Shown: positions 1-64,000, counted from the first letter of the stretch. The stretch: DNA of 64,000 bases from an uncultured Verrucomicrobia subdivision 3 bacterium (GCA_903875465.1 CAIQWB010000025.1:1-64000); one strand, 5' to 3'. The notes: generated by a model not told the origin, from the sequence alone. Made by a program: numbers and translations.

Positions 1-120
1 AGCAGAAACACTTTGGAAAAATCGCCGGCATACCCGCAGTGGTCTGGTGAGATTTTTCCAAAGCGTTTATGCCCAAGAGATTGATGCAGACCGGCCATTT
101 TAATTTCGGAGTTCGGGTTT
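1..120. repeat. Dispersed inverted-repeat element, copy 1 (cut by window edge, rearranged inside)
   Basis: This stretch matches the copies at 9448-9684 and 25351-25571. The right terminal inverted repeat is intact (ccggccattttaatttcgg, 91-109, then agttcgggttt). The left end lies outside the window. About 70 bases found in the middle of the other copies are missing. In their place lies a perfect 13-base inverted repeat, ctttggaaaaatc (11-23) against gatttttccaaag (51-63), which the other copies lack. No protein is encoded. Confidence 0.8.
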
Positions 121-549
121 AAACGGCAGTTGCCCACCAATGGCAGGCGATATAATCGGTTAACACGAATAAAATAGCAGCCCTGCGCCAGGCGGCAACT
201 GTGCAACTGGCGCACAGGGGCGGTGGTGCACGGGGCTTTCATGCCACCCAGCGGGCGAGGTGGGATGATGGTTGTTACCAGGGGTCGTCGGCACCCCGTC
301 CGGCGGACCATGCTATCGGCAACCAGCACGAGGCCAGGCGTGACTGGTCCCTCAACTGTGGTTCCGACCCAGTAAAAAAATTCAGGGTGGCATCACCGCT
401 GCCCGTCCCCGGCAGGCAAAGTAAGTTTCCCCATCGCCATTGTGTGGCGTGCCATTGCCCGAGCCGAGGGGGTGCTTCCGGCGCACACCGGCCTGACGAG
501 GCAGCTCAATCGATCTTTTGAATTGGTATGCGATCAACCGCGCCGCCGC
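121..549. other. Gene-free stretch downstream of the response regulator
   Basis: I see no supportable gene here. Open frames on both strands are low-complexity shadows without a recognisable domain. One weak inverted repeat (gcgccag ... ctggcgc, about 185-213) lacks a T-run, so I do not call it a terminator. Confidence 0.5.
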
Positions 550-1191
550 TTATTCCTCCGCTGGCTCCAACTGCCACTCCGGATAAATTTCCCCGGGCAG
601 CTGGCCGCGCCGGATGATGTCCTGCAAATCACGGATGATGGTTTTGCGCGAGACATTAAAATCCCGGGCGAGGCTGGAAATATTGGGGCGCTCGGCCCGG
701 CCGCGCAGGCGCTTGATCATTTCATACTGCCGTGCCAGCCGTTCGGTAAAGCGGCGGTCGGGCTCCGAAGTTTCGATTTTTTCGGCGCGTTCCAGCGACT
801 GCAGCGACGCCACGGTTTCGCCAATGCCGCATTCCGTCAGGGCGGTTTCCACGGTGGTCTCCAGTTCGTCCAGATCCACCGGTTTTTCCAAATTGAAGTG
901 CGCCCCCCGGGGGCCCTGCATCGCCGCCAGTTGTTCGCGCAACCCCAGGGTGCCGGAAACCAGGATTACCGGCACATGCGCGGCAGCCGTTTTGAAGCGG
1001 GCCAGAAATTCGACACCCCGTTCACCGGCTTCCAGCACGTTGTCGAGGACGATGAGGTCGGGCTTGGTTTCGCCGAGCACCCGCAAGGCTTCCGTGCCGG
1101 TGGTCACACAAGTGAGACGGTGACCGCGCAAGGCCTTGGCATAGAGGCCAAGCTGTTTCGGGTCGTCTTCAATGATCAGGATCGAGGCCAT
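550..1191 (-). CDS. Response regulator with C-terminal helix-turn-helix
   Basis: This 213-residue protein has an N-terminal receiver domain (about 1-120) with the acidic pocket E8-D9-D10, the phosphoacceptor D50 at the end of the strand DLIVLD, the switch Ser/Thr in LVSGT and the conserved Lys in LEKPVD. The C-terminal part (about 165-205) reads SSLARDFNVSRKTIIRDLQD, a short helix-turn-helix of the kind seen in winged-helix or Fis-like DNA-binding domains. It is therefore probably a two-component transcription regulator. No histidine kinase lies beside it, so it is an orphan here. The overall length is typical of NarL/OmpR-size regulators, but I cannot place the DNA-binding domain in a named subfamily. 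The target genes are unknown. Confidence 0.85.
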   Translation of the reverse strand: MASILIIEDDPKQLGLYAKALRGHRLTCVTTGTEALRVLGETKPDLIVLDNVLEAGERGVEFLARFKTAAAHVPVILVSGTLGLREQLAAMQGPRGAHFNLEKPVDLDELETTVETALTECGIGETVASLQSLERAEKIETSEPDRRFTERLARQYEMIKRLRGRAERPNISSLARDFNVSRKTIIRDLQDIIRRGQLPGEIYPEWQLEPAEE

Positions 1192-1445
1192 GAGTCAAGG
1201 GGCAGATTATGCAGAGGGGTCAGAGTTTGCACTGTGCGTCTCGCGCACAGGGAGCGGTCCCGCCGGCACCCTGAGTCGCGTGCTGGTCCGCGTCAAACCC
1301 ACGCTGATTTGGTTTTTCGCCTGTTGGTGCCATGGCTGTGTGGGCTGGCAAACTGAACTGCTTCCACTGAAAACGCAAGCCCGGGCGGGACCGCGGCTAC
1401 CTTTGCCAAAAATTATGCTCGCTTGCAGCGCGCCGATTTCCCACG

Positions 1446-3374
1446 ATGCTGCCCGTGAAACAGGATTCCGCCCGCCCAACATCCGCCGGCCAAGGTGAGC
1501 CGGAATTTAAACTGCCCCTAGAGGGTTTTACCGGCACCCCGGAAGAAATCGAGCGCCAATGGTACGAGCAGATTTATCGCGGCCGGGGCGACACCATGAA
1601 GCAACTCACGTTCCGTGCCCTGCTCATGGGCTCGCTGCTCGGCGGCATCCTTTCCCTTACCAATCTTTACATTGGCCTTAAGGCCGGCTGGTCGATCGGT
1701 GTGGCCATCACCGCCTGCATTCTGTCCTACGCCATCTGGAATGCACTGCTCCAAATCCGTTTGGTGCGCACGCCCATGACAATTCTGGAAAACAACTGCA
1801 TGCAGTCCGCCGCCAGTTCGGCGGGTTATTCCACCGGTGGGACGCTGGTGTCGGCCTTTGCGGCGTTTATTTTGATTAACGGCCATTCCCTCCCTCTGCC
1901 TCTCACCCTCGCCTGGGTGTTCTTTCTGGCAGTGCTGGGGGTGACCATGGCCATTCCCATGAAGCGGCAGTTGATCAACGTGGAGCAACTGCGCTTCCCC
2001 AGCGGGGTGGCCGCGGCCGAAACCCTCCGGGCCCTGCATTCCCACGGGGCCAAAGGCATGCGCGCCGCTCGCGCCCTCGGCATCGCCGGCTTGATCGCCG
2101 CCGTGGATAATTTCCTGCACGACGGCCTGGCCATGATGCCCAAGTTCGCGGCCTACTCCACCGACACGCTTACCACCAAGTTGAACCAGCTCATTTTTGG
2201 CCCCGCCTGGATGGGACGCACGGTGATGTTATCCTGGGAACCCATTTTCATCGCCTCCGGGATGATCATCGGCATGCGCGTTTGTGCCAGCATGCTCATT
2301 GGCAGCATTCTGTGTTGGATGGTGTATGTGCCGTACCTGCAACATGCGGGCATCATCACCGGCACCGGCTTCCGCGCCGGTGTGCAATGGTCACTGTGGT
2401 TCGGGGTCCCCTGCATGGTGACCTCCAGTCTCCTGAGCTTTGGGATGCAATGGCGCAGCGCCCTGCGCGCCTTCCGCGGGCTTGGTAAAATGTTCTCGCC
2501 CAGCCCCGCCGGCCTGGGCGAAGTGGAGGCGATTGAGGCCCCCATGTCCTGGTTTGCCGCCGGCCAGATCATTTCGCTCATTGCCCTGGCCGGCCTGGCC
2601 CATGCCACCTTTGGCATGCCCTACTGGCAATGCGTCGTGGCCGTCCTCCTGTCCTTTGCCCTCGCCCTGGTCGCCTGCCGCATCACCGGCGAAACGGACA
2701 CCACGCCCATCGGCCCCATGGGCAAAGTGACCCAACTGACCTTTGGGGTGCTCAGCCCCGGGAACATGAATGTCAACCTGATGAGTGCCAACATCACCTC
2801 GGCCGCCGCCGCGTCTTCGGCCGATTTGCTGACGGATCTGAAGAGCGGCTATCTTCTCGGGGCCAATCCACGCAAGCAATTCCTCGCGCAATTCTCCGGC
2901 ATTTTTATCGGCACCATCGTTTCCGTCCTGGCCTTTTCCGTGCTCGTTTCCGACCCCAAGATCATTGGTTCGGACCAGTTTCCCGCGCCGGCCGCCCAAA
3001 CCTGGTCGGCCGTGGCCCAGGCCTTGAGCAAAGGGCTGGATGCCATGGAACCGATGAAAGTCCGCAGCATCATCGCGGGCAGTGTGCTGGGCGTCGTCAT
3101 GGTTTTTTTACCCATTCTGTTCCCGAAAAAGGCCAGATACTTCCCGTCCGTTTCGGGGTTTGGTCTGGCCTGGATTTTTCAATGGTACTACGGCGTGCTC
3201 TTTTTCCTGGGCGCGCTCATCGCCTGGTATTGGCAGAAAAAATCCGCGCGTTCCAGCGAGGAATTCCTGATGCCCGTGGCCTCGGGCGTCATGGCCGGCG
3301 GAGCGCTCATGGGCGTGGCTTTGATCTTCATCCAAAATGGCCCGGAAATGCTGCACAAATTCCTGCATCATTAA
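1446..3374 (+). CDS. OPT family oligopeptide/metal-chelate transporter
   Basis: This 642-residue integral membrane protein is of the OPT (oligopeptide transporter) superfamily, prokaryotic branch, which imports small peptides or metal chelates by proton symport. A soluble N-terminus of about 55 residues precedes a long series of hydrophobic helices. Family-typical stretches include LTNLYIGLKAGWSIGVAI in the first helix, the NCMQSAASSAGYSTGG motif after the second, and GAKGMRAARALG between helices. The ATG start fits the conserved acidic segment LPLEGFTGTPEEIERQWYEQ. It stands alone, convergent with the rhomboid gene after only 33 bases. The substrate cannot be read from the sequence. Confidence 0.9.
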   Translation: MLPVKQDSARPTSAGQGEPEFKLPLEGFTGTPEEIERQWYEQIYRGRGDTMKQLTFRALLMGSLLGGILSLTNLYIGLKAGWSIGVAITACILSYAIWNALLQIRLVRTPMTILENNCMQSAASSAGYSTGGTLVSAFAAFILINGHSLPLPLTLAWVFFLAVLGVTMAIPMKRQLINVEQLRFPSGVAAAETLRALHSHGAKGMRAARALGIAGLIAAVDNFLHDGLAMMPKFAAYSTDTLTTKLNQLIFGPAWMGRTVMLSWEPIFIASGMIIGMRVCASMLIGSILCWMVYVPYLQHAGIITGTGFRAGVQWSLWFGVPCMVTSSLLSFGMQWRSALRAFRGLGKMFSPSPAGLGEVEAIEAPMSWFAAGQIISLIALAGLAHATFGMPYWQCVVAVLLSFALALVACRITGETDTTPIGPMGKVTQLTFGVLSPGNMNVNLMSANITSAAAASSADLLTDLKSGYLLGANPRKQFLAQFSGIFIGTIVSVLAFSVLVSDPKIIGSDQFPAPAAQTWSAVAQALSKGLDAMEPMKVRSIIAGSVLGVVMVFLPILFPKKARYFPSVSGFGLAWIFQWYYGVLFFLGALIAWYWQKKSARSSEEFLMPVASGVMAGGALMGVALIFIQNGPEMLHKFLHH

Positions 3375-3407
3375 GCCCCCACGGCCAAACTTCGCCGCCC
3401 CCCCCAT

Positions 3408-5090
3408 TCACTGCCCGGCCTGGCCGGCCTCAGTGGGGGGCAACTGGCGCACGAGCTCCGCGAAACGGCGGTGTGCCTTCGCTAATTGTTCCGGCGTCAT
3501 GTTGAGGGCGAGTTGCTCCTGCAATTTTTTGGCGGTCGCCGTCACCTCCACCCGGTTGCTGATGGCAACCCCGAGCCAGGCATAGGCCTCGACGGCATCC
3601 TGGGCCACACCCTGGCCCTGCGCATACAACGAGCCCAGTTCAAATTGGGCTTTGACCTGCCCATTTTTGGCGGCCGCGAGCGCCCAGTGCGCCGCTGCGG
3701 CCAAATTTGTTTCCGTTCCCTGGCCCTGATAATACAAGACGGAGAGCAATGCCTGGGCGGGGCCGAGGCCTTGGCCGGCCGCCTGGCGAATCCAATGAAA
3801 TGCCGCCGCATAGTCCCGCGTGGTGCCGTCACCTCGATAATACATCGCGCCCAGCAGCATTTGTTCCTTGGCCTGGCCATGTGCGGCGGCCCGGGCAATC
3901 CATTCGCGGGCCGCCACATGGTCGGCGGCCACCCCCACGCCATCGTAATAAATGGCCCCCAGGGTGGCCTCGGCTTCGGTGGAACCATGGGCCGCCGCCT
4001 CGCGAAACCAATGAATGCCCGCGGTGGGATTTTTGGTCCCGGGCGGATCATCATTAAAATAGACCCGGCCCAAATTCATTTCGGCCTCGGTGCTGCCCAG
4101 CTGGGCCGCCTGGTGATACCAGCGCAGGGCGGCCTCCCGGCTCTTCGGCACGCCGCTCCCCAGATCGAAACTGGTGCCCATGTCACTGAGCAGTTTCCCA
4201 TAGGTCGGACGGTCCCGGGGAAAAAGCCAGGCCAGCGGCAGGAGCAGCACCACCAAGCCCAAGGCCAGGTGCAGTGCGGTGCGGTGAGTGCTGGCAGACC
4301 GGTGGGGCAGATGCAAGGGCCGGGCAGCCAGCCAGCCCAACATCAGGCCGGCCGCCAATCCACCTTCGTGCGCCGCGTTGTCGACCTTGAGCTGGGTCAA
4401 ACCATAAAACAGGTTGAAGGCGACAAACACGACAATCGTTTTGCCGAGGGAACGCCACAGGCGCTTGGGCACGGCCCCGCGTTGCCGCACCAGATAACCG
4501 AGCAATGCCCCGTAAATGCCAAAGACGGCTCCCGACGCGCCGGCGGAAATGATATCGGGATGCCAGTCCAGGGCGGTCAGGCTGCCGATCACTCCGGTGG
4601 CGAGGTAAAGGACGAGGAAAAACCCATTGCCAAACAACCGTTCGGTCAGCCGGCCGCCCTGCCAGAGGGCGAACATGTTCCCCAGCAAATGCCAGAGGGT
4701 GAAATGCAGAAAGCAGTTGGCCAGCAACCGCCACTCCCCGCCGCTGGTGGTCGTGAGCGGACCCCAATTGGCCCCCCAATCCAGCAGCGTGCCCAGTTGG
4801 GGATGCACGAGGTTGGCGCCAGCCAGCCCGGTCGTCAGAAAGACCAGGCTGTTGAGGCCCAACAGCCAGTAAGTGACCCAAACCCGGGGGGTGGCCGCCG
4901 AATAATTTTGCGTGAATACTTCCGTATCCACGTCCAGTTTTTCACCGACTAACGGCTCGCGCGAGGCATTGCCCGTCGCGGGGGCCACTGTAGCGTTCGA
5001 GGCGGCCAGTTCCGGCAGGCGCTCCCCACAACCGGCACAATTTAAACGGGAATCGTCATTTGACCGGGCGCAATGGGAACAAGTCTTCAT
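3408..5090 (-). CDS. Zinc-ribbon / rhomboid protease / Sel1-repeat fusion protein
   Basis: This 560-residue protein has three parts. Residues 1-25 form a zinc ribbon (CSHC ... CAGC). Residues about 70-265 form a rhomboid intramembrane serine protease core of about six helices, with the active-site serine in GASGAVFG (S186) and the partner histidine in NAAHEGG (H241). Residues about 290-545 carry a series of Sel1-type (TPR-like) repeats, each with AA..G...A...LG..Y..G spacing, likely in the cytoplasm or periplasm as a protein-binding arm. The catalytic pair is present, so an active protease is expected. Rhomboids fused to Sel1 repeats are not the common architecture. It lies downstream of the ABC ATPase gene on the same strand (172-base gap). 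The natural substrate is unknown. Confidence 0.88.
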   Translation of the reverse strand: MKTCSHCARSNDDSRLNCAGCGERLPELAASNATVAPATGNASREPLVGEKLDVDTEVFTQNYSAATPRVWVTYWLLGLNSLVFLTTGLAGANLVHPQLGTLLDWGANWGPLTTTSGGEWRLLANCFLHFTLWHLLGNMFALWQGGRLTERLFGNGFFLVLYLATGVIGSLTALDWHPDIISAGASGAVFGIYGALLGYLVRQRGAVPKRLWRSLGKTIVVFVAFNLFYGLTQLKVDNAAHEGGLAAGLMLGWLAARPLHLPHRSASTHRTALHLALGLVVLLLPLAWLFPRDRPTYGKLLSDMGTSFDLGSGVPKSREAALRWYHQAAQLGSTEAEMNLGRVYFNDDPPGTKNPTAGIHWFREAAAHGSTEAEATLGAIYYDGVGVAADHVAAREWIARAAAHGQAKEQMLLGAMYYRGDGTTRDYAAAFHWIRQAAGQGLGPAQALLSVLYYQGQGTETNLAAAAHWALAAAKNGQVKAQFELGSLYAQGQGVAQDAVEAYAWLGVAISNRVEVTATAKKLQEQLALNMTPEQLAKAHRRFAELVRQLPPTEAGQAGQ

Positions 5091-5262
5091 CCCCGGGGCT
5101 CGGCCGCGAACCAGGCGGTCATTGGCAAGGCAAACCCGACTTTAAGCGCCGCCGGTTCATGGAGGGTGCAACTCATGCAGGGTGGTTGATACGCAGGAAA
5201 ATAATTGGCCACCGCCAGCGGAGCAAGCAATTCCGCGCTGGCAAACCTGCACCCTGCGGGGG

Positions 5263-6240
5263 TCAGCGGGCAAAGATCTGCCGGATCACGTCTTCAATGG
5301 GGACCTCCTGAATATCGATGTCGCTCACGGGCAAATCATCCAGCAAGGCCTTGCAGGTGGGGATGACGCGGTCGCGCTTGACCTTGAATCGAATGGTGCC
5401 GGGCGCTTTTTCCAATACCTCACCATAGCGTTCCAGGTTGGCGGCGGGATAATCCCCGGTTTTTTCCAACTGGATCGTCACGAGTTTGAAATCGGCGAAC
5501 CGATCCACAATTTCACTCAATTTGCCGTCGAAGAAAATCTTGCCATGGTCAATGATAATGACCCGCTCGCACAATTCCTGAATATCCGCCATGTAATGGC
5601 TGGTGAGCAGGATGGTGGTTTTTTGCTCGGCATTATAACGGCGCAGGAATTCCCGCACGGTTTTTTGGGAGATGACATCCAGGCCAATGGTGGGTTCGTC
5701 CAGATACAAGACCTTGGGCTGGTGCAGGAGCGAGGCGATCAACTCCATTTTCATCCGTTCGCCCAGGGAAAGCTCCCGCACATTGACGTTGAGCTTGTCC
5801 TTTACATCCAGCATTTCCGTCATTTCCGCCACTGTGCGTTCGAAGCGGTCGCGGGGAATGCCGTAAATTTTGGCGTTGAGTTCGAGCGATTCACGGGCCG
5901 GCAAATCCCACCATAATTGATTTTTTTGGCCCAGCACCAGGGCGAATTGCCGGCGGTAGGCATCCGCCCGTTCCCAGGGAACATGACCCAGCACCCGGGC
6001 TGTGCCACTGGTGGGATTCAGCAGCCCGGCCAGCATTTTCAGGGTGGTGGTTTTACCGGCGCCATTGGGACCCAGAAAGCCCACCAATTCGCCAGGTTCA
6101 ATCGTGAAATTGACATCCCCCACCGCGATGGTCTGCTCGTAATGCCGGTGAAACAGGCCTTTGACCGCCCCGCCAAAGCCCGGCTGCTTCTTATAAGTGC
6201 GGAATGCCCGGGTGAGGTGGCTGACTTCAATGACGGGCAT
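5263..6240 (-). CDS. ABC transporter ATP-binding protein (COG4586 type)
   Basis: This 325-residue ATPase has Walker A GPNGAGKTT, signature LSLGERMKME, Walker B VLYLDEPTIGLD and the switch histidine in LLTSHYM. The N-terminal extension (AFRTYKKQPGFGGAVKGLFHRHY) and the Q-loop region QKNQLWWDLPARES are typical of the uncharacterised COG4586 subfamily, which normally works with two ABC-2 permeases. No permease is adjacent, so partners must lie elsewhere. The gene starts 42 bases downstream of dnaA on the same strand and may be co-transcribed with it. Transported substrate is unknown. Confidence 0.9.
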   Translation of the reverse strand: MPVIEVSHLTRAFRTYKKQPGFGGAVKGLFHRHYEQTIAVGDVNFTIEPGELVGFLGPNGAGKTTTLKMLAGLLNPTSGTARVLGHVPWERADAYRRQFALVLGQKNQLWWDLPARESLELNAKIYGIPRDRFERTVAEMTEMLDVKDKLNVNVRELSLGERMKMELIASLLHQPKVLYLDEPTIGLDVISQKTVREFLRRYNAEQKTTILLTSHYMADIQELCERVIIIDHGKIFFDGKLSEIVDRFADFKLVTIQLEKTGDYPAANLERYGEVLEKAPGTIRFKVKRDRVIPTCKALLDDLPVSDIDIQEVPIEDVIRQIFAR

Positions 6241-6282
6241 GATCGGGGGATTGGGCCAGTATCCGCCAGCCGAAGCTGGCGG

Positions 6283-7665
6283 TTAGCGCATCAATTGTTT
6301 TTCCAGGTAACTCACCACCTGCCGCACATTGGGATCCACTTCCATACGGTCTTTCACCAGCCGGCAGGCATGCATGACAGTGCCGTGATCGCGCCCGCCA
6401 AAGGCCTCCCCAATCGAGTTCAGGGAGGTTTCCGTCATTTGTCGGGAAAGATACATGGCAATCTGCCGGGGAAAAGCGATGTTCTCCGGGCGGCGTTTGC
6501 TGGTCATGTCCGCCAGGCGGATGTCAAAATGCTCCGCCACCTTTTTCTGGATGACTTCGATGCTGATGGAAAAACGGCCTTCTTCGTGCAAAATTTCCCG
6601 CAATAGACCCTCAATGACTTCGATGGTTAATTTTTTGCCGGTCAGCGAGGCAAAGGAGGCCACGCGAATGAGCGCGCCTTCCAGCCGGCGCACATTGGTG
6701 CGAATGCGGTTGGCCAGAAAGTCCAGCACCTCCTCGGGCAGCGACACATTCATGATGTGCGCCTTCTTATTCAGAATGGCGCGGCGCATTTCCACGTCCG
6801 GCGGCTGCAAATCCGTGACCAAACCCCATTCGAAGCGCGACACCAGCCGGCCTTCCAAACCTTGAATTTCGCTGGCCGGGCGGTCGCAGGTAAGCACGAT
6901 TTGCTTGTGCGATTCGTGCAGGGCGTTAAACGTATGGAAAAATTCCTCCTGAATGCGTTCCTTGCCCGCCAAAAACTGGATGTCGTCAATCAGCAGCACG
7001 TCCGTCTGCCGGTGCTTTTTGCGAAAAGCCGCGAGTTTGTTGTGCTGAATCGCATCAATGTACTCGTTCGTGAACTTTTCGGAGGATAAATAGGCCACCC
7101 GGGCATTTTTCTTGTTGATGGCCACCTGCTGGCCGATCGCATGGAGCAAATGCGTCTTGCCCAGCCCCACCCCACCATAAAGAAACAAGGGATTATAGGA
7201 TTTTCCCGGGGCCTGCGCCACGGCCAGGGCGGCCGCGTAGGCGAAATTGTTGTTATTCCCCACCACGAACGATTCGAAGGTGTTCTTGGGATTGAAATGC
7301 GGGTCGCCATTGGCCCCCACCCGTTCACTGGCGGCGGAGGTGGTCGCCGGCACGGGTTCGGTGGCTTTAGTTTTGGCCTCCGCCGTCACCGGAGCGGTCA
7401 GCACCGAGGTGCTGCCTGGGGCCACGACAAATTTGATCTGTAATTGCCGGCCGGCGGCAATCGCCAAGGCATCCTGCAGCAGGCTCAGGTAATTATCCTT
7501 GAGCCAGACTTCACAGAATTCATTGGGAGCTTCCAGCGTGGCTTGGTGGGCATCCACCGAGCAGGCGCGCAGCGGGGCAAACCACATGTTAAATGTGTCG
7601 CGGCTTAACTTGCCGCGCAGTTGCTCTTGCGCCAAATCCCAAATTGTTTCCGCTGTTTGCTGCAT
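6283..7665 (-). CDS. dnaA: Chromosomal replication initiator DnaA
   Basis: This 460-residue protein has the four-domain DnaA layout: domain I (1-85, ending in the KFVV strand), a Thr/Ala/Pro-rich linker (about 86-125), the AAA+ domain opening with FNPKNTFESFVVG and containing Walker A GGVGLGKTH (164-172) and Walker B VLLIDDIQFL, and domain IV with the DNA-binding signature DHGTVMHACR (family consensus DHTTV.HA). It binds TTATNCACA boxes and opens the origin. Its own upstream region (7666-8064) carries one perfect and one near-perfect box, so autoregulation or an origin there is plausible. Length is normal for the family. Confidence 0.97.
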   Translation of the reverse strand: MQQTAETIWDLAQEQLRGKLSRDTFNMWFAPLRACSVDAHQATLEAPNEFCEVWLKDNYLSLLQDALAIAAGRQLQIKFVVAPGSTSVLTAPVTAEAKTKATEPVPATTSAASERVGANGDPHFNPKNTFESFVVGNNNNFAYAAALAVAQAPGKSYNPLFLYGGVGLGKTHLLHAIGQQVAINKKNARVAYLSSEKFTNEYIDAIQHNKLAAFRKKHRQTDVLLIDDIQFLAGKERIQEEFFHTFNALHESHKQIVLTCDRPASEIQGLEGRLVSRFEWGLVTDLQPPDVEMRRAILNKKAHIMNVSLPEEVLDFLANRIRTNVRRLEGALIRVASFASLTGKKLTIEVIEGLLREILHEEGRFSISIEVIQKKVAEHFDIRLADMTSKRRPENIAFPRQIAMYLSRQMTETSLNSIGEAFGGRDHGTVMHACRLVKDRMEVDPNVRQVVSYLEKQLMR

Positions 7666-8064
7666 TAGTATTCCGTCGATTACCCTAAATTAACCTGATT
7701 TATTCACCTATCCTCAAAAAGTCCGCCCGCCACCGCCGGACCCGCCCGGCAGACCACTGCCAGATTACCAGCCACCCCCAAGCATTCAAGCAATGCTTGC
7801 CGGCAACCGCATTCGGATCTCAATAAATAGTCATAAGTTGCTTATTTTAAGCGTATTGCAAATCTTAAAAAAATAAGGCGCCGGGCTGGCTTCCAGACGT
7901 CGGGCCAGCCGGGACAATTATCCGGGCGGGACGCTGCTGTTTTAGGGCATTACGGGCCCGGATACGAGGACAACATATTAACTTTTGCTAACAAGTTATT
8001 CACAGCGGTCTTTAAGCCAATAAAATCAAGGGTTTAAGCCCGGCACAGCCCGGCGTGGACGGGC
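7666..8064. other. Candidate replication origin / dnaA upstream region
   Basis: This is a 0.4-kb gene-free gap between dnaA and glnB. It holds a perfect DnaA box ttattcaca at 7996-8004, a one-mismatch box ttattcacc at 7700-7708, a partial match at about 7918, and AT-rich stretches around 7820-7880 that stand out in a GC-rich region. An inverted repeat (ggctggc 7884-7890 against gccagcc 7904-7910) lies between them. Origins commonly sit beside dnaA, but two good boxes are few. I rate it as a candidate origin or dnaA control region. Confidence 0.4.
7996..8004 (+). promoter_or_regulatory. DnaA box
   Basis: The sequence ttattcaca matches the consensus TTATNCACA exactly. It lies 331 bases upstream of the dnaA start, in the gene-free gap. 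Confidence 0.6.

Positions 8065-8067
<3 letters not shown>
8035..8067 (-). terminator. Possible terminator after glnB
   Basis: An 8-base inverted repeat, taagcccg (8035-8042) against cgggctta (8060-8067), overlaps the glnB stop codon. On the minus strand it is followed by a T-rich but not continuous tract (about 8018-8027). It is a weak intrinsic terminator candidate that would separate glnB from dnaA. Confidence 0.35.
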
Positions 8068-9048
<981 letters not shown>

Positions 9049-9077
9049 TTGACAAAAATAAGGACTCATGATTTAAT
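9049..9077 (+). promoter_or_regulatory. Sigma-70-type promoter for the candidate small RNA
   Basis: A perfect -35 hexamer ttgaca (9049-9054) is followed, after exactly 17 bases, by tttaat (9072-9077) as -10. The expected start of transcription is about 9084-9085. No start codon with a usable frame follows closely. Confidence 0.6.
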
Positions 9078-9084
9078 ATTCATA

Positions 9085-9259
9085 GTTGCAGCGGTCATCA
9101 AGACCAACAGCAACTTTGATCTTTGATCTGATAAACCAGTTTTCGGTTTGGGTTCTGGTACTGACTCAAACCGGAGTTCTCCGTAATCCTACGTTGTACT
9201 CATTCGAAAATTCCCCGGGTCTCTCGGCCACCCTCTGGCTGATTGACCCGGTTTTTTTT
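9085..9259 (+). ncRNA. Candidate structured small RNA of unknown family
   Basis: About 175 bases run from the predicted start after a strong promoter (9049-9077) to an intrinsic terminator (9215-9259), with no ATG in between. Three hairpins are visible: a 5' stem gttgc (9085-9089)/gcaac (9110-9114) enclosing ggtc/gacc; a central stem cggtttg (9144-9150)/caaaccg (9167-9173), extendable with wobble pairs; and the terminator. I checked for features of SRP RNA, tmRNA, RNase P and 6S RNA and saw none I could assign. The region is gene-free on both strands. It could alternatively be the leader of a lost gene. Confidence 0.5.
9215..9259 (+). terminator. Intrinsic terminator of the small-RNA locus
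   Basis: Stem ccgggtc (9215-9221) pairs with gacccgg (9245-9251). A second helix tcggcca/tggctga (one wobble) continues inside after two-base bulges, with a five-base loop. Eight T follow directly (9252-9259). This is a textbook Rho-independent terminator. Confidence 0.8.
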
Positions 9260-9447
9260 GCCCGCGTCCGGCGCGCAACCTGGCGGCGGCCGAATAAACA
9301 ATTTATCACCTCAGCGATTAACCTCCAGTTGGGAACTATGTCCCAACCCGATCTTTTGCTCCTCGCCAAACGCCTCGCCCACCTCCTATCAAGCCCGCAT
9401 CGCCTCCATTGGGGCCGCTGGATTACCCGGGGATTCCCACCCAGCCC

Positions 9448-9684
9448 GTTCAACCCGAACTCCGAAATTAAAATGGCTGGGATGTGTCAAGCTGTTGGAG
9501 CCGAAACACTTTGGAAAAATCGCCGGCATACCCGCAGTGGTCTGGTGAGACTGCCTCGGCGCGCCGCGCACACCCTTAAATGGGCAACTGCTTGGCAGCG
9601 GCTTGGGAAGCCAATGTTCCCGAGCGTTTATGCCCAAGCGATGGATGCCGACCGGCCATTTTAATTTCGGAGTTCGGGTTTAAC
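9448..9684. mobile_element. Inverted-repeat element, copy 2 (full length, non-coding)
   Basis: A 0.24-kb element bounded by terminal inverted repeats of about 30 bases. The left end reads gttcaacccgaactccgaaa and continues ttaaaatggc. The right end is its reverse complement with one change near the outer edge. Inside lies a hairpin cttgggaa/ttcccgag with a wobble pair. It encodes no protein, so it resembles a MITE or palindromic intergenic repeat. It sits directly upstream of the topoisomerase gene. No clear target-site duplication can be read. Confidence 0.75.
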
Positions 9685-9806
9685 CAAATAACCACCAAGT
9701 GCCCCCAAAAACCAAAACTTTCAAGTTTCCGGTAATTTCGCCAACCCCCCTCACCCGACTGAATTCTTGCCACCAAGCCCGTTCTAATGCTTAATTTCGC
9801 CCGCTC

Positions 9807-11918
9807 ATGAGTTCTGACAAGCAAGACAACGAACCACAACAGCCCGATTTGCCCATCCCGGGCGCCCCGGCCAGCCCGGCCGGCGCCACCGGCGCCGCTG
9901 CCGGTGGGGACGCCCATGTTCAGGCGGAGGAAGTCCCCGCAGAATTGGTGCACCGTCCCTTTGACCCCCGGCAGGCCGACACCGGCCTGCATCAGCGCGT
10001 GGACAAGAGTTTCATGGAGTACGCCTCCTACGTCATCCGCGACCGCGCCATCCCGAATCTCGCCGATGGCCTCAAGCCCGTGCAACGCCGCATTCTGTGG
10101 GCTCTGCACGAAAAGGACGACGGCCGGTTCATCAAAGTGGCCAATGTCGTGGGCCATACCATGCAGTACCATCCCCACGGTGACGCCTCGATCGGCGACG
10201 CCCTGGTGGTCCTCACCACCAAACGCTACCTGATCGAAGGCCAGGGGAACTTTGGCAATATTTATACCGGCGACCCCGCTGCCGCCTCGCGTTACATCGA
10301 ATGCCGCCTCACCGAACTGGCGCGCACCGAGCTCTTCAACGACGAAATCACCGAGTTTGTCCCCAGCTACGACGGCCGCAACAAGGAACCCGTTTCCCTG
10401 CCCTGCAAACTGCCCCTCACGCTCATGCTGGGCACCGAGGGCATCGCCGTCGGCCTGTCCGCGCGCATCTTGCCGCACAATTTCCCCGAATTGCTGGAGG
10501 CGCAAATCGCCATTCTCAAAAACCAGCCGTTCAAATGCCTGCCTGATTTTACCACCGGCGGCGTAATGGACGCGCGTGATTATCAGGATGGCAAAGGCAG
10601 CGTCACCGTCCGCGCCAAAATCAAGGTCAAGGACGAGTCCACCGTGTCCATCCGGGAAATTCCGCCGACCACCACCACAGACTCGCTGATGGCCTCCATC
10701 GAGGACGCCGCCACCAAGGGCAAGTTAAAGGTCAAAGCCATCAACGATTTTACGTCCGAGGATGTCGAGATCGAAATCAAATGCCCGGCGGGCGTGGAAG
10801 CCGAGAAGATGGTGGATGCGCTCTACGCCTTCACCGATTGCGAAGTCACCATCAGCAGCCGCATCGTGGTGATCAAGGACAACCGCCCGGTGGAATTGAC
10901 CGTCAGCGAAGTGCTGCGGGAAAACACCACGCAGTTGACCACCCTGCTCAAGCGCGAACTGGATTTGCGCGAGCAACAATTGCTCGATGAGCTGCATTAC
11001 CGCACCCTCGAACGGATTTTCATTGAGGAGCGGATATACAAGGCCATCGAGAAGTGCAAAACCAATGAGGCCGTGCTGGCCGCAGTCTATGAAGGTTTCC
11101 AGCCATTCTCCCTGGAGCTGGTCCGCCCCATTGTGGAGGCGGATGTGGAGCGGTTGCTGCAAGTGCGAATCCGCCGGATTTCCCTCTTCGACATCAACAA
11201 GCACCGCGAGGAAATGGCCAGGACCAAGGCCGAACTCGCCGAGACGCGCAAACACCTCAAGAACCTGATCAAGTACGTGATTGGCCACTTGGAGGAATTG
11301 CTGGCCAAATATCGTCCGCTCTATCCGCGCCTCACCACCAAATCGGCCCGGCATGAGGAAGTGGACGTGAAGGCCGCGGCGTTCAAGTCCTTCAAGGTCA
11401 GCTACGACCGCGAGAGCGGCTACGTGGGCTACAAGGTCAATGCGGACGAATTCAAGCTCGAGTGCACCAAGTTTGACAAGCTGCTGTTGGTGTTCAAGGA
11501 TGGCACCTACAAGGTCATCGAACTGCCGGAGAAATTGTTCGTGGGACCGGATGTGCTTCTGTGCGGCCTGCCCGAGCGCGACCGCGTGTACACCTGCGCC
11601 TACACGGATCGCGAGGCCAGCTACCTGAAACGGTTCACCTTCGGTGGCATCATCATGAACAAGGTGTACTCCTGCATCCCGGAGAAATCGCGCCTCCTTT
11701 ACCTGGCCCCAACGACCCCGAAGGTGTTATACATCCGGTACAAACCGGCACCGCACCAAAAAATCAGCCAGCAGACCTGCGATCCTTCCCAACTGGATGT
11801 GAAGGGCCCCAAGACCCTGGGGCGGCAAATTTCCATCAAGGATATTTCGTCCGTGACGGACGCACCCACCCGTGGCTGGGATCCGAACGAAGCCACCACG
11901 AAGGTGATTTTTGGTTAA
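9807..11918 (+). CDS. DNA topoisomerase (ATP-hydrolysing) subunit A, ParC-like
   Basis: This 703-residue subunit A of a type IIA topoisomerase breaks and rejoins double-stranded DNA. After a Pro/Ala-rich N-terminus of about 60 residues the breakage-reunion core begins with YASYVIRDRAIPNLADGLKP. The 5'-phosphotyrosine is Y163 in AAASRYIECR, and HPHGDASIGDALV contains the winged-helix contact region. The C-terminal part (from about 550) is short and I find no GyrA box (QRRGGKG), so topoisomerase IV (ParC-like) fits better than gyrase. No subunit B lies adjacent. The stop codon TAA falls inside a collapsed copy of the inverted-repeat element (11914-11957). Confidence 0.9.
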   Translation: MSSDKQDNEPQQPDLPIPGAPASPAGATGAAAGGDAHVQAEEVPAELVHRPFDPRQADTGLHQRVDKSFMEYASYVIRDRAIPNLADGLKPVQRRILWALHEKDDGRFIKVANVVGHTMQYHPHGDASIGDALVVLTTKRYLIEGQGNFGNIYTGDPAAASRYIECRLTELARTELFNDEITEFVPSYDGRNKEPVSLPCKLPLTLMLGTEGIAVGLSARILPHNFPELLEAQIAILKNQPFKCLPDFTTGGVMDARDYQDGKGSVTVRAKIKVKDESTVSIREIPPTTTTDSLMASIEDAATKGKLKVKAINDFTSEDVEIEIKCPAGVEAEKMVDALYAFTDCEVTISSRIVVIKDNRPVELTVSEVLRENTTQLTTLLKRELDLREQQLLDELHYRTLERIFIEERIYKAIEKCKTNEAVLAAVYEGFQPFSLELVRPIVEADVERLLQVRIRRISLFDINKHREEMARTKAELAETRKHLKNLIKYVIGHLEELLAKYRPLYPRLTTKSARHEEVDVKAAAFKSFKVSYDRESGYVGYKVNADEFKLECTKFDKLLLVFKDGTYKVIELPEKLFVGPDVLLCGLPERDRVYTCAYTDREASYLKRFTFGGIIMNKVYSCIPEKSRLLYLAPTTPKVLYIRYKPAPHQKISQQTCDPSQLDVKGPKTLGRQISIKDISSVTDAPTRGWDPNEATTKVIFG

Positions 11919-11957
11919 ATCCGAACTCCGTGATAAAATTTCGGAGCTCAGGTCAAA
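11914..11957. repeat. Collapsed inverted-repeat element, copy 4 (ends only)
   Basis: The left half gttaaatccgaactccg matches the element's left terminal repeat. The right half aatttcggagctcaggtc matches its right end, differing at four of 22 positions over the wider match. The interior is gone, leaving a near-palindrome. It fills the 34-base gap between two convergent genes: the topoisomerase stop (TAA, 11916-11918) and the cinA stop (TGA, 11953-11955) both lie within it. It could act as a bidirectional terminator, though T-runs are short. Confidence 0.6.
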
Positions 11958-13230
11958 CGGCCAGCCGCCGGCGCAGCATTTCCAAGGCCTGCTGGGTCGT
12001 CACCTGCTTAAAAGCTTCCCGCTCATAGGCGTTCAGCTTTTGTTGGACCTCCGTGCCAAAGGCCCCGGCCAGGGCCATAAAAACCGTGCCCACGGGCTTG
12101 CCCGGCGTGGCCCCGGTGGGACCCGCGATGCCCGTGACGGCAATGGCGAAATCCGTGCCCAACCGGGCGCGCGCGCCCTCGGCCATTTCCCGGGCCACCG
12201 CCTCACTCACCGCACCATGGGCGGCCAGGGTTTCCGCCCGCACCCCCAGGCTGGCTTGCTTGAACTCATTGCTGTAAGTAACGAACCCCCCAGGGAAAAC
12301 CGCCGATGCCCCCGCCACATTCGTAATCTGATTGGCGATGCCCCCGCCGGTGCAGGACTCCGCCAGGGCCAGCGTCATTTTCCTGGCCGTCAGTAACTCC
12401 ACAATGACCGCCGCCATGCCGTCGTCATCATAGCCATAGACAAAATCCCCCAGCAGCCGCTGCACCACCGCCTCGGCCTGGCCCACCACCTCGGCGGCGG
12501 TGGGGCCCCGGGCGATCAACCGCACATCCACCTGGCCAACGCGGGCGCAATACCCCACCTCCAGCCCGGCGGCCACCAGGGCCGCCAGCGGCGGAGCCAC
12601 CCGCTCCTGCAAGGCGGATTCCCCGACCCCGCTCGTGCGCAGGGTGCGACAGGCAAAGGCGCTCTCCAGCGGAAATTCGCGAAGAATCAGGGGCTTCACT
12701 GCGGCATCAAACATGGGCCGCAATTCCCGTGGCGGGCCCGGCAGCATCACCAGCCAGCTCCCGCCCGCACCGGCGCGGTACGGATTCGGGTTGACCGGAA
12801 TGGCCAGGCCGGGTGCCGTCCCAAACGGATTGGGCAGTACCGTCGCCCCTTCGGGCACCATGGCCTGCACTTCATTATTGGCCGGCATCGGGCGCTTGCG
12901 GTCGGCAAAAAATTGCTTGATGACGTCAAATACCGCCTGGTCCAGCTGGAGTTTTTTGCCGAGGAGTTGGGCAATTAAGTCACGGGTAATGTCATCCGAA
13001 GTCGGCCCCAGGCCGCCGGTGACAATTACTAAATCCGCCCGGCCCAGCGCTTCGCGCACCGCCTGCTCAATGTCGGTGGCGGTATCCGGCACCATGACTT
13101 GCCGCTGCACTGCGTAGCCCAGATCGGACAACCGGCGGCACAACCACTGTTGATGGGTGTTCAGCACCCGCCCCAGTAGCAATTCGCTGCCGGTATTAAT
13201 GAGTTCAATCGTCACGGGCTTAGTTTCCAT
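11953..13230 (-). CDS. cinA: CinA family protein (NMN amidohydrolase / damage-inducible)
   Basis: This 425-residue protein has the full two-domain CinA layout. The N-terminal MoCF-biosynthesis-like domain (1-170) begins ELINTGSELLLGRVLNTHQQ and contains VIVTGGLGPTSDDITR. It is linked to ADP-ribose pyrophosphatase activity in some members. The C-terminal CinA domain (about 265-420) has ALAESCTGGGIANQITNVAGAS and AVTGIAGPTG, and deamidates nicotinamide mononucleotide in pyridine-nucleotide recycling. Length is standard (about 410-430). It converges with the topoisomerase gene, and no recA lies nearby. The DNA-uptake role suggested by the name is historical. Confidence 0.92.
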   Translation of the reverse strand: METKPVTIELINTGSELLLGRVLNTHQQWLCRRLSDLGYAVQRQVMVPDTATDIEQAVREALGRADLVIVTGGLGPTSDDITRDLIAQLLGKKLQLDQAVFDVIKQFFADRKRPMPANNEVQAMVPEGATVLPNPFGTAPGLAIPVNPNPYRAGAGGSWLVMLPGPPRELRPMFDAAVKPLILREFPLESAFACRTLRTSGVGESALQERVAPPLAALVAAGLEVGYCARVGQVDVRLIARGPTAAEVVGQAEAVVQRLLGDFVYGYDDDGMAAVIVELLTARKMTLALAESCTGGGIANQITNVAGASAVFPGGFVTYSNEFKQASLGVRAETLAAHGAVSEAVAREMAEGARARLGTDFAIAVTGIAGPTGATPGKPVGTVFMALAGAFGTEVQQKLNAYEREAFKQVTTQQALEMLRRRLAV

Positions 13231-13266
13231 CGGGAATGGCTGGCTGGCAAGCCCCGTCGCATCGGT

Positions 13267-14118
13267 TTACTGCTTCGGCTTGACTGGTTTCGGTCGGCGC
13301 ACCTCGGCTACGAACGTGCCCGCCACATAGCTTTTGGCCTCATCGGGCGCGCAAAAATAAATACTGCCGGAAATCCGGTTGTTATCCAGACCACCAAATT
13401 GCAGGCGCAAGGCATAGGCCGTTTCGAACGTGTCCTTCAACGCCTGATCCCCCTCTTGCCAGTGGAGGGTGACCCGCGCCGCCAGGGGCGCGTTGCTGGT
13501 AACATTGATGGTTTTACCCGCCAGCACTTCGGCCTGCACCCCGCTGAAATTAATCACCAGCCCAAAGGCCACCGAGCCTTTGGCCCCTGCCCGGAGCGTG
13601 AGTGTGCCGCTCGATAACACCGCGCGCTCCGCCACAAAGTCCTGCCCGTGAATGCGACCGGCGGCCTTGGTATCGGGAAAACTGGTGTTGGCCAGGTCAA
13701 GCATCCAGCGAGTGTCACCTGGCAGGGTTGTTTGCGCGACTTCTGGGGCAGGGGTGCTGTTCGTAAGCACGGCGGCCACAAGCACCGTCGCGGGGCTGGG
13801 ATTTGGCCCCAGCCGGTGCCGGAGGAGGATGGCCAGTCCCCCGGCAAACACCACCAAAACCAACAGCGCCAGCGCAGCGATCGGGAAACCGGGGCGGGGT
13901 GGCCGCAGCGGGGTGTCCAGACCGGAAGGCGCTGGCGCAACGGGACGGACATCTGCTTTTTTGCCACTGAGGATGAGTTTCTGGTCAGCCGTGGCGGGCG
14001 CCCGTGGAGCGGTGATCTTTTGGAAACAGGTGGGACACTCCATCACCGACCCGCTGTGAGCCGAGTCGCACTGGATGTGCTGTCCGCACACCGGACAGGC
14101 GTATTTAAATTCACTCAT
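13267..14118 (-). CDS. Zinc-ribbon membrane-anchored protein of unknown function
   Basis: This 283-residue protein begins with a zinc ribbon (YACPVCGQHIQCDSAHSG ... CPTC, residues 5-32) of the kind many PVC bacteria place in front of single-helix proteins. A proline-rich linker leads to one transmembrane helix (about 78-98, IAALALLVLVVFAGGLAILL). The remaining 180 residues are extracytoplasmic. They look like an all-beta domain (PDTKAAGRIHGQDFVAERAVLSSG and similar). I do not recognise a named family. It lies 36 bases upstream of cinA on the same strand and may be co-transcribed with it. Confidence 0.75.
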   Translation of the reverse strand: MSEFKYACPVCGQHIQCDSAHSGSVMECPTCFQKITAPRAPATADQKLILSGKKADVRPVAPAPSGLDTPLRPPRPGFPIAALALLVLVVFAGGLAILLRHRLGPNPSPATVLVAAVLTNSTPAPEVAQTTLPGDTRWMLDLANTSFPDTKAAGRIHGQDFVAERAVLSSGTLTLRAGAKGSVAFGLVINFSGVQAEVLAGKTINVTSNAPLAARVTLHWQEGDQALKDTFETAYALRLQFGGLDNNRISGSIYFCAPDEAKSYVAGTFVAEVRRPKPVKPKQ

Positions 14119-14274
14119 GGCCTTCGCAGGAACATTCCATATTCACCGGCCGGCAGCAATCGGCAATTTTCGCGGTGCTTTTTAGGATTGAAGTGTGCGG
14201 GCGCTTCCCGTATATGGACAGCCCGAATTTTAAGGGAGCTTTTGGCGTTTGCCACTCCCCGGACTGCCCAGCTT

Positions 14275-14856
14275 ATGAATGATTTGCAGAAAGAGATTAA
14301 TGAACTAAAACAGTTCATGGTGGATTTGAAGGCCGATCGGGCTGCCACCAAGGCCAAGGAAAAGGCCGAGGCCTGGACCAAATATGTCTCCCTCACCGTG
14401 GTGGTGATCGCCGTGATCGCTGCCGTCGCCTCCCAATATAGCGGCAAATACAGCAGCCAGGTGCAGATCAACCAGATCAAAGCCTCCGACCAGTGGAACT
14501 TTTACGAGTCCAAATCCATCAAGCAACACCTCGATGAGGCGGCCCTCCCCGAACTGCTCGCCAACACCAATGCGGCCAACCCGGCCGTGATCAAGGCCAT
14601 TAAAAAGCTTTCCGAGGAAAGCACCCGGTTTGACAAGGAAAAGGCGGACATAAAAACCACCGCCGAGAGCTTTGAAAAGAAACGGGACCTCGCCGGCCAG
14701 CGCGGCGGCCGGATGGGTCTGGCCGTCACGATTTTTTCGGTGGCCATTGCCACCGCCTCCATTTGCACGGTTACCAAGAAGAAACCCCTGTGGTTTGCCG
14801 CCATGGCCATGGCCGTTTGCGCCATCTATGAAATGGTGATGTCCTGGCTGACTTAA
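14275..14856 (+). CDS. DUF4337 family membrane protein
   Basis: This 193-residue protein starts at ATG 14275; the open frame extends further upstream, but that part overlaps the neighbouring gene and lacks family character. An amphipathic N-terminus (ELKQFMVDLKADRAATKAKEK) is followed by one helix (about 41-57, VSLTVVVIAVIAAVASQY), a soluble loop containing DQWNFYESKSIKQHL, which is diagnostic of DUF4337, and two C-terminal helices (IFSVAIATASICTV and WFAAMAMAVCAIYEMVM). Function of the family is unknown. It is divergent from the zinc-ribbon gene, so the short gap 14119-14274 should hold both promoters. Confidence 0.85.
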   Translation: MNDLQKEINELKQFMVDLKADRAATKAKEKAEAWTKYVSLTVVVIAVIAAVASQYSGKYSSQVQINQIKASDQWNFYESKSIKQHLDEAALPELLANTNAANPAVIKAIKKLSEESTRFDKEKADIKTTAESFEKKRDLAGQRGGRMGLAVTIFSVAIATASICTVTKKKPLWFAAMAMAVCAIYEMVMSWLT

Positions 14857-14890
14857 TCTAAACGGCGGCAACATTTCTTTTCATTTACAT

Positions 14891-14918
14891 TTGACACTCC
14901 ACCGACGCTGTTTATCTT
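14891..14918 (+). promoter_or_regulatory. Promoter of the Pro/Ala-rich protein and trxA
   Basis: A perfect -35 ttgaca (14891-14896) lies 16 bases before tatctt (14913-14918), 15 bases from the ATG at 14933. It probably drives both 14933-15394 and the thioredoxin gene. Confidence 0.5.
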
Positions 14919-14932
14919 GATCATCAAAGACT

Positions 14933-15394
14933 ATGGCTGATCTTCCTCCGAACATACCGTCAGGTGCCGTGCCGCCGAAAAAAGAAACCGGCAAGGTGCA
15001 GCCCAAAAAAGAAACCGTCCGCATTAATTTGCCGCCGAAGCCTTCCGCCGCGCCCACCATCAAGCTGCCGACGCTTCCGCCCGGTGGCCCCACCGGTGCG
15101 CCTTCCGCTGGCGTTTCCCCGGCGGCCGCTGCCGCCCCGATGTCTTTGGCCGCCGCGCCGCGTCCGACCGCTGCCGCCCCCGCCGCACCGGCTCCGAGTG
15201 CCCCGGCCACGCAAGCCAAGCCCGCTGCCTCTCCGCAACCCCGCGCAGTTGCCGCGCCGGCCGCTGCCCCCACCATTGGTGGCCTGGATAAAGGCCTGAT
15301 TTACGCCGTCGCCGCGTGTGCCCTCATCGCCGTTGGTTTGGTTGCTTGGGGCTGGTACGTCTTGAATGGATCGGTGACCACCTTCACTAGCTAA
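14933..15394 (+). CDS. Pro/Ala-rich protein with C-terminal membrane anchor
   Basis: This 153-residue protein begins with a Lys-containing segment bearing a twofold repeat (PPKKETGKVQPKKETVRINL), continues as a long low-complexity Ala/Pro stretch (about 55-115), and ends with one transmembrane helix (GLIYAVAACALIAVGLVAWGW, split by the limits of exact boundaries, about 122-143) and a short tail. Composition suggests a tail-anchored, extended linker protein. I do not recognise a family. The gene is followed after 10 bases by trxA, so the two are probably one transcription unit. Confidence 0.7.
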   Translation: MADLPPNIPSGAVPPKKETGKVQPKKETVRINLPPKPSAAPTIKLPTLPPGGPTGAPSAGVSPAAAAAPMSLAAAPRPTAAAPAAPAPSAPATQAKPAASPQPRAVAAPAAAPTIGGLDKGLIYAVAACALIAVGLVAWGWYVLNGSVTTFTS

Positions 15395-15404
15395 ACAAAT
15401 TCAT

Positions 15405-15737
15405 ATGGCTTCCGATCTCATAGTCACGCTCACGGTGGATAATTTCCCCGAGAAAGCCCTTCAATCTGCCAACCCGATCTTGGTGGATTTCTGGGCTGAA
15501 TGGTGTGGTCCTTGCAAACAAATCGCTCCTTTGCTGGATGAACTGGCCACCGAATATACCGGCAAAGTCACCATCGGCAAGGTGAACATTGACCAGCATC
15601 CGGATTTGGCCCAAAAATACGGCATCCGTGCCATTCCCACGCTGTTGATCCTAAAAAAGGGTGAAGTCGTGGAACAAATGGTGGGCGGGAAAAGCAAGCG
15701 CGATCTCAAGGCCAGCCTCGACCGCGCCATCGCCTGA
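15405..15737 (+). CDS. trxA: Thioredoxin
   Basis: This 110-residue cytoplasmic thioredoxin reduces protein disulfides using electrons from thioredoxin reductase. The active site FWAEWCGPCKQIAP contains C34 and C37. The cis-proline loop GIRAIPTLLILKKGE and the C-terminal helix are family-typical, and length matches the usual 105-110. The ATG has no clear Shine-Dalgarno sequence (aaacaaattcat precedes it). It is the second gene after the Pro/Ala-rich protein and is closed by the terminator at 15771-15796. Confidence 0.96.
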   Translation: MASDLIVTLTVDNFPEKALQSANPILVDFWAEWCGPCKQIAPLLDELATEYTGKVTIGKVNIDQHPDLAQKYGIRAIPTLLILKKGEVVEQMVGGKSKRDLKASLDRAIA

Positions 15738-15770
15738 CGGCTTTGTAACACCTCCTTTCTTTTCAGCCAG

Positions 15771-15796
15771 GCGGACCTTTCGGGGTCCGCTTTTTT
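15771..15796 (+). terminator. Intrinsic terminator after trxA
   Basis: Stem gcggacc (15771-15777) pairs with ggtccgc (15784-15790), followed by six T. Confidence 0.85.
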
Positions 15797-15862
15797 ATTA
15801 CCTGCGGTTGTCATCGGGAGTTTAGGCTTTTGACTTGTCCCTCGGCCGACTAACCTGCCCGC

Positions 15863-17011
15863 ATGATTTTGTCCGAACTGCTCAATAATGAGGAACTGCG
15901 CCAGCGTGAATTTCCAGTCACCCGCGAAAAGGTTTTTCTGGGCCATGCCGGCGTGTGCCCGCTCCCGGCCCGGGTGGCCACCGCCATTGGCGAATGCGCC
16001 CGCGAAGCCACCTTGGGCGACCAGGAGGAATTCATGCTGCACCGGCTGCACGATGCCCGCCGGCTGGCGGCCCAACTGATTAACAGCCAGCCCGAGGAAG
16101 TGGCCCTGGTCGGCCCCACCTCACTGGCTTTGAGTTATGTCGCCGCCGGCCTCCAATACCGCAAGGGCGACAACATCCTCGTTTATTACGACGATTATCC
16201 CTCCAACGTTTATCCGTGGATGGCCCTCGCGGCGCGCGGGGTCCAGGTCCGCTTGCTGAACACCCGGGGCCTCGGCGTCATCCGCCCGCGCGACGTCATG
16301 GGTCAGGTCGATGAAAGCACCCGGCTGGTTGCCCTGGCCACCAATCACTTTGTCAGTGGTTACCGTTTGGACATCCCGGCCATTGGCAAATACCTGCATG
16401 AACGGGGTATTTTGTTCTGCCTGGATGCCATCCAAACCCTCGGCGCGTTCCCGACCACCGTCGAGCACGTGGACTTTCTGGCGGCCGACGCCCACAAATG
16501 GCTCCTCGGACCCTGTGGTGCCGGCATCCTTTATGTTCGCCGCGAACTTCAGGAAAAACTCACTCCCCCCGTCTACGGCTGGCATAATGTCCGCTGCCCC
16601 AATTTCGTGGCCCAGGATAAAATCGTTTTCCGCACCGATGCCACCAAATATGAGGTCGGGACTCACAGCCTGCTGGGCATTGTCGGGCTCATCACCTCGC
16701 TGGAACTGGCCTTGGAAATCGGCGTGGACAACATTGCCGCCGAACTCCTGCGCAAACGGGCGTTACTCGTCCCGGCACTCCTGGCCAAAGGCTGGTCAGT
16801 GTTGCATGCCGAAGCCACACCCGAAAACGGCAGCGGGATCGTCACCTTTTTCCGGCCCGGAACAAACATGCTGGAAACGCATGCATTGCTGACCGCCGCC
16901 GGCATCATCACCAATTTGCGCAGCGATCGGGCCGGCCAAAATTATATCCGCCTCTCGCCCCACTTTTATAATACCGATGCCGAACTGGCCCGCCTTTTGG
17001 CCTTGCTGTGA
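15863..17011 (+). CDS. Class V aminotransferase (PLP-dependent)
   Basis: This 382-residue enzyme has the fold-type I, class V (cysteine desulfurase-like) layout. The PLP-binding lysine is K212 in AADAHKWLLGPCG, preceded by the aspartate-containing strand GILFCLDAIQTLGAFP. The segment VALVGPTSLALSYVAAGL is the cofactor phosphate region. The early segment EKVFLGHAGVCPLPARVATAI resembles members acting on small amino acids or as selenocysteine lyase/isopenicillin-epimerase-like enzymes. No desulfurase-type cysteine loop is apparent, so I leave the substrate open. It is transcribed alone, after the trxA terminator. Confidence 0.85.
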   Translation: MILSELLNNEELRQREFPVTREKVFLGHAGVCPLPARVATAIGECAREATLGDQEEFMLHRLHDARRLAAQLINSQPEEVALVGPTSLALSYVAAGLQYRKGDNILVYYDDYPSNVYPWMALAARGVQVRLLNTRGLGVIRPRDVMGQVDESTRLVALATNHFVSGYRLDIPAIGKYLHERGILFCLDAIQTLGAFPTTVEHVDFLAADAHKWLLGPCGAGILYVRRELQEKLTPPVYGWHNVRCPNFVAQDKIVFRTDATKYEVGTHSLLGIVGLITSLELALEIGVDNIAAELLRKRALLVPALLAKGWSVLHAEATPENGSGIVTFFRPGTNMLETHALLTAAGIITNLRSDRAGQNYIRLSPHFYNTDAELARLLALL

Positions 17012-17092
17012 GCCGGCCGGGCCCCAGTGCGCCGCTTTCCCCGCTGTTCCCATGGGGTCCGGGTGGCCCCCGGTTTCCAGCGCCAGATATAT

Positions 17093-17130
17093 AAAAAAAC
17101 GCCCCTTGCCGCAGTGAGCGGCAAAGGGCG
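17093..17130 (-). terminator. Intrinsic terminator after the tandem metal-binding protein
   Basis: On the minus strand the stem cgccctttgccgc (17118-17130) pairs, with a mismatch, with gcggcaaggggcg (17100-17112) over a five-base loop. A run of seven T follows (17093-17099). Confidence 0.85.
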
Positions 17131-17150
17131 AAAATGCTTGGGACGGCGCG

Positions 17151-17663
17151 TTATTTTTCCACGCCCGTCAGCCCGCCTTTTTGCAGGGCGTCAAACACAT
17201 CCTTGTCGTTAAAATCTCCGGTGACTTCAAACGTTTTCACGCCTTTGGCCGCGGTGTTGCCGGTCACGCCGGGCACGCTGCTGAGGATTTGGTTCGCCGC
17301 CTTGACGCACTTGCCGCAGCAGAGGTGCAGCCCGGAAATCGTCAAGGTCTTCACTTTTTGATTTTTAGCACCGGTCTCGGCATTGACTTTGATGCTCGGA
17401 TCGCTGCTCTTGCCAAAGAAACCCGCCGTGGTGAGGGCGTCCACGCCTTTTTGCAAGGTGGCGGTATCGGCCGCCGTCAGGATAACCGTGCTGGCATCTT
17501 GATCGGCCTTGGCAGTCAAGCCCGCAACCTCCGCCACGGCTTTTTCAGCGCCTTTGACACAGGATCCGCAACAAAGATGCACGTCGGTGAGGGTCACGTC
17601 GGCGGCACCCGCCGTGAGACTCAGGGCCAAACCCAACGAGAGGGTTAACAGTAGTTTTTTCAT
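17151..17663 (-). CDS. Secreted protein with two CCGxC heavy-metal-binding domains
   Basis: This 170-residue protein has a signal peptide (MKKLLLTLSLGLALSLTAGA, cleavage near 20-21) followed by two tandem domains that look like HMA/MerP-type ferredoxin folds. In each, the metal site is the doublet form LHLCCGKC or VHLCCGSC (C31-C32-C35 and C115-C116-C119), replacing the usual GMTCxxC. Domain ends such as VTGDFNDKDVFDALQKGG match the family's final strand and helix. It is likely a periplasmic copper or other soft-metal binder. No transporter adjoins. The gene has its own terminator (17093-17130) and seems monocistronic. Confidence 0.8.
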   Translation of the reverse strand: MKKLLLTLSLGLALSLTAGAADVTLTDVHLCCGSCVKGAEKAVAEVAGLTAKADQDASTVILTAADTATLQKGVDALTTAGFFGKSSDPSIKVNAETGAKNQKVKTLTISGLHLCCGKCVKAANQILSSVPGVTGNTAAKGVKTFEVTGDFNDKDVFDALQKGGLTGVEK

Positions 17664-17868
17664 AAATTCGCGAAATAGATTGGTTTAGACCACTACCGTT
17701 AAACTCATTTTGCCAATAATTCAATCAAGAATGCACTTTTTTTGCACTTTCCGTCCGGCAATCATGCCGGCCCCAGGCTGCGCTTCCCGCTTTCCGGCTT
17801 GTGTTTTGACCGTGGAAGGTCGACGATTTCTTCGCCACTCATGCCGGTCAACCCGGAACTGATGACCT

Positions 17869-18525
17869 ATGATTCCCATCAAAATCCAGTGCGGCTGCGG
17901 GCAACGCTACGCCTTTGACGCCGAGCCGGTGGCGGGTCGTCTGACCATTCCCGTGAATTGTCCCGCCTGCGGCACCGATGGTACTGCGGCCGCCAATGCC
18001 CTCCTTGCCGAAAAACTGGCCGCCCTGCCGCCACCCGGCGATGCCTCCCCAAAGCTGCATTTGTCCGCTCCGGGCGCGACCGCCCCCACCAGCTCCGTTT
18101 CCCACCCCGCCAACCATCTGCCGGCCAGTGCTCCCAACGCCTCACAACTCGGCCTGGTGGACCGCCAGCAGGCGGAAGTGGAAGCCCGCGCCAAGGTTTC
18201 CTGGGGCGATCCGCCCGAGTCCGTTCTGAAATATTTGATGATCCAAGGCTTCACCCACGCGGAAGCCTCGGCCTTGCTCGCGGTGATGTTTAAAGAGCGG
18301 GCCGTGCAGGTACGGGGTGTCGGCATCAAAAAAATGATCACGGGCGGCTTGATGATTGCCGCGGGCACGGGCGGCGTGCTTTACATGGTCGCCATTAAAA
18401 TTGTGATCACCAAGTTGGCCGGCGCGTTGGTTGCCCTGGCGCTCTGGGGCCTCTGGCGGGTAATTAACGGGGCCATCATGGTGGCGGCGCCCCGCCTGCA
18501 ATCGGGCGATGTGGCCGAACAATAA
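17869..18525 (+). CDS. Zinc-ribbon protein with C-terminal membrane segments, unknown function
   Basis: This 218-residue protein starts with a zinc-ribbon-like segment (IKIQCGCGQRYAFDAEPVAGR ... CPACG, residues 4-36, quoted in parts) common in PVC proteins. A Pro/Ser/Ala linker follows (about 60-95). Then comes a soluble stretch with WGDPPESVLKYLMIQGFTHA, and two hydrophobic segments at the end (about 162-200). No named family is recognised. It is divergent from the metal-binding protein. Its own start ATG lies at 17869; upstream in-frame codons show no conserved sequence. Confidence 0.7.
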   Translation: MIPIKIQCGCGQRYAFDAEPVAGRLTIPVNCPACGTDGTAAANALLAEKLAALPPPGDASPKLHLSAPGATAPTSSVSHPANHLPASAPNASQLGLVDRQQAEVEARAKVSWGDPPESVLKYLMIQGFTHAEASALLAVMFKERAVQVRGVGIKKMITGGLMIAAGTGGVLYMVAIKIVITKLAGALVALALWGLWRVINGAIMVAAPRLQSGDVAEQ

Positions 18526-18660
18526 CCCCCACCCCGTCCCATGCCTCCAAAAAGCACCGGCTCAGCCGCCCCCCGCCGCTCCCGGTTTTAGTTCATCACC
18601 CACTGGACTCCTGCACTTCCCGCTTGAACTTCCCCGGCAAATTCCCATCATCTTCGCCAC

Positions 18661-19561
18661 ATGACAAACGCGACCAGCACCCCCATTTTGCAACTCGACC
18701 TGCCCCGGCATCACCAAAGTGCGCAGCGGCAAGGTCCGCGAAGTCTTTGATCTCGGCGACCGCTTCCTGCTCGTCGCCAGCGACCGGCTCTCCGCCTTCG
18801 ACGTCATCCTCCCCAACGGCATTCCCCGCAAAGGTGAGGTGCTCACGCAGCTCTCCCACTTCTGGTTCGCCAAATTCGCCGAACTCGTCCCCAACCATCT
18901 CCTGGCCGGCGCCGGCGATCCGCTGCCCGCCAACCTCCAGCCCTACGCCGCCCAGCTCGCCCGGCGCAGCATGATCGTAAAAAAAGCCAGGCCCCTGGCC
19001 ATCGAATGCATCGTGCGCGGCTACCTCTCCGGCTCCGGCTGGAAAGAATACAAAAAGAGCCAGACGGTTTGCGGCATTCAACTCCCCGCCGGCCTTACAG
19101 AATCCGCCGAGCTGCCCGAACCCATCTTCACCCCCTCCACCAAGGCCGAGGCGGGCCACGATGAAAACATTTCCTTTGCGGAAGCCGTTAAAATTGTCGG
19201 CCCCGAATTCGCCACCCAGGCCCGGGACCTGAGCTTGAAAATTTACCGCGCCGGCCGCGATTACGCCCGTGAGCGGGGCATCATCATTGCCGACACCAAA
19301 TTCGAATTCGGTGTCTTCGAGGGCAAACTCATACTCATTGATGAGGTCCTCACCCCCGATTCCTCACGCTTTTGGCCGGCGGACCAATACGCCCCCGGCC
19401 AGGGCCAGCCGAGCTTCGACAAACAATTCGTTCGCGATTACCTCGAAACCTTGACGTGGGACAAAACCCCGCCCGGCCCGCAATTGCCGGCGGAAGTCAT
19501 CGCCAAAACCTCCGCGAAATATCAGGAAGCGTACGAGCGCCTGACCGGGAAGCCGCTCTGA
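18661..19561 (+). pseudogene. purC: SAICAR synthetase with an apparent frameshift near the start
   Basis: The enzyme joins aspartate to CAIR in purine synthesis. From 18719 one frame reads a complete SAICAR synthetase body: SGKVREVFDLGDRFLLVASD, SAFDVILPNGIPRKG, IECIVRGYLSGSGWKEY and GIIIADTKFEFG. Only a GTG (18719) could start that frame, which would drop the conserved beginning. The natural ATG at 18661 gives TPILQLDLP in another frame. Joining the frames at the C-run 18703-18706 restores LDLPGITKVRSGKV, the family's normal N-terminus. One surplus C therefore explains everything, as a sequencing error, a real mutation, or recoding. If the base is an error this is an ordinary intact gene of about 299 residues. 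Confidence 0.8.
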
Positions 19562-19603
19562 CCGGGCCCGCTCCGGGCTTGCCGTGTGTCTTAAACTGCC
19601 CTC

Positions 19604-20662
19604 ATGCAGGCCGAATCATTAACCGCCGCCCACCGGGGAGCCCTGGGTAACCCATCGAACCGCTTTGCGCCCCTCCATCTCGAAGCGGACGCCGATTGGA
19701 ATCCGGCCGAGGACCCGCTGCCGCGCACCCAATTTCTCAAAGACCACAGCGCCAGCATCATCGCCTACAATAACAGCCCCGATGTGGGCTTCGCTGCCAG
19801 CGTCAACCCCTACCGGGGCTGCGAGCACGGTTGTGTTTATTGCTACGCCCGCCCCACCCACGAATACCTCGGGTTTTCCTCCGGCCTCGATTTTGAGACC
19901 AAAATCATGGTGAAGGAACATGCGGCTCAACTCTTGCGCGCCGAACTCTCCGCCAAAAAATGGCAGCCACAAGTAATTGCCATGAGCGGCATAACGGATT
20001 GCTACCAGCCCGTGGAGCGCAAATTGAAACTCACGCGGGCCTGCCTGGAAGTGCTCGCCGAGTTCCGCAATCCCGTGGCCATTATCACCAAAAATGCCCT
20101 GGTCACTCGGGATGTGGATGTGCTGGCCAGACTGGCCGGCTTTCAGGCGGCCGCCGTTTGCCTCTCCCTCACGACCCTGGATGCCGAATTGCGCAGCGTC
20201 ATGGAACCCCGCACTTCGCCCGCCCAGGCCCGGCTGGCGGCCATCCGGACCCTGGCCGAGGCCGGTATTCGCGTCAGCGTGAACGTGGCCCCCATCATTC
20301 CGGGACTGAACGACCACGAAATCCCCGCCATTCTGGCCGCCGCGGCGGCAGCCGGGGCCACGGCGGCCGGATACACGATGCTCCGGCTGCCCCATGCGAA
20401 CACCGAACTGTTTGTCCAATGGCTGGAAACCCACTTTCCCCAGCGCAAGGACAAGGTCCTGAATCAATTGCGCACCATGCGGGATGGCAAACTCTACGAC
20501 GCCAAATGGGGCACCCGCATGCAAGGCGCGGGAATTTTTGCGGAGCAAATCCAGCGCATCTTCGAGGTGGCCCGGCGCAAAGCGGGCATTAAAAATAATC
20601 AACCGCCCCTCTCCACGGCAGCCTTTCGTCGCCCGGGCGGCACCCAACTCGAGTTGCTTTAA
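19604..20662 (+). CDS. PA0069-family radical SAM protein
   Basis: This 352-residue protein carries the radical SAM cluster CEHGCVYC (C73, C77, C80) in the context VNPYRGCEHGCVYCYARPTH, which marks the PA0069/Rv2578c family (COG1533, distantly related to spore photoproduct lyase). Also typical are MSGITDCYQPVE and the glycine-rich end of the barrel. It should bind a 4Fe-4S cluster and cleave S-adenosylmethionine. The substrate is not established. It follows purC by 42 bases on the same strand. Start ATG 19604 precedes the conserved NRFAPLHLEADADW region by about 18 residues. Confidence 0.9.
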   Translation: MQAESLTAAHRGALGNPSNRFAPLHLEADADWNPAEDPLPRTQFLKDHSASIIAYNNSPDVGFAASVNPYRGCEHGCVYCYARPTHEYLGFSSGLDFETKIMVKEHAAQLLRAELSAKKWQPQVIAMSGITDCYQPVERKLKLTRACLEVLAEFRNPVAIITKNALVTRDVDVLARLAGFQAAAVCLSLTTLDAELRSVMEPRTSPAQARLAAIRTLAEAGIRVSVNVAPIIPGLNDHEIPAILAAAAAAGATAAGYTMLRLPHANTELFVQWLETHFPQRKDKVLNQLRTMRDGKLYDAKWGTRMQGAGIFAEQIQRIFEVARRKAGIKNNQPPLSTAAFRRPGGTQLELL

Positions 20663-20672
20663 GCGCTGTGGT

Positions 20673-21170
20673 TTAATCGTCCGTGGCCGTCAGGAACAAC
20701 GTCACGAGCTGGCTCAGGCCCGCCGCGTCGGCGGCATCAAAACGACCCGGCACAGGACTGTCGAGATCGAGCACCCCCACCACCCGGCCCTGCCGCACCA
20801 GCGGCACGACAATTTCCGAACGAGAAGCCGCGTCACAGGCGATGTGTCCGGGAAAGGCATGCACATCCGGCACCACCACCGTTCGGACCTCGGCCGCCGC
20901 CGTCCCGCACACGCCCTTGCCGAAAGCAATGCGCACACAGGCGGGCTTGCCGTGAAACGGCCCCAGCACCAACTGCTCGCCCACACGGCGGTAGAATCCC
21001 GCCCAGTTGAGGTCCGGCAGGGAGTGCCCCAGCAGCGCGGCCGTGTTGGCGGCATTGGCCACCCAATCGCGCTCCCCCTGGAGCAACGCCGCCAGCTGCC
21101 CGGCTAATTCCGCATAGGCCGCCGGTTTGTCCGCCCGGGAGAGATCCTTCAATTCAAACATTTCAGGCAA
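20673..21170 (-). CDS. msrC: Free methionine-(R)-sulfoxide reductase (GAF domain)
   Basis: This 165-residue single-GAF-domain enzyme reduces free methionine-R-sulfoxide using thioredoxin. The three functional cysteines are present with the exact spacing of the E. coli enzyme: C78 (KPACVRI), C88 (GKGVCGTAA) and C112 (GHIACDAAS). Other family marks are LNWAGFYRRVG and VLDLDSP. Length is standard. It converges with the radical SAM gene and is probably transcribed alone. The trxA product nearby could serve as reductant (inference). Confidence 0.93.
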   Translation of the reverse strand: MPEMFELKDLSRADKPAAYAELAGQLAALLQGERDWVANAANTAALLGHSLPDLNWAGFYRRVGEQLVLGPFHGKPACVRIAFGKGVCGTAAAEVRTVVVPDVHAFPGHIACDAASRSEIVVPLVRQGRVVGVLDLDSPVPGRFDAADAAGLSQLVTLFLTATDD

Positions 21171-21361
21171 TCTGCCCGGCAGCCCGGGGCGGCGTCCAGC
21201 AAAACCCGCCGCGCCGGCACTGCACTTTTAATTCGCAACCTTGGCCGGCTGTAGTAATGATGGAGACGTAAATTAGGGATTGCCAGCAGTTGCCCCAGGG
21301 CGGAAAGGGTGGGGCCATCCGCCCCCCGGATAAAACGGCCGCTGGCCGGCCCGCTTGACTT

Positions 21362-22282
21362 GTGCAAACGCTCGTCGAAGATTTCCTGCAATACCTGCGC
21401 CATGAGCGCGGGCAGGCGGAGCACACCCAGCGAACCTACGCGGCGTTGCTGGGCAAATTCACCACCTGGGCCGCCACCCACCAAATCACCGACTGGCACG
21501 CCGTCGAATTGCGGCATCTGATGGAGTTCCTGCGCTACGAACGCCTCCGCCCGCTCGCCGATGCGCCGGCCAATTCGACCCGGCGTCTCAGCAGTGAAAG
21601 TGTCTATCTGGAAATTGCCGCGCTCCGGGCTTTTTACCGGTTCGCGGAAAACGAAAAGAAACTTCCCGCCAATATCGCCGAGAACCTCTCCCTCCCGCGC
21701 CGCTGGAAACGCCTGCCCAAGGCACTCTCCCATGCGGAAATCAAACAACTACTGGCGCCGGAACTGCCGGAAACCCCGGAAAACCTGTGCACCCAGGCGA
21801 TCCTCGAGCTGGCCTACGCCTCGGGCCTGCGGCTGGCAGAATTGAAAAATTTACGCCTGGAACAACTCCATTTGGAGGCCGGCTTCCTCAATGTCATTGG
21901 CAAGGGCAATAAGGAACGCGTGGTGCCCGTGGGCAAGACCGCCGTGACCGCCATTCAACATTATCTCGCGGCGGGAAGACCTAAACTCGTCACCCCCAAG
22001 TCCCCGGCGGCCGTCTTTCTGACCCGTCGCAGCACGCCCTTTGCGTCCGTGACCTTGTGGAAGCGCATCAAAGACCGCGTGCGCCGCGCGGGCGTGGAGC
22101 GCAACCTCACCCCGCACATGTTGCGGCACAGTTTTGCCACCCATCTGCTGGAATACGGGGCGGATTTGCGCGTGATCCAGGAATTACTCGGCCACGCCAC
22201 CATCAGCACCACGGAAGTCTACACCCACGTCACCGGCCACCGCCTGCGGGAAATCCACCAAAAATTCCATCCCCGCGCATAA
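21362..22282 (+). CDS. Tyrosine recombinase XerC/XerD
   Basis: This 306-residue tyrosine recombinase is of the chromosome-dimer-resolution type. The N-terminal SAM-like domain spans about 1-95. The catalytic residues are all visible: R157 (ASGLRLAEL), K181 (GKGNKERVVP), H252 and R255 (PHMLRHSFATH), H278 (LLGHATI) and nucleophile Y287 (TEVYTHV). The start is GTG, with no closer ATG. XerC and XerD cannot be told apart safely without comparison; the length and HxLR motif fit both. It is followed by tRNA-Leu on the other strand. Confidence 0.92.
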   Translation: MQTLVEDFLQYLRHERGQAEHTQRTYAALLGKFTTWAATHQITDWHAVELRHLMEFLRYERLRPLADAPANSTRRLSSESVYLEIAALRAFYRFAENEKKLPANIAENLSLPRRWKRLPKALSHAEIKQLLAPELPETPENLCTQAILELAYASGLRLAELKNLRLEQLHLEAGFLNVIGKGNKERVVPVGKTAVTAIQHYLAAGRPKLVTPKSPAAVFLTRRSTPFASVTLWKRIKDRVRRAGVERNLTPHMLRHSFATHLLEYGADLRVIQELLGHATISTTEVYTHVTGHRLREIHQKFHPRA

Positions 22283-22376
22283 CCCCCTGGCCGGTTTTGA
22301 AGTCGAAGATTTGGCCGCTCACCGCCCCGGCCTGACCACGTAAACGGAGTGCCCTGCTCATTCGTTGAAAAAATCA

Positions 22377-22460
22377 TGGTGCGCACGAGAGGACTTGAAC
22401 CTCCACGCCTTTCGGCACCAGATCCTAAGTCTGGCGTGTCTGCCATTCCACCACGCGCGC
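22377..22460 (-). tRNA. tRNA-Leu (anticodon UAG)
   Basis: Read on the minus strand, the acceptor gcgcgcg pairs with cgtgcgc, followed by A and an encoded CCA (22377-22379 region). The anticodon stem ccaga/tctgg encloses the loop cttagga with anticodon TAG, reading CUA/CUG leucine codons. A long variable arm (tgccgaaaggcgt) marks a class II tRNA. The T-loop is ttcaagt. Confidence 0.93.
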
Positions 22461-22620
22461 GCCGTTGATTTTAAACGACTTGCAGAAGATCTGTCTCGGA
22501 AACGGTGTCGCTGTATCCCGTAGCTTTGAATCTGTGGATGCCAGCCAAGCCAGTCCGCAGAACCGCCGCAAACGGGAAGCGAGCCTTTCCAAAGATGGAA
22601 AATAGCGCTCGTTTCCCAAA

Positions 22621-23106
22621 GTGCCAAACCTGCTGCAAAACGTCAGCAACGGCAATTACTATGGCCGAATTAAAGTTGGCGGCAAGCTGATTCGGGAAAG
22701 CCTTGGCCCTTCGGTGTGGTCAACTGCCAGGCTCAGGCTGGTGGATTTCCTAAAAACCCCCAACGAAGCACGGCCTCAAACCCTCGCCCCCCTCCTCCGT
22801 GAAGCGGTGGATCTTTTCAAATCTGAACTGTCGGCGGACACCTCCATGAAGCCCCGCAGCAAGGCTTGCCGCCACTCAGCACCGTCCCAATCGCAGGAAA
22901 GGCACGGGACCAACCAACGCAATCGTTTTAACGCAGAAATCCGGGCGGTTGGTCGTCGCGCCTTGAAGGCACGACCGTTACTGCCTGACCGGGCTTTTCG
23001 CGCTGCTCCCACCCCCAATTTCCACCTTGGCTCAAAAGTTTGCAAAAATCTCGCAACTCCACAAAATCCCGGCAAAAAATTTGCTTTTCCGCAGCCTCAC
23101 GATTAG
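22621..23106 (+). pseudogene. Remnant of a tyrosine integrase (N-terminal part)
   Basis: The first 80 or so residues (PNLLQNVSNGNYYGRIKVGG, then RESLGPSVWSTARLRLVDFL, and TLAPLLREAVDLFKSEL...MKPRSK) look like the DNA-arm-binding and core-binding start of phage-type integrases common in Verrucomicrobia. After about residue 85 the likeness stops and the chain turns into Arg/Pro-rich nonsense, as after a frameshift. The catalytic domain is absent. It lies 160 bases from the 5' end of tRNA-Leu. It is probably the decayed trace of an integrated element. Confidence 0.55.
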
Positions 23107-23647
23107 TTTCGATTGTTTTGATTGAAGTGGATAATAACTTTATAGTATATGATTGGCGAAACGACAACCTGGCCCGGGCTGGCCGCCGTGCTATTTGAAA
23201 AACTGGCGATTAGCGAAGCGGCGATTACCTAAGAATTCGTAAACATCGAGGTCGCCGCGCCCAGCATGGCCCGTTCCCGTAATCCTCAAATGCTCGAGTG
23301 GCCCGGTGAGCTCGTCCTGGCACACGCGGGAAAGTGGTTGGCCACACTTCAGGCCGGCTGGATTGTATCAAGCCTCCATTTAGCGGGCCCCGGCGGCGTG
23401 CGCGCGCTTCGGAGATTTCCGTGGCCCAGTCTGGGAAATGAAAAATTCCCCTTTAATTTGAGTACATTGGGCGGCGCATGAATGGCAGAATAATCGTGAA
23501 CTTAAACAACTCAACCGTTGGTGTGTTTGTTCCCACCGGGCCAACTAATATTGGGTCGCAGTCGTTGCGTTTGCCGTTCGCAATTGAAATGGCATCCACC
23601 CACCGCGAACCCGCTCTGCTCCATTGAATTCTTCAAACACCTCAACG
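23107..23647. other. Gene-free stretch before the photolyase cluster
   Basis: No intact gene is visible. An AT-rich patch lies at 23100-23155. From ATG 23149 a frame of 27 codons (ETTTWPGLAAVLFEKLAISE inside) ends at TAA and would continue as EFVNIEVAAPS, hinting at a small decayed gene, but I cannot name it. The remainder shows nothing I can support. Confidence 0.4.
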
Positions 23648-24919
23648 ATGCCTCCCGATCGCCCAAAGCCGACATTCCCCGCTACCCGGGCCGCCGCCAG
23701 CGATCAAATGGCCGCCTTCCTGCCGTTCCTGGCTCATTATGCGGCCAACCGAAACGCCGTTGGGCCCGGACACCGTGCGGTATCCCGGTTGTCCCCCGCT
23801 CTGCGCCATCGCCTCTTGTTGGAGGAAGAAGTCGTGGCAACGGTGCTAAGCCGCTTTAGCTTCCCGACGGTGGAAAAGTTCCTCCAGGAAATCCATTGGC
23901 GTACCTATTGGAAGGGCTGGCTGGAGCTGCGGCCGCAAGTGTGGCGCCATTACCGGGAGCGGGTCAAATGGTTGCACGCTCATCTGAACGAGCCGGAGTT
24001 GGGGCGGGCGGAGGCGGTGGGTAATGGCCAGAGTGGGACGGCCATTATGGATCGCTTCGCCCGGGAACTGACTGCCACCGGCTACCTCCACAACCACGCC
24101 CGGATGTGGTGGGCGGGATTTTGGGTGCATGTCGAAAAACTCCCGTGGGAACTCGGGGCCGACTTTTTCCTGCGGCACCTGCTCGATGCGGATCCCGCCA
24201 GTAATACCCTGAGTTGGCGTTGGGTGGCGGGGCTGCAAACGCCGGGGAAAACCTATTTGCCCCGCCGTTCCAATCTCGAAAAATATTGCGCTCCGGAATG
24301 GCTGCAGGACCAATCCGGTTTGCATCGGCTCGCGGACGAGGTCGTCATGCCGTTCCGGGCCAGCGAAACCACCTCCTTGGAAATTCAGCCACTCCCCGAA
24401 CTGCTTTCCGCCCCGGCTCCCCGGCCGGGACGCGTGGGGCTGTGGTTGCACGAGGACGACTGCGTTCCGGAAATTGGCCCCCTCCAGGCCGTGCCCTTCG
24501 CGGCCATTGCCGCCTTTCGCCCGGCGGTGCCTGGCCAATCCCCGGACATGAGTTCCTTGCGCCGGACGCATCTTGCAAGCGTCTTGCAAGATGGGTGCAA
24601 TCGGGCCGCCCGGCATTTCCCCTGCGCGGTGACCCTCGAAGATTCCGCGTCACTGGCCGCAAGCCTCACCGGGTGGGCGGCGGCCGCGAAACTGGAAAGC
24701 GTCGTGGCTTACTCGCCTTTTGTCGGCCCGCTCGGAGATCAGCTTGATTCCATTCGCGCCGCTCTTGCCGAACACGGCATCCAGCTTTGCTTGTTGCGTC
24801 GACCGTGGGATGCGCAATGGTTCCCTTTGGCCAAATCGGGCTTCTTTCCCTATTGGGCCAAAGTGGAGGCGCGCTTGCGAAGGAATTCAGCCCCTCGGTC
24901 ACAACCGGAATTACTTTAA
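23648..24919 (+). CDS. Photolyase/cryptochrome relative with permuted domain order
   Basis: This protein of about 423 residues has the FAD-binding photolyase domain first: [80 protein letters not shown] and [19 protein letters not shown] are FAD-pocket segments. The C-terminal third (about 270-423, [20 protein letters not shown] ... [20 protein letters not shown]) resembles a photolyase alpha/beta domain, which normally comes first. ATG 23648 is preferred over the in-frame TTG at 23624. DUF2256 follows after 1 base, then an Fe-S photolyase fragment. Light-driven DNA repair or light sensing is inferred, not shown. Confidence 0.82.
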
Positions 24920-24920
24920 C

Positions 24921-25118
24921 ATGCGGGGAGTCAAAAAAGCCAACCTGCCCTCCAAGATTTGCCGCCATTGCGGCCGGGAGTTTGCGTGGCGCAAAAAATG
25001 GGCCCGCGACTGGGACCACGTCCAATATTGCAGTGACGCGTGCCGCAAGGGCCGGCCCGTCCCGGGCCCTGTCCAAAATTCAAAATCAATTCAGCCCCAG
25101 CGTGGTTCACCAATATGA
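24921..25118 (+). CDS. DUF2256 small zinc-finger protein
   Basis: This 65-residue protein has the DUF2256 pattern [36 protein letters not shown], with four cysteines (CxxC and CxxxC) likely to bind one zinc ion. Members of this family are repeatedly found beside photolyase and cryptochrome genes, as here. It starts one base after the photolyase relative's stop, so the two are translated from one message. Function is unknown. A role in handling the photolyase is only inferred from context. Confidence 0.88.
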
Positions 25119-25368
25119 AATTCAACCCCCTGTCCCAGCCCGAAATCTGGTGATCGTTCTGGGTGATCAGCTGGATGCTTCATCCTCCGCGTTTGATGGT
25201 TTCGATGCCCGCCAGGACGCCGTCTGGATGGCGGAGGTCGCTGCGGAGTCCACCCATGTCTGGTCACATCAAGCGCGGATTGTCCTGTTTCTTTCGGCCA
25301 GGCGCCATTTTCGCGATGAATTGCGCCAACGCGAAATATCCACCCATTATCCCGAAATCCGAAATTAA
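25102..25368 (+). pseudogene. Truncated Fe-S photolyase-related protein (PhrB/DPRP family)
   Basis: The frame reads [40 protein letters not shown] and [20 protein letters not shown], the N-terminal alpha/beta domain of the deoxyribodipyrimidine photolyase-related (FeS-BCP) family, normally about 500 residues. After about 80 residues it enters the left terminal repeat of the inverted-repeat element and stops there (TAA). The remaining 400 codons, including the FAD and Fe-S domains, are absent beyond the element, so sequence was deleted as well as interrupted. The start is uncertain: GTG 25102 or GTG 25153. The ATG at 25115 is in another frame. Confidence 0.75.
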
Positions 25369-25571
25369 AATGGCTGGGACGTGTCAAAATGTTGGAGCAG
25401 AAACACTTTGGAAAAATCGCCGGCATACCCGCAGTGGTCTGGTGAGACTGCCGCTGCGCGCAGCGTCAAATGGGCAACTGCTTGGCAGCGGCTTGGGAAG
25501 CCAATGTTCCCAAGCGTTTATGGCCAAGAGATTGATGCCGACCGGCCGTTTTAATTTCGGAGTGCGGGCTC
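25351..25571. mobile_element. Inverted-repeat element, copy 3 (inside a photolyase gene)
   Basis: A 0.22-kb copy with left end cccgaaatccgaaattaaaa and right end gttttaatttcggagtgcgg, imperfect inverted repeats of each other. Inside is a perfect hairpin gcttgggaa/ttcccaagc. It differs from copy 2 mainly by a short deletion near its middle. No reading frame is conserved between copies, so it is non-coding. Confidence 0.75.
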
Positions 25572-25708
25572 AAATATCTCCATCCAATTTCCTTGTTCGC
25601 CCGGTTGCCGCCGGCTCTGGGTGTGTTCGGTAAGCGCCGCGCTGAGATACGCTCCCTTTGCCTGGTTTTCCAACCGTTTGACTCCGGCATGGCCAACCGC
25701 CCAGCCTG

Positions 25709-26692
25709 TCACATCTTGTGATTCAAAATGGCCTCGGCGGCCGCCCAGCCGGAAAGCGCCGCGCCTTCCACTTTCGGACCCGCAAATGCATCCCCGGCCA
25801 ACACCAGTAGGGGCTGTTGTTGGGCAACCACGCAGGGTTGCGGGAAAATGTTGCGGGGTTTGCTGTATTTCCATCCGTGGATTTGAAAGGATTGCGGAAC
25901 TTCGCCCAGCCAGGCGCTGGCTGCTGCAATCAGCGATAAACCCACTGTTTCACGATCCGCCTCCCAATGGGCCATGCTGAAGGCATGCGTGCTGTGAATC
26001 GTCACTGCCGGGCTGGCGGAAATCCCTTTTTTCTGGTTGTCTGCGATCCACGCCACGTCCCCTTCCGCCGGGGCGAATCCCCCCGGCGCGGGCACCAAGG
26101 AGGGGCCGCCTAGCTCCGCCATGACCGCGAAACAACGCTCATATTCGATGCCTTGTAGCTGTTGCCTGAGTACTGATTCCAGCCGGATATTTCCGGTGTC
26201 AATCAACTCAAGACTTTGGGGCACTGGGGCCGTGAGCAGGAGATTGGGGGCACCAAACCACCCGCCATTATCGCTTCCCACCTGCCATTCTTTCCCGTCA
26301 TGGCCAAGCGACACTATCTTGGTTTCCTGCTGAATGGACAGCTCCTGGCAAAGGTGCTTCGGAATCGCATTCATGGCGGGTTTGCCTCTCCAGCGGGTGT
26401 GTCCACCCGCCTCGGCCGAAAATCCCTGGCACCAACTGTGCGCGACTCCGGCGCGTTGCCAATCCATGATCGCCGCGGAGAAACGCGCTGACCGCGCCGT
26501 GATAAATTGGGCTCCGTGGTCAAATGTGCTGTTGCCGATTCTCCGGGAGGCCATGCGTCCACCCGGTCCGCGTCCTTTTTCCAGGATAAGCACCTCTTTT
26601 CCGGAGCTTTGCAGCAGTCGCGCCGCGGTCAATCCCGCCATTCCCGCCCCGACCACCAGCACGTCGGCCCGTAATCTTGTTTTTATGGGCAT
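25709..26692 (-). CDS. NAD(P)/FAD-dependent oxidoreductase (renalase-like)
   Basis: This 327-residue flavoprotein opens with the FAD-binding Rossmann motif VLVVGAGMAGLTAARLLQSS, followed by EKGRGPGGRMASRR and FDHGAQFITARS, the signature of the renalase-like amine oxidase branch found in bacterial photolyase neighbourhoods. The C-terminal segment LVLAGDAFAGPKVEGAALSG completes the FAD site. The physiological substrate of bacterial members is not settled; renalases oxidise aberrant dihydropyridine forms of NAD(P)H. It is downstream of the second flavoprotein gene with only 6 bases between them, so the two form an operon running toward the photolyase genes. Confidence 0.87.
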   Translation of the reverse strand: MPIKTRLRADVLVVGAGMAGLTAARLLQSSGKEVLILEKGRGPGGRMASRRIGNSTFDHGAQFITARSARFSAAIMDWQRAGVAHSWCQGFSAEAGGHTRWRGKPAMNAIPKHLCQELSIQQETKIVSLGHDGKEWQVGSDNGGWFGAPNLLLTAPVPQSLELIDTGNIRLESVLRQQLQGIEYERCFAVMAELGGPSLVPAPGGFAPAEGDVAWIADNQKKGISASPAVTIHSTHAFSMAHWEADRETVGLSLIAAASAWLGEVPQSFQIHGWKYSKPRNIFPQPCVVAQQQPLLVLAGDAFAGPKVEGAALSGWAAAEAILNHKM

Positions 26693-26698
26693 GGGTTG

Positions 26699-27955
26699 TT
26701 AGTCGGCCACGCGGTTCGGGGCGCCCAAATCGTTCAGCACCGCTTCCGCCGCAAACCTGCCGGACTCCATCGCGCCGTTGATCGACGCCGTCCAGCGATA
26801 ATCGCCACAGGCGTACCGGTTCCGGCCCAGCCGGGCATCGGGGATGGTCCCCGGCACCCGAATTTGCGACCAATGCGGCTGGGCATGGGGAATCACGTAT
26901 TCCCGCAGCCGCCGCCATTGGGCAACGTCCTCGCCAAACCACGAACGCAATTGTTGCCGGGCGTCCGCCTCATTTACCGGACGCTCGCCCAGAGCCGTCA
27001 CCGAAAGCAAACCCATCCCGGGCGGAGCGGCCGCAGGACTGATGGAGTTGATGAACACCGCCGTATTGTAGGGATGCTTGCCCGTGCCATCCAGAAACAG
27101 GATCGGCTCGCCCGCCGGCGGCCTTGGCCCGACGTAATAGTGGCATTGCACCGACCTGGATCCGACTGCCGGGGTCAAGCCGGTAAGTTTGGCGGCGGCC
27201 GGGCCCTCCGTGGCGATCACCACCGCGCGCGCGTCCCACACCTCTCCTGAGGCGAGCTCAACCTGTTTGGCATCCCAGCGCACGACGCGGGAATTGCGCC
27301 GGATGCTGTCGGCCGGGAGACCGGCGGCCAATTGTTTAGGCAGCTCTCCCATGCCCTTTTCCGGCAAGGCCGAATTTCCTTTTGCAAACATCCGAAACAG
27401 AAATTCAAAAATCCTGCTGGAGGTGTCCAATTCACGATCCAACATGATTCCCCCCAGAAAGGGCCGGAAGAAACGTTCGATCATGGCCGGTGAGAAGCCT
27501 GCTTCCGTCAGGTGCGCTAACGTGGTGCGCTCCGGACGGTTGAAGACCTCTGCTAACGAGCCCCGGCAGGCCTTTGCGCGGACCACCGCCACCTTCATTT
27601 TGTCGGTAAATCCTCCGATGGGGTTGCAAAGTGAACCGATGGCGTGGAGAGGCCGGCGGAACGGATCCGACATTTTGTGAAACCGTCCGCCAAACCAAAC
27701 TTGCGCCCCCGGGTAAAAGCTTCGCAACTGCAAATCCTCAAGGTGAATCCAGCGCTTTGGCTCGGGATAAGCATCCAGGAAAACTTGAAAACCCCGGTCC
27801 AGCCGGAAACCCTCCACGCAATCCGTTCGCACCCTCCCTCCAATGTCATCAGCGGACTCCAGGATGACGAACCCGACCCGGGATTGCTGTAAACTTCTGG
27901 CACAGGTAAGCCCGGATAACCCGGCGCCAATGATAATAACATCCGTTTTTGGCAT
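26699..27955 (-). CDS. FAD-dependent amine oxidase / protoporphyrinogen oxidase-like protein
   Basis: The protein of 418 residues is taken from the ATG at 27955 (MPKTDVIIIGAGLSGLTCAR); an upstream in-frame start would add 30 residues of no family character. Further FAD motifs are ESADDIGGRVRTD and, near the end, YACGDYRWTASINGAMESGR. This is the COG1232/COG1233 group that includes protoporphyrinogen and amine oxidases and carotenoid desaturases. The residues RGFQVFLDAYPEPKRWI fit a subgroup often seen beside photolyase genes. The substrate is unknown. It is first in a two-gene operon with the renalase-like gene. Confidence 0.87.
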   Translation of the reverse strand: MPKTDVIIIGAGLSGLTCARSLQQSRVGFVILESADDIGGRVRTDCVEGFRLDRGFQVFLDAYPEPKRWIHLEDLQLRSFYPGAQVWFGGRFHKMSDPFRRPLHAIGSLCNPIGGFTDKMKVAVVRAKACRGSLAEVFNRPERTTLAHLTEAGFSPAMIERFFRPFLGGIMLDRELDTSSRIFEFLFRMFAKGNSALPEKGMGELPKQLAAGLPADSIRRNSRVVRWDAKQVELASGEVWDARAVVIATEGPAAAKLTGLTPAVGSRSVQCHYYVGPRPPAGEPILFLDGTGKHPYNTAVFINSISPAAAPPGMGLLSVTALGERPVNEADARQQLRSWFGEDVAQWRRLREYVIPHAQPHWSQIRVPGTIPDARLGRNRYACGDYRWTASINGAMESGRFAAEAVLNDLGAPNRVAD

Positions 27956-28953
27956 TGGATTAATCCGGAGCATTGGCCGGCCCAAGTGGCACGACTGATT
28001 TATCCACCTCGGGCGACAGGCGCATCCCCGAACGGTCATGGCCATGCGTGCGAAACGGGCGCTCCATAAAACCGCCCGTTCGTGGCACGGCGCGTCGCGC
28101 GGCCGAAGCTCGGATTAAGGACGCTCCGTCTTGTTCCTCAAGTTTCATGCGCATAGGCTAAACCAATTCGGTGCCTCCACCAGCACCACTTTTGCTGACT
28201 CGATCATATTTTAAAGGCTCTCATTTCCGCAACCTTCGTCATGTCATGACCTGTCAAAATAAGTAAAAAGGCCTAAATCAGGTTCCCCGCCCGGATGTTT
28301 AAAAGCCTCAAGCCCGAACCATGCCGTAGAAATGCAAGCGGTTGCACTGCGGAGGAGTGGGTAGCCTTCGCCACTGGATGTGTGACATATTCTTATTGTG
28401 TAACTGCTATGCATTAGTATTCCTACACTAAATCCCGGGTGATTCTTGGGTCATACGCTCTCATTTTGGCCCCCACCGGCCTCTCAACCAACTCCCACCC
28501 GGTTGTAAAAGTGTCGAAAATGGGCAATTTAATGGTAATTACTGCTAATTAATGATTTTGCGCCCGGGCGCTGCGGCTGCGGTTTTCCCGGCAAGCAATT
28601 CCAGCGCTCGCTCCCTGTGACAAAATCCGCCTTCCGCCATAATTTCATCAGGCGAGTGGTTTAACTCGGTCGTTTTCCGCCCCTGCCCCTTGGCAGCCTG
28701 GCAATCGACGCCACCCCCAGATCTCCAATCATAAACCCTCCCTTAACGTCTAGCCCGGGCCGCTGAACTGGCCGTGGCCCCTAAATCCCGGTAAATCGTA
28801 TCTGATGGTGCCGTCGCCAAGTTTTGACCTTGGACTTGGGACTTCCGCAAACAGTTTGTCATGGAACGGTGTCCTTGGCATCTTAACGCGGAGCCATGCC
28901 GCACACCAACTCCACCACGTCGCTGGGTGCCAATTGAAAACCAACGTTTTGCC
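27956..28953. other. Long gene-free stretch before the alpha-galactosidase
   Basis: About 1 kb without a supportable gene. It holds a palindromic operator-like site at 28333-28346, an AT-rich region with several near-promoter sequences at 28380-28560 (for example ttaatggtaattactgctaa), and a short frame of 64 codons at 27960-28154 (minus) that resembles nothing known. Most of it may be regulatory leader or decayed sequence. Confidence 0.45.
28333..28346. promoter_or_regulatory. LacI-family-type operator palindrome
   Basis: tgcaagcggttgca is a 14-base near-perfect palindrome of the form TGCAA-NN-CG-type centre typical of LacI/GalR-family operators. It lies about 600 bases before the alpha-galactosidase start. 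No LacI-family regulator gene is in the window. Confidence 0.4.
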
Positions 28954-31098
28954 ATGAAAAAATTTACCAGTTGTTTGTCCGGCCTGATCTGTGCCTTGGC
29001 GGTCAATGCGCCGGCAGACCCCCAACCCACCGCGCCCGGGCCAGTCCAAATCAATATTACCACCGCCCACTGGACCCTCCGGTTGCTGCCCGGTGCCGAT
29101 GGCCGTCTCTACCAACAACCGGTCGGGAGCGCCCCCACCCAAGGCAACCTCAAACGCGAGCAGGAATCTTACCCCCAAGCCGGGGACGGCTACATCTGGG
29201 AACCCGCCCTGCAAGTGGTGCATGCGGATGGCAACACCTCCACCGACCTCATTTATGACGGCGTGCAGCAAACCAATGAGCCAGCCGGCCTGACCCTGAC
29301 CCGCATCCAGTTACATGATCCAGTGTACCCCTTTCATGTGACCCTCTGCTTTCGCGCCCACCCGGCGGAGGACGTGGTGGAACAATGGGTCGAAATCCGC
29401 CATCAGGAGACCAATGCGGTCACCTTGCAACGAATGGCCTCCAGCTCGCTGCTCTTAACCAAGCACGTGTATTTGACTCATTTCTTTGGTGATTGGGCGA
29501 AGGAAATGCTGAGTCCCATCACCGAACAACTGACCCCGGGCACCAAGGTGCTGGATTCGAAACTGGGCGTGCGCGCCGAGCAATTTAGCAATCCAAACTT
29601 TGTGCTCGCCCTCAACGAACCAGCCACGGAAACCAAGGGCGAGGTATTGGCCGGCTGCCTCGCCTGGTCGGGCAGTTATCAATGTGAATTCGACAACAAC
29701 AATCAGGGCGTGCGCGCCCTGTGCGGGGTGAACCCCTTTGCCTCGGCCTATCATTTGCCACCCGGCGAGCTCTTCACCACCCCGCGCATGATCTGGACCT
29801 GGAGCAACCAGGGTTTGGGCGACATGAGCCGGAAACTGCACCGGTGGGCGCGCGACTTTGGCATGCGGGATGGGCATAAAACCCGGGAAGTGCTGTTGAA
29901 CAACTGGGAGGCCACCGGCTTTGACTTCGATTTTGACCGGATTGCCGGCCTGTTTTCCCCGGCCCACGCCCTCGGCACGGAACTCTTTCTGCTGGATGAC
30001 GGCTGGTTCGGCAATGCCCATCCCCGGTTGGATGACCATGCCGGCCTGGGCGACTGGGCACCCAACCGCCAGCGACTGCCGGACGGCCTGGCCCCCCTGG
30101 CCGCGGCGGCGATCAAAAACCATCTTCGCTTCGGTATCTGGATCGAACCGGAAATGGTCAATCCCGCGAGTGACTTGTTTGGCCAGCATCCGGATTGGGT
30201 GATCCGCCAGCCCCAGCGCGAACTGGAATTGCAGCGCAATCAAATGGTGTTGGACCTCACCCGGCCGGAAGTGCAGGCCTTTGAGTGGCAGACCATTCAA
30301 ACCATTCTGTCCGTGCCCGGGATTACGTATGCCAAGTGGGACTGCAATCGTTACCTGACCCAGCCCGGCTCGGGCGGACTGGCGGCGGACCGCCAATCGC
30401 ACCTCTGGATTGATTATGTCACCGCTCTGTACGCATTGATGGACCGGACGGCCAAAGCCTTTCCCGACACGGAACTAATGCTCTGCTCCGGCGGGGGCGG
30501 CCGGGCAGATTACGGCGCGTTGCAATATTTTCACGAGTTCTGGCCCAGCGACAACACCGATCCGACCATGCGCGTGCCCATGCAGTGGGATTACTCCTAT
30601 TTCTTCCCGCCGGTAAGCCTCGCCAGCCATGTCACACATTGGGGTAATCGGCCCATGCACTTCGCATGCAGCGTGGCGATGAGCGCGCGCTTTGGCATGG
30701 ACCTGGATTTGAACAAATTGCCAGCCTCCGATCGCGACATCTGCGCCGGAGCCATCACCGCCTATAAGGAAATCCGCGAAGTCACTCACTTGGGGGATTT
30801 GTACCGGCTGGAAAATCCCCATGACAACTATCGTGGCGCCCTGAATTTTGTCGCCCCGGACCGCGCCCGGGCGGTCGTGTTCGTGTTTCAACTGCAAGCC
30901 GGCGCGGCGGCACCCGTCCGACCGCAGGGCCTGGATCCGCAGAAAAACTACATCATCCATGAAATGAATCCGGCCCCGGGCCGCGCGACCCTGCCGGCGG
31001 AAGGCCGGACGGTGAGCGGGGCCGATCTCATGCGCGATGGCATCGTGCCGTCGTGCGCGCATGCCGTGGAGGCCTCCGTGATCGAACTCGGCACCTAA
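28954..31098 (+). CDS. Alpha-galactosidase, GH36
   Basis: This 714-residue secreted enzyme releases terminal alpha-galactose from raffinose-type sugars or galactomannan. From ATG 28954 there is a signal peptide (MKKFTSCLSGLICALAVNAP, about 1-21). The N-terminal beta-sandwich is followed by the catalytic barrel: LLNNWEATGFDFD, LFLLDDGWFG, the nucleophile D463 in YAKWDCNRYL and the acid/base D533 in WPSDNTDPTMR. The 70-residue spacing between them is exactly that of well-studied GH36 enzymes. A longer frame starts at 28861 but would hide the signal peptide. The methyltransferase gene follows after 63 bases. Confidence 0.95.
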   Translation: MKKFTSCLSGLICALAVNAPADPQPTAPGPVQINITTAHWTLRLLPGADGRLYQQPVGSAPTQGNLKREQESYPQAGDGYIWEPALQVVHADGNTSTDLIYDGVQQTNEPAGLTLTRIQLHDPVYPFHVTLCFRAHPAEDVVEQWVEIRHQETNAVTLQRMASSSLLLTKHVYLTHFFGDWAKEMLSPITEQLTPGTKVLDSKLGVRAEQFSNPNFVLALNEPATETKGEVLAGCLAWSGSYQCEFDNNNQGVRALCGVNPFASAYHLPPGELFTTPRMIWTWSNQGLGDMSRKLHRWARDFGMRDGHKTREVLLNNWEATGFDFDFDRIAGLFSPAHALGTELFLLDDGWFGNAHPRLDDHAGLGDWAPNRQRLPDGLAPLAAAAIKNHLRFGIWIEPEMVNPASDLFGQHPDWVIRQPQRELELQRNQMVLDLTRPEVQAFEWQTIQTILSVPGITYAKWDCNRYLTQPGSGGLAADRQSHLWIDYVTALYALMDRTAKAFPDTELMLCSGGGGRADYGALQYFHEFWPSDNTDPTMRVPMQWDYSYFFPPVSLASHVTHWGNRPMHFACSVAMSARFGMDLDLNKLPASDRDICAGAITAYKEIREVTHLGDLYRLENPHDNYRGALNFVAPDRARAVVFVFQLQAGAAAPVRPQGLDPQKNYIIHEMNPAPGRATLPAEGRTVSGADLMRDGIVPSCAHAVEASVIELGT

Positions 31099-31161
31099 CC
31101 TGACCGCGTTTGGCAAGTTTACCGGTTTGACCAGCGGAAAAAATCAGTTTTAATCAACCCC

Positions 31162-32073
31162 ATGTCCAGCGAACCTCATTCCGCCGAATGGTTTGGCGAG
31201 CAGCGTGACTATTGGTGGAACCGCGATTTCCTCCAGCTCATGGCCGCCCGCTGGCAGTTGTCAGCGGCCGGCTCACTCGCCGACATTGGTTGCGGCTTGG
31301 GGCACTGGTCGCGATTGCTCTACCCGCTGTTACGCCCGGGAGCCCGCCTGGTCGGTGTAGACCGCGAACCACGCTGGATCGCCGAGGCTCCGGTTTTATT
31401 TCGCCGGGTCTTTCCCGAAGTGCCACCGGACTTGATTTCCTTTCAAACCGGTGCGGCCACCCAACTGCCGCTGCAGGATAATACGTTCGATGTGGTCACC
31501 TGCCAGACCCTGCTCATGCACTTGCCGGACCCCGTCGCTGGCTTGCGCGAAATGCTGCGCATCCTGCGGCCGGGCGGGCTGCTTGTGTGCGTGGAGCCGA
31601 ATAATTTCTGGAATTATGTGGCCTGCACCTCGCTGACGGAAGCTGAGTCCGTGGAAACCCTGGTGCGGCGCTTTGAATTCTGGTTGCGCCAGCATCGCGG
31701 GCGGCTGGCCGTGGGCCGGGGCAATCACAGTCTGGGAGATTTGTTGCCCGGTTATTTTGCCGAACTGGGACTAAGCGACATCCGCGTTTACCAGAACGAC
31801 CGGCCCGCACCGCTTTTTCCGCCTTATGCCAGTTCTGATCAAAAAGCCCTACTGCAACAGGAGCGGCAATGGGAAGCTTGCGCCACGGGTCCCTGGGATA
31901 AACCGGATATGCGCCAGTTGTGGTTAAAGGGCGGCGGTGTGGAGGCGAATTTTGAATCCGCCTTTGACGACATCCACGGGAAGTATCGCGCGGAGCAAAA
32001 AGCTCTTAAGGAGGGCAGCTTGCACGCCTCCGGGGGTAGTATTAATTATTTGGTTTCCGCCCGGAAACCCTGA
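31162..32073 (+). CDS. SAM-dependent methyltransferase, class I
   Basis: This 303-residue enzyme has the class I SAM-binding core: motif I SLADIGCGLGHWSRLL, the acidic end of strand 2 in LVGVDREP, TQLPLQDNTFDVVTCQTLLM and LRILRPGGLLVCVEPNN. This is the Methyltransf_11/UbiE-like arrangement. The C-terminal 100 residues (from about 195) extend beyond the common domain and should define the substrate, which I cannot tell. It follows the alpha-galactosidase on the same strand but has no clear link to sugar use. Confidence 0.88.
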   Translation: MSSEPHSAEWFGEQRDYWWNRDFLQLMAARWQLSAAGSLADIGCGLGHWSRLLYPLLRPGARLVGVDREPRWIAEAPVLFRRVFPEVPPDLISFQTGAATQLPLQDNTFDVVTCQTLLMHLPDPVAGLREMLRILRPGGLLVCVEPNNFWNYVACTSLTEAESVETLVRRFEFWLRQHRGRLAVGRGNHSLGDLLPGYFAELGLSDIRVYQNDRPAPLFPPYASSDQKALLQQERQWEACATGPWDKPDMRQLWLKGGGVEANFESAFDDIHGKYRAEQKALKEGSLHASGGSINYLVSARKP

Positions 32074-32092
32074 GCGGCAAAACCGAGTGGGT

Positions 32093-35002
32093 TCACCGGT
32101 GAAAACTCTCCGGCGGGCCGAGATACGCGGGCCGGACGCCCCCGAGGTCCACCACCATCTTCTGCAAGACCACGCCGGGATCCACCATCCACACTTTGAG
32201 TGTATGCGGCCCGGGTTGGGCCAGGGCGAAGGTTGCTTTTATCTTGCGCACCCCGTCACTGACGGTGGTTTCCCAGTCCCGGTTGCCATCCCCCCCACCC
32301 ACGGAAAACGTGGCGGGCACGGCAGTGATGAGTTGCGGGGCAGCATCGTCAAAGGAGGCGGCCAAACGCAAGCCCCGGCCGGCTACAAAGTTCAACGTCG
32401 GGGACACGATGAATTCCACCGGCACCGTTCCCGCATGAAAAAGATACATTTGGTATTCCAGGCAAGGGGAAGATTCCGGCGGATTCACGCTGGCCGCTGT
32501 CACCGGGAACACTTCCATCCCGGAAAGGGTGTTGCCCAAATCGGGAATTTTTTCCCACCGCACCGCCCCTGCGCCCGTTTGCCGGGTAAAGTGTTCCGCT
32601 TCCATGGCCACATAGCCATCGGCCTCGATGAATCCCACACTTGGTTCGGCAGTGGGCACAGGCGGGTTGGCCAGATTGACGCGGATGACCACTGAATTAG
32701 TGGCGCCATCGGTGATGGTCACCACCCCATTGGTTTCGCCGGCCGGCGCGGTCCGCCAGTCGATGCTCACCGCCAGTCGCAGATCCTGCTCAATACGGCC
32801 GTGGGGCTGACTCACCACAATCCAAGGGGCACTGGCTGAGGCGGAAAAGATAAAAGGCGCTTTTCCCCGGTTGAATATCTCCACGTACCGGGTTGGCTGG
32901 TTGAATCTATCGAAAGTCGGCAATACCGCCAAGTCACCGGAGCCTGGCCAGGCAGCGGTGGATCCCTCAATGGCCACACCCATTTGCGCGGTTTCGGGCA
33001 CAATGATTTCAGCCAGGCGGGGAAGACTATTTTTGGGCGGCTGCTGCCAGGAGGTGTACCCGATATGCGTCTGATCCATCATATGGTTCCATTTGCCACC
33101 CGCCAGGGTGTGGTTGTAGTGGCCCGTCAGCGCGGCATCCGCTTGAAACAATTCCCGGGCTTCCGCGGCAAGGTCGTTGGCACTGGCCCGGCCTTGTACC
33201 GCATATAAATGATTTTTTGCCGTGGCCAGATAGAGTGCGTTGAGGTTCGCACTGGCTTGCACGGGGTAAAGCACCTGTTCAAAAAAGGTATCCCGGCGGC
33301 CGGCCGGCAGTCTTTGCTGGATGGCCTCCACCTCGGAGGACAGCCTATGCCAGGCAGCCACGACCGATTCCGCCTCCTGGTAATTTACCAGGCTGAAGGT
33401 GTCCGGCCCGAGCAGTTCCGGTTTTCGACGACCATTGTATTGGGTGTATTTGGCCAGGCTATCCGCTATGGGTGCGGCCAGCTTCGGGCCGAATTCCCGG
33501 GCCGCCCACAGGCGGGTGTATTCGGCGAGTGATTCCTTGGGCCAGCGGGCCGGGTTCCATGCCAGGTTTAGAAAGAATTCCGTCGGGAAGGCCACGTGCT
33601 GCAAATGGCCGACATTTACGATCCAAATGCGATCGGCCCCATATTGGAGGGCGAGATTCATCTGTTCCCAGATTTTCGGCAGGGGACTGGTATTGACCCA
33701 CTTGTAATTGCGCGGACCACCGACGTAATCAAAGTGATAGTAAATTCCAGAACCGCCCGCCCGCTGACGGTCGGCGTTGGAGGGCAGTCGGCGGAGGTTG
33801 CCCCAGTTGTCATCGCACCAGAGCAAGGTAACGTCGTCCGGCACCCGCATGCCCAGTTCATAATATTGTTGCACCTCCTTGTAGAGCGCCCAGAGCTGGG
33901 GTACGGAGGCCGCGTTCGTGTGATATGCTTCTTTGATAATGTCCCGCTGGCTGGCCACGATTTCCTCCAGCAGCGCGATGTTGGCGGTGTCCGACATGGG
34001 CGTGTCGATCTTGCCCCGCATGGCCATGGTGATGAGGCTCTCGCAGTGCTTGCTCCGCTCAATGCCCTGCCGCCAAAAGGTTTTCAGTTCATTGGAGTGG
34101 GTTTCAAAATTCCATGCGCTGGCCGGATAACCCGCGCGTCCCCACTCCTTGTCCGCCCGCATCATCGGCTCCACATGCGAGGTGCCCATGACAATGCCAT
34201 AATCATTGGCCAATTGGGCGTTGAGCGGATCGTCCTCATTGAAACAGTTATCCCACATCGCCGGCCAGAGGTAGTTTGCCTTCAACCGGAGCAGCAGTTC
34301 AAAAACGTTGGTGTAAAAGGCGTGATTGTATCCGCCAAAGGTAGCTTTGGCCCAACCGGTAAGGTCGGGAGCCTCGTCATTGAGGAAAATGCCGCGGTAT
34401 TTAACCGCCGGTGGCCCTTGGGCGAAACGCCCGGCCTTCACATACAGTTCATCATGATGCGTCGCGGGCACGTCTGCCCAGAAATACCAGGGCGAAACGC
34501 CCATTTCCTCGGACAAATCATAAATGCCGTAAATGGTGCCGCGGGGATCGCTACCGCAAATGACCAATGCGCTCGCCACCCCGGGCAGTGGGTCCCGCAC
34601 CACCTGGATTACAAACGATTCCCACTGGCCGCGCAGTCCCCTCACGTCCACTTTGTTTTCCGCCACCAACTGGTCCACCAAGGGATTCTTACCCAGGGTG
34701 CCGATAATAATCCTATTTGCCGCCAGACCATGTCCTGCGTTGGTGAGTTCCGGAGCTTTGCCGGTGACCCGCGCAATGTCGTGTTGCAAATCCTGCGCCG
34801 CCCGGACCACACCAGGATGGTCGCTAGCCGCCACTTGGATGCCGGCCACCGTTTGCCCTTGAACCAGCGGGAAGCTGCCCGGGCTCGCCTGCGCGGCAAC
34901 ATATGGCTCCTGCCCCAGCGCCACACTCAACTGCGGAATGAACAACGCTCCGAGCACCACTATAACAAGGATGATTTTTTGGGGGAGATGGAAATAACAC
35001 AT
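32093..35002 (-). CDS. GH115 xylan alpha-1,2-glucuronidase
   Basis: This enzyme of 969 residues removes (methyl)glucuronic acid from xylan main chains. From ATG 35002 the protein starts with a signal peptide (about 1-32, LPQKIILVIVVLGALF); an alternative start at 35047 overlaps the upstream gene. Family marks are DPRGTIYGIYDLSEEMGVSP, YFWADVP, VKYRGIFLNDEAP, NYLWPAMWDNCFNEDDP, MGTSHVEPM and LLWCDDNWGNLRRLP. The C-terminal 170 residues (from FIEADGYVAMEAEHFTRQ) form the GH115 C-terminal beta domain. It lies 13 bases after the GH8 gene, so both are one operon for glucuronoxylan use. Confidence 0.95.
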   Translation of the reverse strand: MCYFHLPQKIILVIVVLGALFIPQLSVALGQEPYVAAQASPGSFPLVQGQTVAGIQVAASDHPGVVRAAQDLQHDIARVTGKAPELTNAGHGLAANRIIIGTLGKNPLVDQLVAENKVDVRGLRGQWESFVIQVVRDPLPGVASALVICGSDPRGTIYGIYDLSEEMGVSPWYFWADVPATHHDELYVKAGRFAQGPPAVKYRGIFLNDEAPDLTGWAKATFGGYNHAFYTNVFELLLRLKANYLWPAMWDNCFNEDDPLNAQLANDYGIVMGTSHVEPMMRADKEWGRAGYPASAWNFETHSNELKTFWRQGIERSKHCESLITMAMRGKIDTPMSDTANIALLEEIVASQRDIIKEAYHTNAASVPQLWALYKEVQQYYELGMRVPDDVTLLWCDDNWGNLRRLPSNADRQRAGGSGIYYHFDYVGGPRNYKWVNTSPLPKIWEQMNLALQYGADRIWIVNVGHLQHVAFPTEFFLNLAWNPARWPKESLAEYTRLWAAREFGPKLAAPIADSLAKYTQYNGRRKPELLGPDTFSLVNYQEAESVVAAWHRLSSEVEAIQQRLPAGRRDTFFEQVLYPVQASANLNALYLATAKNHLYAVQGRASANDLAAEARELFQADAALTGHYNHTLAGGKWNHMMDQTHIGYTSWQQPPKNSLPRLAEIIVPETAQMGVAIEGSTAAWPGSGDLAVLPTFDRFNQPTRYVEIFNRGKAPFIFSASASAPWIVVSQPHGRIEQDLRLAVSIDWRTAPAGETNGVVTITDGATNSVVIRVNLANPPVPTAEPSVGFIEADGYVAMEAEHFTRQTGAGAVRWEKIPDLGNTLSGMEVFPVTAASVNPPESSPCLEYQMYLFHAGTVPVEFIVSPTLNFVAGRGLRLAASFDDAAPQLITAVPATFSVGGGDGNRDWETTVSDGVRKIKATFALAQPGPHTLKVWMVDPGVVLQKMVVDLGGVRPAYLGPPESFHR

Positions 35003-35015
35003 GTTGGTATTCAAT

Positions 35016-36338
35016 TTATTGTGGCGGCATCCAGATGCGGAATTCACCGCTGCAATGCAGCAGGGCCATCATGTGGAGCAAACCTTCATAGTAGCGCTCC
35101 AAACCGGCGGGGGTGGGGGTATTCCACAAGGCTTCAACAAACTTTTTGGCACGTGGATTTGTGGCGGCCAGGCTCGCGACGGCATTCACCGCCACCAACC
35201 CCTGGGCATGTCGCGGATCCAGTTGTTTGCCCTCCAAAGTGAATTGACAACCATAAGCGGCCATGTCCTGTTCTTCAAAAAAGGCCTGCAACCGGTCACT
35301 CAAGACCGGTTCCCGCGCATCCTTGCCCCACCAGGACCAGTCCACCGACCAATTACCAGCGGTCCGGAACGCGTCAAAACGAAAATTGGCGGCCCCCCGG
35401 TTCCGGCCGTTGGTAATGGTGGTTCCATCGAAGTTGGCATAATCGGGCGTCAGGCCGGTGGCCGGATGGGCCGCCCGCGGAAAAAAATCGCGGCTCGCCA
35501 CGGCTGCCGCCTGCCAAAATTCCCGATCGGCCGGCGGCCCCCAACGGCCCCACAATTCGTAAAACGCCGGCAAATGGTAGGAAGGGTCGGTGAAGGGCGC
35601 CCGCTCAGAACTGGGCGAGAACAAAATCATATGGTGCGCCTCGTCAACCAGCGGGCCCGCCCTCACGGTGATCGCCACATTGGTGTTGCTGTGGAGCATG
35701 TGCAAGCTACCCGTGATCCTGGCCCGGTGGCGGAGGTTGCTAAGCAATTCATCGGCCTGCCCCGCATAATCGTAAATGCCCGGCCCGTTGCCCCAGCGGT
35801 GGGCGGCGAAATAGAGCGCCATGACATAATAGGATTCCCCGTCTGGAGCCACAAATTCGCTCATCGCCATCCCGTTGGTTTGGGCCTGCCAGGAGAAAAA
35901 TCCGAAGGACGGATGACCGGGCGCCGCGTGGTACAGATACGTTTTCGACCAGTTCCAGAGCGCCTTGAACTCGGCCGGCCGGTTCATCTGCACGGCGATC
36001 ATCATGCCGTAAGACAATCCTTCCGTGCGCACGTCCTGGTGCTTGATATCCGTGATATAGGCCAGGGGACCATTAGCGTTGGTCCCGGCCGCAAAATAAA
36101 CCGCCTGGCTGGCCGGGTCGCCATGAAATAATTGCTGGAAGGCCGCCGCCAAGCGGTTTTGAATATCGCCCGGCGAGTGGCCGGCCTCTGCAAATAAATT
36201 GCGGTAATGCCCGGTGGCGTAAGCCCCTGTACCCGCGGAATCCAGGGCCGGACTGGCCGTAGCGCCCAAAGCCACCACCCCGGCCAGACCGCAGCTCCAA
36301 GCCCGCCTGCCGCGGGAAATTATTCGTAACAAATTCAT
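35016..36338 (-). CDS. GH8 reducing-end xylose-releasing exo-oligoxylanase
   Basis: This 440-residue enzyme removes xylose from the reducing end of xylo-oligosaccharides. The (alpha/alpha)6 GH8 chain shows the general acid E106 in DVRTEGLSYGMMIAVQM and the substrate-site aspartate in FVAPDGESYYVMAL, with FRFDAFRTAGNWSVDWSWW as the later core region. This pattern fits Rex-type oligoxylanases rather than cellulases. A leader of about 30 residues (WSCGLAGVVALGATASPA) looks like a signal peptide. It is the first gene of the operon with GH115; a promoter should lie in 36339-36496. Confidence 0.92.
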   Translation of the reverse strand: MNLLRIISRGRRAWSCGLAGVVALGATASPALDSAGTGAYATGHYRNLFAEAGHSPGDIQNRLAAAFQQLFHGDPASQAVYFAAGTNANGPLAYITDIKHQDVRTEGLSYGMMIAVQMNRPAEFKALWNWSKTYLYHAAPGHPSFGFFSWQAQTNGMAMSEFVAPDGESYYVMALYFAAHRWGNGPGIYDYAGQADELLSNLRHRARITGSLHMLHSNTNVAITVRAGPLVDEAHHMILFSPSSERAPFTDPSYHLPAFYELWGRWGPPADREFWQAAAVASRDFFPRAAHPATGLTPDYANFDGTTITNGRNRGAANFRFDAFRTAGNWSVDWSWWGKDAREPVLSDRLQAFFEEQDMAAYGCQFTLEGKQLDPRHAQGLVAVNAVASLAATNPRAKKFVEALWNTPTPAGLERYYEGLLHMMALLHCSGEFRIWMPPQ

Positions 36339-36496
36339 GGGTTTGCCGTTAATAATGTTGTTAAATTCGCACTGGAGCCAGTCAATTCCCTTGGTCGGTC
36401 AACCTCAATGCCAGGTGGCTAAAAGTCCGGGCCGGGATTTTTAAAAATTTTATTTTCGAGGCAAAGCAGGTTAGATTCAATCAACCACGAAATTTT

Positions 36497-37753
36497 ATGG
36501 ACGTCTACGATCATCCCACCTTTAACATGGCGTGCCAGCAATTCGAGCTGGTCGCCGACCAACTGGAAATTCCCGCCGCCGAGCGCCCTCGCCTCAAATT
36601 TCCCAAACGCTCGATGATTGTCTCCCTGCCCATTCAGAGCGAGGATGGCAGCATGAGGGTTTACACCGGATTCCGGGTGCAACATCACCTGACCCTGGGA
36701 CCGACCAAGGGGGGCCTGCGCTATCATCCTGCAGTGTCCCTCGGCGAAGTCGCGGCTCTGGCCATGTGGATGAGTTGGAAATGTGCCCTGACTGGCCTGC
36801 CTTATGGCGGAGCCAAAGGCGGCATTGCCTGCGACCCGCACCAACTGTCACCCCGCGAATTGGAACACCTCACGCGCCGGTACACCCAGGAAATGATGCC
36901 GTTTATCGGACCGCAAGTGGACATCATGGCCCCGGACATGGGCACGAATGAGCAAATCATGGCCTGGATGATGGACACCTACTCCGTCAATATTGGGCAT
37001 TCCGTACCCAGCATCGTCACCGGCAAACCCGTCTCCTTGGGTGGCTCGCTGGGCCGCCGGGAGGCTACCGGGCGCGGGGTGGCGCATTTGGTGGCCCGGG
37101 CGGCGGATGCCATTGGCCTGGACCTCAAACAAGCCTCCGCCGTGGTGCAGGGGTATGGCAATGTGGGGGCGGTTTCCGCCCAAACCCTGGATGGTTTTGG
37201 CGCGAATATTATCGCGGTCAGCGACGTTTTCGGCGGCGTTTATAATGCCAGGGGGTTGGATCTGGCCAAATTGAATGCCCATGTCGCACGCCACCGCACG
37301 GTCAAGGGCTTTGCTGAAGCCGAGCCAGTTACCAACGATCAGTTGCTCTTGATCCCCTGCGATGTATTGGTGCCGGCGGCCATGGAACGGCAAATCACCG
37401 GGGCCAATGCCGGGCAGATCCAGTGCCGCATCCTGGCCGAGGGAGCCAATGGACCAACCACACCAGAGGCAGACGCCATTCTGGCCCGGCGTGACGAAAT
37501 CTTGGTGATCCCTGACATTTTATGCAATGCCGGGGGTGTGGTGGTGTCCTACTTCGAGTGGGTGCAGGATTTACAGAGTTTTTTCTGGAGCGAAACGGAA
37601 GTGATGGAACGACTTTACCGCATCCTGGACGAGGCCTTTGATCGTGTGTGGCACCGCGCGCGCGACCAAAAGACCTCCCTGCGTATGGCCGCGCTGGGCG
37701 TGGGGATTCAGCGCGTGCGCGAGGCGAAAACCCTTCGTGGATTGTTTCCTTAA
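36497..37753 (+). CDS. Glu/Leu/Phe/Val dehydrogenase
   Basis: This 418-residue enzyme carries out reversible oxidative deamination of an amino acid, most likely glutamate to 2-oxoglutarate, with NAD(P). The substrate pocket motifs are GPTKGGLRYHP (K71) and LPYGGAKGGI with the catalytic K107, and the Rossmann segment is VVQGYGNVGAVSAQTL. DIMAPDMGTNEQIMAWMMDTY is typical of the hexameric GDH I/GdhA-RocG group. The leader is AT-rich (36440-36470) with no clear Shine-Dalgarno sequence. It is monocistronic and divergent from the GH8-GH115 operon. Confidence 0.94.
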   Translation: MDVYDHPTFNMACQQFELVADQLEIPAAERPRLKFPKRSMIVSLPIQSEDGSMRVYTGFRVQHHLTLGPTKGGLRYHPAVSLGEVAALAMWMSWKCALTGLPYGGAKGGIACDPHQLSPRELEHLTRRYTQEMMPFIGPQVDIMAPDMGTNEQIMAWMMDTYSVNIGHSVPSIVTGKPVSLGGSLGRREATGRGVAHLVARAADAIGLDLKQASAVVQGYGNVGAVSAQTLDGFGANIIAVSDVFGGVYNARGLDLAKLNAHVARHRTVKGFAEAEPVTNDQLLLIPCDVLVPAAMERQITGANAGQIQCRILAEGANGPTTPEADAILARRDEILVIPDILCNAGGVVVSYFEWVQDLQSFFWSETEVMERLYRILDEAFDRVWHRARDQKTSLRMAALGVGIQRVREAKTLRGLFP

Positions 37754-37773
37754 AGAAATGGCTGGCCAGCCCC

Positions 37774-39654
37774 TCAGGGGAATTTCAATTGATAAAAACG
37801 CTGTTTCAGCCCGGGGTTGTTGGTGTCAGTAAAAGAAATGGCCCCCCCCGGCGAGGCGGTATTCGTTTGCCAGGGCAGCCAGGCCGTCGGTGCCGCGAGG
37901 TTGGTGGCCGCCTGGACGATGTAGATGCGGTTGGGAATGCCACCAGTGCTGGTGAGCATGGGATTGACACCGTTCAAAGTGGCCGTCACCCGTGGGACCG
38001 CCGCAATGACCACCGGCGCGATGGCGCTGGTAACGCTGCCGGCCGTATTGGTGACCACCACGCTATAATTGCCACTGTCGCTCAGCGCGGCCGGGGCGAT
38101 GGTCAGGTTGGTCGTGGCGACCCCAGTGAGGCTGCCGCCGTTGGCTAGGCTGGCGCTGCCTTTGCGCCACTGATAACTCAAGGGTGCCGCCCCACTGGCC
38201 GTCACGCTCAAGCTGACGCTGTTGCCCGCATAATTAGTCTGCCCCGTGGGAGCCGAGACCGCCAGGACCGGGCCAGCGATGATTAGCAATGCAGGCGCGC
38301 TGGTGATGCTGCCCCACTGATTCGTGACCACCACAGTGTAGGTGCCGGCATTACTGACAGCCAGGCTGGTAAACGTCAGGCTCACATTGGTGGCCGCGAG
38401 ATTGGCCGCAGCGGTTTGCGGATTAAAGCCCGGGGTTTGGGTGGCCACCAGGTTGGTGGCATTTTGATACCAGAACACCGCCGGCGTATTGCCCGTGACT
38501 GCGGCACTCAGCGTGGCCGTCGCCCCAATATTCGTGCTCAGGCTGGCCGGGGAGTTGGTAAAGCTAGGCACGTAGCCAAAGGACCAGTAGGAGTTATACT
38601 GCTGTTGGTTAACCAAAATATTGGTGCCGATGGAACTGTTGAAAACAATGAAATAGTTCCCACTATTGGCCGGCGTCACCTGGCTGGCCGGCAGCATCCA
38701 GGAACTGGTGGTGGGCAGGCCCGACGTCGATTGATTAAACCCCCACTGGTAAGTGTTCACCGCCGTGGCCACATTCGTAAGGGTGGTGGCCAGGGTCAGG
38801 GCGTTTCCCGCGGGATAGAAATTGGTAAAATTCAACACCAGATTATTGCTGCCCGGAGTCTGGCAGACGGTGAGGTAGCAACTGGCCGGGGTGGAAGCCA
38901 CTTTGTTACTGGCAATGAGTTGATATAAGCCGGCATTGGTTATCTGCACGTTCGTAAGGACGAGCGAATTATTCGTGGCTCCCGGAATAAAGGTGATCCC
39001 TTGTCGCCAAAAATAGGCCGGGGCGGGATTACCAATGGCCCCGCCGCTCAGGATGACCGTCGAACCAATTTGGGCGATGGCGTTTTGTGGTTGCACGGCG
39101 ATGGTGGGTGCGGTCTGGGCCAGTCCGGCGGGCTGAATGAGCAAACTGGTGGTACGGGCCGCGTCCACATTTCCCTTGGTGGAACAGCCGCTGGACTCGT
39201 AGGCAATCAGCCGGAAGGGCAGGTTGGTAAAGCTGGTGGTTAATGGGATATTCGGCGTCCCGCTCACGGTCGCGGTGTTGCCTCGAGTGTAGGTGATGGT
39301 GAGGCCCGGGGCCAGCGTTAACGATCCTGAAGCCAGGCAGCTCCCGTAGAAGCCGGTGTAACTGGCATTGGAAAGGGACATGGAGCTGACCGACCCCGCA
39401 TGGCCGCCCGAATAGGTCACTACGCCCGAGTAAAAAACCCCGTTGGTGGCGGAGGGCGGCGAGATGGAAATGCTCGAGGCACTGGAGATGGCGTCATACC
39501 CGAAGTAGGCAAGCCCGCCAGCCAGCCAGGGGAACACATAAGCCCAAGTCGGTCCGGCCGCGTTTTGCACGGCGGGCAGCACCGAGCGCAGCAAAGGCAT
39601 GAACGGCAGCAATCCCGCCAGGAGCAATGGCAGGCTTTGATTCAGTTTTTTCAT
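37774..39654 (-). CDS. Secreted protein with Ig-like repeats
   Basis: This 626-residue surface or secreted protein begins with a signal-like hydrophobic segment (SLPLLLAGLLPFMPLL). The chain is rich in Asn, Thr, Ser and Gly. It contains at least three immunoglobulin-like repeats, each with the pattern P.I...PQN..A..G..V.LS.GA.G.P.P.Y.W (about 182-265, 365-455, 460-550) and ending in ...SDSGNYSVVVTN. The final 80 residues (PNRIYIVQAATNLAAPTAWL ... RFYQLKF) are a C-terminal module seen in many Verrucomicrobia surface proteins. No catalytic domain is seen. It is 36 bases downstream of dsbD and could be the last gene of that operon. Confidence 0.85.
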   Translation of the reverse strand: MKKLNQSLPLLLAGLLPFMPLLRSVLPAVQNAAGPTWAYVFPWLAGGLAYFGYDAISSASSISISPPSATNGVFYSGVVTYSGGHAGSVSSMSLSNASYTGFYGSCLASGSLTLAPGLTITYTRGNTATVSGTPNIPLTTSFTNLPFRLIAYESSGCSTKGNVDAARTTSLLIQPAGLAQTAPTIAVQPQNAIAQIGSTVILSGGAIGNPAPAYFWRQGITFIPGATNNSLVLTNVQITNAGLYQLIASNKVASTPASCYLTVCQTPGSNNLVLNFTNFYPAGNALTLATTLTNVATAVNTYQWGFNQSTSGLPTTSSWMLPASQVTPANSGNYFIVFNSSIGTNILVNQQQYNSYWSFGYVPSFTNSPASLSTNIGATATLSAAVTGNTPAVFWYQNATNLVATQTPGFNPQTAAANLAATNVSLTFTSLAVSNAGTYTVVVTNQWGSITSAPALLIIAGPVLAVSAPTGQTNYAGNSVSLSVTASGAAPLSYQWRKGSASLANGGSLTGVATTNLTIAPAALSDSGNYSVVVTNTAGSVTSAIAPVVIAAVPRVTATLNGVNPMLTSTGGIPNRIYIVQAATNLAAPTAWLPWQTNTASPGGAISFTDTNNPGLKQRFYQLKFP

Positions 39655-39690
39655 TGGGTGATTTGCTGGGTGATTTTAAAAAGTGGGGGT

Positions 39691-41334
39691 TTAGTGCGCC
39701 GGAGAGGGCGTCTCGGTCGGCGGAGCCATCACCACAAAGGTAGGCAGGCCCATGGCTCCGAAATAGTCCAAGACTTCGCGCGCCGGTGATTCATTGGGGC
39801 GTTCCGCCGGGTATTTGACCACGATAAAGTCCTGCAAGTGTTTGACTACGGCACTTTGATTGAAAACGGTTTCTTCCATGGCAACGCAGTTCTTGCACCA
39901 ACTGGCGCGGAAATCAATGAATACTGGCTTATGTTCGCGGCGCGCCTGTCTTAGTGCCGAAGCGAGCTCCAGATTGGCATCGGGCACCACGGCAGCCGAA
40001 CCGGGGGCGGCGGCCAAATTGGTCTGGCTTCGCTGTGAATCATACAATCCCCAGGCCAGATGGGCATAATAGCAGGCAAAAACTACAATCAATACTCCGA
40101 AACCATGTTTGACCTGGTTCATCCATTTTCCCGGTTTGGGTAAAAACGTCAGACTGGCCCCCGCAAAAGGCCATGGCAGGGCCATGCCCAGACCCAATAG
40201 AAATGGCAGCAACAACCCGGCCACCTGGCCTTTGGCATAGAGGTTTGCCGAAAGTAGCAGCACCGAGATGACGACCGGGGCAACACAGGCCCCCGCCAGC
40301 AAGGCGGCGATGCCGCCGAAACCAAAGGCCACCAGCGAGCGGCTTTTCAAGCCCCGCACCTTGGTTCCCAGATTGCCCTCAAAGCGCGAAAAGTCCAAAT
40401 CCACTTTGCCGAACATGGCCAGTGCCAGAAAACCAAACACCAGGGCAATCACCACATTAAACCAAATGGAGGAGTTGAGGGTGCCAAATTTGGCCCCGGT
40501 CAGCACCACCATGAGTCCCAGCATGCCGTAGGTCATGGCCATGCCGGCGCCATAGACCGCACCGTGCATGAACCCTTCGCGCCGGGAACCGGCCGCTTTG
40601 CCGGCACCGATGATGGCCAGATTGATGGGAATCAAGGGCAATACACAGGGGGTGAAATTCAAACATAACCCGCCCACCAGAATGAGTAACAACGTAAGGG
40701 CCATCCCAGCCTGATTGAAGCGGTCCAAGGGATCACTACCCGAAAGCCCGGATTGGGCGTGGCGCAAAAAGTTCATAAATTCCACCGGTCCCAAATAGCC
40801 AGTCTGCCGGGCTTGCAATTTAAAACCCTGGCGTTGTTCGGTCCAGTCTTCCGCCGCCGCCACAGTTTTGGGCGGGGCAGAAACCGATTCAGCGTCCGGT
40901 TTAATAACCGCTGCCACTCCACTGGTGCTAACGAGAAATTCATGGCGCTCGGGAAAGTAACAGGCCGAGTTGCTGCAGCCCTGAAACTTAACGGTCAACC
41001 CGGCGGGCAGTGAATCCTCCAGGCGAATTTCGGCGGTAAAATCCTGATTGTAAAAATGCTTCTTCTGGCCGGTGACCTGATCCACCGCGGCCACTGGTGT
41101 CGGGATTTTAGCTGGCATTAATTCATCGCCCTGGGCGTTCAGAAAATGCAAGTGGTCGGCATACAAACGGTGATCGGGGGGAATGGCAAACGCAAAACGG
41201 ACCACCGTTGCGGCGGCGTTGGTAGCCAGCGTGGCGCTCAATTTAAAGGGACTCGGCGCCCGGGCCGCCTGCAAAGCCGGGGCCAGCAGCAGCAGTGCCA
41301 AAGCGAGGATACGCCTCCAACCGGCAAATCGCAT
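39691..41334 (-). CDS. dsbD: Thiol:disulfide interchange protein DsbD
   Basis: The protein of 547 residues carries electrons from cytoplasmic thioredoxin across the membrane. It has a signal peptide (ILALALLLLAPALQA), an N-terminal DsbD-alpha-like domain with FQGCSNSACYFPER, a central region of eight helices opening with LNFTPCVLPLIPINL and containing GACVAPVV (the two transmembrane cysteines), and a C-terminal thioredoxin domain with FRASWCKNCVAMEE (C480/C483). I chose ATG 41334; a TTG at 41364 overlaps the previous gene. It is the fifth gene of the DUF3570 operon and probably supplies reductant to its TlpA protein. Confidence 0.93.
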   Translation of the reverse strand: MRFAGWRRILALALLLLAPALQAARAPSPFKLSATLATNAAATVVRFAFAIPPDHRLYADHLHFLNAQGDELMPAKIPTPVAAVDQVTGQKKHFYNQDFTAEIRLEDSLPAGLTVKFQGCSNSACYFPERHEFLVSTSGVAAVIKPDAESVSAPPKTVAAAEDWTEQRQGFKLQARQTGYLGPVEFMNFLRHAQSGLSGSDPLDRFNQAGMALTLLLILVGGLCLNFTPCVLPLIPINLAIIGAGKAAGSRREGFMHGAVYGAGMAMTYGMLGLMVVLTGAKFGTLNSSIWFNVVIALVFGFLALAMFGKVDLDFSRFEGNLGTKVRGLKSRSLVAFGFGGIAALLAGACVAPVVISVLLLSANLYAKGQVAGLLLPFLLGLGMALPWPFAGASLTFLPKPGKWMNQVKHGFGVLIVVFACYYAHLAWGLYDSQRSQTNLAAAPGSAAVVPDANLELASALRQARREHKPVFIDFRASWCKNCVAMEETVFNQSAVVKHLQDFIVVKYPAERPNESPAREVLDYFGAMGLPTFVVMAPPTETPSPAH

Positions 41335-41354
41335 GGGGAGGTTCGTATTCACAG

Positions 41355-41573
41355 TTAGTTGCAACCGCAGCCACCGCCGCCAACCCCTTTGCCTCCAGTG
41401 GCCATTTCCCGGGAAAAGTACACGTGATCCATTTGGCCCTCACCCAAGGGGTCGCGGTCACCGCGCATGGTGTAATCAGCGAGTGTGCCCCGCTGCCAGG
41501 GTTTGACGGACTGACAACCGGTCATGGCCAGTCCAAAAAACGCGAGGCCGAAGGCAAGCAACTTGATTTTCAT
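41355..41573 (-). CDS. DUF4266 small lipoprotein
   Basis: This 72-residue lipoprotein has the lipobox GLAMTGC (C20) followed by QSVKPWQRGTLADYTMRGDR, which is the DUF4266 signature, and ends in a Gly/Cys-rich tail GGKGVGGGGCGCN. The two tail cysteines could bind metal or act as redox thiols (inference). It starts 4 bases after the TlpA-like gene. DUF4266 is known to sit with DUF3570, ApbE and thioredoxin-like genes; no molecular function is established. Confidence 0.88.
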   Translation of the reverse strand: MKIKLLAFGLAFFGLAMTGCQSVKPWQRGTLADYTMRGDRDPLGEGQMDHVYFSREMATGGKGVGGGGCGCN

Positions 41574-41577
41574 GGTC

Positions 41578-42078
41578 TTAATGCTTCAATAATGAGGCGA
41601 TTTCTTTTTCATAGGCCGCCTGGCTTTCACTGCCATGAAAGCCGCTGTGGACGAACGCGACCTTGCCGTCCGTCCCTAGCAAAAACGAACTGGGCATTAC
41701 GGACACATCTACTTTATCCACCAGTTTTTGCTTCGCGTCGCGCACAATGGTGAAGGCCACGTGATGGGTTTTGAGAAAGTCGTCCATGTCGCTTTTGTTT
41801 TCATCCACGTTAATGGCCACGATGACGAAGCCCGCCGGGCCGTACTTCTTTTGCAAGGCGTCCATTACGGGAAACGATTCACCGCAGGGACCGCACCAGG
41901 AGGCCCAAAAATCCAGCAGCACCACCTTGCCGGCCAGCGTCTCCGGTAATTTGCCCTCTAGTTGATAGCGGGCAAGGTCGGGGAGCGGGTCCCCGGTTTT
42001 CAGTCCGGCGTGGGCAATGGACCCGGTTACGTCGAAGGCGGCCGCCAGGATGAGGTTTTTAAGCAGGGATGAATTCAT
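41578..42078 (-). CDS. TlpA/ResA-type thiol-disulfide oxidoreductase
   Basis: This 166-residue secreted thioredoxin-like protein has a signal peptide ([18 protein letters not shown], about 1-24), the redox motif [14 protein letters not shown] (C62, C65), the TlpA insertion [20 protein letters not shown] and the cis-proline loop [15 protein letters not shown]. It should keep a partner protein's cysteines reduced in the periplasm, itself recharged by DsbD two genes downstream. The start overlaps the end of apbE by 20 bases, showing translational coupling. Confidence 0.9.
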
Positions 42079-43114
42079 GGAATTTTCGGGAGTAAAACCG
42101 CGTGGCGTTGGTGGTGATCACGCCAGCCGCGCCCGGGTGCAGGTCCAGCAGGCGCAAACCTTCCTGCGCGCCCAGGATGCAGGCGCTGGTGGCCAGCAGG
42201 CCGGCAATGGTACAACTGGGGGCAATCACCGTGACCGCGCGCACCTCGTTCAAGGCGGGATAACCCGTGCGCGGATCCAAAATGTGGCCGTACCGGATGC
42301 CATCCAGCACAAAGTGCCGCACGTAATCGCCCGAAGTGGCGACAGCATGATCCGTGACCGGCACACCAATCCAGGGCTGGCCGGGGGCCAGGGCATTGTC
42401 CAGACCGACGCCCCAGAAGGTTTTGTCGGGCGCGTGCCCCCGCGCCCGGACATCCTGCCCGAAATCCACTAAGACATTGGGAATGCCGCGTTGGATCGCC
42501 AGATTAAGGACGCAGTCCACCGCGTATTCCTTGCCGATGCCCCCCAAATCGATGGCCATGCCGCGCTGCGGCAGGAAAATGCCGCCGGGCCGGCGCTGGA
42601 TTTTGTTCCATCCCACCAACTCGCGGGTGGCTTGAATCGCCTCCGGAGCGGGCCGAACCGGCGGCGTTTGCTTCCAATTCCAAAGCTGGATCAGGGGCAG
42701 CGCACTTGGGTCAAATGCCCCCCGCGTGAAGAAAAACAATTCCTGGCACAATTGAAAGATCCGGTCCGTTTCCGGATCGGTCTCCACCCAATGCTCGCCC
42801 GCAGCGGCGTTGATCCGGCTAATCAGGCTGTCCGGAATAAACCGCGAATAGCGGGCCTCAAAGGCCGCCACCCAACTCACCACCTCGCGCTGAAATTCAC
42901 GAATTACGGCTTCTGACCCACCATGGGCATTCACCCGGCAATGGGTGCCCATCGCGTGAAATTCCAGACGGTTCAGGCTTTTATCCCGCCGTGTGGAAAC
43001 TGATTTAGCAACCCTTCGGGCCACGTCGCCAGCCCTGACCACCGGCAGCATCACGGCGCCACGCGCGGTGGGTGTCATGCGGTTGCCATTCGGTTGAGCG
43101 GTGGAGTGGATCAT
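42059..43114 (-). CDS. apbE: FAD:protein FMN transferase (ApbE family)
   Basis: The protein of 351 residues covalently attaches FMN from FAD to a Thr/Ser in target proteins. Family motifs are [50 protein letters not shown] and [11 protein letters not shown]. In the late metal-site segment, usually A-D-A-x-x-T, this protein reads [15 protein letters not shown]: the Thr remains but the Asp is Gly. No clear signal peptide precedes it from ATG 43114; a longer frame from 43180 overlaps the DUF3570 gene. The likely target is the DUF3570 product encoded 13 bases upstream. Confidence 0.9.
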
Positions 43115-43127
43115 TGGACTTGGCCCG

Positions 43128-44567
43128 TTAAAACCAGAGCCGAAAGCCAGCGCTGAAAATATTGGCGGAAGGATAAGCACTCTGTGAAGTCTGGCCGTCC
43201 AGGCCCTCCATCACGTAACGGGCATAACTCAAGTCGGCGGACCAATGTTTCGCCAGCCGGTAAGTCAGGCTCAAACCCAGGGTGTACGACTGCATTTCGC
43301 TCAAACGATAATCGGAGGAGTAAAACTCCGGTTTGGTGTTAAAGTCCGGCACGATGACGTAATAGTAATTAGCCGCCGTTTGGTAATAATAACGGAACGA
43401 AGGGGTTAAAACCCAGTTACGGCCGAATTTCTGATGCCAGGCCACCTCTGCCGTTTGGGCAAAAATTTCCGAGGTGTCGTGAAAAAACCGGTAGCCAAGG
43501 TCCAAACTGCCGTTCAGCGGGGTGATAAACTGGGTGTACGAGGTATAAAAAGTCACCTTGTCGCGATGGCGCGGCCGGACTTCCGGGGTCAGCGAGGCGT
43601 CGCTGGGGTTGGTTTGGAGAAAGTTTTGGAGAAAAATCACCCCCCGGTAAGGGTCGGCCAGATAACCATGCTCGGTCCCATAAGTCAGGTCGCAAGTGAT
43701 ATAGCTCTTGGGTGTCAGGATCTGGTTGATGCCCACCAGGAAATCATGGCTGATCTTTTTCTGCCAGTTCACCTCGGTGTCATCGCGCACCCGGTCGTTA
43801 TTGAATGACCAGCCGGCACTCAGCGTGGTGTTTTTTTGATTCAACTGAATGGCGTAATTCAGCGCGAGACCATAAGAGTGGTAATCGCTCTCCTTGCTAA
43901 CCGAAACCTCCGGGGTGAGGGTTTGAATGCCAAATGTAATGGGCGCATTCAGAGAGAACGCCCGTCGATGATCCTTCAGATGCGTGACTGGCACCTTGGT
44001 GTTTCGGAAATTCGGATTATTCGTCAGGCTGTTATAACTGCCCGCGGCGCTGTTGGTGGCCTGACCGGCAATATTATAAGTGGAGGCAATATAATTGGTA
44101 TAATCCTGGGAGGTCGCAAAATAACCACCGGTTAGCAAGGACAGGTTGCCGGGGTCACCCGCATTCAATTGGAGCAGTTGATTATAGGCCGTTTGATAAA
44201 AATCCGCGAATTTGGGATAAGGCCATTGTGACTGCGGGGGCGCGCCGGTGGGGGTCGCCCCGGAAATGGCGTCCTCCACATATTTACCGCTGAGCTTGAG
44301 GAACTTGTTGACGGTGACATCGGCCAGGACCGAGTCCGTGTCCACATTGATGCGGTTATCATCCTCGCGATACCACTCGTGGCGGTAATCAATATGATCC
44401 TCCTCCGCCAGCACCCGGTTGGTTCGGGCGAGCAAAAGCAGGATCAGTAATAAGTACAGGTGACGGCTGGTGTTCCAGTTTGGCCACCGCTCCATTGAAA
44501 AACAGGGAATCATTTTAAACATGGCTGCCTTCTCCATAACCAAACGACCAACCTGCCAAAACCGCAC
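43128..44567 (-). CDS. DUF3570 protein, predicted outer-membrane barrel with flavinylation motif
   Basis: This protein of up to 479 residues has a hydrophobic signal segment (HLYLLLILLLLARTNRVLA, about 37-54), so the true start may be a Met at 11, 16, 19 or 25. The mature chain alternates short aromatic strands (for example SYTLGLSLTYRLAKHWSADL), ends in FSAGFRLWF with a terminal Phe, and fits an outer-membrane beta-barrel of the DUF3570 family. Residues 99-107, DAISGATPT, match the consensus for ApbE-mediated FMN attachment (D-x-x-S/T-G-A-T/S), with T105 as acceptor candidate. It heads the operon with apbE, tlpA-like, DUF4266 and dsbD genes. Confidence 0.85.
   Translation of the reverse strand: MRFWQVGRLVMEKAAMFKMIPCFSMERWPNWNTSRHLYLLLILLLLARTNRVLAEEDHIDYRHEWYREDDNRINVDTDSVLADVTVNKFLKLSGKYVEDAISGATPTGAPPQSQWPYPKFADFYQTAYNQLLQLNAGDPGNLSLLTGGYFATSQDYTNYIASTYNIAGQATNSAAGSYNSLTNNPNFRNTKVPVTHLKDHRRAFSLNAPITFGIQTLTPEVSVSKESDYHSYGLALNYAIQLNQKNTTLSAGWSFNNDRVRDDTEVNWQKKISHDFLVGINQILTPKSYITCDLTYGTEHGYLADPYRGVIFLQNFLQTNPSDASLTPEVRPRHRDKVTFYTSYTQFITPLNGSLDLGYRFFHDTSEIFAQTAEVAWHQKFGRNWVLTPSFRYYYQTAANYYYVIVPDFNTKPEFYSSDYRLSEMQSYTLGLSLTYRLAKHWSADLSYARYVMEGLDGQTSQSAYPSANIFSAGFRLWF
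44247..44273 (-). other. Predicted FMN-attachment motif in the DUF3570 gene
   Basis: These 27 bases encode DAISGATPT (residues 99-107), resembling the flavinylated sites of NqrC/RnfG-type FMN-binding domains (DAxSGATxT). The next gene is the FMN transferase. Modification is predicted from motif and context only. Confidence 0.55.
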
Positions 44568-44762
44568 CTGCCGCTTACCTTTGCCCCGCCCTGATTAAGC
44601 AAAAGACCCGGCGCACCCAGACCCATTTAAACACCAGCCAGGCCACCGGCCTGAAATTTCATCGCGGTGCATGCCTTGCACCGCCTGTAACAACCTAATC
44701 TACCATTATGACAAAAATAGAATGGTCGAAAACCGGCTGGCAAGTCCAAATAATTATTTTTA

Positions 44763-45728
44763 TTAGACCACCCGGTCTCGCAAACTGGCACCGGCCTGAT
44801 AACGTTCAAAGTTCTTCAAGAAATGGCCTACAAGCGACTCTGCCTCCTGATAATGCCCCCCGGCAATGTGCGGTGTGATGTGACAATTAGGCGCTCGCAG
44901 CAGGGGGTGTTCCGGGGGCAGCGGTTCCGGGTCGGTAACATCCAGCCAGGCGGCGGCGAGGCGACCGGATTGCAACGCGTCAAAGAGAACACCCTGGTCC
45001 ACGGTGGTGCCGCGCCCGATGTTATAAAACACGGCGCCCAGCTTCATTTGGGCAAAGCGTTCGGCCGCAAAAAAGTGTCGCGAATCCGGGTTGTCTGGCA
45101 GGAGGTTCACCACGGCATCTGCCTGCGCCAGGGCCGTGGGCAGGCCGGCCTGCGTGACCACGGGCACCGTTTCATCCCCCCGGGACCGGCGGCGATACGC
45201 CACCATGGATAGGCCAAACGGACGAAGTAATTCGACCAACCGGATGCCAATGGCCCCGTACCCCAGCAAGAGCACGTTTTGCCCGCCCATCATCGTGCAA
45301 CCGCTGCGCAGGGCATTCCACTCCGGCGAACCGCTGCCGCACTGGGTGCGCAGTGCCGCCGGCAGCAGGCGGGCCTGGGCCAGCATGAAGGCCAGCACTT
45401 GTTCCGCACAGGGACCGGCATAAACTGTCGAGCTGTTGGTGACCTGCAATCCCGTCCGTGCCGCCGCGGCGCGAAAGTCGGGCGTGTCAAAACGGGTGTA
45501 GCCGGCACTCGCCACTTGCAACCAGCGTAATTGCCCGGCGGCCAGCACGCTCGCCACGGCTGGCTGGCCGAAGGCCACCTCCGCCGCCTGCACGGCCGGA
45601 TCAAAGCCCGCCTGGGCCAGCACGGAACCTGCCCGGATGGCCGGGTAGATCACCTGATGCGGGGCCACCCCCGCTTCCAGCAGGGTCTTGGCGGCGGGGC
45701 TTAAATCCAGGTCGCAAAAAATGTTCAT
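44763..45728 (-). CDS. D-2-hydroxyacid dehydrogenase family protein
   Basis: This 321-residue NAD-dependent dehydrogenase is of the D-isomer-specific 2-hydroxyacid family. The Rossmann motif is VLLLGYGAIGIRLVEL; the substrate arginine lies in YNIGRGTTVDQGVL (in place of the usual NxxRG); the acid is in LDVTDPEPLPPEHPL; and the catalytic His is in HITPHIAGGH. The N-terminal catalytic half is divergent, so phosphoglycerate dehydrogenase is unlikely and a glyoxylate/hydroxypyruvate-type reductase is possible. It is monocistronic, 195 bases upstream (in reading sense) of nothing related; substrate unknown. Confidence 0.87.
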   Translation of the reverse strand: MNIFCDLDLSPAAKTLLEAGVAPHQVIYPAIRAGSVLAQAGFDPAVQAAEVAFGQPAVASVLAAGQLRWLQVASAGYTRFDTPDFRAAAARTGLQVTNSSTVYAGPCAEQVLAFMLAQARLLPAALRTQCGSGSPEWNALRSGCTMMGGQNVLLLGYGAIGIRLVELLRPFGLSMVAYRRRSRGDETVPVVTQAGLPTALAQADAVVNLLPDNPDSRHFFAAERFAQMKLGAVFYNIGRGTTVDQGVLFDALQSGRLAAAWLDVTDPEPLPPEHPLLRAPNCHITPHIAGGHYQEAESLVGHFLKNFERYQAGASLRDRVV

Positions 45729-45960
45729 GGTGCTTGCTCAGATCAACCGGCGGGCAAAACCTGCGCCCGGTCCGGAAAAATGTCCAATCATTTTTGCCAG
45801 ACCGGCCCAACTGCTGGGATCTTTCCGCAAAAGCAGGATGTTTTTGGTGAAATTTTTAAAGCGGCGGCCGTTGGAATTTGGTAGAAAGAGGCCGCACGGA
45901 AAATGCGACACCCAATCTGAACCCAAGAAAATCACTAAAGCTCGAAAGGACCCACCCCAA

Positions 45961-46404
45961 ATGAAACATTTTACGATGCTTGCCTGCGTTTGCGTGAACC
46001 TGGCCATGGGCGGCTGGCTCAAGGCGGCGGACGCGCCGGACGACACCAAGGCGGTTCAAGGCAATTGGCAGCCCGCCCAAGCGGTGCTGGCCGGGCAACC
46101 CATGCCGGAAGTGGTGCTAAAAACCATCAGCCTGAAGCTGGATCAGGGCAAGTATGAGGTGTTTGTGGGGGAGCATCCCGACCGCGGCACTTATACCATG
46201 GATGCCACCACCCAACCCAAGAGCATGACGGTGACGGGCACGGAAGGCCCGAACCATGGCCGGACGTTTCCCGCGATTTACGAACTCAACGCCGACACGC
46301 TCCGCATCTGTTATGATCTCTCCGGAGCGAAGCGCCCTGCCGAGTTTAAAAGCGTCGCCGGCACGAAACTCTATCTGGTCACTTACCACCGCCGGCGGGA
46401 CTAG
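45961..46404 (+). CDS. TIGR03067 domain protein
   Basis: This 147-residue secreted protein starts at ATG 45961, after a purine-rich stretch (cgaaagga); the open frame extends further upstream without signal-peptide character. The leader HFTMLACVCVNLAMGGWLKA is followed by the TIGR03067 core: DTKAVQGNWQPAQAVLAGQP, KYEVFVGEHPDRGTYTMD, PKSMTVTGTEGPNHG, FPAIYELNADTLRICYDLSG. The domain is characteristic of Planctomycetes and Verrucomicrobia and is lipocalin-like in pattern. No function is known. Its end overlaps the pyrophosphatase gene's end by 4 bases (convergent). Confidence 0.9.
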   Translation: MKHFTMLACVCVNLAMGGWLKAADAPDDTKAVQGNWQPAQAVLAGQPMPEVVLKTISLKLDQGKYEVFVGEHPDRGTYTMDATTQPKSMTVTGTEGPNHGRTFPAIYELNADTLRICYDLSGAKRPAEFKSVAGTKLYLVTYHRRRD

Positions 46405-48989
46405 CGGCTACGCGCGGCCGGGGCTGGCTCGCCCTTGTGACTGACGGCCTGACCACCACTGGCGTGGAGGCTGGTGGCCGTTTTCTTCTGGGCGCTGGGT
46501 TGCGCCTGATTACCCTGGGGATGAGCCAAACTCTCGGAGTCCATGTCCGGGATGCGCATGGCATAGAAGGAACGATGGACAAAGATCAACGCGACCAGGA
46601 ACAGCACGCCGCCGATGATGCTTTTCAATAGCTGGCTGGGCATGGTGACGGCAATTTCCACCGCCAGCAGTCCGAAGAGGGTGGTGAATTTGATCACGGG
46701 GTTCAGCGCGACCGAGGAGGTGTCCTTGAAGGGATCCCCAACGGTGTCGCCGACCACCGTGGCCGCGTGCAGTTCGGTGCCTTTCTGACGCAATTCCACT
46801 TCCACAATTTTCTTGGCGTTGTCCCAGGCACCGCCGGCATTCGCCATGAAGATGGCCTGGAACAGGCCGAAGAAGGCGATGGCGATAAGGTAGCCAATAA
46901 AAAAGTAGGGGTTGAAAAACGCCAGTGCGAGTGCCAGGCAGAAGATCACAATGAAAATGTTCCACATGCCTTTTTGAGCGTATACGGTACAGATGCGCAC
47001 CACTTCCTTGCTGTCCTTTTCCGAGGCCGTCACGGCGTCCAACTGGATGTTTTCCTTGATGTAAACCACCGCCCGATAGGCCCCGGTGACCACGGCCTGG
47101 CAGGAGGCACCCGTAAACCAGTAAATGACGGAACCGCCCATGAGCAGGCCCAGGATGATTTCCGGCATGACGAGGCTCAATTTGGAGACGATGCTGAAGG
47201 ACGGATCGGCCGCCTTCCCAATGTTGTCCAGCAAGATGATGATGCCAAAAACCATCGTGGTGGCACCCACCACTGCGGTGCCAATGAGCACAGGTTTGGC
47301 CGTGGCCTTGAAGGTATTGCCCACGCCGTCGCCTTTTTCGAGAAGGTACTTGGCATTTTCAAAATCCGGCTCGAAGCCGAAATTTTCTTCGATCTCGGTG
47401 CGGATGTTTTTGCGGGATTCAATGCGGCTCAGTTCATACACGGACTGGGCGTTGTCGGTGACCGGGCCATAACTGTCCACGGCAATCGTCACCGGGCCCA
47501 TGCCGAGAAAACCAAAGGCCACCAGGCCAAAGGCAAAGATGGGCGCCGCAAATTGGAATTCGTGGGGCATCATCGCCACCACCGGAGAGCCCTGGTAAGT
47601 GGCAAACAGACAGCTAATAAACATCAAAGTGAGAATGACCAGGCCGGTCCAAAAGGCGGAGAAATTGCCCGCCACAAAGCCGGAAAGAATATTGAGGGAA
47701 GCCCCGCCGTGCTTGGAGCAATTGGTGATTTCCTTCACGTGCTGGGAGTTGGTGCTGGTGAAAATCTTGGAGAATTCCGGAATCAAAGCCCCGGCCGCCG
47801 TGCCGCAGGAAATGATCGCGGAGAGCACCCACCAGAGGTGGGCATCCAGCCCGGCCTGTTTGCCCAGCAGAAAATAACTGGCAATAAAAGTGACCACGAT
47901 GGAAACTCCGGACGTGATCCAGACTAGGTGAGTGAGCGGCGCCTCGAAATCAAAATCCTTGAGGTGGCCATATTTGGCGCGGCAAATCACGTCATTGAGG
48001 AAATAGGAACCCAGGGACGTCAGAATCATCAGCGCCCGCATGGTGAAAATCCAGATAATCAGCGTGGCGCACAACGAATGGTTGCCGGCCAGGGAAAGGG
48101 CGAGAAACGCGATCAGCGCCACCCCGGTGACCCCGTAAGTCTCAAACCCATCGGCGGTCGGTCCCACGGAATCACCCGCATTGTCCCCGGTGCAATCGGC
48201 AATCACGCCGGGATTCTTGGGGTCATCCTCCGGGAGCTTGAAAACAATTTTCATCAAATCACTCCCAATGTCGGCGATCTTGGTAAAAATCCCGCCGCAA
48301 ATCCGGAGCACCGCGGCCCCGAGGGATTCACCAATGGCAAAGCCGATGAAGCAGGGACCCACCAGGTTGCCCGGCAGAAACACCAGCATGGAAATCATGA
48401 AAAACAATTCCACACAAACCAGCAGCAACCCCACGCTCATGCCGGATTGCAGCGGAATGGCAAGGGTTTTCAACGGGTTGCCTTGCAATGCCGAAAAAGC
48501 CGTGCGGCTGTTGGCGGTGGTGTTAATGCGAATGCCGAACCACGCCACCCCATAGCTGCCGAGAATGCCCAGCACCGAGGCGGCCAGGATCACACTCACG
48601 TCGGTGGCGGATTTATGCTCCAGGCCCATGAAATAAAACACGATGCAACCGGCAATCAACACCCAAAGCACCGCCAGAAATTTTCCCTGTTGAAACAAGT
48701 ACGTTTTGCACGTCTCCCAAATGGTCCGCGACACGCGGCTCATGCAGTCATGCACCGGCAGGTGTTTGGTGCGCTGATACTGGGCCAGTCCAAACATGGC
48801 GCCGATGCCGCACACGGCAATGCCCAGATACATCAGGGTGATGCCACTGATGCCCCCCAGCCCGTCAAACTTCACCTGGTCCAGACCCGGAATTTGCAGG
48901 TCCGCCTCGCCGGCCGCGTGCGCCGCCGTGACCAGCCCGCCCGCCGCGAATGCGAGCAGGCCGAGGCCGGGTAGTTTGGATGCATTCAT
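46401..48989 (-). CDS. hppA: Membrane-bound ion-pumping pyrophosphatase
   Basis: The protein of 862 residues couples pyrophosphate hydrolysis to pumping of H+ and/or Na+. ATG 48989 is chosen because it gives a hydrophobic leader (LGLLAFAAGGLVTAAHA); the open frame upstream has no family character. About 16 helices follow. The active site shows DIGSDLMKIVFKLPEDDPKN and DCTGDNAGDSVGPTADGFE, corresponding to the family's acidic DVGADLVGK and DNVGDCAGMAAD motifs in a divergent form. A later segment, GDTVGDPFKDTSSVALNP, binds the substrate with Lys and Asp. The altered motifs place it in a divergent, long branch; ion specificity is undetermined. Confidence 0.92.
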   Translation of the reverse strand: MNASKLPGLGLLAFAAGGLVTAAHAAGEADLQIPGLDQVKFDGLGGISGITLMYLGIAVCGIGAMFGLAQYQRTKHLPVHDCMSRVSRTIWETCKTYLFQQGKFLAVLWVLIAGCIVFYFMGLEHKSATDVSVILAASVLGILGSYGVAWFGIRINTTANSRTAFSALQGNPLKTLAIPLQSGMSVGLLLVCVELFFMISMLVFLPGNLVGPCFIGFAIGESLGAAVLRICGGIFTKIADIGSDLMKIVFKLPEDDPKNPGVIADCTGDNAGDSVGPTADGFETYGVTGVALIAFLALSLAGNHSLCATLIIWIFTMRALMILTSLGSYFLNDVICRAKYGHLKDFDFEAPLTHLVWITSGVSIVVTFIASYFLLGKQAGLDAHLWWVLSAIISCGTAAGALIPEFSKIFTSTNSQHVKEITNCSKHGGASLNILSGFVAGNFSAFWTGLVILTLMFISCLFATYQGSPVVAMMPHEFQFAAPIFAFGLVAFGFLGMGPVTIAVDSYGPVTDNAQSVYELSRIESRKNIRTEIEENFGFEPDFENAKYLLEKGDGVGNTFKATAKPVLIGTAVVGATTMVFGIIILLDNIGKAADPSFSIVSKLSLVMPEIILGLLMGGSVIYWFTGASCQAVVTGAYRAVVYIKENIQLDAVTASEKDSKEVVRICTVYAQKGMWNIFIVIFCLALALAFFNPYFFIGYLIAIAFFGLFQAIFMANAGGAWDNAKKIVEVELRQKGTELHAATVVGDTVGDPFKDTSSVALNPVIKFTTLFGLLAVEIAVTMPSQLLKSIIGGVLFLVALIFVHRSFYAMRIPDMDSESLAHPQGNQAQPSAQKKTATSLHASGGQAVSHKGEPAPAARSR

Positions 48990-49345
48990 AATAATTTTTA
49001 AATTTTGTGCCACATTTAGCACAGTAAATCTGATGCATACCAGCCGTGGAATCTTCCCCGTTCTTGGCAATACCTGGGCGTTTCTTGAAGTGGCAAGGGC
49101 GCTTGGCGACGCGCCCGTCCGGGGTGAACACCCCATGGCGGGCCGGAACTGGTTTGCCGTAGGTTGGGTCCTATGCAACCCCCAAATCCCCTGCGACATA
49201 CTTGGTGCGACTGGCTGGTGCAGGCGGTGCGCGCCTGGCGGGCGGAATTCGCCCAGCCTTGGACGCTGTTGCCAGTCCGGGTTTTCCAGCCGCCCGTAAT
49301 GACCGCCCGCCGCTTTTCCCTGGCCGCCGCCATGCGAGGCTGCCG
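48990..49345. other. Gap between hppA and the lipoprotein gene
   Basis: This divergent gap shows an AT-rich leader directly before hppA (ataataatttttaaatttt, 48990-49008) with no Shine-Dalgarno sequence. No gene can be supported in the remainder; overlapping frames are low-complexity. Confidence 0.45.
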
Positions 49346-49639
49346 GTGAAAGCATTCATCCCGGGCGCAGCGACTCTCGAACTGTCTCTCAGCCTGGCCG
49401 GGTTGCTTGCGCTCACCGGCTGTGTGGGTTATGGGGCTGGCGGTTATGGTGGCGGCGCGGTCCTGGTGGGGGAACCAGACGTCTACATTTTCAGTGGCGG
49501 CTATTATGATCACGGTCGCGACGTGCATGGGTATAGTCACCGGGGAGCCGCCAGCCGGGGTGGCGGCGGAAATCACGGCGGCGGACACGGCAGTGCCCCT
49601 GGGGGCGGTCATGGCGGCGGCCATGGGGGAAAACGGTAA
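49346..49639 (+). CDS. Small Gly/His-rich lipoprotein
   Basis: A frame of 97 residues from GTG 49346 has a leader with the lipobox SLAGLLALTGC (C27 or so), then repeats of Gly and Tyr (VGYGAGGYGGGAVLVGEPDV), and ends in an array of Gly-Gly-His units (GGGNHGGGHGSAPGGGHGGG). The histidine-rich tail might bind metal. It is 25 bases before the DUF2950 gene and likely co-transcribed with it. In related bacteria a repeat-rich envelope gene often precedes DUF2950. No assigned family. Confidence 0.6.
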   Translation: MKAFIPGAATLELSLSLAGLLALTGCVGYGAGGYGGGAVLVGEPDVYIFSGGYYDHGRDVHGYSHRGAASRGGGGNHGGGHGSAPGGGHGGGHGGKR

Positions 49640-49664
49640 TCTTAGTTGGACCAAATTTAATTTA

Positions 49665-50642
49665 ATGAAATCACTCGCATCAACCATTCGCATTTTCCAC
49701 CGCGTGCCGTTGGTTTTAGGCACGCTGGCGGCCGGGCTGGCGGCGGCGTCACTGGATCGTGCAGAAACCAGCGCGGTGGCTGGCCAGCGCACCTTTGCGT
49801 CCACTCTTGAAGCGGTCACGGCTTTGCAAGCCGCGGCCGGGAGCAATGATCATTCCGCCTTGCTTGACGTGTTCGGCCCGGAATTTGGCGAAATGACCAC
49901 GGGCGATGCCCGGCAAGATGCCCGCAACGCCCGGTGGTTCGCCACCGCCATGGGGCAAAGTTGTGTCACCGTGACCAATACGGTGGACACCATCACCCTG
50001 GAAGTGGGCACCAACCAGTGGCCCCTGCCCATCCCCTTGGTGCGTGCGGACGGCCAATGGCATTTTGACACGGCGGCGGGCCGGGAAGAAATCATCAACC
50101 GCCACATCGGCAAAGATGAATTGCATGCGATTGGCGTTTGCCGGGTGTTTGCGACGGCGCAGCATTCGCATGTGGCCGCCAGCACAGGCACACCCTATGC
50201 CCTTACCCTGGCCAGCGCCGAGGGCACTCACGATGGCCTCTACTGGCCCACTTCCATTTCTACTCCGGCCTGTCCGTTTGGCCCGCTCGTGGCCATGGCC
50301 CAGACCGGGCACGACTTCGGCCACTCCGCCCGGGAGCCCCAACCGTTCCACGGCTATTATTTCAAAGTACTGACCCGGCAAGGCCTGGATGCCTTCGGCG
50401 GTAAACAGAATTACCTGCACTCGGGAAAACTGACCGGGGGCTGCGCCTTGGTGGCCTATCCGGCAACGTGGGGGAAATCCGGCATCATGACCTTCATCGT
50501 CAATCAGGACGGCCAGGTTTATCAGCAAGATTTCGGGGAAACCACCACGCGCACCGCCCGGGTGATGCAGGCATACAATCCAGACAGCCAATGGCAGCTC
50601 GTGGCCGATGAGGGCGACATTCAAGCCGTGACCGAGCAATAA
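49665..50642 (+). CDS. DUF2950 family protein
   Basis: The protein of 325 residues starts at ATG 49665; the frame is open earlier but lacks a signal peptide. A leader (VPLVLGTLAAGLAAASLDRA) suggests export. Family-type segments are RTFASTLEAVTALQAAAGSN, FDTAAGREEIINRHIGKDEL, HGYYFKVLTRQG, ALVAYPATWGKSGIMTFIVN and YQQDFGETTT. DUF2950 proteins are found mostly in Acidobacteria, Verrucomicrobia and Proteobacteria; function is unknown. It follows the Gly/His-rich lipoprotein. Confidence 0.87.
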   Translation: MKSLASTIRIFHRVPLVLGTLAAGLAAASLDRAETSAVAGQRTFASTLEAVTALQAAAGSNDHSALLDVFGPEFGEMTTGDARQDARNARWFATAMGQSCVTVTNTVDTITLEVGTNQWPLPIPLVRADGQWHFDTAAGREEIINRHIGKDELHAIGVCRVFATAQHSHVAASTGTPYALTLASAEGTHDGLYWPTSISTPACPFGPLVAMAQTGHDFGHSAREPQPFHGYYFKVLTRQGLDAFGGKQNYLHSGKLTGGCALVAYPATWGKSGIMTFIVNQDGQVYQQDFGETTTRTARVMQAYNPDSQWQLVADEGDIQAVTEQ

Positions 50643-50746
50643 ATCACCGCCCCACACCGGGCCCCACACCGCCCGGACATTCTCGCAAAGCCTCCCGCCC
50701 TACCCGCACTGCCCCAAGCGCAGTGCGGGCTTCTGCCTTCCCAGGT

Positions 50747-52027
50747 TCAGCTCTTCGCCGTCACCACCACGTAGTTTTTCTTCCCTTTGCGCAACAGGCA
50801 ATGTTTGCCGAAGAGCAGGTCGTTCGCCGTCACGATGCGCTGGAAATTGGTTTCCCGCACATTGTTAATGTTCACGCCGCCCCCTTCCACATCCTTGCGG
50901 GCCTGCCCTTTGGAGGGGCACAGGCCGGCCAGCACCAGCAATTCCACCAGGGGAATGCCCGCGCCGGCGAGCGCCACGCCGTCCACATCCTTCGTCGGCA
51001 CTTCCCCCACAATGTCCGCAAAGGTGGCTTCAGAAATACCCGTGAGTTCACCGCCGAAGAGGATTTCGCTCGCGCGGATCGCCTCCGTGGTGGCACTGGG
51101 GCCGTGGACCAGATCCGTCACCGCCCGGGCCAGGGCCTTGTGGGCCGCGCGGGCACCGGGATTCGCGGTGTGCTGCTGTTCCAGTGCCGCGATTTCCTCG
51201 GCCGTCAAAAACGTGAAGAACTTCAGATAACGGATGGCGTCCCGGTCATCGGTATTGATCCAGTACTGGTAAAAGCGGTAGACGCTGGTGCGCTGGGGGT
51301 CCAGCCAGATGGCGCCCGCCACTGTTTTGCCGAACTTCGTACCGTCCGCATTCATGATCAACGGCAGGGTGAGGCCGTAGACCGTGTGGCTGAGCTTCTT
51401 GCGGGTGAGTTCAATGCCGGCGGTAATGTTGCCCCATTGATCGCTGCCGCCGATTTGCAGTTCGCAGCCCAGATCGCGGTTCAGCGCGTAAAAATCAAAG
51501 GCCTGAAGCAGCATATAGCTGAACTCGGTGTAACTAATGCCGGTTTCGCGGTCCTCCATGCGGGCGCGCACGCTTTCCTTGGCCACCATCTGGTTCACGG
51601 AGAAGTGCTTGCCGATGTCGCGCAAGAAGTGCAGGTAGGAAATGCCGGCCGTCCAGCTCGCGTTATCCACCAGCCGGGCGGGGTTTTGCGGGGTCTCGAA
51701 ATCCAGCAACTTGGCCAGCTGCACCTTCACCCGGGCGATGTTGTGGTCCAGCACCTCGGAGGTGAGCAATTGCCGTTCCGCGGATTTACCGCTGGGATCC
51801 CCAATGGAACCCGTCGCGCCGCCGGCCAGCACAATCGGATGATGGCCGAGCGCTTGAAACCGGCGCAGGGCCAGCAATGGCACCAGATTGCCCACGTGAA
51901 TACTGTCCGCCGTGGGATCAAAGCCACAATAGAGCGTGATCGGCGAAGCGAGCCGCTTCGTCAATTCCGCCAGGTCCGTGCAGTCGGCCACGAGGCCGCG
52001 CCATTGTAATTCTTCCAGGATGCTCAC
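50747..52027 (-). CDS. tyrS: Tyrosyl-tRNA synthetase
   Basis: This 426-residue class I synthetase activates tyrosine and charges tRNA-Tyr. The N-terminal Rossmann domain has CGFDPTADSIHVGNLVPLLA with the HIGH equivalent H44-VGN. The KMSKS loop reads TKFGKTVAGAIWLD. The tyrosine site includes QAFDFYALNRDLGCELQIGG. A C-terminal S4 RNA-binding domain (about 355-425, GQARKDVEGGGVNINNVRE) is present, so it is the short bacterial TyrRS type. tRNA-Tyr lies 478 bases beyond its start on the other strand. Confidence 0.96.
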   Translation of the reverse strand: MSILEELQWRGLVADCTDLAELTKRLASPITLYCGFDPTADSIHVGNLVPLLALRRFQALGHHPIVLAGGATGSIGDPSGKSAERQLLTSEVLDHNIARVKVQLAKLLDFETPQNPARLVDNASWTAGISYLHFLRDIGKHFSVNQMVAKESVRARMEDRETGISYTEFSYMLLQAFDFYALNRDLGCELQIGGSDQWGNITAGIELTRKKLSHTVYGLTLPLIMNADGTKFGKTVAGAIWLDPQRTSVYRFYQYWINTDDRDAIRYLKFFTFLTAEEIAALEQQHTANPGARAAHKALARAVTDLVHGPSATTEAIRASEILFGGELTGISEATFADIVGEVPTKDVDGVALAGAGIPLVELLVLAGLCPSKGQARKDVEGGGVNINNVRETNFQRIVTANDLLFGKHCLLRKGKKNYVVVTAKS

Positions 52028-52505
52028 CGGGACAGGCTAAAGCGGAGCGGGCAAAAAGCCAATTTCCAATTCCGGGAAAGGGACCGGTGGCCCACGAATG
52101 CCACCCATGGCACGCATCAACCCCGGCGGCCCAACCCAAGCCAGCGCAGCCCATCGGTGTCCGCCAGCCGCGCCCCTGCTCCGCCGCCGCGCCGTGTCCA
52201 CCCGCCCGTCCCCCCCCGCCACCCTTCGCTATCCCCGGCCGAAAAATCAACCCTGAGAATTCAACTTGCCGTGCCCCAAAAATCATGGCAGAATTCAACG
52301 TCGCAGTTAGCAACGACTGCGGTGCGGGTCCGGTGGAATTGTCCGCCATTTGCCCTCCTGCGGGAGGCGATTGGCGATTTTTTTTCCTCGCGTACCGCGC
52401 ACATCATCATTCTGCAGGCTTGGCAAGCAGCCGCCAACAGGATATGATGTGACAAATCAACGCCAGCGGCCCAGTTTCGGGGCCAGCATTGATTATTCCG
52501 GCTAT
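52028..52505. other. Gap between tyrS and tRNA-Tyr
   Basis: No gene or strong promoter is recognised. The part 52080-52250 is very C-rich. A T-box leader might be looked for upstream of tyrS, but I see no specifier-type structure. Confidence 0.45.
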
Positions 52506-52591
52506 GGTAGGTTACCCAAGTGGCCAACGGGGGCAGACTGTAAATCTGCTGGCTCACGCCTTCTCTGGTTCGAATCCAGAACCTACCACCA
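52506..52591 (+). tRNA. tRNA-Tyr (anticodon GUA)
   Basis: Acceptor ggtaggt (52506-52512) pairs with acctacc (52581-52587), followed by A and encoded CCA. The anticodon stem gcaga/tctgc encloses ctgtaaa with anticodon GTA. A long variable arm (tggctcacgcctt) marks the bacterial class II tRNA-Tyr, and the T-loop is ttcgaat. Confidence 0.95.
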
Positions 52592-53199
52592 CCTTTTTTC
52601 ATGGGGAAAACGCTGGTTTTACGCTTTAATTTCAATAGTTTTCTCAATTGGCTGGTTTTAAACCCATGCGCTTTTCTGCTTTTCCCGGCTTTTACCTTCC
52701 CTTCCATTAAACTTTGAAAAGTCATACAAACCACCGGCCAAGGGCACGGCAGCGCCGGGTCGGGGCAATGGAAGACACCCACCCGGCCAAGGTGCCTGTA
52801 AACCGAGCCAGCGCAGGGCACGGGGCATTTTAACGCCCGGCCAGACATTCGGGTGGGGTGGCAGGAATTACCGCCTGCCCGTTCAACGGAGGGAGGATTG
52901 AACCCCCAGCACACAGAACCAGGCAGGCTGGCGAGTGGCCCTGCGGGGTGTGGAAAATTTTTAATGGGAATCATACTTTTTTCCGGGGGGGTGTCCGCCA
53001 TATGTCCGGGGAGGGGCGAAACGGCAAATAGTGTGCCGCATTCCCATAGTTGTTCTCGGTCAGCATTTGGATCGAATTAAAATTGGCGGGCCGCAGGAAT
53101 GGAGGTGACCGAGCATTGGATTTCAGCCTTGCACCAGCCCAATCAGTGGCACAATCTCAGGGCCGGGAATGAAGTCAGATCTGGTGCCCATTAAAAGTA
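52592..53199. other. Gene-free stretch behind tRNA-Tyr
   Basis: About 0.6 kb without a supportable gene. A long minus-strand frame (52261-53001) runs antisense through the tRNA and is spurious. The composition becomes less GC-rich towards the HAD-like gene. A short tract (52880-52910) looks like a tRNA T-arm on the minus strand but no tRNA can be folded. Confidence 0.45.
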
Positions 53200-54084
53200 A
53201 TGACCACACGAATTTCTGTTGATGTCGATTTAACCATAATCGACGAAAATCAGGCGCTACTTCCAGGCGTTGTTGAGGGCTTGCGAGCCTTAAAAGGCAA
53301 AGGCTGCGCACTAACGCTCTGGTCATACGGTGGCAAAGCTTATGCTCGTTTAATCGCCAAAATGCATAAACTCGAAGATTTTTTTGATGAATATGCGACC
53401 AAACCCGATCTGGTAATTGACGACGATTTCGAGGCTTTAAGCCACCTACCAACTATTGACGCTCGCGTAGCCAAAGACTGGTCGCAGATCTCAGAGCGGG
53501 CCATCAATTTAGCAAATGATCTCGATGATCGGAGTGGTTTACAAGATGTGCCGGCTTGGATCAGGAGGCTTTCGCACGACCGGTTTGATGTGGGAGTTCA
53601 ATCAGCCATTGCAATTTGGTGTCACCGTGAAGCTTATTTTCGATGGCCTCGGTTTAGGAGGAATATTTCAAGCAATTGGGTGAGGCATCCGGCTGCCCGA
53701 CAGAAAGAGTGCTTCGTTTACCCTCAAGAATTGGAAGACGAAATTAGGCGAGCAGGCCTGCGAGTTGATCGCCGTAGTAACGGGCCGGCCATTATTTCTT
53801 TTCTGCTGTCTGGCGGTGAGCGTCCTAAACGACCATATCCCTCTCGTTGGGGTTGGGCGATTCATCACATTTACGACGGCAGAAATCCACGAACATGGCG
53901 GAAGCCAGTTCCAAGGGCGGAGGATGAGCCGGCTTTATTCACGGATTCCGGGGGTTTGGTAGCGGGCCATCCTGTCGCATATTACATTGCGACGAGGGAG
54001 CCGCTGCTGGCTTGGTTACTACGATGGGAAGCCTTTCGCAGATTTAATTTTGACCCAATGGGCGTGTTTGGCGATGCAAAATGA
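53200..54084 (+). CDS. HAD-like protein with unknown C-terminal domain (probably acquired)
   Basis: This 294-residue protein has an N-terminal half (1-110) like a small HAD phosphatase: motif I ISVDVDLTIIDE (D8, D10, T12), a Ser/Thr motif in ALTLWSYGGK, a Lys at KPDLVIDDDFE with the acidic motif. The C-terminal half (about 160-294) reads GWAIHHIYDGRNPRTW, FTDSGGLVAGHPVAYYIA and LLAWLLRWEAFRRFNFDPMG, which I cannot assign. Codon use is visibly less GC-biased than in neighbouring genes, and the gene sits just beyond the 3' end of tRNA-Tyr with gene-free DNA on both sides. Horizontal acquisition is likely. Function is unknown. Confidence 0.7.
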   Translation: MTTRISVDVDLTIIDENQALLPGVVEGLRALKGKGCALTLWSYGGKAYARLIAKMHKLEDFFDEYATKPDLVIDDDFEALSHLPTIDARVAKDWSQISERAINLANDLDDRSGLQDVPAWIRRLSHDRFDVGVQSAIAIWCHREAYFRWPRFRRNISSNWVRHPAARQKECFVYPQELEDEIRRAGLRVDRRSNGPAIISFLLSGGERPKRPYPSRWGWAIHHIYDGRNPRTWRKPVPRAEDEPALFTDSGGLVAGHPVAYYIATREPLLAWLLRWEAFRRFNFDPMGVFGDAK

Positions 54085-54656
54085 GACGCCAGGGGGTAAA
54101 TAAACGTTGCTTCCCTCTGGGATGAAATCCTACCATACCAAACTGTCGGGGCGTCAGAGTCAAAGGGCGAACAATTTGGCCCTTACCTTTGACAACTCAA
54201 CAAACGATGCTATATCCAGCGTACAGTCCGGACCATCTGGTCCGGGCCACTCATGGCGGCTGCCCTGAGGTCGCTCTCTGACATCTCGCCCCTGAACCTG
54301 GCCGCTTGGCTAAGTTGTGCGATTCGTCCGCGTCGTGGGCACCCGTCCGCTGCCAAGGAACGGCCCGGCCGGCCCAAAAATCCGCGCCAACCACCCCCTT
54401 GGTTGCCCGCGAACCCCGCCCCCTGCCCCGGCGGCCGCCAGCCGGCCGCCGATGAGCTGCCAGCTCAGGTCAAACCAAATCAAAGCTAGTCAAACCATAG
54501 AAATGGCGGCGGCGCGCTCGCCGGGGTCCCGCCCCCACCCATGCCGCGCTGGCTGCGCTATGGCACTGACCGCGTTCCGCTGCCCGGCCCGGCCAAAGAC
54601 TGACAGTTTGCAATCGCATCATTGCACGGCCGCCTGGCTTCGTTTACTGTGGGGCA
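54085..54656. other. Gene-free stretch with an 18-base palindrome
   Basis: No gene is supportable. It contains a perfect inverted repeat at 54228-54245 and a C-rich, low-complexity half (54340-54480). The short frames here show no domain. Confidence 0.45.
54228..54245. repeat. Perfect inverted repeat
   Basis: ccggacca-tc-tggtccgg: two perfect 8-base arms around two bases. There is no T-run, so it is not a simple terminator. It could be an operator or recombination site, or the stem of a repeat. Confidence 0.5.
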
Positions 54657-55463
54657 ATGTTGTTGTGGAACCGTTGGACATGCCGCCTGGGGGCGGTTTT
54701 TTTGGGCCTGCTGCTCGCGGGTTGCTCGTTGCCCGGCGACGGCCAGCCGGACGACGAGAAGGAACCTCATTTCGTGCTGGGCAAAGGCCGGGTGAATGCC
54801 CTGGACTACACCGGCGCCGCCGCGGCGTTCAAGGAGGCCCTCGAGGTGAATCCCCGTTCCGCCGCCGCCCATTTTCAACTGGCCTGGCTCTATGAAAACC
54901 AGCTCGCCGATCCGGCGGCCGCCATTTATCATTATCAGGAGCATCTGGCCCTCAGCCCGAAAGCTCACAACCGCGAGGTGATTTTGCAGCATATCTACGC
55001 CTGCAAGCAGCAGTTGACCAAGGATGTGATGCAATTGCCCAGCGCCCCGGCGGCCCAGCAGCAAATCGAGAAGCTCGGGGAGCAAAATCGCAAAATGCAG
55101 GAGGAACTGGACAAGTGGCATGCCTACTACAACGCCCAACTGGCCGCCCGCCCGGCGCCCGCAACCCCCTCCAGCCGACCCGGGGCCGCCCCGGCCGGCA
55201 CTTCCACCACGCCAGATGACTCGACGCCGGGTCCCGTGCCACTGCCACCGCTCCGGCAGAGCTACCCCACCCCGCTGGTACCCACACGGGCCATTCCGGC
55301 GCCGCTGCCCAAACCACGGACCCACGTGGTGGCCTCGGGCGAAACCCTGGCCTCGATCGCCCGGCATGCGGGGGTGAGCCTGGCGGCGTTGCAAACGGCG
55401 AATCCAGGCTTGAATCCCAAGCATTTGCGCACCGGCCAGACGCTTTACCTGCCGGCCCCTTGA
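54657..55463 (+). CDS. TPR/LysM-domain lipoprotein
   Basis: This 268-residue lipoprotein has the lipobox FLGLLLAGCSLP (C22), followed by two TPR-like repeats (GKGRVNALDYTGAAAAFKEA and AHFQLAWLYENQLADPAAAI), a coiled-coil stretch (EKLGEQNRKMQEELDKWHAY), a Pro-rich linker (about 160-220) and a C-terminal LysM module (THVVASGETLASIARHAGVS ... NPKHLRTGQTLYLPAP) that binds peptidoglycan. It probably tethers an envelope complex to the cell wall. It is followed 6 bases later by the next gene, forming an operon with 55470-56965. Confidence 0.87.
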   Translation: MLLWNRWTCRLGAVFLGLLLAGCSLPGDGQPDDEKEPHFVLGKGRVNALDYTGAAAAFKEALEVNPRSAAAHFQLAWLYENQLADPAAAIYHYQEHLALSPKAHNREVILQHIYACKQQLTKDVMQLPSAPAAQQQIEKLGEQNRKMQEELDKWHAYYNAQLAARPAPATPSSRPGAAPAGTSTTPDDSTPGPVPLPPLRQSYPTPLVPTRAIPAPLPKPRTHVVASGETLASIARHAGVSLAALQTANPGLNPKHLRTGQTLYLPAP

Positions 55464-55469
55464 ACCCTC

Positions 55470-56225
55470 ATGGTCACACGCCTGATCTTAATTGCCCTGG
55501 CCGGCGTGTGTGTCACGATGAATGTGCTCGTGTGGCGGGCGGAATATGGGTCGCGGGACAATGATTTCCCGGTGCCCGAGTCGTTGATCTGGCGCAAGAT
55601 CATGACCGCCCCGGAGGCTTCTTCCCTGAACGTGTTTCAAGACGGCAAACGCACGGGATTCTGTGAATTCTCCACGAGTGTCGGTCAGGAAATGGCGCTC
55701 CTAGACGAGACGAAGCCGCCGCCGGAGAGCTTGCTGACCCATGCGGGCTACCAAATCCGCCTGAATGGCAACGCCAGCCTGGGGGACTTTACCAACCGGG
55801 TTAAATTTGACGGGCATGTGGAATTCGCCCCCAACCGCGCCTGGCGCAGCCTGGCGGTACGGGTGCTGATGCGCGGGCTGGTGATTGAACTGCAATCGGT
55901 GGCGACGAACCAAACGGTGCAGGTAAAAGTGCTGCACGATGGCGAAGCCTTCCATCGCACCCTGACCTTTGCCGATCTGGCGGATCCGAACCGGCTGCTC
56001 CACACGGTTATGGAGGAATGGGGGGGCGGGCTGGCAGCGGGATTGCATTGGGAGGCCTGCCGCACGCGCATCAGTTTTGGCCATGAAACTGTGCCGGTGT
56101 ATCGCCTGGAAACCCGGATACTCGACCGGCCGGTAGTGATTCTGGCCAGCACGCTGGGGGAAATCCTGCGGGTGGAATTGCCCGGGGGGGTGGAAGCCAG
56201 TCTCGACGAATGGAATAATCAATGA
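55470..56225 (+). CDS. Membrane-anchored protein of unknown function, upstream of an ABC ATPase
   Basis: This 251-residue protein has an N-terminal signal anchor (LILIALAGVCVTMNVLVW, residues 5-22) and an extracytoplasmic remainder rich in beta-strand pattern, such as LNVFQDGKRTGFCEFSTSVG and VYRLETRILDRPVVILASTL. I do not recognise a family. Its stop overlaps the start of the ABC ATPase gene by 4 bases (ATGA arrangement), so the two are coupled. It starts 6 bases after the LysM lipoprotein. Confidence 0.7.
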   Translation: MVTRLILIALAGVCVTMNVLVWRAEYGSRDNDFPVPESLIWRKIMTAPEASSLNVFQDGKRTGFCEFSTSVGQEMALLDETKPPPESLLTHAGYQIRLNGNASLGDFTNRVKFDGHVEFAPNRAWRSLAVRVLMRGLVIELQSVATNQTVQVKVLHDGEAFHRTLTFADLADPNRLLHTVMEEWGGGLAAGLHWEACRTRISFGHETVPVYRLETRILDRPVVILASTLGEILRVELPGGVEASLDEWNNQ

Positions 56226-56965
56226 TCGAACTCATCCAGCTCACCAAACAATTTGGCGACCTTGTGGCCGTGGATCACCTGGATCTCACGCTGGCCCGGG
56301 GCGAATTTTTCGCGATGCTCGGCCCGAATGCGGCCGGCAAGACCACCACGATTAAAATGCTGGCCGGGCTGATCAAACCCACCACCGGCCAGGCGCGGAT
56401 TGCGGGCTTTGACGTGCAACTGCAACCGCTGGAAGCCCGCCGTCGGCTGGCGTATGTGCCGGATTTTCCCTTCCTGTACGACAAGCTCACGGCTTGGGAA
56501 TTCCTGCGGTTCACCGGGCAGTTGTTCCATCTGGCCGATTCCCAAATCGAAGCGAATGCGCGGGAATTGATCGCGCGGTTCCACCTGCAGGAGCATGTCC
56601 ACCGGCCGATTGAGAGCCTCTCCCACGGCACCCGCCAGCGCGTGGCCATCGCATCCGCGCTACTGCATGAGCCCGAGGTGTTTATTATTGATGAACCCAT
56701 GGTGGGGCTGGACCCGCAGCATGCGCGCATCATCAAGGACGTGCTCAAGGAACGTTCCCGGGCGGGGGTCACGGTGCTGGTATCCACGCACCAACTGAGC
56801 ATTGCCGAAGAGATGGCGGACCGGATTGGGATTATTCATGGCGGCAAATTGATTGCGGTGGGCACGCGGGAGGAACTCCGCCAGCAAAGCGGAACGGCCG
56901 GCCAGCTCGAGGAGATTTTCCTGGCCCTCACCGCGGAGAGCGCCGCCGCGCCAGCGGGGATGTAG
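56222..56965 (+). CDS. ABC transporter ATP-binding protein
   Basis: This 247-residue ATPase has Walker A LGPNAAGKTTTIKML (Ala in place of the usual Gly), signature LSHGTRQRVAIA, Walker B VFIIDEPMVGLDP and switch His in VLVSTHQLS. It belongs to the CcmA/NatA-like group of ABC-2 exporter ATPases. No permease gene follows: the next gene is a DUF535 protein after 150 bases. The membrane partner is missing here or lies elsewhere. Its coupling to 55470-56225 and the LysM lipoprotein suggests an envelope role. Confidence 0.9.
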   Translation: MIELIQLTKQFGDLVAVDHLDLTLARGEFFAMLGPNAAGKTTTIKMLAGLIKPTTGQARIAGFDVQLQPLEARRRLAYVPDFPFLYDKLTAWEFLRFTGQLFHLADSQIEANARELIARFHLQEHVHRPIESLSHGTRQRVAIASALLHEPEVFIIDEPMVGLDPQHARIIKDVLKERSRAGVTVLVSTHQLSIAEEMADRIGIIHGGKLIAVGTREELRQQSGTAGQLEEIFLALTAESAAAPAGM

Positions 56966-57118
56966 GGTTTCACCCTATTGACAGCGGGAGACTCCGGGCT
57001 TGCTTTGTTCCGGGATAATCCGCATAGTAAACCCAATCAGAAGTTTGGGAGCCTAATTGCAGAATCACCTTCAGCTATTATTCGGTGGTTCACCCCGGTT
57101 CGTTAGCGTATTAAAGCC

Positions 57119-58114
57119 ATGTTGAGTTTGCTGAGAAAACTATTGGAGACCGCGCCACTTATCCACCCCGGGTTCAAACCGGGCATGGTTTACAAACGGC
57201 TTAAATATTGCGCGCGCGGCCTGGCATTTCCCAACGCCACGGTCCAATGGCTGGAACTGCTCGGCAAGCCGGCCCTCGCACCAGTGGTCCGTCATCAGCC
57301 CAAACTCTTTCAGAAACTTCAGCGGCCTTACCTGGCCAGCACCCTGCACACGGCGGAACGGCTGGAAGTCCTGACCCACCATTACCGCTTTGTCCAGCAG
57401 GAACTGGGCCCGGCCTGGGCACGGGAAATCTATTCAACGCCGGGCAAATGCCTGGCCGGGCTGCAGGACGAAGCTGGTGAGCGTTACGAAATCCGCTTGA
57501 AATCAAGCTGGATGGACAAGGAGGGGGAATTGACGCTGACCCTCCAGCAGCAGTCCACCGGGGTGAATTTGTTTGCGCTGACCTTTTCCATCACGCGGTT
57601 CGAGGCCGACCGGTGTGAGGCATTGATCGGCGGGTTGCAGGGCAACAAGCAGGCCAATGACAAGGACCTGGTGGTGGCGCTAACGCGCCACTGGCATGGC
57701 CTGCGCCCCAAGGCACTGCTGCTGTTTGCCATGCACCAGCTGGCCGAAATTTGGGGCGTCACCCGGTTGCGCGCCGTGGGCGATACCACGCATATTTACC
57801 AGCACTGGCGCCAGCGCAAGACCGTGGCCTCGAGCTACGATGCCTGGTGGCGCGAAGCGGGGGGCTTGCTGGGGGTTGATGGACTGTTTGACCTGCCGGT
57901 GCGCTTTGTGCCCCGGGATATTGCCACGCTGAAAGTGAACAAACGCCAGATGTACAAGCGCCGTTATTTGATGCTGGCGGACCTCGCCGGACAAATTAAC
58001 AGCAGCCTGGGAAGCCCCTGGCAAATCCCGGCGCTGATACCCAAAATGGCCAGCAACGATTTGAGCACGGAATTGATTCGGCCCATTGCCTCTTGGGGCA
58101 CGAGCCAGAACTGA
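57119..58114 (+). CDS. DUF535 (VirK/YbjX) family protein
   Basis: This 331-residue protein matches the DUF535/VirK-YbjX family: VRHQPKLFQKLQRPYLAS near the start, LQDEAGERYEIRL, LTFSITRFEADRCEALIGGL, LIGGLQGNK, TRHWHGLRPKALLLFAMHQL and VGDTTHIYQHW are family-type stretches. Members are implicated in virulence or antimicrobial-peptide resistance in enterobacteria, but the biochemical activity is unknown. It is apparently transcribed alone. Confidence 0.87.
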   Translation: MLSLLRKLLETAPLIHPGFKPGMVYKRLKYCARGLAFPNATVQWLELLGKPALAPVVRHQPKLFQKLQRPYLASTLHTAERLEVLTHHYRFVQQELGPAWAREIYSTPGKCLAGLQDEAGERYEIRLKSSWMDKEGELTLTLQQQSTGVNLFALTFSITRFEADRCEALIGGLQGNKQANDKDLVVALTRHWHGLRPKALLLFAMHQLAEIWGVTRLRAVGDTTHIYQHWRQRKTVASSYDAWWREAGGLLGVDGLFDLPVRFVPRDIATLKVNKRQMYKRRYLMLADLAGQINSSLGSPWQIPALIPKMASNDLSTELIRPIASWGTSQN

Positions 58115-58307
58115 AACTGGGGGCACCGGCCTCGTCAGGGGTGGGGAGGGAATTTCGTATATTTAACTGGGTGCCGGGCCGGGACCGTTCCCCGGGAGCC
58201 GGGGGAAAACTCCGCGAATGTTTAATAAACCTCAAAAAATCGCCGGAATTTCACCCGTTTGACACTGGATCGTAACCTGGGCACTTCATAAATAGAGGAA
58301 ACTGACC

Positions 58308-60305
58308 ATGAAAAAAGTGCTTATCTTGACGGCGGGATTTGGGGAAGGCCACAACGCCGCCGCCCGCAACCTCCGGGACGCACTGGAATTCATCTCGGAT
58401 GAAGTGCAGGTGGAGGTGCTGGATTTGTTTGAAAGCACGTACGGCTCCATGAACACCCTGGCCAAAAGCGCCTACCTGAACATGGTGCAGTATGCCCCCA
58501 AACTGTGGGGCGGGGTCTACAACCTGCTGGATAATTCCAAGTTTGTGGAAAACCGGCTCGGGGGCTTTACCAAGCTTAAAAATGCGCTGGCCGACATTCT
58601 CCACGAAACCCAGCCCGATTGCGTGGTTTCCACCTACCCGGTATACGCCCATGTGATCCAGGAACTCTACCGGGATTACGCCGAGCGGCCGTTTACCTTC
58701 ATTACCGTGGTGACCGACGCCATCACGGTCAACTCGGCCTGGTACCGCGCCCCTAGTGACCTTTACTGCGTGGCGAACGAGCCCACCGCCGAAGTGCTGG
58801 TGCAGGCGGGCGTGCCCAAGGCCAAAATCCGGGCGCTGGGGTTTCCCGTGAGCCTGCTATTCACCGAGGAACCGGCGCTCCCCCTGCGCCTGCCAGTGGG
58901 GGAGGAGCTCCGGAAAATTCTCTACGTGATTGGCACCGGCAAGAAAAAGGCCGGCAAGGTGATCGAGCGGTTGCTCGCCCTGCCCCAGGTGCAATTAACC
59001 ATTGTGTGCGGACGGGATGCCGAGCTGAAGGCGAATTTATTGGAGCGCACCAGCGAATTTCAGGATCGCGCCCATGTGCTGGGCTGGACCAATCAGATGC
59101 CCAAGCTATTGCTCAGCCACCACGTGGTTATCAGCAAAGCCGGGGGGGCCATCACCCAGGAGGCGATTGCCGCGCGCTGCCCCATGATTGTAAACCAGGT
59201 CATTCCCGGGCAGGAGGAGGGCAATGCGCAGCTCATCGGTGATTACAAGCTGGGGGCGGTGGTGGAACGCAACCGGGAGGTCCCCGAATTGATCGAGGAG
59301 GCGTTTGGGCACAAGGCGAAACTCTGGCTGGAATGGCGCAAAAACCTGCTCCGCATCAGCAAGCCGGATGCGGCATTAACCCTGGCCGAGCTGGTGCTGG
59401 CCCAGTGCGAAGTGGCCGATCCCACCGGGGAAAAAATCAAATTATTCAAACCGGCGGGCCGGGAGTTAAAGTCCGCCGCCAAGAGCGGGCCCGCGAGTCC
59501 GCCCCGCATGTTGCTCTGTGATTTTCACATCCACACCAGTTATTCGGATGGCAAACTGACCGTGCCCGAGGTGGTGGATTTCTACGGCCGGCTGGGGTTC
59601 GACTGCATCTGCATTACCGACCATCTGGCCGATCCGCGCCGCCTGATTGGCAAACTGGCCCGGTTGAGCAACATGACGGTGAGCGAGGATCAATTGGAGG
59701 AATACTTTGAGGTCATCGAGCGCGAACGCCAGCGGGCCTGGCGCAAATACAACATGATCGTGATGACCGGGATTGAATTTAACAAGGACGGTTACACGAG
59801 CAAAACCTCGGCGCATTTGCTGGGCATCGATCTCAAGAGCCCCATTCCCTCGGCCCTCGACCTGCCGGAAACTATCGCGCACATCCACGCCCAGGGCGGG
59901 CTGGCGGTGGCTTCCCATCCGCACATCATGAAAAGTGAGTGGGGCAAAAACACCCTTTATCTTTGGGAAAACCACGAGAAATTTGCCCACCTGATTGACG
60001 CATGGGAGATTGCCAACCGGCACAATATCTTCGATTGTGTGGGCATGAAACGCCTGCCCTTCCTGGGCAACAGTGATTTTCACAAGCCGAAACATATTTA
60101 TTCGTGGAAAACACTGTTGTATTGCGAAAAAGACGCCGAAGCCATCAAGGAATGTGTCCGCCGCAATGAACATGTGTCCATCACTTTGTTCCGGGAGAAC
60201 AACCAACTGGTGGCCAATGCACCGTTGCGCCCCGCACCGGCGACGGGCCGGTCAGAACTGGCCATGCCCGCCGCGGCTGGATTGCTGGCCGTCCGCAGTC
60301 ATTAA
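58308..60305 (+). CDS. MGDG-synthase-like glycosyltransferase fused to a PHP-domain phosphoesterase
   Basis: This 665-residue fusion begins with a GT-B glycosyltransferase of the MGDG synthase/processive diacylglycerol glucosyltransferase group (1-380): LTAGFGEGHNAAARNLRDAL near the N-terminus, the donor-binding half with VIGTGKKKAGKVIERLL and VISKAGGAITQEAIAARCPM. A PHP metal-dependent phosphoesterase domain follows from M401: CDFHIHTSYSDG, CICITDHLAD, GIEFNKDG, VASHPH and FLGNSDFHKPKH carry the histidines and aspartates for a trinuclear metal site. A clear gaggaa Shine-Dalgarno precedes the ATG. ppk1 follows after 66 bases and sixA after that. Confidence 0.9.
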   Translation: MKKVLILTAGFGEGHNAAARNLRDALEFISDEVQVEVLDLFESTYGSMNTLAKSAYLNMVQYAPKLWGGVYNLLDNSKFVENRLGGFTKLKNALADILHETQPDCVVSTYPVYAHVIQELYRDYAERPFTFITVVTDAITVNSAWYRAPSDLYCVANEPTAEVLVQAGVPKAKIRALGFPVSLLFTEEPALPLRLPVGEELRKILYVIGTGKKKAGKVIERLLALPQVQLTIVCGRDAELKANLLERTSEFQDRAHVLGWTNQMPKLLLSHHVVISKAGGAITQEAIAARCPMIVNQVIPGQEEGNAQLIGDYKLGAVVERNREVPELIEEAFGHKAKLWLEWRKNLLRISKPDAALTLAELVLAQCEVADPTGEKIKLFKPAGRELKSAAKSGPASPPRMLLCDFHIHTSYSDGKLTVPEVVDFYGRLGFDCICITDHLADPRRLIGKLARLSNMTVSEDQLEEYFEVIERERQRAWRKYNMIVMTGIEFNKDGYTSKTSAHLLGIDLKSPIPSALDLPETIAHIHAQGGLAVASHPHIMKSEWGKNTLYLWENHEKFAHLIDAWEIANRHNIFDCVGMKRLPFLGNSDFHKPKHIYSWKTLLYCEKDAEAIKECVRRNEHVSITLFRENNQLVANAPLRPAPATGRSELAMPAAAGLLAVRSH

Positions 60306-60371
60306 CACCATTGTCATGGATCACTCTATTTGGCAACATCGGCGCGGCCCTGTGCCAGCGCGCGGGAGCTT

Positions 60372-62534
60372 ATGACCATTCGTTTCGAACCGGCACATTT
60401 TTTTAACCGCGAATTGAGCTGGCTGGAATTTAACCAGCGCGTGCTCGATGAAGCCTTGGATCCGGCGAATCCGCTGCTCGAACGCTTAAAATTCTTCACC
60501 ATTGTCAGCTCCAACCTGGATGAGTTTTTTGAGGTGCGCGTGGCCGGCCTCAAGCAACAAATTGAAAGCGAAGTCGTGGAGCGCAGCGTGGATGGGCGCA
60601 CGGCCACGGAGATTTTTCAGGCGGTGACCCAGCGGGTCCGGCGGATGGTGGCCGACCAGTATGCCTGCTGGCGGAACGAACTCCAGCCGGCGCTGGCCGA
60701 AAATGGGTTGAACATCTTCCCCATGGCCACGCTCAAGCGCGCGGATTTTGATTATATTGAGGAATATTATCATTCCAAAATCCGCCCGGTGCTGACCCCG
60801 CTGGCCATTGATCCCGCTCATCCATTTCCGCAACTGCTAAACAAATCTCTGAACCTGATGGTGCGCCTGGAAATGAAAAAAGGCCGCCAGACGATCAAGC
60901 ACACGGCCGTGGTCCAGTGCCCGGCCATCCTGCCGCGCCTGCTCCCGCTGCCGCGCGATGGGCAGCAACGCAATTACGTGTTCCTTGGCCAGTTGGTGGG
61001 CCATTTCCTGGCCGATCTCTTTCCCGGCACCAAAATCCTCGGCTACTGGCCCTTTCGCGTGACCCGCAACAGCGAGTTATACATTGACGAGGAGGAAACC
61101 GGCAATGTGCTCAAGGCGGTGGAGACGGAACTTCACAACCGCCGCAAAGGCGACGCGGTGCGCCTGGAAATTGACCAGGACTGTCCAGAAGACCTGCGAC
61201 TGGCTTTGCTTGGCACCTTCAAACTGACGGAGGAGGATTTGTATCTTATTGACGGCCCCGTGAATCCCACGCGCCTGATGGCCCTGTACCAGGGCGATCA
61301 TTCCCCGGAATTGCGCGATCCACCGTTTGTCGCGCCGGTCGCCCGGAGCCTGCGCGGCCAGAAGGATTTGTTCGCGGCTATACGCGAGCGCGACATCCTG
61401 CTGCACCATCCGTACGAAAATTTTAACAGCGTGGTGGAATTTCTGGAGCAGGCCGCCGAGGACCGCGACGTGCTTGCCATCAAAATGACCCTGTATCGCA
61501 CCGGCGGTGACGAGCGCATCGTGGGGGCGCTCATGAATGCCGTCAACCAGGGCAAGCAAGTCACCGCCGTGGTGGAATTGCGGGCGCGGTTTGACGAGGC
61601 CAACAACATTCAATGGGCCCGCCGGCTGGAGGAAAACGGCGTGCACGTGGTGTACGGCCTGGTGGGCTATAAAATCCACGCCAAGGTCGCCCTGGTGGTG
61701 CGGCATGAGCGCACCCAAATCCGCCGCTACGTCCACCTCTCCACGGGCAATTACAATCCCACCACGGCCCGGTTGTATACGGATATTGGCTTGCTGACCT
61801 GCCACCCCGATTTTGGCGAGGATGCGACCAACCTGTTTAATTTGCTCACCGGGATCTGCCAGTTTCAAGGCATGCGCAAGTTTTTAGTCGCGCCCTTTGA
61901 CTTGCATGCCCGACTGCTGGCCCTCATCCAGCGGGAAGCCACCCACGCCGAAAAAGGACTGCCGGCCCGGATTATTGCCAAATTCAATTCCCTGGTGGAA
62001 CCGGAACTGATTGAGGCGCTGTATGGGGCCTCCCGGGCGGGGGTAAAAATCGAGCTGATCATCCGCGGGGTTTGCTGCCTGCGGCCCGGCGTTCCCGGGT
62101 TGAGCGAGAACATCTCAGTGCGCAGTATCGTGGACCGCTTTCTGGAGCACAGCCGCATTTATTATTTCGAAAACGCCTGCCAGGCCGAGGTGTTCGTGGG
62201 CAGCGCCGACTGGATGCCCCGCAATCTCTTTCGCCGCATTGAAACGGTGTTTCCGATTGAGGACGGCAACTTGCGCGAGCGGCTGATTAGCGAAGTCCTC
62301 GCCGTTTCCCTGGCCGATACGTCCCGCTCCCGCTGGCTGGGCCCGGACGGTGTTTACCACCGCAGCCAACCGGTCAATAACGAGCCACCCCGGCGTAGCC
62401 AGCCCGAGTTTGTGGCCCTGGCCGCCGCCGAGGAACCCCGCACGGGCGGTGCCAGCCGCGGCCGCACCAAGCACCCGCAGGTTAAACTCGTCAACTCCCC
62501 CTTCGGAGCGCGACCAAAAACCAAAAAGGCATGA
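60372..62534 (+). CDS. ppk1: Polyphosphate kinase 1
   Basis: The protein of 720 residues makes inorganic polyphosphate from ATP. ATG 60372 gives the family start PAHFFNRELSWLEFNQRVLD; an upstream ATG-free extension to 60330 is not needed. The autophosphorylated histidine is H436 in GYKIHAKVALVV (equivalent to E. coli H435), followed by YVHLSTGNYNPTTARLYTDI. Also typical are HHPYENFNSVVEFLEQAAED and RTGGDERIVGALMNAV. The last 60 residues are a basic, low-complexity extension. The stop overlaps sixA by 4 bases. Confidence 0.96.
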   Translation: MTIRFEPAHFFNRELSWLEFNQRVLDEALDPANPLLERLKFFTIVSSNLDEFFEVRVAGLKQQIESEVVERSVDGRTATEIFQAVTQRVRRMVADQYACWRNELQPALAENGLNIFPMATLKRADFDYIEEYYHSKIRPVLTPLAIDPAHPFPQLLNKSLNLMVRLEMKKGRQTIKHTAVVQCPAILPRLLPLPRDGQQRNYVFLGQLVGHFLADLFPGTKILGYWPFRVTRNSELYIDEEETGNVLKAVETELHNRRKGDAVRLEIDQDCPEDLRLALLGTFKLTEEDLYLIDGPVNPTRLMALYQGDHSPELRDPPFVAPVARSLRGQKDLFAAIRERDILLHHPYENFNSVVEFLEQAAEDRDVLAIKMTLYRTGGDERIVGALMNAVNQGKQVTAVVELRARFDEANNIQWARRLEENGVHVVYGLVGYKIHAKVALVVRHERTQIRRYVHLSTGNYNPTTARLYTDIGLLTCHPDFGEDATNLFNLLTGICQFQGMRKFLVAPFDLHARLLALIQREATHAEKGLPARIIAKFNSLVEPELIEALYGASRAGVKIELIIRGVCCLRPGVPGLSENISVRSIVDRFLEHSRIYYFENACQAEVFVGSADWMPRNLFRRIETVFPIEDGNLRERLISEVLAVSLADTSRSRWLGPDGVYHRSQPVNNEPPRRSQPEFVALAAAEEPRTGGASRGRTKHPQVKLVNSPFGARPKTKKA

Positions 62535-63034
62535 ATCTGTTTCTCTTGCGCCATGGTCTGGCAGTGGACCGCAGCAAACCCGGTTATAAAAAGGACGCGG
62601 ACCGGCCTCTGACCCCCAAGGGAAAGCAACGTTTGTGGCGGGTGGCGGAAGCCATGGAAGAACTGGAGCTGGAGTTCGATGCCATTGTGACCAGTCCTTT
62701 TTTGCGGGCCACCCAGACGGCGGAAATCATCGCCGAGGCCTTTGAACTCGGCAAAAAGCTGAGTAACTCCGAGCATCTGACCCCCAGTGGCAATCCCAAA
62801 TTGTTGCTGGAATATTTAAACCAGCTCGCGCCCGCCCCGAAGAATGTCCTGCTGGTGGGCCATGAACCTTATCTCAGCCAGTTCATTGGCCTGCTGGTGG
62901 CCGGCAACACCAATGCGCAAGTGGACCTGAAAAAAGGCGCGCTCTGCAAATTGGAGATTGAAACGCTCCGCTGCGGCCGTTGCGCCACACTGGCCTGGTT
63001 GCTCACCCCCAAGCAAATGCTGTTGATGGTGTAG
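62531..63034 (+). CDS. sixA: SixA-like phosphohistidine phosphatase
   Basis: This 167-residue histidine phosphatase has the catalytic MNLFLLRHGLAVDRS (R7-H8-G9), the second arginine in IVTSPFLRATQTAEI and the second histidine in VLLVGHEPYLSQF. SixA removes phosphate from phosphohistidine on proteins. Its start codon overlaps the ppk1 stop (ATGA), and this ppk1-sixA pairing recurs in many bacteria. A role in controlling phosphohistidine on or near Ppk1 is an inference. Confidence 0.92.
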   Translation: MNLFLLRHGLAVDRSKPGYKKDADRPLTPKGKQRLWRVAEAMEELELEFDAIVTSPFLRATQTAEIIAEAFELGKKLSNSEHLTPSGNPKLLLEYLNQLAPAPKNVLLVGHEPYLSQFIGLLVAGNTNAQVDLKKGALCKLEIETLRCGRCATLAWLLTPKQMLLMV

Positions 63035-63041
63035 CTTCGCT

Positions 63042-64000
63042 TTACCACCACAGCCGGAAAAATTGCTGGCGGGTGCCCGCCGGACTAATGGTCTGCACAA
63101 TGTTGCTCGGACTGCTGTAAGCACCGAAGGTGGCCAGGTCTGTCCAACTGTTCAAGTTGGTGGAACTTTGGAGATGCAAGGTGTTTGTAATCAGGGGCAA
63201 GGTGGTAAAACTTACCCGGAAATTGGGGAAGGCGCGGACAATACTCAGCGGAATGGTGGGGGGCGGCGTATAGATTTGGGCGGCGCCCGATTGATAGGCC
63301 CCCAAGTCAATCACTCCCATCCCAGCCGGCCGGGCAAAACCACGCTGATCATCGGGCGGGGCGGTGGCGCTATTGGCATACTGAATGGCGGGACTGCCGG
63401 GCAAGAGCGCCATGGTGAGGGTGGGACCGCCATTGTTGGCGAGCGGGCCGAGCAGCGGGTCCGTGAAATTGTAACTCGTGCCGCTGTTGAAGTTGGCGGA
63501 GCCGTCGGAACTGATGTTGTCCCCCAGGTCGGTAATCGCACCGTAAGTGTTGCCATTGGTGCCACCGTAAGCCAGCAGCGAGTTGCGCAAAGCAACCGAG
63601 CCATTGGTATTGGCGATTTGCGAGCCTGCGGCAAGGCCATTGGTATAGTAGGGGCCGGGATTGGCGGGTTGGGCATTGCACCAGTTGCTCGCAATCGTCA
63701 CATTGAGGCCTTGGAACGTGGCAGTAACCGCATTGTAGACCCCGCCACCAAGAGCGTTGCCATTGGCGGCAGTGCTGGTGTTAGCGCTGCCGCTCGAACC
63801 GCTGGCACCCAGTGCGGAATTCAAGGCTATCGTGCAGTTTGTGGCGAGCAAGCGGTCTGCGTTGAAAATCCCGCCCCCAAAACTGTTGCCGCCATTGGCG
63901 AATGAAAAAGGAACCAACGCCGTGCCACCGCAGGCGAGATTGGAACTGACCACGCAATCATCCAGCGTCAGGGTGCCGGCATTATAAATGCCACCGCCAT
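63042..64000 (-). CDS. Surface protein with parallel-beta repeats, choice-of-anchor Q type (partial)
   Basis: The gene runs off the window's right edge, so only the C-terminal 319 or so residues are seen. The repeats GGGIFNADRLLATNCTIALN and GGGVYNAVTATFQGLNVTIA are polymorphic-outer-membrane or pectate-lyase-like parallel beta-helix units. They are followed by the choice-of-anchor Q module (NPNSGTSYNFTDPLLGPLANNGG-like region with LLPGSPAIQYANS) and GVIDLGAYQSGA. The end (HLQSSTNLNSWTDLATFGAY ... RQQFFRLWW) is the same type of C-terminal module as in 37774-39654. It is probably exported and held at the cell surface. Confidence 0.85.
   Translation of the reverse strand, partial: GGGIYNAGTLTLDDCVVSSNLACGGTALVPFSFANGGNSFGGGIFNADRLLATNCTIALNSALGASGSSGSANTSTAANGNALGGGVYNAVTATFQGLNVTIASNWCNAQPANPGPYYTNGLAAGSQIANTNGSVALRNSLLAYGGTNGNTYGAITDLGDNISSDGSANFNSGTSYNFTDPLLGPLANNGGPTLTMALLPGSPAIQYANSATAPPDDQRGFARPAGMGVIDLGAYQSGAAQIYTPPPTIPLSIVRAFPNFRVSFTTLPLITNTLHLQSSTNLNSWTDLATFGAYSSPSNIVQTISPAGTRQQFFRLWW

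Follow-up and report, generated by a model that had tools for sequence, protein, structure and literature searches.

A putative six-gene envelope redox operon with a predicted flavin-bearing DUF3570 barrel and an Ig-domain protein in a Verrucomicrobial genome

The window analysed here, a stretch of 64,000 nucleotides from an uncultured Verrucomicrobia subdivision 3 bacterium, carries on its minus strand six successive genes encoding a DUF3570 protein, an ApbE-family protein, a TlpA/ResA-like thioredoxin, a DUF4266 lipoprotein, a DsbD-like electron carrier, and an Ig-domain protein, which we read, at about even chances, as an envelope redox operon in which a flavin-tagged outer-membrane barrel would be fed by a thiol chain. 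A sequence-only reading of the first five genes had proposed extracytoplasmic flavinylation of the barrel and had presented DsbD as the added element that makes the electron path explicit. The part of it that stands is a DUF3570 barrel predicted to bear covalent FMN and tied to a chain of DsbD, thioredoxin, and CXC-bearing lipoprotein, as is consistent with structural models and with a published account (PMC8238504); the novelty of DsbD does not hold, and the term "extracytoplasmic" is doubtful here. That account (eLife, 2021) describes clusters in which ApbE and DUF3570 occur with a thioredoxin-like protein and DUF4266, shows a DUF3570 protein carrying covalent flavin attached by its ApbE, and counts 285 clusters with DsbD (227 of them with DUF3570), which it proposes as the same electron source. 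As both the association and the flavinylation of DUF3570 are thereby published, the core five-gene idea is a member of a published kind and not new; no other paper on DUF3570 or DUF4266 was found in the literature searched. What varies in the window is an ApbE that lacks a catalytic-centre Asp and is probably cytosolic, together with a dedicated Ig-domain partner.

Organisation and distribution of the operon

All five ORFs of the sequence-only reading were recovered at their proposed minus-strand positions, each with a Pfam match above the cut-off, and the tight spacing claimed for them holds, with one gap of 4 bases and otherwise overlaps of 53, 20, and 10 bases between the longest ORFs. The DUF3570 gene (nt. 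43128–44567) comes first, followed by apbE (nt. 42059–43180), the thioredoxin gene (nt. 41578–42078), the DUF4266 gene (nt. 41355–41573), and dsbD (nt. 39691–41364). Within these longest ORFs, an ATG at nt. 44522 is probably the start of the DUF3570 gene rather than the GTG, an ATG at nt. 43078 or 43051 is likelier than the GTG for apbE, and the ATG at nt. 41334 is the likely start of the DsbD-like protein. The sixth and last gene, absent from the earlier five-gene reading, lies 36 bases after dsbD on the same strand (nt. 37774–39654) and encodes the Ig-domain protein, a same-strand neighbour of the cassette in most related loci. Convergent with it on the plus strand is a gene for a Glu/Leu/Phe/Val-type dehydrogenase (nt. 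36497–37753). Scans for promoters and terminators returned nothing decisive.

The comparison set comprised about 120 related loci. DUF3570 was found in 42 of the 388 genomes sampled from the phylum, and the surroundings of these carriers were retrieved; a genome-contig search with a DUF4266 alignment recovered 80 further loci, and the same kind of search with a single DUF3570 protein as the query gave no matches. The related loci show strong conservation of the gene order DUF3570-ApbE-TlpA-DUF4266. A minority of them (L079, L080, L081, L083, L084, L091, L093, L108, and L143) have DsbD next to the cassette, and these are mainly assigned by label to Verrucomicrobia subdivision 3, Limisphaerales, or Verrucomicrobiia.

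Individual loci depart from this arrangement. L084 holds two cassettes that differ in gene order, of which one has no apbE, and in L057 the DUF3570 gene (L057:8079-9487) is split over three ORFs with an internal TAG, the rest of the cassette being apparently intact. In the Gammaproteobacterial cassettes L129, L133, L146, and L151, a conserved gene adjoins upstream of the TlpA gene; the one scanned (L133:5311-8022) matched the hydrazine synthase alpha middle domain and, weakly, PD40.

The DUF3570 barrel and its predicted flavin site

The DUF3570 protein (Pfam match, 4e-62) is predicted to be a 16-strand outer-membrane barrel. The AlphaFold model of the window protein shows this barrel at a mean pLDDT of 81 (strands mostly >90), the model of a distant Gammaproteobacterial homologue (L144) shows a similar one at pLDDT 86, and the matches from structural comparison were outer-membrane barrels, with VIA Z reaching 22.5 (rmsd 3.3 over 276 residues), all of which bears out the earlier assignment of the protein as a barrel. 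The even strand number, a signal sequence, and a C-terminal F are outer-membrane barrel features that the protein also displays. Given that the fold searches match many barrels, we draw no functional relative from them. The idea that conserved residues cluster towards the outer side of the barrel was tested and set aside as not significant (Fisher p 0.15 for the strands, 0.60 overall).

The motif DAISGATPT is present at residues 99–107, as had been claimed, when numbering starts at the GTG. Its first seven residues, DAISGAT (residues 99–105, nt. 44253–44273, minus strand), agree with the proposed ApbE acceptor consensus, fitting D-x-x-[ST]-G-A-[ST], a 7-residue peptide that suffices as an ApbE tag (PMC12052999); SGAT occupies residues 102–105, and T105 is the predicted FMN site. 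A match to D..[ST]GA[ST] arises in 0.3% of shuffles of the window protein, and the pattern [DN]-x-[ILVM]-[STAV]-G-[AS]-[TS]-P-x-G is matched by 105 of the 107 main-clade DUF3570 proteins (rows that include near-duplicates, 100 being distinct), a conservation that excludes a chance origin of the motif. A second motif in the window protein is matched only partially, by TGAP, leaving one strict motif. In the divergent DUF3570 clade and in Gammaproteobacteria, the first motif position reads D-x-V-[ST]-S-A-S, and another motif, for example [ST]GAS, usually follows 8 to 16 residues further on.

Conservation of the motif is not confined to cassettes with a linked apbE, as the sequence-only reading had envisaged. 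The main-clade consensus D-x-I-[STA]-G-A-[TS]-P-x-G is near-universal with or without an adjacent apbE, and Verrucomicrobial cassettes without one retain it; in all eight such Verrucomicrobial genomes examined, the best ApbE match, whether elsewhere in the genome or within a second cassette, belongs to the cassette type. Since no FMN_bind protein, the classical substrate of ApbE, was found in the window genome, the DUF3570 protein is the best candidate substrate there.

In the models of both the window protein and L144, strand beta3 ends with the first acceptor motif, after which comes the loop to beta4, and the long loops are those joining an odd strand to the next even one. Such long loops are extracellular in the usual barrel topology, and so the acceptor motif would sit on the extracellular side of the barrel, at the outer end of strand 3, if the modelled protein is oriented in the usual way.

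The Ig-domain protein

The Ig-domain protein begins with an N-terminal element of about 80 residues (nt. 39415–39654, minus strand), which matches only once in the 5.3 Mb window genome. Among the same 388 genomes, the element was found in 25 of the 42 with DUF3570 and in none of the 346 others, and within the window's own class it was found in 25 of 26 DUF3570 genomes; for this co-occurrence, Fisher p is about 2e-28, a value that overstates independence owing to the kinship of the genomes. Some copies lie away from the cassette, still in genomes that have one. One neighbour cluster (c0) mixed Ig proteins with response regulators, and the two were separated with a profile of the N-terminal element. 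We infer from this distribution that the Ig-domain protein is a dedicated partner of the cassette.

Variation was seen in how the gene is placed. Two or more Ig-type proteins with the common N-terminal element follow the cassette in tandem in L045 (L045:10738-14017), L047, L087, and L104. In the Opitutaceae-type loci L058, L088, L105, and L136, the cassette is separated from the Ig-domain gene by genes for a response regulator and a histidine kinase, a placement that suggests dedicated regulation.

The element ends in [HDN]-x-[VL]-[AS]-G-A-[TS], the version in the window being DAISSAS (residues 54–60, nt. 39475–39495, minus strand). In a profile over 98 aligned homologues, the final Thr/Ser is present in 98 and the Gly in 86, while 92 have a His, Asp, or Asn six residues ahead of the Thr/Ser. 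The residue at −3 agrees in many loci with that of the DUF3570 protein, for which shared ancestry may be the explanation. The motif resembles an ApbE acceptor, and it could equally be a signal-peptidase site, the N-terminus comprising two hydrophobic parts split by charged residues and a possible cleavage site. As the motif also fits cleavage, we do not take its status as a second acceptor as proved. We regard as evenly balanced the alternative in which it is a mere signal-peptidase site ending a long two-part signal, and the cassette a dedicated secretion or surface-display system for the Ig-domain protein. A small residue at −3 and an Ala at −1 before the Thr/Ser suit that alternative, as do the presence in some relatives of Ser, Ala, Gln, or Arg instead of the Gly and the likeness of the two hydrophobic parts and their charged spacer to long autotransporter signals (PMC2805444). 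However, the conservation recorded in the profile exceeds the needs of cleavage, and a general signal would not be restricted to one protein per genome.

The ApbE of the cassette

The ApbE of the window matches PF02424 at 1.7e-69 and solved ApbE structures at E 4e-34. Its Ala326-Gly327 (nt. 42200–42205, minus strand) stands in place of the Ala-Asp of other ApbEs, all 102 rows of the cassette type have Ala-Gly there, and in a tree of 54 ApbE rows the Ala-Gly type makes up one side of a branch with support of 100/97. Ser, His, and Asp are the conserved catalytic-centre residues of ApbE (PMC12052999); Ser283 and His299 are invariant, and given that the Asp is replaced by Gly327, we have filed the window protein as ApbE family only, its FMN transferase activity being predicted. 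Loss of the Asp may weaken or change that activity. The window genome also encodes a second, distant ApbE-family protein of the Asp type, with no evident signal peptide (G000:C99:137204-137938; L004).

Signal peptides were called on ApbE by a count of N-terminal hydrophobicity with a cut-off of 1.6. The median for the cassette ApbE was 0.67, compared to 1.86 to 2.26 for DUF3570, TlpA, and DUF4266 in the same loci; two of the 102 cassette-type rows exceeded the cut-off (L142, which is not cassette-adjacent, and L044, which is marginal), and a signal peptide or lipobox was otherwise not recognisable in the orthologues. Read from the GTG, the window ApbE does have a hydrophobic stretch in its first 18 residues; this stretch lies inside the DUF3570 gene, and same-genus orthologues start downstream of it. 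Given this lack of a recognisable signal peptide, the cassette ApbE is probably cytosolic and would flavinylate its target before export, which is what makes the "extracytoplasmic" label doubtful.

It is possible, though unlikely, that the published model applies unchanged, with a periplasmic ApbE, its signal unrecognised or its start elsewhere, modifying the barrel before insertion. Typical ApbEs are periplasmic lipoproteins (PMC12052999), the longest ORF in the window has the hydrophobic start just described, and in the divergent DUF3570 clade (L073–L076) the linked ApbEs have hydrophobic N-termini and keep the Asp; however, about a hundred orthologues have no signal-like N-terminus, and their lengths leave little room for one. 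Export of a flavin-tagged chain is conceivable, given that fluorescein-labelled proOmpA passes SecYEG (PMC11131593), although no case was found in the literature in which Sec exports a chain carrying FMN.

That the Asp-less ApbE no longer flavinylates DUF3570 and does something else, DUF3570 being either served by another ApbE or left unmodified, is improbable: the Gly at one of three catalytic-centre positions in 102/102 rows and the presence of a second, Asp-type ApbE in the window genome speak for it, but Ser283 and His299 are invariant, the acceptor motif is retained wherever the cassette-type ApbE occurs, and the C. luteolum pair, whose ApbE may be of either the Gly or the Asp type, was active in the published work (PMC8238504).

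The thiol chain and a proposed mechanism

The thiol sites of the remaining proteins are complete. The DsbD-like protein has its N-terminal, membrane, and thioredoxin domains (DsbD_N; DsbD_TM, 4e-35; Thioredoxin_7) and three cysteine pairs, C130/C135 (C-x4-C, in the N-terminal domain), C240/C360, and C490/C493, and it missed the NCBIfam cut-off for full-length DsbD (204 of 330 bits). The TlpA/ResA-like thioredoxin (Redoxin Pfam, 9e-20) has a signal peptide and C62-x-x-C65. The small DUF4266 lipoprotein (Pfam, 7.7e-21) has an invariant lipobox cysteine, C20, and an equally invariant CXC tail (C69 and C71; nt. 41361–41369, minus strand).

Building on gene content, motif conservation, the predicted fold with its placement of the motif, the clade of the cassette ApbE, and the co-occurrence of the Ig element, we propose the following course, in which the compartment of the first step and all later steps stay conditional. 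A cytosolic ApbE would recognise DAISGAT as a linear motif in the still unfolded DUF3570 precursor and transfer FMN from FAD to T105. The tagged precursor would then be exported by Sec and inserted as the 16-strand outer-membrane barrel, with the flavin at the outer end of beta3. Electrons would pass from the cytosol to DsbD, the TlpA-like thioredoxin, the CXC tail of DUF4266, and the flavin, an order suggested by gene content in a family where most relatives have no adjacent DsbD. Finally, the flavin would reduce an acceptor, located either on the cell surface or in the Ig-domain protein of the operon. The fuller version, in which the clade of cytosolic Asp-less ApbEs tags both the barrel and the Ig-domain protein before export and so serves a haem-free electron route across the outer membrane, we hold to be decidedly doubtful.

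Covalent attachment of flavin to exported proteins is held to be periplasmic. If a cytosolic ApbE does serve an outer-membrane barrel, bacteria export flavin-bearing chains, and a cytochrome-free route of electrons to the cell surface would be suggested. A concrete pointer to the purpose of the orphan DUF3570 system comes from the Ig-domain partner, which within the sampled phylum is tied to genomes with the cassette.

Comparison with known systems

The closest relatives are the published DUF3570 clusters, which share the clustering of DUF3570, ApbE, thioredoxin-like, and DUF4266 genes with the window and, with DsbD, have the same five families and proposed electron source, so that DsbD is not the new element it had been taken for (PMC8238504). 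In that account, the DUF3570 protein has two acceptor motifs, whereas that of the window has one; target genes were screened for signal peptides; the passages on these clusters name no Ig protein, whereas the window operon has one; and the main text gives no barrel fold for DUF3570, which is modelled here. The cytosolic ApbE of Klebsiella pneumoniae (PMC12052999) likewise has no signal peptide and uses a D-x-x-[ST]-G-A-[ST] site, but its target is a soluble fumarate reductase that stays in the cytosol, unlike the predicted target in the window, an exported outer-membrane protein.

The Gammaproteobacterial clusters L129, L133, L144, L146, L151, and L155 have the barrel, the thioredoxin, and the CXC lipoprotein in common with the window, but differ in gene order and usually have no adjacent ApbE; their first motif is D-x-V-[ST]-S-A-S, and several have an [ST]GAS-like second one across the beta3-beta4 loop.

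In the multi-haem porin conduits of the MtrCAB type, a barrel is proposed to carry electrons to the cell surface. The fold match is that of barrels in general, and the likeness is one of functional analogy, the window operon encoding no cytochrome and having instead a predicted flavin and thiols.
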